Origin: Myxococcaceae bacterium
Lineage (GTDB): Bacteria > Myxococcota > Myxococcia > Myxococcales > Myxococcaceae
NCBI GenBank assembly: GCA_019686135.1
Contig: JADGHL010000045.1
Span: forward strand, 1 to 35,206
Length of the DNA: 35,206 nucleotides
Direction of reading: 5' to 3'
How positions within the stretch are numbered: position 1 is the first letter of the stretch; the number at the start of each line of letters is the position of its first letter. Positions 1-35,206 of the stretch are shown here, piece after piece. A model generated the notes under the pieces. The model worked only from the letters and a program-made list of their open reading frames with translations, ran no database searches and was not told the origin of the DNA. Made by a program: the position numbers and the translations under genes.

Positions 1-902
1 GCATCGCCGTCGTTGCAGGGCCGTTGATCGCAGTCCGGATCCGCGCAGTCGATCTTCCCGTTGCCGTCGTTGTCCACGCCGTCGTTGCACTCCGCTTCGA
101 TCGTCTGGTCCACGCAGGCGCCGTCCTGCCGGCACGTCCCACCGGCACAGGGTTCGCCCACGCGCACCGGGTAGACGCAGCCGCCCTTCGAGTCGTCGCA
201 CACACCCGGCGCCTGGAAGCACTCGCCGGGCGCCTCGGTGCAGCTCACCGGGCTTCCTCCGCCGCACACGCCGCCGCTGCACACCTCGCCCACGGTGCAG
301 GGCTGGCCGTCGTCGCAGGTGGCCAGGTCACACGCCGGCTCCCCGCAGTCCACGAGTCCGTTGCAGTCGTTGTCGAGGCGGTCGTTGCATGCTTCGGCTG
401 CGCCCGGGTGGACGGCCGGTTGTCCATCGTCGCAGTCCAGCCCGTGCGCGGCCGCCGCGCGCCAGCCATCCCCGTCTCCGTCGAACGCCGCGGGCACTTT
501 ATCGAGCGTGACGGTCACCGGAACCACCTCGCCGTCGACGAAGGTGGCCTCCACCGGATCGCTCTCCTCGTTGAGCGGCAAATCGTCCGCGTCGCAGTCG
601 CCGACGAAGCCGCGCGCGCCCACCTCGACCGTTCCCTGGAGTTCGCGGGTCCGGAAGATCGCCACGGTCAGCTCGGAACGCCCCTCCACGGGGATCCGCC
701 GGCCCGGCTGCTCGGCGCCGTCCTTCGGCCGCGCGTACACGGTGACGCAAGTCGCCTTCACGCCCGAAGCGATCGTCACCGTCACCCGGAGCGCGGATTC
801 GGAGGGCGGGGTCCCGTGGCAGCCCAGAAGAAGTAGGAGTGCGGCGGGGAGTGCCCACGCGGTATGGCTGTTCGGCCGGCCACTGCCTCTCCAGGGACAC
901 AT
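1..902 (-). CDS. MopE-type metal-binding lipoprotein (3' end outside the window)
   Basis: The frame is open from an ATG at 902-900 to the window edge, so the C-terminus is missing. The product starts with a lipoprotein signal peptide: a Leu-rich core followed by LLLGC, with Cys28 as the predicted lipidated residue. After about 100 residues of beta-rich sequence comes a run of Asp/Cys motifs around residues 138-185 (DGDGDG, LDCDDGQ, VHPGA, CNDRLDNDCNG). This is the signature of the MopE 'putative metal-binding' family. Cys-rich segments follow, and a second CNDGVDNDGNGKIDC motif lies near the edge. Proteins of this type are secreted or surface-exposed and bind calcium or copper in characterised members; the ligand here is unknown. 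A TAGAGT hexamer lies 7 nt before the ATG and no Shine-Dalgarno is visible, so the message may be leaderless. It is divergent from the lipoprotein gene at 1058. The frame and family look secure; the function is inferred. Confidence 0.85.
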   Translation of the reverse strand, partial: MCPWRGSGRPNSHTAWALPAALLLLLGCHGTPPSESALRVTVTIASGVKATCVTVYARPKDGAEQPGRRIPVEGRSELTVAIFRTRELQGTVEVGARGFVGDCDADDLPLNEESDPVEATFVDGEVVPVTVTLDKVPAAFDGDGDGWRAAAAHGLDCDDGQPAVHPGAAEACNDRLDNDCNGLVDCGEPACDLATCDDGQPCTVGEVCSGGVCGGGSPVSCTEAPGECFQAPGVCDDSKGGCVYPVRVGEPCAGGTCRQDGACVDQTIEAECNDGVDNDGNGKIDCADPDCDQRPCNDGD

Positions 903-997
903 GCGGAGGACTCTACCGCCCGGGTTCCCGGTGCCGCGAGTCGGTCGCAGCCTCGCCGGCCCGGCAATCGCATGGAGCGACTGCGGTGCACCTCGTC

Positions 998-1026
998 TTG
1001 CCCACCCCCACCTCGCGCCATAGTGT
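998..1026 (+). promoter_or_regulatory. Candidate sigma-70 promoter for the lipoprotein gene at 1058
   Basis: TTGCCC (998-1003) and TAGTGT (1021-1026) are separated by 17 bp. The implied start site is near 1033, giving a leader of about 25 nt that contains the GGAGGAG ribosome-binding site. Seen by eye only. Confidence 0.5.
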
Positions 1027-1057
1027 CGGTGCGCTTTTTCGCCCGCCTGGAGGAGCT

Positions 1058-2077
1058 GTGCGCCTGCTTCGAGCCTTCGCCGCCATCACCGCCGCCGCCG
1101 CGTTGGGCGCCTGCACGGATCCGGTCGACCGGGCCGCGAAGGAGCGCATCTTCTCGCCGGAGGATCCGCCCCGAGCGGTGGCCTCCGCGGCCGAACGTCT
1201 CCCGCCCGAAGACGTCGCATCGGATCCGCGGGTCGCGCGGCGCGTGCTCGGGATGGGCGCGGCGGAGGCGACCGAGCGGCTCGGTCCGCACAAGTACACC
1301 GCCAACGTCTCCTTCGAGTGGACCGCCGGCAAGCGCACCGTGAAGCTGCAGGAGACGCGCACGCTCATCGCCGGCCGGGGCGGCTTCGACGGGGACTTCC
1401 ACGCCATCATCGAGAACGACCGCAACCAGGGGCTGGAGGTCATCCGCGTGGGCGGCGACGTCTACGCGCGCCACCGCTTCCAGAAGTTCCGCCACCGCAA
1501 GCGCGACCGCGGCGTCGCCGAACGCGAGCGTGACGAGGTGTACGGCGCCATCCGCGACTTCGACGCGCTCTTCCGCGGGCGGCTCGCGCTCAAGCCGGTG
1601 GGGACCGCGTCCGTGGACGATCGCACCGTGTGGCGGTACACGGTGAGCCTGGCGCCCGACGCGCCCAGAGTGGCGGCTGCCTCGACGCTCCCGCCGCCGC
1701 AGTTCGCCAAAGGCGGACCGGACGCGGACACGCAACGCCGGCTGCGCTTCTTCGACCACCGCGAGCCGCTGTCGCTCTCCGGCGAAGTGATGGTGGACGC
1801 CGAGACCTCGGTCGTCCTCGAAGCGCGGCTGGAGGGCGTCCTTCAGGCGCCCGGAGACGAGGGCCAGGAGCCTGCGCGGCTGCGCCTTGTGACGACCTGC
1901 CAGGTGACGGACATCGGCAAGGATCCCGGGCTCACGGCGCCGAAGGAGTTTCTGCCCGACGAGGACAAGCCGCAGGGCCTCGCCGACGCGCTCGATCGGT
2001 TCGGCATCTCCCGCGGCGGCACCGACGGCGGCACGCCGGCCACCTCACGCGAGGACGACGGCGAAGCCGACGAGTAG
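1058..2077 (+). CDS. Predicted lipoprotein, 339 aa, function unknown
   Basis: I chose the GTG at 1058 because GGAGGAG ends just before it and because the product then begins with a clean lipoprotein signal peptide ending in LGAC (Cys19). An upstream extension of the frame exists but would bury the signal peptide. The mature protein is mixed alpha/beta and highly charged. A segment around residues 85-145 (TANVSFEWTAGKRTVKLQETR, then FHAIIENDRNQGLEVIRVGGDVYARHRF, each seen in part) looks like the start of a large lipid- or ligand-holding fold, with alternating hydrophobic strands such as FSGEVMVDAE later on. The C-terminal 30 residues are acidic and Gly/Thr-rich. It is probably anchored in an outer or inner membrane leaflet facing the periplasm. 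I do not recognise a named family. Two hairpins follow the stop codon. Confidence 0.8.
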   Translation: MRLLRAFAAITAAAALGACTDPVDRAAKERIFSPEDPPRAVASAAERLPPEDVASDPRVARRVLGMGAAEATERLGPHKYTANVSFEWTAGKRTVKLQETRTLIAGRGGFDGDFHAIIENDRNQGLEVIRVGGDVYARHRFQKFRHRKRDRGVAERERDEVYGAIRDFDALFRGRLALKPVGTASVDDRTVWRYTVSLAPDAPRVAAASTLPPPQFAKGGPDADTQRRLRFFDHREPLSLSGEVMVDAETSVVLEARLEGVLQAPGDEGQEPARLRLVTTCQVTDIGKDPGLTAPKEFLPDEDKPQGLADALDRFGISRGGTDGGTPATSREDDGEADE

Positions 2078-2114
2078 CTCGCCTGCCTTCCAGACATCCT
2101 GTGTCGTGCCGGTC

Positions 2115-2172
2115 GCACCCCTACATGATCTCGCAGCCATGTAGGTGGCCAACGCGCGACGGGTTCGTCGCG
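2115..2172 (+). terminator. Two consecutive hairpins after the lipoprotein gene
   Basis: The first hairpin pairs CCTACATG (2120-2127) with CATGTAGG (2138-2145) around a 10-nt loop; a bulge allows CACC to pair with GGTG as well. The second pairs CGCGACG (2155-2161) with CGTCGCG (2166-2172) around a GGTT loop. There is no long T-run, so either termination is of the weak GC-rich type or the hairpins act as RNA stabilisers. Termination is an inference from position. Confidence 0.45.
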
Positions 2173-2201
2173 TAACCATCCGTGCGCACTGAAATCTCGC
2201 A

Positions 2202-2771
2202 GTGGCACCGGCGTTGCTGTGCCCTTTGGGCGTGACACGTTTCGCCTTGTCCCTGTTGCTCTTCGGAGCAATGGCGCCCACCGCGCAGGCGGAGGGCATA
2301 CGGAGTCTGGGCGTAACGGTCGCACCGGGCGCACTCGCGGTGACGCGGGTGCGCTCCGGTGTAGCCACCGGGTTGAGCGGCAGCATCGACTGGGAGCTGC
2401 GCTGGCGCGACCGCTGGTGGTCGTTCGGTGGCCACCTCACCTCGAGCGGATACTTCACCGACGCCACGACTCTGCGACTTCGGCTGGGGCCGCAGCTCGG
2501 GCGGGCGCGGCCGTTCGCCGGCATGGGCGTGAGCCTGCTTTGGCCGTGGCACCCGGAGCTGCAATCCGCCGCCGGCGCCTCGGCGCTCCGGATCGGCGGC
2601 GAGCTCTGCGCGGGGGTAGGGCTGGAAATCCGGCGTCGAATGCTCGCCAGGAGCTGTATTCGGGGTATCTTGGTCTCGGCCTTCGGTTGTGACCGTGCGG
2701 TCGAAAAATTGACCGGTCGGCCCCCCTCCCTACAATCGCGGCAAATCGCGGGTCAGCCGCGTCGCACATGA
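2202..2771 (+). CDS. Small putative outer-membrane/exported protein
   Basis: The 189-residue frame opens with a GTG at 2202; a second GTG at 2232 would give a tighter signal peptide (VTRFALSLLLFGAMAP, then a TAQA cleavage site). The mature part alternates hydrophobic and polar residues with many aromatic and Gly residues (WELRWRDRWWSFGGHLTSSG, LRLRLGPQLG, FAGMGVSLLWPWHP). This fits a small outer-membrane beta-barrel. The last 45 residues (from about RRRMLARSCIRG) look unlike the rest and contain a good promoter for the next gene, so the protein may be truncated or frameshifted near its end. No ribosome-binding site is visible. The presence of an exported protein is fairly well supported; the exact start, end and function are not. 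Confidence 0.6.
   Translation: MAPALLCPLGVTRFALSLLLFGAMAPTAQAEGIRSLGVTVAPGALAVTRVRSGVATGLSGSIDWELRWRDRWWSFGGHLTSSGYFTDATTLRLRLGPQLGRARPFAGMGVSLLWPWHPELQSAAGASALRIGGELCAGVGLEIRRRMLARSCIRGILVSAFGCDRAVEKLTGRPPSLQSRQIAGQPRRT
2709..2736 (+). promoter_or_regulatory. Strong sigma-70-type promoter before the small charged protein gene
   Basis: TTGACC (2709-2714) and TACAAT (2731-2736), spaced by 16 bp, form the best sigma-70 match I saw in the window. The implied start is near 2743, giving a leader of about 65 nt before the ATG at 2810. It lies inside the end of the upstream reading frame. Confidence 0.6.
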
Positions 2772-2809
2772 GCGGACGTTCAGGTACACGGCCGCAGGGA
2801 GACGTCGAG

Positions 2810-3139
2810 ATGGCGCAGAAGTCGGGAACGGGCACGGTCGCGGTGACGGCGGAGGAGGTCCGCAGCGCTCTGGGGCGCGCACGGACGGTCACCTCGGAAG
2901 AGGAGAAGGTGCTGCGGATGCGCCACGGCGTGGGCGCGCGCACGCTGACCGAACCGCTCCCGCACGCGGCGGCCGGGAACGAGGAGCTGGAGGACGAGCT
3001 TCTGGTCATCGAGATGCAGCTGCAGCGCGCCTGGCGGATGCGGATGGCGGAGGAGAAGGCCCGGTCCGTCCCGGCGGTGGCGCCGCGTGCGTCGAAGACG
3101 AAGGACAAGATCGTCCGCGCGCTCCGGAAGAAGAAGTAG
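2810..3139 (+). CDS. Small charged protein with a sigma region 4-like motif, function unknown
   Basis: I chose the ATG at 2810 because AGGGAG lies 8 nt before it; an in-frame ATG at 2768 would add 14 residues but has no ribosome-binding site. The 109-residue product is soluble and highly charged, with a strongly basic tail (DKIVRALRKKK). A segment near residues 29-41, SEEEKVLRMRHGVG, resembles the start of region 4 of RpoD-type sigma factors (typically 'REEKVLRMRFGI'). The DNA-binding helix-turn-helix that should follow is absent and is replaced by a Leu/Glu-rich helix (NEELEDELLVIEMQLQRAW). It stands alone behind a strong promoter and is followed by a convergent peptidase gene. A DNA- or RNA polymerase-related role is only a guess from the short match. 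Confidence 0.75.
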   Translation: MAQKSGTGTVAVTAEEVRSALGRARTVTSEEEKVLRMRHGVGARTLTEPLPHAAAGNEELEDELLVIEMQLQRAWRMRMAEEKARSVPAVAPRASKTKDKIVRALRKKK

Positions 3140-3144
3140 CACCG

Positions 3145-4662
3145 CTAGCGGTTGAGCACGCTCACCAGCCGTTCGCCCACCCTCTCCAGCGCGAGCGGCC
3201 CGCCGCCGAGCTCCGCCGCCAGCGCGTCCGCGTCGTCGCGCAGCCCGCGCTCGAAGAGCGCCATCAGCCAGCGTCCCGCCGACGGGTTGCGCCAGTAGTC
3301 CTCGTCGAACCGCTCCTGGAGCGCGCGGTGCGCCTCGGCCTCCAGCGCCCACGCGCGCAGGTACCGCACCACGTACAGGTGCGGGTCCACGTCCCAGAGG
3401 AAGAACGAACGGTTGGCGGCGATGAACAGCGCGTCCGCCTGACGCTGCTCGTACTCCTCCGCGCGGTCCTTCGACGGGCCGCTCTGGTACAGCGAGCGCT
3501 CGTAGAGCAGGCGCGCGCAGTGACGGCGCACCGTGGCCAGCTCGTTGAACGCGGCGATCCGCGCCGCCTCCCGTGCCGGCGCCTGCGGCAGGCGCAGAAA
3601 GCGCTTGTGCCAGCGCTCGTCGATGAGGAAGTGGTTGAAGAGGAACGCCCACGCCTCCGCCACGGAGCGATCGCCCAGCCTCCGCTCCTCCACCGGAGCG
3701 GAGCGCGAGGTGTGCGCGAAGTGGAGCGCGTGCCCGTACTCGTGGAGCAGGGCATAGAAGTCGTCCAGCCCGTAGCCGGTCTTCACCACGAGCCGGATGT
3801 CGTCCGGCACCTTGACCTCGGCGACGAACGGGCGCGGCCGCTTCCCCGGCCGGTCCTCGGTGTCGAGCTGGATGCGTCCGTTCGCGCTGGGGTGGAAGCC
3901 CAGCTCCTCGATGCAGCGGTGGATCGCCGGCAGAAGCTCCTCACGACGGAAATGTTCGGCCAGCCACGGCGCGGCGGCGATCCGCTGAAGGTCGTGTCTG
4001 CGTGCATCGCCCGAAGGGAGCGGCCGGAGGTGCGGATCGAGCTTCTTGAGCGCGTAGGCAAACACGTCGCGGTACGCGTCCTCGGTCTGGCGGAGGAACG
4101 CTTCGCACGCGGGCACCAGCGCGCCGGCGTCGATCCCCGTGACCTCGGTGCGGAGCGCCTCGTAGGACCCGGCCCCGAGCACCTCGGCGGCACGCAGCGC
4201 CGCCTCGCGCCGGCGTGCGTACGGGCGGGCGTTCTCGGCGAGCGCATGGGCGAGCCCCTGTTCGATCAAATCGCGGCGCGGACGCGAGGGCTCCAGAGGA
4301 AGCCCGGCCACCGCCTCGTGGAAGGGCAGAACGGCGCTCTCCGACAGGCGGATCGTCGCGTTCGCCTCGAAGGTGGCGATCTCGTCGATCGCCTCGACTG
4401 CGAGCCGGTCCTCGACGAGCGTGGCGACGAGCTCGAGCAGCGCGCGCAGGCGCTTCTTCTCGTCCGCTTCGAGCGAGGAGCGGGACATCGCCTCCCGCAC
4501 CTGGGCAAAGGTCTCCGCGCGGGTGAGCTCCGGCCACGACTGCATGAGGGCGCCGATCCCCGGCGCGGCCGACAGCCCGGCGCCCTGGCGGTATTCGAGC
4601 GCGCCGAGCTCCGAGAGGAACGGCTCCACGCGGCTCCGCAGCGACTTGACCGACAGCTCCAT
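3145..4662 (-). CDS. M3-like zinc metallopeptidase (oligopeptidase-type), 505 aa
   Basis: The active-site motif HEYGH is at residues 307-311 and a downstream Glu336 lies in SVAEAWAFLFN. This is the arrangement of gluzincin peptidases of the thimet oligopeptidase/M3 type, where two His and one Glu bind zinc and the Glu in HExGH activates water. The rest is long helices, as expected for the enclosing channel of this fold. There is no signal peptide or membrane segment, so it should act in the cytoplasm on short peptides. At 505 residues it is somewhat short for classical M3 enzymes, closer to compact M3-like proteins, so the exact family (M3 or an M32-like relative) is uncertain. The ATG at 4662 has GGAGG 10 nt upstream, and a TAGCTT hexamer (4690-4695) may be its -10 element. 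It is convergent with the small gene ending at 3139 and divergent from the RluA gene. Confidence 0.85.
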   Translation of the reverse strand: MELSVKSLRSRVEPFLSELGALEYRQGAGLSAAPGIGALMQSWPELTRAETFAQVREAMSRSSLEADEKKRLRALLELVATLVEDRLAVEAIDEIATFEANATIRLSESAVLPFHEAVAGLPLEPSRPRRDLIEQGLAHALAENARPYARRREAALRAAEVLGAGSYEALRTEVTGIDAGALVPACEAFLRQTEDAYRDVFAYALKKLDPHLRPLPSGDARRHDLQRIAAAPWLAEHFRREELLPAIHRCIEELGFHPSANGRIQLDTEDRPGKRPRPFVAEVKVPDDIRLVVKTGYGLDDFYALLHEYGHALHFAHTSRSAPVEERRLGDRSVAEAWAFLFNHFLIDERWHKRFLRLPQAPAREAARIAAFNELATVRRHCARLLYERSLYQSGPSKDRAEEYEQRQADALFIAANRSFFLWDVDPHLYVVRYLRAWALEAEAHRALQERFDEDYWRNPSAGRWLMALFERGLRDDADALAAELGGGPLALERVGERLVSVLNR

Positions 4663-4785
4663 GTCCCGTTGTGCCTCCTGCGGCGGCGCAAGCTAGAGCA
4701 GCCCGGCCTTCTTCAACAGTTGGCGCGAACGTGGATTTCGTGCGGGCTACACCTGCCGCCGCGGACATGCTTAGTGTCGCCCCGG

Positions 4786-5673
4786 ATGAAGCGCCGCACC
4801 TTCCGCGTCGATCGCCGGGGTCTTCTCGCCGCGGCGGTGGCGCACGGGCTTTCGGCGGACGACGCGGAGGCCCGGGCGCTGATCGCCCGGGGCGCCGTCT
4901 ACCTCGACGGCCGCCGCTGCCTGAGCCCCGCTGCCCCCGTTGGCGCCGGACAGACGGTGATGGTCGTGCTGGAGGAGCGCGGCCAGCCGGCGCTCGCGGC
5001 GCCCGCGCCCCCTGTGCCGCTTCGCATCCTGTTCGAGGACGCCCAGGTGCTCGCGGTGGACAAGCCCGCGGGGATCACCGCGCAGCCCACGCCTTCGCGC
5101 GTCGGCGAGAGCCTGGTCGATCTCGCGTCGCACCACCTGGGGCGGACCGCCGGACTGGTGCACCGGCTGGATCGCGAGACGAGCGGCGTCACGGTGTTCG
5201 GCAAGACGCCCGAGGCGACCCGCGCGCTCGCGGCGGCGTTCCGCAAGGGGACGGCCCGAAAGCAGTACCTGGCGATCGCCGCGGGCGAATTGCCTGAACG
5301 GGGCGTCATCGATCTCAAGCTGTCGCGCGATCCGAAGCGCCCCGGCCGGTTCCGGGCCAGCCCCATCGCGAACGGGGTGACGGCACGGACGCGGTACGAA
5401 CGCCTGGGCGCTGTACCGGGCGTGGTGGTGGTGGCCCTCTTCCCCGAGACGGGCCGCACCCATCAGCTCCGCGCGCACCTCGCCGCGCTCGGCGCGCCGA
5501 TCGCCGGCGACGTTCTCTATGGAGGCCCGCGCGAGCTGTTGGGTTTCCCGGCTCCCCGCGTCCTGCTCCACGCGCAGCGCCTCGTGGTGCCGCACCCGGC
5601 GACGGGCGCGCCGCTGGAGCTGGAGAGCCCGGTCCCGGACGAGCTCCAGCGCTTCGTCGATCGGATCCGCTGA
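4786..5673 (+). CDS. RluA-family 23S rRNA/tRNA pseudouridine synthase
   Basis: The 295-residue protein has an N-terminal S4-like RNA-binding segment (about residues 8-65, with ARALIARGAVYLDGRR) followed by the pseudouridine synthase domain. Motif II is HRLDRETSG at residues 126-134, with Asp129 the catalytic residue that attacks the target uridine. Other family motifs are ILFEDAQVLAVDKPAG before it, and ETGRTHQLRAHLAALGAPIAGD after it. The protein isomerises a uridine in rRNA or tRNA; which position cannot be told here (RluA, RluC, RluD and related enzymes share these motifs). The frame is open far upstream, but the ATG at 4786 is where family similarity starts. It has no Shine-Dalgarno but has TAGTGT 8 nt upstream, so a leaderless message is likely. 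Confidence 0.93.
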   Translation: MKRRTFRVDRRGLLAAAVAHGLSADDAEARALIARGAVYLDGRRCLSPAAPVGAGQTVMVVLEERGQPALAAPAPPVPLRILFEDAQVLAVDKPAGITAQPTPSRVGESLVDLASHHLGRTAGLVHRLDRETSGVTVFGKTPEATRALAAAFRKGTARKQYLAIAAGELPERGVIDLKLSRDPKRPGRFRASPIANGVTARTRYERLGAVPGVVVVALFPETGRTHQLRAHLAALGAPIAGDVLYGGPRELLGFPAPRVLLHAQRLVVPHPATGAPLELESPVPDELQRFVDRIR

Positions 5674-5679
5674 GCGTCG

Positions 5680-6877
5680 CTACAGCACGCAGCCCGGCTG
5701 GGCCTCCACGCTCCCGAACAGAAGCCGCTGCACCTCCACCCGCTCGCGCTCCCAGAAGCACAACCAGCTCGCCTCGCGCAGGTACCCGTACTGGTAGACG
5801 GTCTGGTTCGGCGCATTCAGCAGCAGCCTTCTCGAGGGGCCGTCGTGCAGATCGGCGTGGCGGCGCGAGACGATCGCTCGCGCCTCGCCCAGGATGGCCA
5901 GCGCGTCCGCGACCCGGCCTCCGTCCGATCCCGAGTCGGCGTCGTTCTTCACCGCCTCGTAGAGCGCGCGGATGTAGCGGGCGCGCGCCAGCGTGATGGC
6001 CACGCCGTCGCGGACCTCGGCGAAGAACGGATCGCTCTGCACCGGCGGCAGCGCTTTTATCTTCTCGAGCAGTGGGGCGAGCCGGTCCTCCAGCGTGTGG
6101 AGCGGCGCCAGCACCGAGGTGGCGAAGGCGGTGCGCTCCTCGGGCGACATCCCGTGCAGATCGGAGAAGGACACCCGGTCGGGCTGGGAGATGATCCCCA
6201 CGACCTTCCCGGCATCGAGCAGCTGATCGCGCCCGGCGAGGTACGCGGCGGCGCGGTGGACGATCAGCGCCTCGTGCTCGGCCTCCCCGACCTCTGCGAT
6301 CGCCTCCGCCAGCGCCCGTCCGTCCTCCCCCCATGGGGCGAACATCTCGTCCAGCGGCGCCCGCCAAGTGTCCGGGAGCCGGAAGCCCATCCGGAGCGTG
6401 GCCACGTCCGTCTGCCAGTAGCCCCACTCCCAGCCCGAGCTGAACAGCGCGTGCTCGCAAGGAGCCTGCGCCCGGCACCTCCTTCGGCGCGACCAGCGGC
6501 GAGGGAAGGTGCGTGCGGCGCGGATGGAAGAACCGGACGCCCGCCGCCTCCAGCACCTGGGACAGGCCGTACTGCAGGCCGAGCACGTCCTCCGCGTGGA
6601 CGAGGTACTGACCGTTGCTGCCGTCGATCCGGAACGACCCGGGCGCGCAGGGACACCCCTCCAGCCCGCGGGCCAGCGCGATCCGGAAGCCCGCGCCGGA
6701 CACGCTGGCGGCGGGATCATCCACTTCGTCAATCGTCAACCCGTCGATCGGCGTGAGCTCGAAGTAGCGATCGACCAGCCCGCGGTCTGTGGGCGTGACC
6801 ACCACCGTCAAGGGTGGAGGATCCATGCAGGCCGTCAGCACGATGGCGGACGCAAGGACGACGAGGGGAGCGCGCAT
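5680..6877 (-). pseudogene. Frameshifted lipoprotein gene, probable glycosidase-like or DUF4838-type remnant
   Basis: Two overlapping frames make one gene. The N-terminal part starts at ATG 6877 with a lipoprotein signal peptide (ASAIVLTAC, Cys17). About 110 residues follow that look like the alpha/beta 'GH20b/alpha-glucuronidase N-terminal' type domain (LGLQYGLSQVLEAAGVRFFHP). Near 6440-6480 the reading shifts by one base into a second frame starting with SSGWEWGYWQTD and ending at 5680. This second part is all-helical and ends with AQPGCVL. The total span is not a multiple of three. In family members as I know them a large central domain should separate these two parts. Here they almost touch, so an internal deletion together with a frameshift is likely, though a sequencing error cannot be excluded. 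The family assignment is tentative; the split frame is plain to see. Confidence 0.75.
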
Positions 6878-6899
6878 CGCGTGTAGACTGCCACGCCCA

Positions 6900-9800
6900 A
6901 TGGCGGTCGAGGGAAAGCGGGGCGCCGCCCGGACGGCCCCGGGCGATCAGCAGGAGACCGTCACCGTGGACGCGCTGGATGCGGGGAAAGGGGACGGCGT
7001 CGCGGGGCTGGTGGAGATGCACCGCCGCGTTGCCGCGCGGCTCCTGCAGGAGGGCGCTCCGAGCCGCGCCTTCGGCGAGCTGGTCCGCGCCAGCCGGGCG
7101 ATCCCCATGACTCGGCGGCTGGCGGCGCACCTCGTCGCCTTCTCGCTCAAGGCCGGCACCGAGCCCGCGGCGATCACGCTCCTGCAGACTGGGATCGACG
7201 ACGCGGAGGGCGCGGAGCGCGCCCACATCCGGCGCCAGCTGGCGCGGTTGCTCCGCAAGCTCCGCCAGCTCGAACGCGCGCGGGAGATCCTCACCGCGGT
7301 GCTCGCCGAGAACCCGCAGGATCGCCGCGCGCGGCGGGTCCTCAACGCGCTGCTCGAAGACGAGGCGCGGTGGGACGAGCTCGACGCGTCGCTGGAGAAG
7401 GAGGCGAAGGACGCACTCAAGCGTGCGCAACTCCGGCGCGCCGCGCGGGCCACCCTGCAACGCGCGCGCGTCTATGAGCGGTTGGAGAACCACCCGCGCG
7501 CTGCGCTCCGTTACGCGCAGGCCGCGCAGTACCTCGAGTCCGCGAAGGATGCCGCCGGCGCGTTCGACCTACGGCTGTTGTGGCTGCGCTCGTTGTGCAA
7601 GGCGGAGGCGCCAAAGCGCGCGCTGAAGGATGCGGTGGAGGTTTTTCTCAAAGCGGGCGCCGCGGCGGACCAAACGGACCGTGCCCGGGCCATGCTGGAG
7701 GCGCTCGGCCTCGCCCCGGCCGGCGGGCAGAAGGTCGCCGGTGCGCCGGTGAAGGGCCGCTCCCAGACGCAGCGCGAGCTGCTCCTCGCCGGCGAGGTGG
7801 CGGAGGCGAGCGGCCGCGCCCCCGAAGCCGCCGCGCTCTTCAACGCCGCAGTGGCCGAGGGCCCCGACCCGCAGATTCTGCGCCGCCTCGAGGCGCACTA
7901 CGTGGCGCGGCGCGCGTGGCGCGAGCTGGCGCAGTTCTACCGGGCGCGCGTGGCGGCCGCGCGGACGAAGGAGGAGAAGGTCGAGAGCCTGGGCCGGCTC
8001 GCGGAGCTGCTCGAGGACGAGCTGGGCGATCTCGACGGCGCGGCCCGCGCGTATGAGGAGATCGTCCAGCTGGGCGATCCCGGCGCGCTCAAGGAACAGG
8101 TGCGTCTGCTCGCGGCGAAGCAGGACCAGTCCGCGGTGCGGCGCGCCTTCGACGCGGCGGTCAACAGCGCGACCACCGACACCGCACGCACCAGCGCGTT
8201 CGCCGCGCGCGCCGAGGCCGCTCTCCGCAAGCAGGACTACGCCCGGGCACGGAAGGACTTTGAGGAGGCCGTGGCGGCGGACCCGTCGAACATCGCGGCG
8301 CGCGCGGGCTTGGCCGAGGCGGCGGCGAAGCTCGGCGACCTTGAGCCTATCGCCGCGTTTACCGAGAGCCTGAAGAAGGCACCGCGCCGCTTCCCGGGCC
8401 GGGCCGACCTGTTGCGGCGCCTGGCCCGGCTCGCCACCGCGCCACTGAGCGATGCCGGGCTGGCGCGCTGGGCGTGGTCTGAAGTGCTCGCCGAAGTGCC
8501 CGGCGACGAAGAGGCGGAGGACCGCCTCGCCGAGCTCGCGCGCCGGACCGGCGATGACGCGGCGCTGGAGGCGGCCTTGGCGAGGTTCATCCAGCGTGAG
8601 CCGCGCGGGCCGAAGACGCGGTTGGCGCGCATCGAACGGGTTCAGGTGCTGGAGCGGATGGGGCGTGACGCGGAGGCGCTCGCGGCGCTGCGCGAGGCGG
8701 TCCGCTTCGAGCCCGGACATCAGCAGGCGTGGTTGCTGCTCGCGGACCGGTTGATCGCCCTGCGTCAGCACGGAGAGGCGGCCTGGGCGTTGGAGCACGC
8801 CGCCACCGCCACCGAGGACGATCTCGAGCGCGCGGGAATCTGGCTGCGCGCCGCCCGCTTCGTTCGCGAGTCGCTCGGCGACGACGAGCGCGCGGCGACG
8901 TTCGAGCGCCGCGCGAAGAAGTTGCAGGAGGCGCATGCCGCGCCGGCGGCGCCGCCGGTCGTGACACCACCGCCGCCGCGTGCCGCGGTCCCTGAGGACC
9001 GGATCAAGACCGACACCGGCGGCACCGATCCCGACGCTCGCACGCCGTCGAGCCACGAGACGGTGCTGGAGATGGAGACGGTGGCTCCGCCGGACGAGGC
9101 CGAGCCGCCCGGCGAGGACGATGGGTCGGCCTGGCGCGACAGCGAGGATCGCAGCGGCGCCGCGCTCGCGTCGTACCGCGACGAGTCGCCCATTCTGGTG
9201 GCCGACGAGGACGTGTTGGAGGTCACCACCGGCGATCTGATCCAGCCGCAGCAGGTGGTCGAGGAGTGGGAGGCGCCCCCGGGCCAGATGGACGAGGGTC
9301 CGAGCACCGTCGAGCTGCCCGTTCCGCTCGGGGAGGGTGAGGTCCAGAACACCCCGTCGCTGCCGCACCCTGCCTTGCAGCGGCTGCGTGTCGACCGGGC
9401 GCGGCTCCTGGCGCAAGTGCGTGAGGATCCGCTGGACGCCGGCGGCTACTACGCGCTCGCGGAGTACTTCGATCACGTAGGCGACGCCGACCGCAAAGCG
9501 CTGATGTCCGAGATCGCCCACGCGCTGGAGGGCGATCCGGACGCGGCCCCGCGCGCGCCGAGGCTGATTCTTTCTGCGACCGACCGCGCAGGGCTGCGGC
9601 ATCCGGCGCTGCGCGGCGAGGCCGGCGAGCTGCTCGCCTTGAGCGGCGTGGCGCTGTGCCGCGCCCACCCGGCACGTGGAAGGGCCGCGGGGAGCCGGGA
9701 GGAGTTCCGGCTCGACGCCGGGCGCGGAGCGCAGGCTGCCGCCGACGCGCTGCTCGCCGCCGTGCGCATCCTCGGGCTGCGCGCGCCCGACCTCTACATC

Positions 9801-10310
9801 TCCGAAGACAACGGCCCGCCGTTCGCGCTGACGCACACGGCGCAGGGAACGCGGATCCTCATCGGCCGGTTGGCGGTGAAGAGGCTTTTGCCCGAGGCCG
9901 AGCTGCGCTTCTTCGCCGGGCGGGCGCTGTTCACCCAGAACCCGGATCTGCTCGCGCTGCGGACCCTGAAGAAGGAGGAACTCGCGCGCGGGCTGGCCGT
10001 GCTCCGGCAGGTGGTCCGCAGCGGCCGCAACCTCTCCGGTGAGGCCCGCGCCATCCGCGAAGGGCTCTCGCCCCGGGCGATCCCCCGGATCCGCGAGCTG
10101 TTCGAGCGCGTCGGCCAGGAGCTGCCGTGGGCGGCGCTGGCAGACGGCGCGCGTCACTCGGCCAACCGTGCCGGGCTGGTGGTCTGCGGTGGCGTCGCGC
10201 CCGCGCTGCAGGCGTTGCGGGCGAAGAAGGCGCTCCGCAGCGAGGTGGTGGAGCTGATCCGCTTCGCTGCGTCGGAGCGCTACCTGCGCATCCGGAACAA
10301 GCGGCTGTAG
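6900..10310 (+). CDS. Large TPR-repeat protein, 1,136 aa
   Basis: The reading frame extends upstream, but the ATG at 6900 is preferred because it lies just beyond the divergent gene and has TAGACT 10 nt before it; no Shine-Dalgarno is present. Residues about 30-675 are repeated 34-residue-like helical pairs typical of tetratricopeptide repeats (for example ARAYEEIVQLGDPGALKEQV and ARARKDFEEAVAADPSNIAA). A Pro/Asp/Glu-rich linker runs from about 678 to 815. A distinct C-terminal domain of about 320 residues follows (LYISEDNGPPFALTHTAQ, then LPEAELRFFAGRALFTQNPDLLALRTLKK). A domain of this kind occurs at the end of other giant myxobacterial TPR proteins; here it has no HExxH, so peptidase activity is not supported. 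There is no signal peptide, so it should be a cytoplasmic scaffold. The partner is unknown. Confidence 0.85.
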   Translation: MAVEGKRGAARTAPGDQQETVTVDALDAGKGDGVAGLVEMHRRVAARLLQEGAPSRAFGELVRASRAIPMTRRLAAHLVAFSLKAGTEPAAITLLQTGIDDAEGAERAHIRRQLARLLRKLRQLERAREILTAVLAENPQDRRARRVLNALLEDEARWDELDASLEKEAKDALKRAQLRRAARATLQRARVYERLENHPRAALRYAQAAQYLESAKDAAGAFDLRLLWLRSLCKAEAPKRALKDAVEVFLKAGAAADQTDRARAMLEALGLAPAGGQKVAGAPVKGRSQTQRELLLAGEVAEASGRAPEAAALFNAAVAEGPDPQILRRLEAHYVARRAWRELAQFYRARVAAARTKEEKVESLGRLAELLEDELGDLDGAARAYEEIVQLGDPGALKEQVRLLAAKQDQSAVRRAFDAAVNSATTDTARTSAFAARAEAALRKQDYARARKDFEEAVAADPSNIAARAGLAEAAAKLGDLEPIAAFTESLKKAPRRFPGRADLLRRLARLATAPLSDAGLARWAWSEVLAEVPGDEEAEDRLAELARRTGDDAALEAALARFIQREPRGPKTRLARIERVQVLERMGRDAEALAALREAVRFEPGHQQAWLLLADRLIALRQHGEAAWALEHAATATEDDLERAGIWLRAARFVRESLGDDERAATFERRAKKLQEAHAAPAAPPVVTPPPPRAAVPEDRIKTDTGGTDPDARTPSSHETVLEMETVAPPDEAEPPGEDDGSAWRDSEDRSGAALASYRDESPILVADEDVLEVTTGDLIQPQQVVEEWEAPPGQMDEGPSTVELPVPLGEGEVQNTPSLPHPALQRLRVDRARLLAQVREDPLDAGGYYALAEYFDHVGDADRKALMSEIAHALEGDPDAAPRAPRLILSATDRAGLRHPALRGEAGELLALSGVALCRAHPARGRAAGSREEFRLDAGRGAQAAADALLAAVRILGLRAPDLYISEDNGPPFALTHTAQGTRILIGRLAVKRLLPEAELRFFAGRALFTQNPDLLALRTLKKEELARGLAVLRQVVRSGRNLSGEARAIREGLSPRAIPRIRELFERVGQELPWAALADGARHSANRAGLVVCGGVAPALQALRAKKALRSEVVELIRFAASERYLRIRNKRL

Positions 10311-10515
10311 CGCCGGGCGACGCTATTCGGACTCGCAGGGAGAGAGGGCGATCCCAGTCGGACCGATGCCATCCGCGCCTACAGGACGGAAGGTTCACCG
10401 AACCCGGGTGGAGGCGATCCGCTCAACCGCTGGATTGCCATTCCTTTGACCACCCTCAGGCGCGAACCGTCGAACGATGAGTCAGCGCCAACCGCTGGGT
10501 GTGTCGCTTCCGCAT

Positions 10516-11364
10516 CTACTGAACCTGAATCCGCAGCGTCAGCGCCAGTAGCCGCGAGGAGCTCCCGCCGAGCTCGTGCTGGTAGCCGAAGTCGATCTCT
10601 GCGTTGTCGATCATCAACCCGAGCCCGCCGGTGACCAGCCGTGCCCGGCGGAACTGGTCCCAGGCGTAGCCGGCGCGGATCGGGAGGAAGTTGCCGAGCA
10701 CGTACTCTCCACCCGCGGAGACGGCGAACACCGGCGTCGGCCCGTTGAAGTCCCCGCGCACGTCCGCGGCGAGGCTGAACACTGGGCTCGTCCAGCCGAC
10801 GGACAGCGCGTAGAAGCGCTGGAACTCGGGGTTGCGGATGTCGATGAGGTTGTGTCCGGAGAACCCGAACACGAGCCCGCCGAAGTTGAGGACCACGCCG
10901 GCGTCCCCGGTGACGGCGTTCGCGTTCTGCGCGCCGGTCATCAGCACGTGTCGCATGGACAGACCGATGCTCAGCGTCGGTCCGAACGGAATCGAGAACG
11001 CGCCCGTGTTGATGTGCGCGGTGCGCTGCGTCTCCCCGCTGCCCAGCGACACCAGGTGATAGGTGATGCCGGCCGACAGCGGGCTGGTGACGCTGTCCAT
11101 CACCGACACCGAACCGAAGCCGAACGGGTTGCGCGGATCCCACGCGCCGGAGAGCTCGATCAGATACCGCTTGTAGATGCCGATCGACGCGGGGTTCCCG
11201 TCCAACGCCTCCGTGCCCAGCCCGAGCGACCGGTACGCACCGCCCATCGCGTACGCACGCGCGGCCATCACGTCCGGGATCTGCGGTCCCTGCGCCGAAG
11301 CCACGGTGGTCTGCGCGAAAGCGATTGTGGAGAGAAGGACCGCGAACGGCACGAAACGGCGCAT
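10516..11364 (-). CDS. Outer-membrane beta-barrel protein (PorV/FadL-like), 282 aa
   Basis: The product begins with a clear Sec signal peptide (FAVLLSTIAFAQ, cleavage around AQTTVASAQ) and continues with ARAYAMGGAYRSLGLGTEAL followed by NPASI. That 'MGGA...NPA' opening is typical of the PorV/PorQ and FadL-like outer-membrane proteins. The rest is a chain of amphipathic beta strands with many Gly and aromatic residues and ends in a strand (LLALTLRIQVQ), as expected for a barrel. It should sit in the outer membrane; cargo or partner is unknown. TAGGAT at 11373-11378 lies 8 nt before the ATG with no Shine-Dalgarno. It is divergent from the gene at 11424, with only 59 bp between the two start codons, so both promoters share this gap. 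Confidence 0.85.
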   Translation of the reverse strand: MRRFVPFAVLLSTIAFAQTTVASAQGPQIPDVMAARAYAMGGAYRSLGLGTEALDGNPASIGIYKRYLIELSGAWDPRNPFGFGSVSVMDSVTSPLSAGITYHLVSLGSGETQRTAHINTGAFSIPFGPTLSIGLSMRHVLMTGAQNANAVTGDAGVVLNFGGLVFGFSGHNLIDIRNPEFQRFYALSVGWTSPVFSLAADVRGDFNGPTPVFAVSAGGEYVLGNFLPIRAGYAWDQFRRARLVTGGLGLMIDNAEIDFGYQHELGGSSSRLLALTLRIQVQ

Positions 11365-11384
11365 GGAGCTTCATCCTATCTGCC

Positions 11385-11413
11385 TTGCTGCGACTGGGTA
11401 GGAAACCTACAGT
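11385..11413 (+). promoter_or_regulatory. Sigma-70-type promoter giving a near-leaderless message
   Basis: TTGCTG (11385-11390) and TACAGT (11408-11413) are spaced by 17 bp, with the ATG only 10 nt beyond the -10 hexamer. Initiation at the usual distance would start the RNA within a few bases of the ATG. The region overlaps the predicted -10 of the divergent gene (11373-11378). Confidence 0.55.
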
Positions 11414-11423
11414 TCGCCGCCTC

Positions 11424-12176
11424 ATGAAGACCGGGCCAGCCGTATCCGCTCTCGCGCTCTCGCTCCTCGCCGCCGCGGCGTTCGCGTACGTGATGCCGGC
11501 GAGCTCCATCCTCCGCCGCCTGGTGGATGGCCGGGAGGATCTGCACCTTTCTGCTCTCCAGGTGAGCGGCACGGTCAGCTTCACCGACGAGGGCGCCCGT
11601 GAGGCCGGGGCCGCGCTCAACCTTCCCGGCGATCGGGAGATCCAGGGCGACCTCACCTTCTCCCTCAAGCTCCCGGGCCGCTGCCGCGCCGAGGTCACCG
11701 TTCCGGAGGGCAGCTCCAGCGCCACGGTGATGGCGTTCGGGAAGAAGCGGGTGGAGGGCAAGGAGATCGCCAGCCTCGGCGCCGCGGTGGCGGAGGTGTG
11801 CCCCTCGCTCGCGCTGAGGAGCACGTCGGAAGGTGAGGCGCGCGAGGCGCTGGAGCGGCACCTGCGCAGCCTCGGTATCGACATCCGGCGGACCTCGCTG
11901 GCGCGCTTCGAGGGGCAGATCGCGTACGTCATCGGCGATCCGCCCAAGGGTGCGCCGCAGTTCTGGATCTACAAGGACAGCCTTTTGCCCGCGCGCGTGC
12001 TGTACGCCGACGCGCAGGGGACGAAGTGGGACGTGCGCTTCCGCGACTTCGGATCGCCGGTGGCGGAGAACTGGTTCCCGCGGATCGTCGAGGTCGCGAA
12101 GAACGGGGAGCTCGTGCTGCGCTTCACCGCGCTCTCCGCCGACGCCCACGCGAAGCTGGCGGACAGCCTCTTCTGA
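11424..12176 (+). CDS. Exported protein of unknown function, 250 aa
   Basis: The ATG at 11424 starts a signal peptide (ALALSLLAAAAFAYVMPAS, seen as a hydrophobic run ending near residue 25). The mature protein has an LolA/LolB-like feel: ILRRLVDGREDLHLSALQVSG near the start, beta-rich middle (GDLTFSLKLPGRCRAEVTVP), and a later KDSLLPARVLYADAQGTKWDVRF segment followed by WFPRIVEV. These features are common to lipid-binding periplasmic proteins with an incomplete barrel. That assignment is an inference from pattern only. It is followed 24 bp downstream by priA in the same direction, so co-transcription is likely. Confidence 0.8.
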   Translation: MKTGPAVSALALSLLAAAAFAYVMPASSILRRLVDGREDLHLSALQVSGTVSFTDEGAREAGAALNLPGDREIQGDLTFSLKLPGRCRAEVTVPEGSSSATVMAFGKKRVEGKEIASLGAAVAEVCPSLALRSTSEGEAREALERHLRSLGIDIRRTSLARFEGQIAYVIGDPPKGAPQFWIYKDSLLPARVLYADAQGTKWDVRFRDFGSPVAENWFPRIVEVAKNGELVLRFTALSADAHAKLADSLF

Positions 12177-12200
12177 AGGAGGCGCGTCCGCGCGTCCGCC

Positions 12201-14441
12201 GTGAGCTCGCTTCTGGCATCCGTCGCGGTCGGCCGTCCGGTGCGCGGCGAGTTCACCTACTCGGTGCCCGAGGCGCTGGCGTCGAAGCTGCGGCCCGGGC
12301 AGCGGATCGTCGTGCCGTTCGGCCGCGGCAAGGCGCTCGGGTTCTACCTCGGCGAAGCCGCGCGTCCGCCGGATCCGTCCGTCCAATTGAAGGCGATCAT
12401 CGACGTGCTCGACGACGAGCCCGCGGTGGCCAAAGACGTGCTGCAGCTTCTGCGCTTCGCCGCCGAGCACTACCGCTATCCTTTGGGCGAGGCCATCCGC
12501 GCGGCGATGCCGCCGGGGCTGACGCAGCAGCAGGCGCAGAAGCAGGCACGCCCGGACGTGCAGCGCTTCGTCGTGGCCACGCCCATGGCGGACCCGGCTG
12601 CGCTGCTTCGCGCGCCGGCGCAGGCGGCGGTGATCCAGTACCTGCTCGCGGTGGGTGGTCGCGCCGAGATCGAGGAGCTCGCGCACGCCATCCCCGGCGC
12701 CCGGGAGTCGGTGAAGAAGCTCGTATCGCGCGGCTTCGTACAGATCGAAGAGGTGCCTATCGAAGCGGGCGTGAAGGAGGGCCTCCAGCACGGGCGGCAC
12801 GAGCGGCTCACGCCGGAACAGGATGTGGCAGTGGCGGAGCTGGCGCGCGCGCTCGATGCCGGCGAATTCCGCCCGTATCTGCTCCACGGCGTCACCGGCA
12901 GCGGGAAGACCGAGGTCTACCTTCAGGCGATGGAGCACGTCCTTCGGCTGGGGAAGGGTGGGCTGATCCTGGTTCCGGAGATCGCGCTCACGCCCCAACT
13001 GGTGGGCCGCTTCCGCAGCCGCTTCGGGACGTCGGTCGCGGTGCTCCACTCCGCGCTCAAGGATCGCGAGCGGTTGTTGCACTGGCAGGCGCTGCGCAAA
13101 GGCGACGTGCGGATCGCGGTGGGCGTGCGTTCGGCCATCTGGGCGCCGGTCCGCGACCTCGGGTTGATCGTCGTCGACGAGGAGCACGATCCGTCGTTCA
13201 AGCAGGAGGACAAGCTCCGGTATCAGGCGCGCGACCTCGCGGTGGTGCGCGCGCGACTGTGCGGGGCGACCGTGGTGCTGGGCTCCGCCACGCCGTCGCT
13301 GGAGACGCTGGAGAACGCGCGGCGCGGCCGGTACAGCAAGCTCGAACTCAGGTCCCGCGTCGACGATCGGCCGATGCCCGCGGTCCACATCGTCGACCTG
13401 CGCCGGGAGCGGCCGCGCACGCCGGAGACGGCCGGCACCGAGCCCCCGGTGCTCTCCACGCCGCTGCTGGCTGCGATGGAGGAGACGCTCGGTAAGGGGC
13501 AGCAGGTCATCCTCTTCCTCAACCGGCGCGGGCACAGCACGTTCCTTTTGTGCGAAGTGTGCGGCACCGCGGTCCGCTGTCGCAGCTGCGACGTCTCGGT
13601 GACGCACCACCAGTCGATGCGGAAGGTGATGTGCCACTACTGCGGCGAGGGCGGGCCGGTCCCGGAGCGCTGCGCCGAGTGCAACGGCACCATCCTCAAG
13701 CTGGGCGTGGGCACCGAGCGCGTGGAGGAGGAGGTCGCCGCGCACTTTCCGAACCACTCGGTGGCCCGGCTCGACCGCGACGCCGCCTCGAGCGCGGAGC
13801 GTCTCACCGAGCTCTTGGCCTCGTTCGCGCGCCGGGAGATCGACGTGCTGGTGGGGACACAGATGGTGGCGAAGGGGCACGACTTTCCTGGCGTGACCCT
13901 GGTGTGCGTGGTGATGGCGGACACCTCGCTGTCGATCCCTGACTTCCGGGCGGCCGAGCGCACCTTCCACTTGTTGACCCAGGTCGCAGGACGGGCCGGG
14001 CGCGGAAGGGATCCGGGGCGCGTGCTGGTGCAGACCTACAACCCCGACTCCGAGCCGATCCGGCGCGTGGTGGCGCACGATTACGACGGCTTCAGCGACA
14101 CCGAGCTGCGCTGGCGGAGGGCGCTGGCTTATCCGCCATTCACCCGGATGGCGGCGGTGCGCGTCGAAGGCGACCACCCCGAACAGACGGCCCGGATCGC
14201 CCAGGACCTGGGGCAGCGGGTCGCCCGGAGGATGCCGCCTGCCAGTCATGGCGTGCGCCTGTTGGGACCGGCCCCCGCGCCGATCACGCGGATCAAAGGG
14301 AAGACGCGCTGGCAGCTCATGCTCAAGGGGCCGACACACGCCTCGCTCGGTCCTCTGCTCTCCGAGATCGAAGCGCGCCTGCCCGAGCTGCCCTCTGCGG
14401 TGAAGGTCGTGATCGACGTGGACCCGACGGCCATGCTGTAA
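12201..14441 (+). CDS. priA: Primosomal protein N' (PriA), replication-restart 3'-5' DNA helicase
   Basis: The 746-residue product has the complete PriA layout. The N-terminal 3'BD (GRPVRGEFTYSVPE, then GQRIVVPFGRGKALGFYLG) binds the 3' end of the leading strand. The helicase core has Walker A GVTGSGKTE (residues 230-238) and Walker B DEEH (326-329), with the ATSLETL-type helicase motif III (GSATPSLETL). Eight zinc-binding cysteines sit at 451, 454, 460, 463, 478, 481, 491 and 494. Later come LVGTQMVAKGHDFPGVTLV and QVAGRAGRG. PriA reloads the replisome at stalled or repaired forks, working with RecA, which is encoded elsewhere in this window. The start is a GTG with AAGGAGG 18 nt upstream, too far for a normal ribosome-binding site, so the exact start is uncertain. 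The next gene follows after 14 bp. Confidence 0.97.
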   Translation: MSSLLASVAVGRPVRGEFTYSVPEALASKLRPGQRIVVPFGRGKALGFYLGEAARPPDPSVQLKAIIDVLDDEPAVAKDVLQLLRFAAEHYRYPLGEAIRAAMPPGLTQQQAQKQARPDVQRFVVATPMADPAALLRAPAQAAVIQYLLAVGGRAEIEELAHAIPGARESVKKLVSRGFVQIEEVPIEAGVKEGLQHGRHERLTPEQDVAVAELARALDAGEFRPYLLHGVTGSGKTEVYLQAMEHVLRLGKGGLILVPEIALTPQLVGRFRSRFGTSVAVLHSALKDRERLLHWQALRKGDVRIAVGVRSAIWAPVRDLGLIVVDEEHDPSFKQEDKLRYQARDLAVVRARLCGATVVLGSATPSLETLENARRGRYSKLELRSRVDDRPMPAVHIVDLRRERPRTPETAGTEPPVLSTPLLAAMEETLGKGQQVILFLNRRGHSTFLLCEVCGTAVRCRSCDVSVTHHQSMRKVMCHYCGEGGPVPERCAECNGTILKLGVGTERVEEEVAAHFPNHSVARLDRDAASSAERLTELLASFARREIDVLVGTQMVAKGHDFPGVTLVCVVMADTSLSIPDFRAAERTFHLLTQVAGRAGRGRDPGRVLVQTYNPDSEPIRRVVAHDYDGFSDTELRWRRALAYPPFTRMAAVRVEGDHPEQTARIAQDLGQRVARRMPPASHGVRLLGPAPAPITRIKGKTRWQLMLKGPTHASLGPLLSEIEARLPELPSAVKVVIDVDPTAML

Positions 14442-14455
14442 GCTCGCGCCGCTCC

Positions 14456-17400
14456 ATGACCGCCCCGGTCCTTCTCGTCCACGACGACATCGCCACCATT
14501 GCGTCCGTCCGGCGGTTGCTCGCGCGCGACGGGTTCGAGGTGATCCTCGCCACCTCGGCCGCGGATGCGGTCATCGCCTTCGGGCACTACCTCCCGTCGC
14601 TGGTGATCCTTGCGCCCGGTGTGGAGGGAGGCCGCGGGCAGATCGTCCTCGAAGAGCTGGCGCAGCATCCCGATCGCACGTTCGCGCGTGTGCTGCTCCT
14701 GGGCGAGTCGGTGCCGGGCTTCGGTGCGCCGGTGGTGCCCTTGCCGCTCGATGGTCGCTCCTTCCTCGAGCTCGTCCATCAGGTGATGCGCGATCCGTCG
14801 GACGGCGCGTCGTGGCGCGTGATCGAAGGCCACCGGCGAAAGACCACCGAGATCCCCGCGCTGGTGCCGCGCGCGCCCGAGGAGTGGCGGGCGACCGGCC
14901 CGCGGGAGGCAGAGAGGGATCTCGAGGAGGAGCTGCTCGGCGCCGCGAGTCAGCTGGACGAGGCCGACTGGGAACTGGCGGCGATGACGTCCGACGAGCG
15001 GCTCGCGTACCGGCGGGAACAGCTGCGCGCCCGTCAGGCGGAGGCGGCCGCACAGGCCGCGTTCGAGGAGACGCACCGCGAGGTCGAAGCGGAGGCGATC
15101 GCCACGCTGGAGAATACGCTTCCGGATCTGCAGGAGCCCTCGCCGCCGCCACCGGCCTCCCGGCCCGATCTCGACGCCGAGCTGGAGGACTTCGAGCGCG
15201 AGGTCCTGGAGGCGGTGCACGAGCGGCGGCGCCAGCGTGAAGCCCGCAAGGCCGCCCAGGCGAGGGAGGCGCTGGAGCGCGCACGTTCCGACGCCGGTCC
15301 AGGTGCCGACGCTTCGTCGCCACCCGGGCCGGTGACGGAACAGACCGACTGGTTGGGCGACGAGGACGGGGCGGCGAGAGCAGAGCGCGCCCGGCGGGAA
15401 GCGGAGGAGGCCGCGGCCGAGGAGGCCCGCCTCGCCGCGGAAATCGAAGCCCGCGCGCGCCGAGCGGCGATCGCCGAGGACTGGCTCCGGGAGGACCCGG
15501 AGATGGGCGCGAGCCTGAACTGGAACGACGCGCTGACCACGCCGGCGGCCGGTGAGGAGTCCGGAGTGCCCGCCGAAGGCGGAGGAGCGGAGTTCGAACG
15601 GGAGCCCACGTGGTCCGCGGGGGAGGGAACCGCGGCTCAAGTGGAGGAGTCGCTTTCGGTCGGCGCGGAAGAGGTTGCGCAAGCGGGCGTCGCAGGCGCT
15701 GAAGCGGAGCTGGCGCAGAGCGCGGGGGGGCCGTTCGCTGCGGAGGAAGCGGCAGCGGGCGTAGACACCGAGGCGTCGTGGTTCTCGACGCGGGAAGAAG
15801 CGGAGCGCGCGGCGGAAGCGGAGATCGCAGCGTCGGCTGAAGGTGGAGACGCTGAAGCCCAACGCGCAGCGGCGCCAGAGTGGGCCGTGGAAGAGCCGCG
15901 GCCTTCGGCAGACGAGCCAGCCGAGGAGTTGTGGTTCGCGACGCGAGGGGAAGAGAACCGCGCAGCGGAAGCGACGGAGTTCGCTGCGTCAGCTGAAGCT
16001 GAAGGCAGTGAAGCCGAACGCGTCGCAGAGGAGTTACACGCAGGAGAGGCTGCGTCGGCTGCAGAAGAGGCACGCCGTGCAGCGAGGGAGGAAGCGGAAC
16101 GGGCTGCGGAAGCGGAGATTGCAGCGGGAGCGGCGCCCTTCGCTGCGCCCGCCGAAGTTGAACGCACTCAAGCCGAACTCGAAGCGGTGCCCGAGCTGAC
16201 CGTGGAAGGGTCGCGGATTTCGGCGAGCGAGCTGGCCGAGGAGTCGTGGTTCGCGACACGACAGGATGCGGAGCGCTCAGCGGAAGCGGAGATCGCAGCA
16301 GGAGCGGAGCAGATCGCCGCGCCAGCTGAGGCAGAAGGCATTGAAGCCGAACGCGCCGCAGAGGACCTCGATGAGGCGGAGGCTGCGTCGGCTGCTGAAG
16401 AGGTACGCCGCGCGGCGTTGCACGAAGCGGAAGGGGCTACGGAAGCGGACGCAGCAGGAGCAGAGTCGTTCGCTGCGCCACCGGAAGCTGAAGGCGCTGA
16501 AGCCGACCGCGTAGTGGCGGCCGATCTGACCGCGGAAGAGTCGCGGCTTCCGGCGAGCGAGCTGGCCGAGGAGTCCTGGTTCACGGCGCGAGAGGAAGCC
16601 GAGCGCGCAGCGAGCGCGGAGCGGTTCGCTTCGCCAGATGGAGCTGAAGGCACGGAAGCCGAACGCGCCGCGGAGGAGCTCCAGACAGCGGAGGCTATGT
16701 CGGCTGCGGAAGGAACGACCCGTGAGGCATGGGAGGAAGCGGAGCAGGCTGCGGGAGCGAGGCGGATTGCTCCGCGAGCCGGCTCTGCGCATCCGGAAGC
16801 CGAGCGTGCGGCTGAGGCGGAAATTGTCCCGGTAGCGGCGCGGTTCGCTTCGGCATCTGCAGCAGACGGTTCGGCACCCGGACTGACGGCGGAAGATCCG
16901 CGACGCGCAGTCGAGGCCGAAATAGCCGAAGAAAAAGGCGCCGACGCTGGATTCGCCGCGGACGCGGAGGTGTTTTCCGCGCGCGCCGACATTGAGACTT
17001 CGGAACCTGGGCTGGCGGCGGACGCCGGGTTCGCTTCGGAAGCGATACCGGAGGGGCGGTTCACTGCGCCCGCCGAAGCAGTAGGCCCACCCGCCGAGCT
17101 GACCGCGGGTGCGGGGCGACTCTGGACGCGCGAGGAAGCGGAACGGGCGGCGGCAGCGGAGATCGAAGCGGCACGATCTTCTGCGCTCGATGAAGCAGAG
17201 GGCGCGGAGGCTGACCTGGTCGCGGACGAGGCACCACCCTCGGCGCGAGAGGAAGCGGAGCAGACTGCGGAAGCGGAGATCGACGCGCAGGGCGCGGAAG
17301 CCGGGCTGGGCGCTGCGGAAGAGGCAGACGACGGCGGCGCGGCCGACTTCGGAGCGGACGCGGCGCTCGACGAAATAGAACCCGCGGCCGAAACCGATTT

Positions 17401-19165
17401 CGCCCCTGAGCGTGAGGCCCGGCTCGCAGCCCGCGCGGCGCGGTTCGCGGCGGCCGAGCGCTCCTCCTTCGACACTTCGTCCGTGGCCGACCTGTCGCGC
17501 CAGGCCGAGCTCGAAGCCAGGCTGAAGGAGGCGGAACAGCGACGCATCGAGGCCGAGGCGCGGGCTCGCGCGGCGGCGGAGGCGCGGGCGCAGCTCGAGG
17601 CGGAGCTGGCGGCGGCGGCGAGCGAACGCGAACGGCTCGCGGCGGAAGCGCGTACCCGCGCGGCGCGCGAGGCGGAGCTCCTGGCGCTGCTGACGGAGAA
17701 GGAGGAGGCGCTCGCGGCGGCGACGGCACGTGTCGAAGCGCTCATCGCTCGCGAACGGGAGGCGTCCAACGCTGCGCAGGCTGCCCGGGAGGACGCCGCG
17801 AGGGTCAAGCGCGACACGGAACGCCGCGCGGACGAGCTCCGCGCCGAAACGGAGGCGACGATCGCGGCTCTTCGCCAGAAAGCCGAGCGTTCCGCGGAGG
17901 TCGCCCGGCGGGAGCGGGAGGAACGGGAAGCCCTGGCCGCGCGGCTGGCGCTTTTGCAGCGCGAGAGCGACGAAGCCCAGGCCCGCGCGGATGCGGCCCA
18001 GCGCCTTGCCGAGGCGGAACGGGCTCAGCTCGAAGCGGAGCAGGAGGCCCGCGGACAGGCGCTGCGCGAAGCCGCGCGCGCCCGAGACGAGGCGGAGACG
18101 GCGGCGCGGGTCGTCCACATGCCCTTCGACAGCCCGGCTCTGCGCGCGCTCGACGTCCCGCCGGCCGGCACCGTGCAGACCGAGGAGCTCGCGCGGCTCA
18201 TCCTGCGCCTGTCGACCTCCCGCGCCGAGCTCCGGCTCGATCTCCGCGTCGACGACGCGCTGCGCACGCTCTGGTTCCAGCGCGGGTTGCTGGTGGGCGC
18301 GGCGTCCTCGCTCGCGCACGAGTCGGTGCTGGCGCGTGCCCGGCGCGACGGGCTCATCGACTCGCGGCAGGACGCGGAGCTGCGTGCCCTCCGCGGAATG
18401 TCGCAGGGTGAGCTTCTGCAGCGGCTGCGCGCGCGCGGCTACCTGCGTGACCACGAGGTGGTGCCGCTGGTTCAGCGGTACACGGAGCACATCGCGCTCG
18501 AGGCGCTGGCCGAACCGAAGTCGGACTACCGCCTCGCCGACGATCCGCCGCCTCCGGGCGTCCCGCTCGCGGCGATCCCGCGGAACCCGTCCCACCTCGC
18601 GTTCGAGGCGCTCCGCCGTGCGCTCGATGGCGAGCAGGTGTTGATCGCCTCCGGCGGCCTGGGGGCGATCCCCAGGCTGCGCGAGGAAGATCTCGATCTC
18701 CGCGCCCTCACGCTGGGCGATCGCGAGCGCCGGTTCCTCGGCCTCATCGACGGAGAGACCAGCGTCGAGGAGCTGCTGCTCGCGTCCGGCCTGCGCCAGG
18801 AGACCGCGCTGCGGATCCTCGCCGCCGGCGCCGCGCTCGGCTGGTTCGAGATCGAGCCCGCTCCGGCGCAGGATGCTCCGCCGAGCGCCGAGCTCGAGCT
18901 CGATCGCCTGGAGGCCAAGTTCCGCGAGGTCCAGGACGCTGACTACTTCGCCATCCTCGGGCTCGCCCGGTCGGCGGGAAGCGACGAGGTCCTCCGCGCG
19001 TTCCAGCACCTCTCCGCGGAGTTCGATCCGCTCAAGTTCGCCGGTCACCCGGACGCCACCGTCCTGCACCGCGCCCGGGTCGTCCACGAGGCCCTGGCGG
19101 AGGCCGCTCAGGTGCTCCGGGACGATCGTCTGCGCGAGAACTACGCGCGGCACCTTCTGGATTGA
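14456..19165 (+). CDS. Giant pseudo-receiver / Ala-Glu repeat / coiled-coil / DUF4388-like / degenerate J-domain protein, 1,569 aa
   Basis: Residues 5-118 look like a response-regulator receiver domain with the acidic pair D10-D11 kept. The phosphoacceptor position is alanine (LVILAPGV, A53) and the switch lysine is missing, so it should not be phosphorylated. A charged helical section follows to about residue 330. From about 440 to 950 runs an Ala/Glu-rich region of imperfect long repeats. Residues about 1015-1220 are a dense coiled coil. Residues 1222-1355 resemble DUF4388/PATAN (VQTEELARLILRLS, then LWFQRGLLVGAASS), followed by a helical section to about 1470. The last 75 residues resemble a J domain (DYFAILGLARSAGSDEVLRAF) but carry DPL where HPD is needed. 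FrzS and AglZ, myxobacterial polarity proteins, share the receiver-plus-coiled-coil idea. There is no signal peptide. TAAGCT lies 11 nt before the ATG. A scaffold role is an inference. Confidence 0.85.
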   Translation: MTAPVLLVHDDIATIASVRRLLARDGFEVILATSAADAVIAFGHYLPSLVILAPGVEGGRGQIVLEELAQHPDRTFARVLLLGESVPGFGAPVVPLPLDGRSFLELVHQVMRDPSDGASWRVIEGHRRKTTEIPALVPRAPEEWRATGPREAERDLEEELLGAASQLDEADWELAAMTSDERLAYRREQLRARQAEAAAQAAFEETHREVEAEAIATLENTLPDLQEPSPPPPASRPDLDAELEDFEREVLEAVHERRRQREARKAAQAREALERARSDAGPGADASSPPGPVTEQTDWLGDEDGAARAERARREAEEAAAEEARLAAEIEARARRAAIAEDWLREDPEMGASLNWNDALTTPAAGEESGVPAEGGGAEFEREPTWSAGEGTAAQVEESLSVGAEEVAQAGVAGAEAELAQSAGGPFAAEEAAAGVDTEASWFSTREEAERAAEAEIAASAEGGDAEAQRAAAPEWAVEEPRPSADEPAEELWFATRGEENRAAEATEFAASAEAEGSEAERVAEELHAGEAASAAEEARRAAREEAERAAEAEIAAGAAPFAAPAEVERTQAELEAVPELTVEGSRISASELAEESWFATRQDAERSAEAEIAAGAEQIAAPAEAEGIEAERAAEDLDEAEAASAAEEVRRAALHEAEGATEADAAGAESFAAPPEAEGAEADRVVAADLTAEESRLPASELAEESWFTAREEAERAASAERFASPDGAEGTEAERAAEELQTAEAMSAAEGTTREAWEEAEQAAGARRIAPRAGSAHPEAERAAEAEIVPVAARFASASAADGSAPGLTAEDPRRAVEAEIAEEKGADAGFAADAEVFSARADIETSEPGLAADAGFASEAIPEGRFTAPAEAVGPPAELTAGAGRLWTREEAERAAAAEIEAARSSALDEAEGAEADLVADEAPPSAREEAEQTAEAEIDAQGAEAGLGAAEEADDGGAADFGADAALDEIEPAAETDFAPEREARLAARAARFAAAERSSFDTSSVADLSRQAELEARLKEAEQRRIEAEARARAAAEARAQLEAELAAAASERERLAAEARTRAAREAELLALLTEKEEALAAATARVEALIAREREASNAAQAAREDAARVKRDTERRADELRAETEATIAALRQKAERSAEVARREREEREALAARLALLQRESDEAQARADAAQRLAEAERAQLEAEQEARGQALREAARARDEAETAARVVHMPFDSPALRALDVPPAGTVQTEELARLILRLSTSRAELRLDLRVDDALRTLWFQRGLLVGAASSLAHESVLARARRDGLIDSRQDAELRALRGMSQGELLQRLRARGYLRDHEVVPLVQRYTEHIALEALAEPKSDYRLADDPPPPGVPLAAIPRNPSHLAFEALRRALDGEQVLIASGGLGAIPRLREEDLDLRALTLGDRERRFLGLIDGETSVEELLLASGLRQETALRILAAGAALGWFEIEPAPAQDAPPSAELELDRLEAKFREVQDADYFAILGLARSAGSDEVLRAFQHLSAEFDPLKFAGHPDATVLHRARVVHEALAEAAQVLRDDRLRENYARHLLD
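15776..17300 (+). repeat. Degenerate long tandem repeats inside the giant gene
   Basis: The coding DNA repeats a unit whose product contains (S/L)WFATR, EEAERAAEAEIAAGAE, AAPAEAEGxEAERAAE and ASAAEE. The WF-type landmark recurs at about 15776, 15929, 16244 and 16573, with a related one near 17117. The two best units are about 315 and 329 bp long, so the repeats are not exact and probably diverge by drift and slippage. The region is almost free of hydrophobic core residues apart from the W-F pair. Confidence 0.75.
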
Positions 19166-19196
19166 TCTTCGCCGGCTGGGTCATATTGAGGACGTC

Positions 19197-19721
19197 ATGG
19201 TGCGCGAAATCCTGATCTGGCCGGATCCCATCCTGAAGAAGACGGCGGCTCCGGTGGCCAGCGTCGACGACAAGGTCCGCAAGCTCGTCGAGGACATGTT
19301 CGAGACGATGTACGACGCGGAAGGCATCGGCCTCGCCGCGCCGCAGATCGGCGTGCTGCAGCGGGTGATCGTCCTCGACACGCGTCCGAGGCAGCCGGAG
19401 TCACGGCCCATCGCGATGATCAACCCCGAGCTGCTCGAGCTGCACGGCAAGACCACCTATGAGGAGGGCTGCCTCTCCATCCCGGGCGAGGCGGAGGAGG
19501 TCGAACGCGCGGCGGTGGTGAAGGTGCGCTACGTCGATCCGGACGGCAACGAGCAGACGCTGGTCGCCGACGGACTCCTGGCGATCGCCATCCAGCACGA
19601 GACGGATCACCTCAACGGCACCGTGTTCGTGGACCACCTCTCCACGCTCAAACGCGAGCTGATCCGCAAGCGGATGAAGCGCCTCAAAGCCGAACGCGCC
19701 GAGGTCCGTCCGCAGGCCTGA
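19197..19721 (+). CDS. def: Peptide deformylase
   Basis: The 174-residue protein carries all three deformylase motifs: GIGLAAPQ, EGCLSIP with metal-ligand Cys92, and QHETDHLNG with His134, Glu135 and His138. It removes the formyl group from the N-terminal methionine of new proteins, using Fe2+ or a similar metal in the cytoplasm. TGAGGA precedes the ATG at 19197 as a ribosome-binding site. The gene lies 31 bp after the giant gene in the same direction. A TGTGGG (19770-19775) / CCCACA (19790-19795) inverted repeat follows the gene and may weaken read-through into the next one. It lacks the usual neighbour fmt within this window. Confidence 0.98.
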   Translation: MVREILIWPDPILKKTAAPVASVDDKVRKLVEDMFETMYDAEGIGLAAPQIGVLQRVIVLDTRPRQPESRPIAMINPELLELHGKTTYEEGCLSIPGEAEEVERAAVVKVRYVDPDGNEQTLVADGLLAIAIQHETDHLNGTVFVDHLSTLKRELIRKRMKRLKAERAEVRPQA

Positions 19722-19837
19722 GCCCGAAAGAACGCCGACACTCCGGCGGGACGCGTTTTCACGTGGCATGTGGGTCGACTTAGGCCCTCCCACACCGTCG
19801 ACGCTCGCGTCGGAGTCGCGCGCTGTATAACGCGCCC

Positions 19838-20869
19838 ATGCGCCCGCTCGACCTCCGCTCCGACACCGTCACCCGCCCGTCCGCAGAGATGCGCCGCGCG
19901 ATGGCGGAGGCTGAGGTCGGAGACGACGTCTACGGCGAGGATCCGACCGTGCAGCGCCTGGAGGCGCGCGTGGCCGAGATGCTGGGCAAGGAGGCCGCGC
20001 TCTTCACGTCGTCCGGGACGATGGCGAACCAGCTCGCGATCGGCCTGCACTGCCGTCCCGGAGACGAGGTCATCGCCGAGGCGGGCAGCCACTGCCTCAA
20101 CTTCGAGAGCGGCGCGATGGCGGCCTTGTGGGGCGTGCAGGCGCGCACGGTCGCCGGAGACCGCGGCCTGTTCGACGCGGAGGATGTCACGCGACTGGTG
20201 CGGCCGATCGCCGACGTCTACCCGCGCTCGCGGCTTCTGTGCGTGGAGAACACGCACAACCGGGGCGGCGGCACGGTCTGGCCGCTGGACCGCTACACGC
20301 GCGTGGTCGAAGCGGGACGCCGGGCCGGGCTGGCGGTCCACCTCGACGGCGTGCGGCTGTTCAACGCGCAGGTGGCCTCCGGCGTCCCCGCCCGACGCTA
20401 CGCCGAGCTCGCCGACACGGTGTCCATCTGCTTCTCCAAGGGCCTCGGCGCGCCGGTGGGCTCCGCGCTGTGCGGGCCGCGCGAGCTGATCCGTCAGGCG
20501 CGGGTGCTCCGCAAACGCCTCGGCGGCGGCATGCGTCAGGTGGGCATCCTCGCCGCCGCGGCGCTCTGGGCGCTGGAGCACAACATCGACCGGTTGGTCG
20601 AAGATCACCGCAGCGCGCGGTGCCTCGCGGAGATCCTGGCGGAGCTGCCGGGTGTGCGGTGCGACGTGGAACGCGTGGAGACGAACATGGTCTTCGCCGA
20701 GTTCCCCGAGCCCGCATCGGAGGCGTGCGCGAAGCTCGCGTCGATCGGCATCCTCGCCAACCCGGAGGGCTCCACGCCGCGGATGGTGCGGATGGTGACG
20801 CACCTCGACGCACCGCTGGAGGCGATCGAAGCGGCCGCGCCGAAGCTGCGGGAGTGCTGGCGCCACTGA
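19838..20869 (+). CDS. ltaE: Low-specificity L-threonine aldolase (PLP enzyme)
   Basis: The 343-residue protein opens with [11 protein letters not shown], the hallmark of threonine aldolases. It continues with [51 protein letters not shown] and [12 protein letters not shown], where Lys201 forms the Schiff base with pyridoxal phosphate. It cleaves L-threonine or L-allo-threonine to glycine and acetaldehyde in the cytoplasm. The specificity class (low-specificity L-type) is an inference from similarity to LtaE. The ATG has no Shine-Dalgarno; TATAAC (19826-19831) ends 6 nt before it, so the message may be leaderless. It is followed 42 bp later by the M23 peptidase gene. Confidence 0.95.
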
Positions 20870-20911
20870 TCCGGCGCCGTCCGGGCGCGTGGTACCCTTC
20901 GGGGCGCCTTG

Positions 20912-21883
20912 ATGCGCCCCGTCTTCGCCTGCCTCGCCGCGCTCGTCTTCGCCGGCTGCGCTACGCCGCGTGCCGAGAAGATGAGCTTCGCGGAGGCGTT
21001 CGGCGACGACCAGCCACTTGTTCCGGCGCAGACACAGCCCGTCCCGCGTGTGAAGGCGAACACCCGGACGGTCGCTTCCGCACAGAGTGCCGGCGGCGCG
21101 GCCCGCGCGGAGGAGTCGCTCGAGCTCCAGGCCGAGCTGGCGCGTTTTTCCGCCGCCGCGCGACAGGCGCGCGCGCACACTCGGCGTGGCGCGCCGATGC
21201 CGCTCGTCCAGCAGGAGAACTGGAACCGCGTCCTCGACGCGATCGATCGGTTCCTGGCGCGTGCGCCCGAACAGACCGCCTCCACCGACGTCATCAGCGC
21301 GCGGGTCGCCGCGGAGGCGGAGCTGGACATGGACGCGCAGGTGTACGGCGACTTTCCCGCGCTGCTCGCCGAGCGGGTGATGGACCAGGTGACGAAGCTG
21401 GCGGTGCGGATGGCGAAGCTGCGCCGCCTCCAGGTGCGGCCTACCCGCCCGAAGCTCACGTTCGAGTGGCCGATCGAGCCCGTGGTGGTGACGAGCCTGT
21501 TCGGGCGCCGCATGCACCCCATCACCCATGTGATGAAACCGCACTACGGCGTGGATCTCTCCGCCTACGGCGGTCAGCTCGTCTCCGCGGCGGCGAAGGG
21601 GACGGTGATCCGCGCCGGCTGGCATGGGGCGCACGGTGTGCAGGTGGAGATCCAGCACCCCGGGGGAATCATCACCCGCTACAGCCACCTGAGCGCGGTT
21701 CTGGTGGAGGAGGGCACGGTCGTCGAAAAGGGCGATCCGATCGGCCTTGCAGGCACGACCGGCCTGAGCACCGGCACGCACCTGCACTTCGAGTTCTGGC
21801 GCGACGGGCGGCCGCGCGATCCGCTCGAGGAGATGGCGCAGCACTCGGACCGTGAGGCGGTCGCCGGCGTGCCGCGCAGCTGA
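20912..21883 (+). CDS. M23-family peptidase lipoprotein (cell-wall endopeptidase or activator)
   Basis: An ATG at 20912 starts a lipoprotein signal peptide ending in VFAGC (Cys16); a TTG three bases upstream is less likely. Residues about 60-165 are charged helices. The M23 domain is C-terminal, with the zinc motif HYGVD (His211 and Asp215) and HLHFE (His290 and His292), plus GTVIRAGWHGAHGVQVEIQH and RYSHLSAVLVEEGTVVEKGD. These residues indicate an active zinc peptidase that cuts peptidoglycan cross-links in the periplasm, as in the LytM/NlpD group. Since the metal ligands are complete, it is probably an enzyme and not merely an activator of amidases. TACCCT (20893-20898) lies 13 nt before the ATG. 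The gene runs into a shared terminator with hupB-type HU. Confidence 0.93.
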   Translation: MRPVFACLAALVFAGCATPRAEKMSFAEAFGDDQPLVPAQTQPVPRVKANTRTVASAQSAGGAARAEESLELQAELARFSAAARQARAHTRRGAPMPLVQQENWNRVLDAIDRFLARAPEQTASTDVISARVAAEAELDMDAQVYGDFPALLAERVMDQVTKLAVRMAKLRRLQVRPTRPKLTFEWPIEPVVVTSLFGRRMHPITHVMKPHYGVDLSAYGGQLVSAAAKGTVIRAGWHGAHGVQVEIQHPGGIITRYSHLSAVLVEEGTVVEKGDPIGLAGTTGLSTGTHLHFEFWRDGRPRDPLEEMAQHSDREAVAGVPRS

Positions 21884-21896
21884 CCGTCGAAACGAA

Positions 21897-21926
21897 AAGG
21901 GCGCCGCCTGAGGAGGCGACGCCCTT
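21897..21926. terminator. Bidirectional hairpin terminator between the M23 and HU genes
   Basis: AAGGGCGCCGCCT pairs with AGGCGACGCCCTT with one mismatch around a 4-nt loop. Read leftward (the HU direction) the hairpin is followed by TTTTCGTTT, so it works best as the HU terminator; it also separates the two convergent genes. Confidence 0.8.
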
Positions 21927-21950
21927 CGGTCCAGTGATGCGAGCCGGCGG

Positions 21951-22220
21951 CTAGAGGCTCTGCTTCAGCTCCTTCGCCGGGCGGAAGCCGATGGTCTTGG
22001 TGGCCTTCAGCTTCATGATCTCGTTGGTCTGCGGGTTGCGGATCTTCCGAGCCTTGCGGGTGCGGATCGACCAGGTGCCGAACCCGGGGTAGCTGAACCG
22101 CGCGTCCTTCTTCACGGCCTTGCCGATCGTGCCAAACACCACATCGAGCACCTCGGTCGCCGCCTTCTTGGTCAGCCGTGACTGGGAAGCCACCGCTTCG
22201 ACGAGCTCTGCCTTGGTCAT
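21951..22220 (-). CDS. DNA-binding protein HU
   Basis: The ATG at 22220 gives the expected 89-residue HU with MTKAELVEAVA at the start, GFGTWSIRTRKARKIRNPQT in the DNA-binding arm, and FRPAKELKQSL at the end. A longer frame upstream has no support. The Pro of the arm tip is present (IRNPQT). HU bends and compacts DNA and helps replication and recombination; it works as a dimer. A purine-rich GGGAGAGGGA sits before the ATG as a ribosome-binding site. It is a standalone gene with its own promoter (22268-22297) and terminator (21897-21926). The exact subtype (HupA or HupB-like) cannot be decided. Confidence 0.97.
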   Translation of the reverse strand: MTKAELVEAVASQSRLTKKAATEVLDVVFGTIGKAVKKDARFSYPGFGTWSIRTRKARKIRNPQTNEIMKLKATKTIGFRPAKELKQSL

Positions 22221-22267
22221 TGGATTTCCCTCTCCCTTTGAGCCGCGGGTCGTGCCCGCGCGGGCGT

Positions 22268-22297
22268 TTGGTAACAAATTGTTGTCGTCGATGTCAA
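22268..22297 (-). promoter_or_regulatory. Candidate sigma-70 promoter of HU with an adjacent near-palindrome
   Basis: On the minus strand TTGACA (22297-22292) is followed after 18 bp by TACCAA (22273-22268). The spacer holds the near-palindrome AACAAATTGTT (plus-strand 22273-22283), which could be an operator or simply an AT-rich opening region. Confidence 0.55.
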
Positions 22298-22571
22298 CGC
22301 ACCGGCGCAGCCGGATGCGGAAAATCGGCCCCGCGGGCATGTATTTTTGACCTCAAAAATTACAGCTGCCGGCCTGGGCGGGATCCGGCCGCTTCCCTCG
22401 GAAAACGGCCCGCCTGGAGTCCCTGTTCTGATCGTCGTGGATCAGAATTGTCAGCAAATTCGATCAGTTGTGCGTGGCTATGTGATCGAAATGACTCGCG
22501 ATGATGTTCGACGCGCGGATCAAACACGGCGGGTATCCGCGATCAGCCCTGGCGGCTAGGCTCGGGCCGGG
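22298..22571. other. Palindrome-rich, GATC-rich intergenic region between HU and the beta-helix gene
   Basis: Between the HU promoter and ATG 22572 I see three good inverted repeats. ATTTTTGA/TCAAAAAT spans 22343-22360 (2-bp spacer), TTCTGATC/GATCAGAA spans 22426-22447 (6-bp spacer), and TTCGATCA/TGATCGAA is at 22459-22466 and 22483-22490. There are seven GATC sites between 22382 and 22544. A 70-codon frame (22347-22559, TTG start) passes through and has a protein-like piece (VLIVVDQNCQQIRSVVRGYV), but it has no ribosome-binding site and I do not call it a gene. A TAGGCT hexamer (22557-22562) ends 9 nt before the next ATG. The region is less GC-rich than its surroundings. Confidence 0.6.
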
Positions 22572-24080
22572 ATGAGGCTCCTTTCCGCCATCGCGGCCGC
22601 CAGCCTGCTCGCCTCATGCGCGCTCGGCCGTGCCTCGGATCGTCCAGCGCCGGCGCAGCCGGGGGCGCCCGCGGAGCCACCGCCGGAGCAGGTGGTGTTC
22701 GCCGACTCGAGCGCGCCCGCCGCGGGTGCGGATGGAACCCAGGCGCATCCATTCCGGACGCTCGCGTCGGCGTTGGCGGCGGTGCGTCCGCCCGCGACGG
22801 TGCGGCTGGCGGTGGGGCTCTACCTCGGCGAGGCGGTGGTGCCGGGCGACGTCCGCATCGAGGGCGAGCGCACCGCGGTCATCTACGCGGGCGGAACCGG
22901 GACCACGCTCCGCCTCGAAGACGGCGCCAGCCTCCACGGGCTCACCGTCCAGGGCGGAGCGGTGGGCGCGGAGGTCAAGGGCGCGGTGCGCATCGAAGAG
23001 GTCGCCTTCAGCGGGCAGCGTCAGCGGGCGATCGCCGTCTCCGACCACGGGGCGCTCGCGCTGATCGACGCCGACATCGAAGGCACCGTCAGCGAGACCC
23101 GGGGCGTGGTGCTCGAAGAGGGCGCGCGTGCCGAGGTGACCGGCGGCCGGTTCCACGGCGGTCTGCGGATCGGCGTCGAGGCGAAGGCCGGCACCTCGCT
23201 CCGGGTGGACCACGCGGTGTTCGACGGGCCGGTCGTCGCGCTCAAGGCGGATCGCTCCGACCTCGCTGCCACCGGGCTCCGCATCTCCGGCGGCCGCGGT
23301 CCCGCGATCTCGCTTTCGGGAACGCGTGCCTCGCTCCGGGACATCGTCATCCACGGGCACGAGTACGGCCTTTTGGCGAACGCCGGCGCCGTGCTCGACG
23401 TGCGTGACTTCACCACGGTCCGCGCCGAGCGCGCCGGCATCGGCGGCGTTGAGGTGCGCGGGGAGATCGACGGGCTCGTCGCGCTCGACAGCGGCAACTT
23501 CGGCGCGGTGCAGTTGATTTCGTCGACCGCCACGGTGCGGCGCTTCATCATCGCCCGTGCGCAGAACGCCGGCATTTCGGTGAACGGCGGGGACGTGACG
23601 CTGATCGACGGATCGATCGTAGATGTGTCCGACCCGGCCGACGCCGAGGGCGACGGGGTCAGCGTCCGTCACGCCGGGCTCCGCGGTACCGCGCTCACCG
23701 AAGCGCGGGTGTCTGGTACCGGCGTGCTCGCGGCCGAGGCCTCGCGCGTCGCGGTGGCGGAAGCGGCGATCGCCTCCGCGCGCTATGGCGGGCTCCACGC
23801 GGAGACCCGCGCGCGGCTGGACGCGGTCTCCGCCATCGTCCGGGGAGGAGGGAACGCGGCGCTGGTGGTGCTCCACGACGCGCGGCTCCGCGCCGATGCG
23901 CTGGAGACAGCGCAGAACGCCCAGGGGCTTTTGTGGGCGGAGTGTGGCGCGGGAGCGGAGGTGTGGCTGGGCCGCGTGCGCGGCGCCGAAGCCCACGCAG
24001 TCCACGCCGCGTGTGCGGGCCGCTGGCTTCGCCCCGCACTGCTCGACCCGTTCGCCACCGAGCAACCCGACGAAGAGTGA
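22572..24080 (+). CDS. Beta-helix (pectate lyase-fold) lipoprotein, 502 aa
   Basis: The ATG at 22572 starts a lipoprotein signal peptide (AAASLLASC, Cys16). A Pro/Ala linker follows, then ADGTQAHPFRTLASALAAV near residues 53-72, the DUF1565-type start of parallel beta-helix proteins. Through the rest, short strands recur with G-V/I-x-V spacing (GLTVQGGAVGAEVKGAVRI, GISVNGGDVTLIDGSIV), which is the right-handed beta-helix pattern. No catalytic Asp/Arg cluster of true polysaccharide lyases is obvious, so it may be a binding or structural surface protein. It is lipid-anchored in the envelope. It has no Shine-Dalgarno and a TAGGCT 9 nt upstream. No partner is apparent, and a 337-bp region with a long inverted repeat follows. 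Confidence 0.85.
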   Translation: MRLLSAIAAASLLASCALGRASDRPAPAQPGAPAEPPPEQVVFADSSAPAAGADGTQAHPFRTLASALAAVRPPATVRLAVGLYLGEAVVPGDVRIEGERTAVIYAGGTGTTLRLEDGASLHGLTVQGGAVGAEVKGAVRIEEVAFSGQRQRAIAVSDHGALALIDADIEGTVSETRGVVLEEGARAEVTGGRFHGGLRIGVEAKAGTSLRVDHAVFDGPVVALKADRSDLAATGLRISGGRGPAISLSGTRASLRDIVIHGHEYGLLANAGAVLDVRDFTTVRAERAGIGGVEVRGEIDGLVALDSGNFGAVQLISSTATVRRFIIARAQNAGISVNGGDVTLIDGSIVDVSDPADAEGDGVSVRHAGLRGTALTEARVSGTGVLAAEASRVAVAEAAIASARYGGLHAETRARLDAVSAIVRGGGNAALVVLHDARLRADALETAQNAQGLLWAECGAGAEVWLGRVRGAEAHAVHAACAGRWLRPALLDPFATEQPDEE

Positions 24081-24417
24081 CAGACAGCCCGCCCGACGAC
24101 GCACGAAGCCCCCTTCACTCTCGGACGGACTCGAGAACCCCCCGGACGCGTGAGAATCGAGCGAGGTCGGCGCGGCAGATCGCAATCCCGAGCACCTCTC
24201 TTCGCATGCCGTCCGGACGAAGGGGGCTCGCCGGGTGCTGTCACCTGTCAGCGGCTCACGCCGCGCCGCGCGCCGCAGGGCCGGGCAACCTCACGGTCTT
24301 CTCTGCCCTTCGGCGAGGGCGGCTTCCGCACCGGTCTCACGGCTGAACGCCGATGCTGAGCATTGCGAATCGCTTGCGTCCGCCGGCCGGCCCAACGAAG
24401 CCGACCTGGCTGTTCCC
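24081..24417. other. Intergenic region with a long-range inverted repeat
   Basis: No convincing gene lies here. AGCCCCCTTC (24107-24116) is exactly complementary to GAAGGGGGCT (24219-24228), and GGACGG (24123-24128) can pair with CCGTCC (24209-24214) inside it. RNA from this stretch could form an extended stem with a loop of about 80 nt. The purpose is unknown: it could terminate transcripts of the two convergent flanking genes or mark a small structured RNA. Confidence 0.5.
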
Positions 24418-25512
24418 TCAGCCGACCCGCGTGGCGCGCGCGGCCAGCCAGTCGCGGATGCGCGGGAAGACCTCGGTCGGAGCGCCCAGGCCGAAGATCA
24501 GATCGCCATGGCCGTAGTCGAGGCGGTCGCCGTTGTCGCGCCCGAAGATCATCAGCGTCTTGTCCGGGCTGCCGAGGACCTCGTACGCCGCGGTGACCAC
24601 GTCCGGCGGCGCGAGGCGATCCGACGACCCGCCCGCCACCAACACCGGGATCCGGATCCGCGCCATCCCCGCGCGGTAGTCCACCGAGCGGTCGAAGGAT
24701 CGGAACGCGTCGTGATCCAGCCAGTCGCTGAACTGGAGCAGGACCTTGCGGCCGACCGACGACACGACCTGCGCGTAGATCTTCCTCTGCGCCGTGGGCG
24801 GGATGTGCTCGGGGTTGAAGACCACCTCGGTGAGCGGCAGCGTGACGTGTCCGAGGAACGGCGCGGTCAGGAGGCTGAACACGCGCTGGTGCAGCGCCCA
24901 GGGCCACGCCAGCGTCCGGGCCACACGCAGAAGGCGGTGCATGTACGGCTGGTAGCGGAAGAACGCCGGCGACCCGAGCGTCACCAGGCCCGCAAGGTGC
25001 GCCGCTTCTGGTCCCTGCGCCACGCCGTAGCCCACGAGCCCGCCCAGCGAGTGCCCCACCCAGAACGCCCGCTGCGCGCCCGTGCGGCGCAGCACCTCGT
25101 TCAGGAACGCCGGCCCATCGAGGAGGATGTGATCGTCCACCGAGTAGTCGGAGCTGCGCCGTCCCTTCGGCGCCCCCCTCGAGCGGCCGGTGCCGCGCCA
25201 GTCGACCGAGTAGCAGTCGAACCCCTGCTCCGCGAGGTACATCGCCAGCGAGAGTGGAGGCTCGAGGTCCATGTTGCGGTGGTTCGCCGCAAGGCCGTGG
25301 CACAAGAGCACCGGCTCCTCGAAGCGCCGCGTGGCCGGTGCGCGGCGGAACGCGGTGAGCGACCAGCCGTCTTTGGCCGTGACCGCAATGCGCTCGGCGC
25401 GGGGGCGGTTCAAGCGATAGACGCGCCGGACCGCCTGGATCCACAACCAGAGCAGGGCCGCAAGCGCAATGAACGTGGCGATGGCGGGGAGGAGGGGGGA
25501 TGCGGAACCCAT
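24418..25512 (-). CDS. Membrane-anchored alpha/beta hydrolase, 364 aa
   Basis: A single N-terminal membrane helix (residues about 8-30, PAIATFIALAALLWLWIQ) anchors an alpha/beta-hydrolase domain. The nucleophile Ser155 is in GHSLGG, the acid is probably Asp298 in GGSSDRLAPP and the base His335 in LDYGHGDLIFG. The oxyanion region is LLCHGLAANHRN. The pattern HG...GHSxGG fits lipases and esterases, including polyhydroxyalkanoate-type or lysophospholipase-like hydrolases; the substrate is unknown. It could be involved in lipid turnover at the inner membrane, next to the pssA gene that starts 57 bp away in the opposite direction. The start at ATG 25512 is chosen because it captures the membrane helix; there is no clear Shine-Dalgarno. 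Confidence 0.88.
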   Translation of the reverse strand: MGSASPLLPAIATFIALAALLWLWIQAVRRVYRLNRPRAERIAVTAKDGWSLTAFRRAPATRRFEEPVLLCHGLAANHRNMDLEPPLSLAMYLAEQGFDCYSVDWRGTGRSRGAPKGRRSSDYSVDDHILLDGPAFLNEVLRRTGAQRAFWVGHSLGGLVGYGVAQGPEAAHLAGLVTLGSPAFFRYQPYMHRLLRVARTLAWPWALHQRVFSLLTAPFLGHVTLPLTEVVFNPEHIPPTAQRKIYAQVVSSVGRKVLLQFSDWLDHDAFRSFDRSVDYRAGMARIRIPVLVAGGSSDRLAPPDVVTAAYEVLGSPDKTLMIFGRDNGDRLDYGHGDLIFGLGAPTEVFPRIRDWLAARATRVG

Positions 25513-25569
25513 GGGTCGGTGGGTCGTCTACTCGGAATTGATCCCTGTTATCGTCCGTTCGCTCGCCCG

Positions 25570-26466
25570 ATGGATGATGCGCAGATCGCCACCGCCGCTG
25601 CGACGGTGGGGCGGGAGGGACGGATGGTCAAGCTTCGCAAGTTGATGTTCGTCCTGCCCAACCTCTTCACCGTCACCTCGATCTTCTGCGGCTTCTACGC
25701 CCTCACCTTGTGCAGCGGCGAGGCCACGCCGGCCCAGCTCTACCAGGCGGCGATCGCCATCTTCTTCGCCATGTTCTTCGACGGGTTCGACGGCCGCGTG
25801 GCGCGCCTCACCCGCACCCAGAGCCAGTTCGGCGTGGAGCTCGACAGCCTCGCGGATGTCGTCTCCTTTGGCGTGGTGCCGGCGATGCTGGCCTACAAGT
25901 GGGCGCTCGCTCCGCTCGGGCTGGTGGGGATCTTCATCGCCTTCGGGTACGCGGCCTGCGGCGCGCTGCGGCTGGCCCGTTTCAACGTCATTGCCCAACG
26001 GTCCCCGCATGGAGGTGCCTCGGCCTTCTTCGTGGGGCTGCCGATTCCCTTCGCGGCGCTGGGGATCGTCAGCATGGTACTGGCGCACTACGCGCTGTCC
26101 CACGGCAGCCAGTTGCCCGCCACCGTCCAGGTGCCCATCGCCGTCGTGGTGGTCCTGCTGTCGCTCTTGATGGTCTCCACCATTCCGTTCCGGACCTTCA
26201 AGCACGTCCGGCCCTCGAGCGTGTCGATCGGGATCTTCGTGGTGCTCTGCGCGCTGAGCGTGGCGGTGTCGATCCTCTGGCATCCGGCCTTCGTGCTGGT
26301 GCTGCTGTTCGGCGCGTATCTGTTGATGGGCTTCGGGGAGTCGATGCTCGCGCTCGGCCGCCGGCTCTCCGCGGCGCGGGTGGGGCTGCCCGCGGCGGCG
26401 GTCGCCCTCGAGGACGACGATGTCGACGAGGATGAGGACGACATCGACGAGCAGGACTACCTCTAG
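25570..26466 (+). CDS. pssA: CDP-diacylglycerol-serine O-phosphatidyltransferase
   Basis: The CDP-alcohol phosphotransferase signature DGFDGRVARL...FGVELDSLAD runs over residues 71-96, with the metal-binding Asp71, Asp74, Asp92 and Asp96 all present. Multiple membrane helices follow. The LPNLFTVTSIFCGFYAL opening and SFGVVPAMLAY segment match the PssA subfamily. The enzyme makes phosphatidylserine, the precursor of phosphatidylethanolamine, in the inner membrane. The ATG at 25570 gives an 18-residue extension before MVKLRKLMFVLPN (ATG 25624); the true start could be either. The last 20 residues are almost wholly acidic (EDDDVDEDEDDIDEQDYL), unusual for this family. A psd gene is not in this window. 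It is followed 21 bp later by cinA. Confidence 0.94.
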   Translation: MDDAQIATAAATVGREGRMVKLRKLMFVLPNLFTVTSIFCGFYALTLCSGEATPAQLYQAAIAIFFAMFFDGFDGRVARLTRTQSQFGVELDSLADVVSFGVVPAMLAYKWALAPLGLVGIFIAFGYAACGALRLARFNVIAQRSPHGGASAFFVGLPIPFAALGIVSMVLAHYALSHGSQLPATVQVPIAVVVVLLSLLMVSTIPFRTFKHVRPSSVSIGIFVVLCALSVAVSILWHPAFVLVLLFGAYLLMGFGESMLALGRRLSAARVGLPAAAVALEDDDVDEDEDDIDEQDYL

Positions 26467-26487
26467 AAACCGTAGTATCCGCGCCTC

Positions 26488-27744
26488 GTGCGCATCGAGG
26501 TCCTCTGCACCGGCGACGAGCTGCTCACCGGCGTCGTCCCCGACACCAACAGCCCGTGGTTCATGGCGCGCTTGCTCCGCCTGGGCGAGCGCGTGTCCCG
26601 CACCACGGTGGTGGGGGACGATCGCGCCGCGATCCGGGACGCGCTCGGGGAGATCGCCGAGCGCGCGGACGTCGTGCTGGTGAGCGGCGGGCTGGGGCCG
26701 ACCGCGGACGACGTCACCGCGGAGGCGGCGGCGGAGGCTGCGGGCGTGGCGCTGGTGGAGGACGTCGCGACGGTGGCGCGCCTGCGCGAACGCTATGCCC
26801 GGCGGCAGCTTCCGCTCTCTCCGAACGTCCTGCGACAGGCGCGCGTGCCCGCGGGGGCGGAGGTCGGTGCCAACGACGTCGGAGCGGCGCCGTTCTTCGC
26901 GCTGACGCTGGGCCGATGCCGCGCCCTGTTCGTCCCCGGCGTGCCGGCCGAGTACCGGCACCTGGTCGAAACGCAGGTGCTCCCGCGGATCGAACGCTGG
27001 CGCGCGCCCGGGTCCGGAGCGTTCTCCTTTCGGATCCTCAAGACCATCGGCCTGCCCGAGGCCCGGCTCGACGAGCAGGTGGCGCCGCTTTCGGGCCGCC
27101 ACCCCGGCGTCACGTTCGGGTTCCGCGTGGTGCCACCGGAGAGCCATCTCGAGCTGCTCGCGCGGGGGACCACGCCCGAGGACGCGGCGGCGAAACTCGC
27201 GGCGGCGGAGAAGGACGCACGCGCGGTCCTCGGCGAATGCGTGTTCGGCGCGGACGAGGACACGCTCGCACACGTGGTGGTCTCGATGCTGGGCGCGCGC
27301 GGGGAGACGCTGACGGTCGCGGAGAGCTGCACCGGCGGCCTGGTCGCCGCGGCCCTCACCGACGTCGCCGGCGCGAGCCAGGTCTTCCCCGGGGGAGCCA
27401 TCACCTACGGCGCAGCGTTGAAGACCGCGTTCGCCGACGTGCCCGCAGAGCTGATCGCCGCGAAGGGTGAGGTGAGCGCGGAGGTGGCGCGGTCGATGGC
27501 GGAGGGCATCCGCGCGCGCACCGGGACGACCTGGGCGATCGCCGTCACCGGGTACGCCGGGCCGGGAGGCGGCGACCCGCGCGAACCCGTGGGCGCCGTC
27601 CACCTGGCCGTGGCCGGGCCCACAGGGATGTGGCACGAGCGCCATCACTTCATCGGCGACCGCGAGCGCGTGCGCCGCTTCGCCACCGGGGCTGCGCTGG
27701 ATCTGCTCCGGCGCCGGCTGCACGAGAGAGAAGGAGAGCGATGA
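26488..27744 (+). CDS. cinA: CinA family protein (competence/damage-inducible; molybdopterin-binding plus NMN deamidase domains)
   Basis: The 418-residue product has both CinA domains. The N-terminal MoaB/MogA-like domain has CTGDELLTGVVPDTN and SGGLGPTADDVTAEA. The C-terminal nicotinamide-nucleotide amidohydrolase-like domain begins near residue 272 with LTVAESCTGGLVAAAL and includes AVTGYAGPGGGDPREPVG. Characterised CinA proteins hydrolyse pyridine nucleotide by-products (NMN deamidase and ADP-ribose pyrophosphatase). The gene is often next to recA; here recA lies about 2.5 kb away on the opposite strand. The GTG start has TAGTAT 9 nt upstream and no Shine-Dalgarno. Its stop overlaps the next start (ATGA at 27741-27744). 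Confidence 0.95.
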   Translation: MRIEVLCTGDELLTGVVPDTNSPWFMARLLRLGERVSRTTVVGDDRAAIRDALGEIAERADVVLVSGGLGPTADDVTAEAAAEAAGVALVEDVATVARLRERYARRQLPLSPNVLRQARVPAGAEVGANDVGAAPFFALTLGRCRALFVPGVPAEYRHLVETQVLPRIERWRAPGSGAFSFRILKTIGLPEARLDEQVAPLSGRHPGVTFGFRVVPPESHLELLARGTTPEDAAAKLAAAEKDARAVLGECVFGADEDTLAHVVVSMLGARGETLTVAESCTGGLVAAALTDVAGASQVFPGGAITYGAALKTAFADVPAELIAAKGEVSAEVARSMAEGIRARTGTTWAIAVTGYAGPGGGDPREPVGAVHLAVAGPTGMWHERHHFIGDRERVRRFATGAALDLLRRRLHEREGER

Positions 27745-29174
27745 GCACGAACGATTCCGATGCCTCGCGGCCGGAGGTGGGTGGCGCCGGGCCTGGCGCA
27801 GAAGGGACCGCGGCGGCCGCGCCCGCACCGACGGAAGGCGCGAAGCCGGCGCCGGACCCGGACAGTTGGGCCGCGGTGTGGGCCGGCGCGCGCACCTGGG
27901 CGCAGGCGTACCGCGTGGAGATCGCGCTCTTCCTCGTCTGCTTCGTGGTGTTCGCGTTCTTCAGCTCGCAGCGCTTTTTGCGCCAGAGCGCCGCGCCCCA
28001 CTTCGTCTACCAGGCGAAGGCGTGGCTGGAGGGACGCCTCAACCTCGAGCCCTATGAGGTGCAGGAGCTCCGCTTCGAGGACACCGCGTGCGTGCGGATG
28101 GTCAACGGCGAACCCGTGCGCTGCACCGCGCCGCTCCAGCCCGGCGATCGCTGGTACTCCAGCTTCCCCGCGTTCCCGGCGGTGGTGATGCTGCCGTTCG
28201 TCGCGCTCCACGGGTACCAGTTCAACGACACCTCGTTCACCGTCATCGTCGGCGCGCTGGCGATCGCGCTGTTCTACTCGCTGCTGCGGTTCCTCGCGCA
28301 GGAGCGGGAGATCGAACGCAGCCGGGCGGAGAACATCGCGCTCGCGCTGGTGCTCGCGTTCGGCACGTTGTTCTTCTACTGCACCCTGCGCGGCGAGGTC
28401 TGGTTCACCGCCGAGGTGATGGGCGTGGCGCTAACCTGCCTGTACCTGCGCAATTCGGTGCGGGCGCGGCGGCCGGTGCTCGCGGGGCTCTTCTACTCGA
28501 TGGCCGTGCTCACCCGGACGCCACTTCTCTTCGCGGGCGCGTTCTTCGTGGTGGAGGCGTTGCGGCTCCCGCCCACCGAAGGCGCGCCCTCCCCGTGGCC
28601 CGAGCGGCTCAGGCGGATCGGCCTGTTCGCCGTGGGCGCGGCGCCGATCGCCCTTCTGGCGGCGTGGTTCAACCAGGTGCGGTTCGGACGCATCACCGAG
28701 TTCGGCCACCGGTTCTTCTTCAACAACCGGGTCAACGCGGACATCGACACCTGGGGGCTGTTCAACGTGCACTACCTCGGGCGGAACCTGGAGGCGGCGT
28801 TCCTCAAGCTCCCCCAGATTCAGCTGCACCCGTTCCGCCTCTCGTACGATCCACACGGGCTCTCGCTGCTGTTGACGCTCCCGCTGATCGTCTTTCTCCT
28901 GTGGCCCCGATCGAACCGGCGCCTGCAGCTGCCGCTGTGGATTGCGCTCGCGGCGACCGCGCTGCCCGGGTTGCTCTACCAGAACGACGGGTACGCCCAG
29001 TTCGGGTTCCGGTTCAGCCTCGACTACACCCCGTACCTGCTGCTCCTGTTCGCGGCGAGCGGCTGGAGCCTGAAGGACCGCTGGGTCCAGGCGGCGATCG
29101 CGCTCGGCGTGCTGGTGAACTTCTGGGGGGCGGTGGCCTTCCGCGGGTTCACCGAAGCCATGCGCGGCTGGTAG
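27741..29174 (+). CDS. Polytopic membrane protein, possibly a GT-C glycosyltransferase, 477 aa
   Basis: The ATG at 27741 overlaps the cinA stop by four bases and follows AAGGAGAG, so translation is coupled. After a Pro/Ala-rich cytoplasmic stretch of about 50 residues the protein has about ten hydrophobic segments (IALFLVCFVVFAFF, VIVGALAIALFYSLL, LALVLAFGTLFFY, LLLTLPLIVFLLW and others). Between helices 1 and 2 is a large polar loop (RQSAAPHFVYQAKAWLEGRL) with a Glu-rich and Cys-containing section. The look is that of GT-C or PMT-type glycosyltransferases, which use lipid-linked sugars at the outer face of the inner membrane, but no definite catalytic DD or DE pair could be assigned. This is therefore a tentative call. 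The DUF1285 gene follows after 19 bp. Confidence 0.8.
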   Translation: MSTNDSDASRPEVGGAGPGAEGTAAAAPAPTEGAKPAPDPDSWAAVWAGARTWAQAYRVEIALFLVCFVVFAFFSSQRFLRQSAAPHFVYQAKAWLEGRLNLEPYEVQELRFEDTACVRMVNGEPVRCTAPLQPGDRWYSSFPAFPAVVMLPFVALHGYQFNDTSFTVIVGALAIALFYSLLRFLAQEREIERSRAENIALALVLAFGTLFFYCTLRGEVWFTAEVMGVALTCLYLRNSVRARRPVLAGLFYSMAVLTRTPLLFAGAFFVVEALRLPPTEGAPSPWPERLRRIGLFAVGAAPIALLAAWFNQVRFGRITEFGHRFFFNNRVNADIDTWGLFNVHYLGRNLEAAFLKLPQIQLHPFRLSYDPHGLSLLLTLPLIVFLLWPRSNRRLQLPLWIALAATALPGLLYQNDGYAQFGFRFSLDYTPYLLLLFAASGWSLKDRWVQAAIALGVLVNFWGAVAFRGFTEAMRGW

Positions 29175-29193
29175 CCCCGCGGGCCGGTGCCTC

Positions 29194-29700
29194 TTGACGA
29201 TCCGCGCCGTCCGACCGAGCGTGATCAGCGTGGACGCACCGCCTCCCGGAAAGCGCTGGCACACCCGCGAGGACAGCGGCATCCGCCTCGATCGCGAGGG
29301 CCGCTGGTGGCACGACGACGAGCTCGTCGAGCACCCGAAAATCGTCGAGGCCTTCAACACCGGTCTGCAGGTGACCGAGGACGGCCGGTACAAGCTCGTC
29401 TTCGGCTGGGACTGGTGCTTCGTCACCGTCGAGGACGCCGCCTACCGCGTGGTGGCGGTCGACGTTGCTGACGATGGCGGCTGCCTGCTTCGCCTGAGCG
29501 ACCGCAGCTTGGAGCGGCTCGATCCGTCGACCCTCACGGTGGAACAGGACGGCGTGCTGAGCTGCCGGGTGAAGGAGAAGCGGGCGAAGGCCCGGTTCAC
29601 CCGCGACGCGCAGTTCGCGATCGGCGACCGGCTCGAAGAGCGCAACGGGGAGATGGGGCTTTGCCTGGGCGGCCGATGGTGGCCCCTTCGGCACGGCTGA
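29194..29700 (+). CDS. DUF1285-family protein, 168 aa
   Basis: GIRLDREGRWWHDDELVEHPKIVEAF, YKLVFGWDWCFVTVEDAAYRVVAVDV and the ending [11 protein letters not shown] (each seen as shorter pieces) match the known layout of DUF1285 proteins: an N-terminal 'GRW..G..I.H..I...F' motif, a central 'W...VEDAPF.V' motif and a C-terminal 'W.PLG'-like close. No enzymatic function is established for this family as far as I know. The start is uncertain: TTG at 29194 or GTG at 29221, neither with a ribosome-binding site. It is the last gene of the pssA-cinA-membrane protein group. Its last 104 bp overlap the 3' end of the opposing lipoprotein frame. Confidence 0.85.
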   Translation: MTIRAVRPSVISVDAPPPGKRWHTREDSGIRLDREGRWWHDDELVEHPKIVEAFNTGLQVTEDGRYKLVFGWDWCFVTVEDAAYRVVAVDVADDGGCLLRLSDRSLERLDPSTLTVEQDGVLSCRVKEKRAKARFTRDAQFAIGDRLEERNGEMGLCLGGRWWPLRHG

Positions 29701-30259
29701 CCCGTGAACGGTCGTCCACCCGCGCCGCATGCGAACGACGCCGCGGCACCATCCGGCGGAGGTGGACCTTGCCGCGCGCGCTGTTCCACCACACGTCCGG
29801 TCGCTCCCCGGCATCGAGGCCGCTTCTGAGGTTCGGCCCCGGCGTCCACGGGACGAGCCAGCGCACCGCCGGACGGCTCGACCGGTCCACCGGCTGCACC
29901 GGTGTGAGAGCGGGCACCGCCGGGCGGGTCGCCTCGTTCACCGGCTGCACCGGTGTGAAAGCGGGCACCGCCGGACGGGTCGCCTCGTTCACCGGCTGCA
30001 CCGGTGTGAGTGCGGGCACCGCCGGACGGGTCGCCTCGTTCACCGGCTGCACCGGTGTGAGTGCGGGCATCGCCGGACGGGTCGCCTCGTTCACCGGCTG
30101 CACCGGTGTGAGAGCGGGCACCGCCGGACGGGTCGCCTCGTTCACCGGAGCCGGGACGAGACAGCACGCCGCCGGATGGGGCGCCCGGTCCACCGGCGGC
30201 GCCGCGCAGGCCAGCACCAGAAGACCGAGCGCCAGCGCCCAGGCGGCGCGGGCAATCAC
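29597..30259 (-). CDS. Repeat-bearing lipoprotein translationally coupled to recA
   Basis: The GTG at 30259 overlaps the recA stop (GTGA), so it should be translated by ribosomes finishing recA. A lipoprotein signal peptide ends in LVLAC (Cys18). The mature protein has five near-identical 17-residue repeats, [17 protein letters not shown], rich in Pro and Thr. They are flanked by related partial copies ([15 protein letters not shown]). The last 60 or so residues (from about [13 protein letters not shown]) are Arg-rich and run 104 bp into the opposing DUF1285 gene, so the original stop may have been lost. The repeat segment probably forms an extended, proline-rich wall- or periplasm-spanning spacer. 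The coupling and the signal peptide argue that the minus strand, not the opposing open frame, is the coding one. Function unknown. Confidence 0.65.
29888..30142. repeat. Five 51-bp tandem repeats
   Basis: Exact 51-bp units start at 29888, 29939, 29990, 30041 and 30092, and a broken sixth begins at 30143. The units differ at a handful of positions, for example GAGAG, GAAAG or GAGTG, and CACC or CATC in the fourth unit. Each unit contains ACCGG-CTGCA-CCGGT, a short self-complementary stretch. The length is a multiple of three, and the translated minus-strand frame is preserved, so this is a coding minisatellite and not a CRISPR array. Confidence 0.95.
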
Positions 30260-31305
30260 GCCGCCGCCTCCTCGAGCGGGCCCGGCTCCTCCGGCAGCGG
30301 TTCGGCGGCGGTCCCGCGGCTGGTGCTGACGATCTTCGCCGCCAGGCTCTCCATCTCGCGCGGGTGCTCCTTGAGCCACTCGATCGCGCGATCGCGGCCC
30401 TGTCCGATCCGTTCGCCGTTGAGCGAGTAATGGCTGCCGGACTTCTCGATGAGGCCCAGGGCGGTGCCCAGGTCGACGATCTCCCCCGGCCGGTTGATGC
30501 CGACGCCGTACAACAGGTCGAACTCCGTCTCCTGGAAGGGCGGGGCGAGCTTGTTCTTCACCACCTTCACCTTCGCGCGCGAGCCGATGACCGCATCGCC
30601 CTCCTTGATGTTCCCGGTCCGGCGGATCTCGCAGCGCACCGACGCGTAGAACTTGAGCGCATTGCCGCCGGTGGTGGTCTCCGGGTTCCCGAACACCACG
30701 CCGATCTTCATCCGCATCTGGTTGATGAAGATGATGCACGTGCCCGACCGGCTGACCGCGCCGGTGAGCTTGCGCAACGCCTGGCTCATCAGCCGGGCCT
30801 GCACGCCCATGTGCGCGTCCCCCATCTCGCCTTCGATCTCCGCGCGCGGCACGAGCGCGGCCACCGAGTCGACGACGATCAGATCGACCGCGCCCGAACG
30901 GACCAGCTGCTCGGTGATCTCCAGCGCCTGTTCGCCGGTGTCCGGCTGGGAGATGAGCAGCTCCTCCACACGGACGCCGAGCTTGCGCGCGTACGTGACG
31001 TCCAGCGCGTGCTCCGCGTCGATGAAGGCCGCCACCCCGCCTTGGGCCTGCACCTGCGCGATCGCGTGCAGCGTGAGCGTGGTCTTGCCGGACGACTCGT
31101 TGCCGAAGATCTCGACCACGCGCCCGCGCGGGTAGCCGCCCACGCCGAACGCGCGGTCCAGCCCCACCGAACCCGAGGGGATGACGGCGACCTTCTGATC
31201 CGAGGTCTCGCCGCCCAGCTGCATCACCGCACCCTTGCCGAACTGTTTCTCGATGGCCGCCACCGCCGCGGCGACCGCCTTCAGCTTCTCGCTGACCTTG
31301 CTCAT
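30256..31305 (-). CDS. recA: Recombinase RecA
   Basis: The ATG at 31305 gives a 349-residue protein starting [17 protein letters not shown]. Features are GNESSGKTT (residues 68-76, Walker A with Lys74), [53 protein letters not shown] and the C-terminal DNA-binding region ending in an acidic tail ([12 protein letters not shown]). RecA forms filaments on single-stranded DNA, drives strand exchange and triggers LexA self-cleavage. Most bacteria have GPESSGKTT; here Pro is replaced by Asn. A GAGGGCGGG stretch before the ATG serves as ribosome-binding site. I saw no convincing LexA box upstream. Its stop overlaps the start of the repeat lipoprotein gene. The cinA gene lies nearby on the other strand. 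Confidence 0.98.
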
Positions 31306-31600
31306 CCCGCCCTCGCTCCGAATCGTCCGCCGGTGAAGTCCGGCGAGAACGCGGAGCGGCGGATGAGCAACGCCCATGCCGCGCGAGCCTGAGAGCGGAG
31401 GACGCACCCAGGGCTGTCCCGAATGGCGAAGACCGTCCGCGAAAGCGGAGGAGCATCGATGTCGCTCAGGAGCTGAGAAACGCGCGCGCTGAGGCCATGA
31501 GATTGGGGGCGCACAAGCACCCGAAGTCCGAGTTCGCAGGCCAGCGCCACGCGGCGTTCCTCCGCGCCCTGCGCGGCGGTGTCGACGCTGTGCTACCCGG

Positions 31601-31690
31601 ATGAGCGAAGCCAGGCAGTGTGTCAGGCCCGGCGCTCTTCGACGCCTGCTGCAAGAATCGCCACATGGGCGACGGCGGTGCCGGGGGCTC
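31601..31690. repeat. Dispersed hairpin repeat, copy A
   Basis: The copy starts with GAAGCCAGGCAGTGTGTCA-like sequence and is bounded by CCCGGC (31628-31633) and GCCGGG (31680-31685). Within it, TCTT and AAGA can pair, and CGCC-ACATG-GGCG can form a small stem. It matches copy B across about 80 bp. Confidence 0.7.
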
Positions 31691-31732
31691 CTTCACTCCC
31701 TCCGCGGCAGTGGCCGCTCTGGGTTACCGAAG

Positions 31733-31820
31733 CTACCGAAGCCAGCAGCGTGTCACGCCCGGCGCTCTCCATCCTGCCGGAAGGATCGCCACATGGGCGG
31801 CGGCGGTGCCGGGCGGACCT
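31733..31820. repeat. Dispersed hairpin repeat, copy B
   Basis: The ends are GCCCGGC (31757-31763) and GCCGGGC (31808-31814), a perfect 7-bp inverted pair. Internal ATCCT-GCCGGA-AGGAT and CGCC-ACATG-GGCG make two more short stems. Compared with copy A the first internal stem has changed on both sides, which is what a conserved RNA or DNA fold would show. Confidence 0.7.
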
Positions 31821-31944
31821 CCTCCACGACCGCCGCGAAAGGTGCCCGTTGCGTCGTTGCAGCGGCTGAAGATTCGGGGCGGCTACTGCGTTCCGAGCGC
31901 CGCTCGGCGCCTGCGCGGCGTTCGCCGCCAGCCCCCGCCGCCGA

Positions 31945-32015
31945 ATCGAGGCCGTGTGCTCGTTGGCGTCTGCCGCAGGGATCGCCACCCGGGCGGCAGC
32001 GGAGCCCGGCGCGCC
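31945..32015. repeat. Dispersed hairpin repeat, copy C (degenerate)
   Basis: It shares GCAGGGATCGCCACCCGGGCGGCAG-type sequence around the core at 31981-31988, with the CGCC/GGCG stem kept but the loop changed to ACCCG. The outer CCCGGC/GCCGGG ends are not both present. Confidence 0.5.
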
Positions 32016-32130
32016 TTCAGCGCCCAGCGCGACAGTCACGCCGTCGTGTCCGCCGCACCGTGCGACGGGGTTCGGCACTGGCTGCCACGCCCGCACAGCG
32101 TTCCCGCAAGTCGCCGGAGCCAGCCGGCGT

Positions 32131-32190
32131 GGACGGCCCCGCGTTCGTCGCGCCAGCTGCAGGTATCGCCACATGGACGCGCCACCGCGA
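32131..32190. repeat. Dispersed hairpin repeat, copy D (degenerate)
   Basis: Similar to the others around CTGCAGGTATCGCCACATGG (core at 32165-32172) but diverging on both sides. Counted as a weak copy. Confidence 0.45.
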
Positions 32191-32265
32191 GATGGCGGCC
32201 CTCCACGACCTGCGCAACCGTGGCCACATCGTGCCGCCCCCGCCGGCGAAGCGTGGGGGCGCTTG

Positions 32266-33159
32266 CTACGCGCGTCCTTCCACGCCTGCCGGTGCGATCG
32301 CCACGTCATCGCCGCCGCGGCCGCCGATCTCCCGGTGCATCCGGATGATGATGTCGCGGGTGCGGCGCATCAGGTCGTCGCGGTCCGCCGGCGTGAGGTG
32401 GGCAGTCTCGATCGGTTCGCCGATCTTCATCCGGATCAGCGTCGGGCGGATCCGGAAGCCGTCGCGCGGGAGCATCCGGCCGGAGCCCTCGATCGCGACC
32501 GGGACGATCGGCACCTTGGCCTCCAGCGCCAGCATGAAGGGCCCCTTCTTGAAGGGGAGGATGGTCCCATCCGCGCTCCGCGTCCCCTCCGGGTAGGCGA
32601 TGATGTTGGCGCCCTCGCGGATCCGCTCACCGGCCTTGTGCAGCGACCGCACCGCTGCGGCGCGGTTCGAGCGGTTGATGAGGATCATCCCCGTGAATTT
32701 CATGTACCAGCCGATGAAGGGCACCTTCCCGAGCGTGTGTTTGGCGACGAAGCGCAGGTTGGCGGGGATGCCCGCGAAGGCGCAGGCGATGTCCGCCATC
32801 GACTGATGGTTCATGAGGTAGATGTGCGGCTTCGACCAGTCGATGTCCGGAAGCGGCTCCACGGCGAGGCGCGAGCCCGTCATCGCGATGAGCGGCGGCG
32901 CCCACATGGTGCGGGCCATCGCGAGCGGCAGCTCCCGGCGGAAGGTGACGAGCCCTGCGACGAACGCGCACGTGATGCAGAAGGCCGACCAGACGCCGAG
33001 GAAGATCGCCTGCAGGAGGTTGATCAGCGGGAAGATCGCCTCCAACCATGCAGGGCGGGGCGCGGCGTCGGGCGCGGGCAGGGAGGCCAGGCGCGGAGCC
33101 GCGGCGTCGGTCGCATCGGCGAGGGGGAGCTGCTCGTCAGGTCGCTGGGCTGCGGACAT
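32266..33159 (-). CDS. plsC: 1-acyl-sn-glycerol-3-phosphate acyltransferase
   Basis: The acyltransferase motif NHQSMAD (residues 117-123, catalytic His118 and Asp123) and the substrate-binding motif EGTRS (around Glu191) are both present, with the FIGWYMKFTGMILINRSNRAAA segment between them. This is the PlsC layout: it transfers an acyl chain to lysophosphatidic acid at the inner membrane and makes phosphatidic acid. One or two hydrophobic helices (residues about 40-75) anchor it. The ATG at 33159 is preceded by GGAGG. The last 18 residues, GGRGGDDVAIAPAGVEGRA, resemble the translations of the dispersed repeats downstream, so the gene's 3' end seems to have been duplicated or to have been picked up from them. 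Divergent from the NADH dehydrogenase gene. Confidence 0.95.
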   Translation of the reverse strand: MSAAQRPDEQLPLADATDAAAPRLASLPAPDAAPRPAWLEAIFPLINLLQAIFLGVWSAFCITCAFVAGLVTFRRELPLAMARTMWAPPLIAMTGSRLAVEPLPDIDWSKPHIYLMNHQSMADIACAFAGIPANLRFVAKHTLGKVPFIGWYMKFTGMILINRSNRAAAVRSLHKAGERIREGANIIAYPEGTRSADGTILPFKKGPFMLALEAKVPIVPVAIEGSGRMLPRDGFRIRPTLIRMKIGEPIETAHLTPADRDDLMRRTRDIIIRMHREIGGRGGDDVAIAPAGVEGRA

Positions 33160-33233
33160 CCGGCCTCCAGAAAGAGAGATGCCCCTCCTAGCGGACCCAC
33201 GGCCCGCCCGGAAAGAATTCCGTCCTCCAACAG

Positions 33234-33249
33234 CTGACCTTGGGGTCAG
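33234..33249. promoter_or_regulatory. Palindrome between plsC and the NADH dehydrogenase gene
   Basis: CTGACC-TTGG-GGTCAG is a perfect 6-bp inverted repeat in the middle of the 183-bp divergent gap. It could be an operator affecting either gene; no function is known. Confidence 0.4.
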
Positions 33250-33342
33250 GATTTCCTCTCCTGATGAGCGGGCACACCGGTGCGGTTGCGTCCGCCGCCG
33301 GCCGGCGCAGTCAAGAGAGGGACGCGTGAAAGGGGAGAGCCG

Positions 33343-34695
33343 ATGGCCAGAGACGACAGGCCGCACGTGGTGATTCTCGGTGGCGGGTTTGGAGGCCTGT
33401 ACGCCGCGCGAGCGCTCGAGCACGAGCCCGTCCGCGTCACGCTGATCGACCGCAAGAACCACCACCTCTTCCAGCCGCTGCTGTACCAGGTGGCGACCGC
33501 GGCGTTGAACCCGAGCGACATCGCCGCGCCGCTGCGGGGGATCCTGCGGCGGAGCGGGACCGAGGTGCTGCTCGCCGAGGCCACGGCGATCGACCCCGAG
33601 AAGAAGCGGGTGCTCCTGACGGACGGCGAGATCGACTACGACTATTTGATCGTCGCCACCGGAGCGACGCACTCGTACTTCGGCCACGACGAGTGGGCGC
33701 GGTACGCACCTGGGCTGAAGACGCTGGATGACGCGCTGGAGATCCGCCGCCGCGTGTTGCTGGCGTTCGAGGCCGCCGAACGCGAGCCGAACCCGGCGCA
33801 CCGCCGCGAGCTCTTGACGTTCGTGATCGTCGGCGCCGGAGCGACGGGCGTGGAGATGGCGGGCGCGCTGGCGGAGATCGCGCGCGAGGCGCTGGTGCGT
33901 GACTTCCACCACATCGATCCCGCCACCACGCGGGTGGTGCTGGTGGAGGGAGTGAACAAGGTGCTCCCGCCCTATCCCGACCCGCTCTCGCGGGAGGCCG
34001 CCGAGGAGCTGCAGAGCCTGGGCGTGGAGGTCCGCATCGGCGCGAAGGTGACGTCAGTGGACGAGCACGGCGTGATCGTGAACGGGAACGAGCGGATCGC
34101 CGCGCACACCGTGATCTGGGCGGCGGGAGTGGCCGCGTCGCCGCTGGCGAAGAGCCTGGGCGTTCCGCTCGACCGCGCCGGGCGGGTGTCGGTGACGCCG
34201 TTCCTTACCGTCCCTGGGCACGACGACATCTTCGTGGTGGGAGACCTCGCGCGGATCGAATCCGATGGAGAGCTCGTGCCCGGCGTCGCGCCAGCGGCCA
34301 TGCAGATGGGCGTGCAGGCGGCGAAGAACGTGCTGCACCAGGTGCACGGCGCGCCGATGATGCCGTTCACCTACTGGGACCGCGGGACCTTCGCCGTGAT
34401 CGGCCGTGGCGCCGCGGTGGGCGTGGCGTTCCGGCGCTTCCAGTTGAAGGGCTCCCTGGCCTGGCTGGCGTGGCTGTGCATCCACCTCCTGTTCCTGATC
34501 GGCTTCCGGAACAAGATCGTCGTGCTGGTGAACTGGGCCTACTCGTACCTCGCCGACCGGCGAGCGGTGCGGCTCATCACCGGAGCGAGCGGGCCGGTCC
34601 TCGAGCCCGAGCACGCACAGCGCGCCGAAGGATTGCTCGCCGCGCCCCCCGAGGGAACCGAGCCCGAACGCGCGACCGTGCACGCGCCTGTGTAG
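33343..34695 (+). CDS. ndh: Type II NADH dehydrogenase (NDH-2)
   Basis: The 450-residue protein has the FAD-binding GGGFGGLYAARALE at residues 13-26, NHHLFQPLLYQVATAALNPSDIAAPLR, the NADH-binding VIVGAGATGVEMAGAL at about 161-176, and FVVGDLARIESDGE. These are the signature features of NDH-2, a one-subunit, non-pumping enzyme that passes electrons from NADH to quinone at the cytoplasmic face of the inner membrane. A hydrophobic stretch near residues 371-405 (LAWLAWLCIHLLFLIGFRNK) is its membrane anchor. The frame extends upstream, but the ATG at 33343 has AGGGGAGAG just before it. Some related proteins are demethylphylloquinone or sulfide:quinone reductases; the NQPLLYQ motif makes NDH-2 most likely. 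Confidence 0.95.
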   Translation: MARDDRPHVVILGGGFGGLYAARALEHEPVRVTLIDRKNHHLFQPLLYQVATAALNPSDIAAPLRGILRRSGTEVLLAEATAIDPEKKRVLLTDGEIDYDYLIVATGATHSYFGHDEWARYAPGLKTLDDALEIRRRVLLAFEAAEREPNPAHRRELLTFVIVGAGATGVEMAGALAEIAREALVRDFHHIDPATTRVVLVEGVNKVLPPYPDPLSREAAEELQSLGVEVRIGAKVTSVDEHGVIVNGNERIAAHTVIWAAGVAASPLAKSLGVPLDRAGRVSVTPFLTVPGHDDIFVVGDLARIESDGELVPGVAPAAMQMGVQAAKNVLHQVHGAPMMPFTYWDRGTFAVIGRGAAVGVAFRRFQLKGSLAWLAWLCIHLLFLIGFRNKIVVLVNWAYSYLADRRAVRLITGASGPVLEPEHAQRAEGLLAAPPEGTEPERATVHAPV

Positions 34696-35158
34696 CGCGC
34701 CGGCTGGTGGCGCTCCGCCGTGCCGTTGTCGCGAGGCCGGGGCGATCGTGGGGCCTGCGTCGTGCGTCTGGGCGCGTCCCGTGAGCGGGCGGAGCTCGCG
34801 GGGGGATTCGCCGGAGAGGATGCTTGAGACTCCTCGCGCTCCAAGAGGGCGCTGGAGCGTGCGCGCCGCTCCGCGTGTGCGGACGAACGCCGCAGGTGTG
34901 GACGGAGCGGCTGGCGTGCGCAGAGGGAGCGGGCCCGGTCCGGCGCTTGCTCAGAGCGGGCCGGTCGGTCGGACGACGGAGAAGCTCACGAGCGTGAAGT
35001 CCGGTGCGCTTACCGGGATCGATTGGGTGGTGGTGGAGGGAGAGCACCCGAGGGGAACTTTGGGCTTGTCCGTGGGTGGCAGCAGGCTGTGTCCGCCTTT
35101 CTTGCGAAGGTTGTGTCCCGTCAAGTGGTGTTCGAGCTCACGCCATCGTGTGAGTGCT
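34696..35158. other. Non-coding or decayed region after ndh
   Basis: No secure gene. A CGCTCCA (34837-34843) / TGGAGCG (34853-34859) hairpin could be the ndh terminator. From about 34940 the sequence is less GC-rich than the rest of the window. A plus-strand frame there contains PVGRTTEKLTSVKSGALTG, followed by IDWVVVEGE, which loosely recalls the start of replication-initiation-factor proteins, but it is short and has no start I trust. It may be a remnant of an acquired element. Confidence 0.45.
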
Positions 35159-35206
35159 TCAGGCTGACTTCTTGATAACCGGCTTCGGGTTCATCGCTTC
35201 GAGTGC
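35159..35206 (-). CDS. Possible 3' end of a gene entering from the right edge
   Basis: Read leftward from the window edge, one frame encodes ALEAMNPKPVIKKSA and stops with TGA at 35161-35159. The 15 residues look protein-like, and the stretch is less GC-rich than the window. Nothing more can be said; it could also be chance. Confidence 0.3.
   Translation of the reverse strand, partial: ALEAMNPKPVIKKSA

Follow-up and report, generated by a model that had tools for sequence, protein, structure and literature searches.

A Conserved Array of GATC Sites Between the HU Gene and a Divergent Beta-Helix Gene in Myxococcaceae: A Candidate Multi-Site Operator

Introduction

What does a dense cluster of GATC sites do beside the gene of an HU-family protein, and which of its features matter? 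The question is raised by a stretch of DNA of 35,206 nucleotides (hereafter, the window), whose closest named relatives are Myxococcaceae (Myxococcus, Corallococcus, Archangium, and Hyalangium). HU shapes the whole chromosome, and in the open-access literature we found nothing on the control of its gene in myxobacteria, nor on the GATC element described here.

A preliminary description of positions 22298-22571 of the window had proposed that they could hold operators, a small RNA, or a methylation-sensitive switch. The reading that we now regard as rather likely, on the strength of sequence comparison, is that the GATC sites form a multi-site DNA operator, bound by a putative regulator, in a control region that the HU gene would share with a divergent lipoprotein gene. 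The operator is probably an HU upstream element, able to serve the neighboring gene as well.

The Locus and Its Composition

The HU gene (21951-22220, minus strand) encodes 89 amino acids and matches PF00216 (E 8.1e-27). Its putative promoter consists of a -35 hexamer, TTGACA (22292-22297, minus strand), and, 17 bp from it, a -10-like TTACCA (22269-22274, minus strand). TTGAC is found upstream of HU in the promoters of relatives, a list that was chosen by that motif, and the block GGTAACAAAT at the -10-like element is kept in most of the aligned relatives of group 1 (defined below). On the other side, divergent from HU, lies a beta-helix gene (22572-24080, plus strand; PF13229 and PF07602), whose product is probably a lipoprotein judging by its N-terminal sequence. 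A -10-like TAGGCT (22557-22562, plus strand) stands 9 bp before its ATG, so that the mRNA may be nearly leaderless. A promoter and terminator scan found nothing. As for the DNA upstream of HU, a 31-bp block (22312-22342) has a 90% identical copy in genome G008 (L002, 1501-1531), upstream of a gene that reads like a Lys-rich, histone-H1-like one; this block is possibly a control site shared by genes of nucleoid proteins.

The seven GATC sites that had been noticed near HU are indeed there, as are the three perfect inverted repeats (arms of 8 bp) and the lower GC content (60.9%, against 71.1% for the window). The GATCs start at 22382, 22430, 22440, 22462, 22484, 22518, and 22541. The inverted repeats are IR1, ATTTTTGACCTCAAAAAT (22343-22360, loop of 2); IR2 (22426-22447, loop of 6), which is made of GATC sites 1 and 2 with their flanks; and IR3 (22459-22490, loop of 16), made in the same way of sites 3 and 4. 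Both counts exceed the expectation from 2000 dinucleotide shuffles of the stretch: seven GATCs were reached in 0.2% of them, and three inverted repeats in 0.85% when loops of up to 20 were admitted, or 3.65% with loops of up to 60.

How unusual is such a density in this genome? The window holds 294 GATC sites, and at least seven per 220 bp occur in four nonoverlapping stretches, 22298-22571 being one of them. By a crude gene call, the top intergenic density of the window (six GATCs per 150 bp) is found in this stretch and in one of the eight other intergenic regions, while a 400-kb sample of the same genome has at least six GATCs in 3 of 102 intergenic regions. That sample contains about 9.8 GATCs per kb of coding and 8.1 per kb of noncoding DNA, and the genome's ratio of observed to expected GATC is 0.98, neither over- nor under-represented. 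Given this abundance, a dense cluster alone is unremarkable; it is the position and the conservation that are remarkable.

Conservation of the Array

Of 36 genomes of the family, 28 have HU at an E value no higher than 1e-15; the window's own genome is one of them, and the matches in the 27 others show 79-87% identity. In 27 of these 28 a beta-helix match lies near HU on the same contig (the exception is G013). Adding 29 named contigs and dropping 12 duplicates (those with the same first 200 bp upstream) gave 45 nonredundant HU loci. All 45 have, between HU and the divergent gene, GATCs in one of two layouts: 0/32/53-54 (group 1; 26 loci, the window among them) or 0/21/75/96, scored within 1 bp per step (group 2; 18 loci), with one locus, L015, showing both. 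By comparison, samples of three genomes (400, 400, and 353 kb) contain 0, 1, and 4 matches to these layouts, and the single match in G023 falls in the sequence stretch containing the HU locus of that genome. Short cores conserved at conserved spacing in DNA, the mark of a multi-site operator, are what these loci contain.

In the window, the functional core would consist of six GATC half-sites (22430-22544), three of which are kept throughout group 1: site 1 (22430-22433, position 0), site 3 (22462-22465, +32), and site 4 (22484-22487, +54; +53 or +54 in relatives), each present in 26 of 26 loci of a group that is defined by this layout. The other three have their counterparts in L015 (genome G010): site 2 (22440-22443, +10) corresponds to a GATC at +11; site 5 (22518-22521, +88) to one at +86, which could be chance in a GATC-rich genome; and site 6 (22541-22544, +111) to one at +107, the loosest match, which could likewise be chance. 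Across the group-1 alignment the mean column identity is 66%, the flanks of the cores have diverged, and 16 columns are invariant, namely the three GATCs and four others. Because group-1 loci were chosen by their GATCs, this invariance is in part a product of the selection, from which the figure of 45 of 45 is free.

When 60 genomes were searched with a profile built on the group-1 array (HMM R1), 16 gave strong matches, with E values of at most 5e-8, every time at the HU locus. The exact group-2 pattern was matched in 24 of 60 whole genomes, in 12 at the HU locus and in 12 only elsewhere; 10 of the latter 12 are outside the family, and G043 has the pattern in 13 places. Outside the family, neither layout occurs in any of 14 HU loci (L099-L112, two of them with less than 160 bp of upstream DNA).

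How are the two layouts related? Their site-by-site correspondence is ambiguous because the lattice is self-similar, and L015 suggests that group 2 represents sites 2, 3, 5, and 6. Aligned by eye, L016 reads as site 1, a degenerate site 3, and site 4, plus two extra sites. In a tree of M23 peptidase, HU, and beta-helix fragments from the 45 loci, with L099 as the outgroup (HU only; branch supports were not looked at), L015 branches first and the window (L003) takes the basal position in group 1, into which two loci of group 2 (L016 and L027) also fall. Since L015 comes first and the window is basal in its group, an ancestor with six sites is a possible reading.

The inverted repeats fare differently. 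IR1, IR2, and IR3 are absent from the 44 other nonredundant Myxococcaceae HU loci, and in IR1 only the TTGAC inside it is common to several relatives, the palindrome itself being private to the window. Other perfect 8-bp repeats occur within the first 350 bp of seven other loci, and 37 loci have none. With the three repeats present in 1 of 45 loci, they are refuted as conserved operators by the preliminary description's own criterion, conservation in close relatives; of the operators that it proposed, only the GATC sites, conserved at fixed spacing, endure. Its 70-codon frame, thought to be partly protein-like, is not a gene: GC at codon positions 1, 2, and 3 is 0.68, 0.51, and 0.55, compared with 0.88-0.92 at position 3 in the two neighboring genes. 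When the frame was compared by tblastn with 600 bp of upstream DNA from the other loci, no relative emerged (best E 0.59), and a Pfam search returned no match for it.

Selection at the DNA Level

In group 2 the array lies within the first codons of the lipoprotein gene, and there all 60 Asp codons of the array read GAT with a C after them (15 of the 18 loci; L016, L029, and L030 left out), while the residue after the Asp varies (Leu, Gln, Arg, His, or Pro). Across the rest of the same reading frames Asp is GAT in 37 of 256 cases. Among the other Asp codons within the extension the figure is 6 of 13, and the excess of GAT may therefore be partly local. L028, one of the 15, has no start codon at the usual start position, and in L029 the frame reads as interrupted by a stop codon, with the 21/53/21 spacing kept. 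These comparisons indicate that selection acts on the array as DNA, also where it overlaps a reading frame. The segment encoded over the array is itself unusual: group-2 lipoproteins (e.g., L018 and L025) carry an N-terminal extension, MSD[LQ]..D..P..R..RDR.., before the apparent signal peptide.

A second view of the same matter comes from the Myxococcus-like genome G023, in which the ratio of observed to expected GATC is 0.22 (400-kb sample, L309-L328), with 0.61 GATC per kb of coding DNA. Despite this genome-wide depletion, its array retains all three sites. Low ratios (0.38-0.54, from small samples) are also seen in the named Myxococcus contigs L073-L075 and L079; G018, with 1.08, is not depleted.

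Spacing and Helical Phase

The distances between GATC pairs favor multiples of about 10.7 bp, that is, whole helical turns: the periodicity peaks at 10.7 bp, with a coherence of 0.50 over distinct layouts that was matched by none of 2000 random placements, and the mean for 22 GATC-rich intergenic controls is -0.03 at 10.6 bp. The loci share common descent, so this p-value, like all phasing statistics here, is informal. The six sites of the window follow steps of 10, 22, 22, 34, and 23 bp, agreeing within 2 bp per step with the 11, 21, 21, 33, and 21 of L015; a chance estimate of 6e-5 to 1e-4 for the window's three additional sites was dropped, because it assumed a 2-bp tolerance that site 6 exceeds. 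The coherence of the window's own array is 0.07 at 10.6 bp and 0.80 at 11.0 bp. As its spacing is looser, strict phasing is a property of the relatives.

With whole-turn spacing in the relatives, an oligomeric DNA-binding protein could contact the sites from one face of the helix, and once bound it would act on the flanking promoter or promoters. Half-sites two turns apart are known from multi-site operators of AraC-type and ribbon-helix-helix proteins (e.g., NikR). The likeness lies in the 21-22 bp or so between short cores on the same helix face; the differences are that the core here is GATC and that strong matches to the array occur at one place per genome (16 of 16). From the two-turn spacing, we would guess at a reader of one of these two kinds.

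Which Gene Does the Array Serve?

Another question concerns the target. The M23 peptidase and beta-helix genes (20909-24080 in the window) are also adjacent without HU in six genomes (L041, L044, and L377-L380), and HU was probably inserted between them in Myxococcaceae, as their pairing elsewhere implies. In the six such loci without HU (G006, G021, G026, G036, G037, and G056), no array lies between the two genes; L379 (G036) has GATC steps of 21 and 53 bp inside the M23 gene, not in the gap. One locus outside the family (L031, the same as L101), where HU reads as divergent from pssA, keeps TTTTCGATCAC and a GATC 21 bp further on. The absence of the array where HU is absent, together with the two sites kept in that locus, ties the array to HU, which would be its main target.

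The distances to the promoters point both ways. In group 1, site 3 lies 169-198 bp from the HU -35, a distance that varies without phase, while a TA[GC]NNT follows site 4 within 120 bp in 25 of 26 loci, about 6-10 bp before a start codon that is possible by reading, which suggests a leaderless lipoprotein mRNA in the window and its group-1 relatives. Between site 4 and this TAGnnT there are 31-35 bp in 18 of the 25 loci with such an element, and 73 bp in the window. For 17 of the 18 group-2 loci, 41-43 bp separate the first site from the HU -35 (119 bp in L016), and in most of the group this site lies inside the lipoprotein reading frame. The target promoter is thus ambiguous, and both promoters may be served.

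Weighing the Alternatives

Could the array serve the lipoprotein promoter only, with activator sites that would sit near -43, -64, and -96, and its link with HU be incidental? The recurrent 31-35 bp in group 1, the variable distance to HU, and the 14 HU loci outside the family that lack the array speak for this. We hold it to be unlikely nonetheless, since group 2 keeps the array though the lipoprotein start appears upstream of it, since the six beta-helix loci without HU are also without the array, and since L031/L101 keeps two such sites where HU faces pssA instead. That the sites are a cluster without function in a genome where GATC is common is scarcely credible: the ratio of 0.98 and the similar density of a few other intergenic regions would allow it, but the layout is fixed in all 45 loci and is retained in a GATC-depleted genome. 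In our view chance is refuted for sites 1, 3, and 4; it may still account for the GATC at 22382, and is less likely to do so for those at 22440, 22518, and 22541.

Two further explanations take up the methylation switch and the small RNA proposed at the outset. Switches of E. coli that depend on Dam and Lrp (pap) or on Dam and OxyR (agn43) have several GATC sites in a regulatory region, and clustering beside promoters is the likeness to the present array. It differs in its fixed, near-whole-turn spacing and family-wide conservation, and in the fact that this genome, 97% complete (G000), has no match to the Dam family (MethyltransfD12, PF02086, the one methyltransferase family covered). The same holds for 15 of the 22 Myxococcaceae tested, this one included, in a search whose control was positive in E. 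coli; the other seven have matches, some of them partial and weak, which is what can be said in favor of a switch. The array is also present in genomes without a match (e.g., G007 and G011), and with GATC at 0.98 of expectation and the Dam family missing from most members tested, a Dam-type, methylation-sensitive epigenetic switch is very improbable. SeqA, another reader of GATC, is said in the title of one paper to pair these sites. The oriC of E. coli has 11 GATCs and is bound by SeqA when hemimethylated (PMC5295017). The likeness is a protein that reads several GATCs and builds higher-order complexes, and the difference is that SeqA reads hemimethylated GATC, a state that requires Dam, whereas PF02086 has no match in this genome. 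A structured noncoding RNA, or a 5' leader transcribed through the array, is improbable too, if less so than the Dam switch. RNAalifold finds a weak stem between sites 1 and 3 (consensus -4.1 kcal/mol), in which 91.3% of cells pair (slid versions, 25-59%) and both partners have changed in 5 of 11 pairs, the inner helix contributing 4 of its 5. Its covariation score of 0.284 (shuffled mean, 0.158) was reached by none of 500 shuffles, in a test that favors the stem because the structure was taken from the same alignment. Several relatives also have a promoter-like block, TTGAC-N-TAGA, before the array. On the other hand, pairing of the cores follows from the self-complementarity of GATC, which inflates the signal, four of the six outer pairs never vary, and Rfam gave no match at the gathering threshold, the two below it being at chance level (E 0.19 and 0.59). 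In addition, the array lies inside a reading frame in most group-2 loci and upstream of the lipoprotein -10-like element in group 1, so its transcription context is not conserved.

Related Patterns Elsewhere in the Genomes

For the multi-site operator, the reading that we prefer, one would like to know whether the motif recurs and who reads it. Taken singly, the motifs are not unique: allowing one mismatch, 29 of 36 genomes contain TTTCGATCACTTG, with as many as 14 copies in a genome, and TGATC-N14-18-GATCA is found in 61 places of this genome. At least 41 GATC triples (five genomes searched) and at least 36 GATC pairs 21 bp apart (three genomes searched) are present in G023, and many of both look like codons by their letters. 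A dispersed repeat was considered for the CCGGAAAATCGGCC block and rejected; searched as GCCGRAAATCGGCCNC with one mismatch on both strands of 36 genomes, it gave one to nine matches per genome; it is not a repeat of high copy number, and a regulon is not clearly indicated either.

The next best matches of HMM R1, in two congeneric genomes, are weak (E 0.001 and 0.004) and lie upstream of a gene for a MerR-like regulator. GATC clusters before this gene were seen in ten genomes (L245, L246, L259-L263, L268-L270, L273, and L275); in L245 and L246 a gene encoding a sigma-70 region-4 protein comes next (by Pfam in L245 only), and in G031 the GATCs have the 32/21 spacing found at HU. The MerR-like protein was therefore tried as the reader of the array, and is kept as a lead only: the GATCs before its gene, pooled over the ten genomes, are not phased; neither this genome nor any other group-1 genome examined shows a similar cluster before that gene; and G011 and G028 have the array and no match to the MerR-like protein at E 1e-20.

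Conclusions and Perspectives

A bolder proposal may be put forward, which we regard as a long shot, though a slightly better one than the RNA: a Dam-independent, GATC-reading protein would assemble on one array per chromosome, beside HU, and set HU dosage, and Myxococcus would have purged stray GATCs because the putative reader would bind them. If this were true, the array would be an operator and, in equal measure, a landmark of the chromosome.

Whatever its reader, a cis-element that is kept family-wide, in coding and noncoding contexts, and even in a genome that avoids its core, is a concrete handle on the control of HU. The array could serve as bait for the putative protein that binds it, and altering three or four of its bases could reveal which promoter it controls.

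Follow-up and report, generated by a model that had tools for sequence, protein, structure and literature searches.

A decayed tandem array, probably derived from the end of plsC, in the enlarged plsC–recA spacer of a Myxococcaceae bacterium

The spacer between plsC and recA in a Myxococcaceae bacterium, analysed here within a contig of 35,206 nucleotides (the window), holds a head-to-tail array of long, diverged repeat units. We consider it probable, at roughly three chances in four, that these units are decayed tandem copies of the end of plsC together with the spacer that follows it, and that they form an ordinary local repeat that is most likely functionless. We see a local repeat here, and not a mobile element, because searches of the genome yielded no further copy and a conserved fold was not detected. 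It is arranged in tandem, carries no coding signal and has no detectable copies elsewhere; the tail of the neighbouring plsC is ancestral and the spacer is enlarged, with plsC itself and the DNA immediately before recA left intact.

An earlier reading made from the sequence only had described dispersed short hairpins, four of them intergenic, that share a core with the 3′ end of plsC. The shared core is real: the octamer ATCGCCAC stands at 31657, 31785, 31981 and 32165 and also at 32297 within the plsC end, with 11 occurrences in the window against 1.5 expected, and ATCGCCACATGGRCG, with up to three mismatches, is found 12 times where 3.2 are expected (reached in 0 of 100 shuffles). The copies described before are merely the best-conserved parts of longer units. 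In local alignments of 171-nt segments around the cores, all pairs of the four full units A to D align over about 165 nt with scores above 500 of 500 dinucleotide shuffles, and the feature is therefore a tandem array (Table 1), a single head-to-tail, non-coding one whose ~130-nt unit is set by the alignment of A to D, in place of short hairpins. The word "dispersed" does not hold either, as the copies form one local array and the genome search gave no further ones.

Units A and B are 77% identical and the other pairs 59–63%. The four units lie on a single strand, and successive starts are 128, 196, 184 and 132 nt apart, the final figure being the distance to the plsC core. Two of these intervals carry an extra 50–60 nt; when the two extra spacers were compared with each other, the similarity was reached in 65 of 1000 shuffles and homology between them is not clear. 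Tandem Repeats Finder did not report the array, because its units are long (~130 nt) and 23–41% diverged. It did not escape our attention that the window contains other repeats: just downstream of recA, at 29863–30148, lies a near-perfect tandem repeat of 51-nt units (~5.6 copies, 94% match) that encodes 17-aa repeats in a frame with a lipoprotein-like start overlapping the recA stop, and a 1569-aa reading frame at 14456–19165 on the plus strand has long internal degenerate repeats, with units near 156 nt from ~15.8 to 17.3 kb.

Table 1. Positions of the array units and neighbouring features in the window.
Feature	Position	Strand	Basis or remark
recA, downstream of the array	30256–31305	minus	translation; relatives' homologues up to 87% identical
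plsC–recA spacer	31306–32265		both flanking genes on the minus strand
sigma-54-type −24/−12 motif, GGCATG-GGCG-TTGCTC	31365–31380	minus	~75 nt upstream of recA
Unit F, partial and decayed (probable), recA side	31541–31598	minus	profile 17.4 bits, E 1.2e-4 in window
Unit A, full	31605–31733	minus	profile R1 99.0 bits, build sequence
Unit B, full	31735–31863	minus	profile R1 85.4 bits, build sequence
Unit C, full	31926–32059	minus	profile R1 83.3 bits, build sequence
Unit D, full, ~130 nt, first past the plsC stop codon	32112–32244	minus	profile R1 80.9 bits, build sequence
plsC 3′ end matching unit positions 35–108	32269–32334	minus	profile 14.7 bits, E 8.4e-4 in window
plsC, 1-acyl-glycerol-3-phosphate acyltransferase-like, intact	32266–33159	minus	Pfam PF01553 Acyltransferase, E 4.5e-31

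The link to plsC comes from the flanks of the array. A sequence-only profile, R1, was built from units A to D alone and run over both strands of the 35-kb window (70 kb). Units A to D score 81–99 bits, as they must with a model built from them, and the two best further matches in the window are the immediate flanks of the array, the probable unit F and the plsC end, on the same strand and displaced by no more than a few bases from the expected phase. Matches in phase on both sides are hard to get by chance, although neither score would be conspicuous at genome scale. Genome-wide, the match to the plsC end has an E value of ~0.4 and is not significant, so that position, strand and phase carry the assignment. 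Pairwise comparisons of the plsC end with the units are no more than suggestive (reached in 7–27 of 500 shuffles), at identities of 0.49–0.54 versus 0.59–0.77 between the units themselves. Unit F is called probable because its own pairwise shuffle tests were not significant. Unit A further retains a stop codon (TGA, 31623–31625) at the position that matches the plsC stop, ending in GVEERRA* where plsC ends in GVEGRA*; both translated ends had been given correctly in the earlier reading.

Which came first, the gene end or the repeat? Homologues of plsC are present in 60 of 60 genomes searched, and the C-terminus of the window protein, GGRGGDDVAIAPAGVEGRA, has recognisable counterparts in homologues from the family and the order, which end in the same motif (GGAGGVPEAIADAGTEGR, GGRGGVPQAIAERGQEGR, GGEGGVEQDIAAVGVEGV, GGPGGDKETAIAKVGREGE). 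The pattern GG.GG...AIA..G.EG is conserved in relatives that lack the array, the nearest relative compared having a plsC that is 61–64% identical. As the tail is conserved in relatives, it is ancestral, predates the array and involves no insertion, and the comparison of the plsC C-terminus with that of array-free relatives, which had been proposed as a check, thus returned homologous tails. The core of the repeat, GTGGCGAT, is the sequence that encodes V-A-I in this tail.

The neighbourhood of the gene in relatives agrees with this order of events. The adjacency of plsC and recA is kept at 11 relatives' loci, with a spacer of 127–293 nt versus 960 nt in the window; locus L050 is left out of this range because its plsC reading frame is broken. 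The plsC homologue at L050 (G012:C589) has an in-frame TGA in a draft genome, either through a sequencing error or because the frame is truly interrupted. The relatives compared all lie outside the genus, and no intermediate state was met among them. The model found no array units in the relatives' plsC–recA spacers, and the single weak profile match among the plsC loci (15.4 bits, at L046) belongs to a locus where recA is not adjacent to plsC. Of the two origins that had been offered for the repeats, the duplication of the plsC tail over several rounds is supported by the adjacent, in-phase units, the ancestral tail and the enlarged spacer.

The other origin offered was a mobile palindromic element, of the REP/BIME or MITE kind, that had inserted at the end of plsC and then multiplied. 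As had been claimed, CCCGGC/GCCGGG brackets units A and B, whose 60-nt cores have a slight folding advantage over shuffles (z −1.5 and −1.7). Units C and D, however, are without full inverted ends and show no such advantage, every copy is adjacent, in phase and in one orientation, the plsC tail is ancestral, and no transposase-like Pfam match was found in five reading frames across the region. The genome that was searched comprises 5.5 Mb in 245 contigs and is 97% complete, which leaves room for a few copies in gaps. With the whole array as blastn query, the best match outside the array had an E value of 0.02 over 31 nt; the best profile match outside it scored 15.3 bits (E 0.09), a size found in most relatives' genomes, and exact-core patterns were near background. 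The pattern CTGCNGNNGGGATCGCCAC matched 36 times versus 9 for its reversed control. Five of the 36 lie in the array and the others, with one or two mismatches, at scattered sites, the full-unit model reaching at most 15.3 bits outside the array. A dispersed element was rejected, since patterns, blastn and profile gave no copy outside the array above background, and plasmid and phage collections held no match to the array. Across 58 family genomes the profile gave weak matches in 56, of at most 23.7 bits; these were read as GC-rich genome background, and presence of the array in relatives was rejected.

With no unlinked copies to be found, a mobile element is largely refuted, and we regard it as most unlikely: neither further genomic copies nor structural covariation was found, only A and B carry the inverted hexamers, and the tail is ancestral. 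The array resembles REP/BIME elements in being extragenic and short and in the inverted ends of two of its copies, and differs from them in being undispersed, in the lack of alternating orientation and in the lack of a conserved hairpin. Elements of the REP/BIME or MITE type have many dispersed genomic copies, which this array does not, and each of their copies carries a conserved hairpin or inverted terminal repeats, where here CCCGGC/GCCGGG is confined to A and B.

Integrative elements can leave copies of the 3′ end of a gene downstream of that gene. Copies of the plsC end would be just such a leftover if recombination at an att site in the 3′ end of plsC had produced them as scars. This origin has only the slightest probability, as the units are adjacent, at most ~60 nt apart, and free of any recognisable cargo or integrase, and their similarity spans the whole ~130-nt unit instead of a short att core.

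A conserved fold had been proposed on the grounds that copies A and B change both sides of an internal stem (TCTT/AAGA versus ATCCT/AGGAT). This apparent compensatory change is an alignment error. The 3′ arms, AAGA in A and AGGAT in B, do overlap in the alignment (columns 84–87 and 82–86), whereas the 5′ arms lie apart, with ATCCT of B at columns 93–99 and TCTT of A at about columns 101–104; since these columns are not homologous, the arms do not represent one stem in two variants. Folded singly on either strand, the units behave like shuffles, save for the mild tendency that the 60-nt cores of A and B show, and the consensus fold on the minus strand, that of the mRNA, is no better than column shuffles (z +0.44). 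On these two results a conserved fold was rejected for the mRNA strand, and the fold proposed earlier finds no footing.

The units might still be structured RNA elements, for instance repeated hairpins for 3′ processing or termination of the plsC mRNA. Consensus folding of the plus strand does moderately better than column shuffles (z −2.4, reached in 5 of 300), and the alifold pair counts on the minus strand are above shuffles, a comparison that favours structure by construction because the structure is derived from the same four sequences. The plus-strand value is not backed by the single folds, comes from a test of both strands, and would concern a transcript antisense to both genes. Together with the mRNA-strand consensus fold, the single unit folds on both strands and the non-homologous arms, the lack of any Rfam match in the window at gathering threshold, so that no known structured-RNA family is represented, makes this reading very unlikely. 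No tRNA was found. A coding array was likewise rejected: the spread of G+C between codon phases is 0.04–0.20 across the array versus 0.4–0.55 in the neighbouring genes, and the sole Pfam match among the tested frames is at chance level (E 0.19).

How could a local duplication have produced the array? In our proposal, a segment of ~130 bp, comprising the last 60–70 nt of plsC and ~60 nt of spacer past its stop, would have undergone several rounds of tandem duplication in the plsC–recA spacer; slippage during replication or unequal recombination of neighbouring copies is the probable mechanism. The direction would have run from plsC to the array, and the extra copies, lying outside the gene, would then have diverged as non-coding DNA. 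The presumed outcome is the four full units and the probable fragment, with the plsC–recA spacer lengthened from the family norm to its 960 nt, and most likely no role for the array other than as spacer. Against this proposal stand the weak match of the plsC end taken by itself, the closer resemblance of the units to one another than to plsC, the uneven spacing and the slight over-conservation of the core.

Two known kinds of repeat come close to such an array. Like a degenerate bacterial minisatellite or VNTR, it is head-to-tail at one locus, non-coding and undispersed, with an origin by slippage or unequal recombination; it differs in that its units are long (~130 nt) and 23–41% diverged. 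Adjacency and confinement to a single locus, by which minisatellites are recognised, are both found here. As in a partial tandem gene duplication, the flank is the 3′ end of an intact parent, the copies follow it directly and in one orientation with it, a stop codon persists in copy A at the homologous place, and the unit in the flank is an ancestral piece of the parent gene. Unlike in the simple case, the array reflects several rounds and strong decay, and the similarity between parent and copies is weak and short (66 nt).

Does the array act on the gene that follows it? It might be a cis-regulatory region of recA, for example with repeated binding sites around the core CCCATGTGGCGAT. The array is directly upstream of recA, and the 8-nt core is identical in A to D, slightly beyond what neutral decay leads one to expect (permutation p 0.018). 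In addition, a −24/−12-like motif lies between array and recA in the window (Table 1) and upstream of this recA in most relatives. Those relatives, however, carry the recA motif without the array and with a short spacer, the spacing of the cores (128–196 nt) is irregular, and the origin of the core is already explained because it is plsC coding sequence. No function was found for the array, and its acting as the regulator of recA is unlikely. There is a small chance of some regulatory role, in view of the mildly over-conserved 8-nt run and the location of the array ahead of recA. More specifically, plsC-derived units with the core CCCATGTGGCGAT could have been co-opted as protein-binding sites upstream of the sigma-54-type motif of a recA that lacks a LexA box, a suggestion to which we give very little weight.

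The recA motif itself emerged as a by-product of this analysis. It fits the −24/−12 consensus pattern of sigma-54 promoters. In a search of the 300 nt upstream, GGC(A/C)(C/T)(A/G)-N4-TTGC is present at 26 of 30 loci of this recA type, the window included, at 50–108 nt from the gene; the expected rate is ~0.012 per 300 nt of one strand, with a background averaged over all loci fetched and a pattern that had been loosened after the first matches were seen. The second recA, examined in 12 genomes, lacks a sigma-54-type motif. In 11 of the 12 it has a 16–17 of 17 match to the LexA box, for which we take the Myxococcus consensus to be CTRHAMRYBYGTTCAGS, and in the twelfth a match of 15 of 17 on the other strand.

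In M. xanthus, a LexA box is present at recA2 and absent at recA1 (PMC7029660). Mitomycin C raises the level of both RecA proteins, as does deletion of lexA (PMC12288472), and earlier work, as cited there, describes recA1 as LexA-independent. We infer that the recA of the window is the recA1 orthologue from its missing LexA box rather than from a comparison with the M. xanthus sequence. In the titles and opening lines of the abstracts searched, we found no proposal of sigma-54 for recA1. The family-wide motif suggests, as far as sequence goes, what is possibly a concrete basis for the LexA-independent recA1 of Myxococcus.

In conclusion, the array offers a readable example of how the 3′ end of a gene may give rise to a local array and make an intergenic region several times longer, and it advises caution, as common short cores and GC-rich inverted ends can mimic a mobile hairpin. 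Should the units have been co-opted after all, recA expression in this lineage would hinge on how many copies of a duplicated gene end are present. For the biology of the family, the recA motif may matter more than the repeat array beside which it was found.
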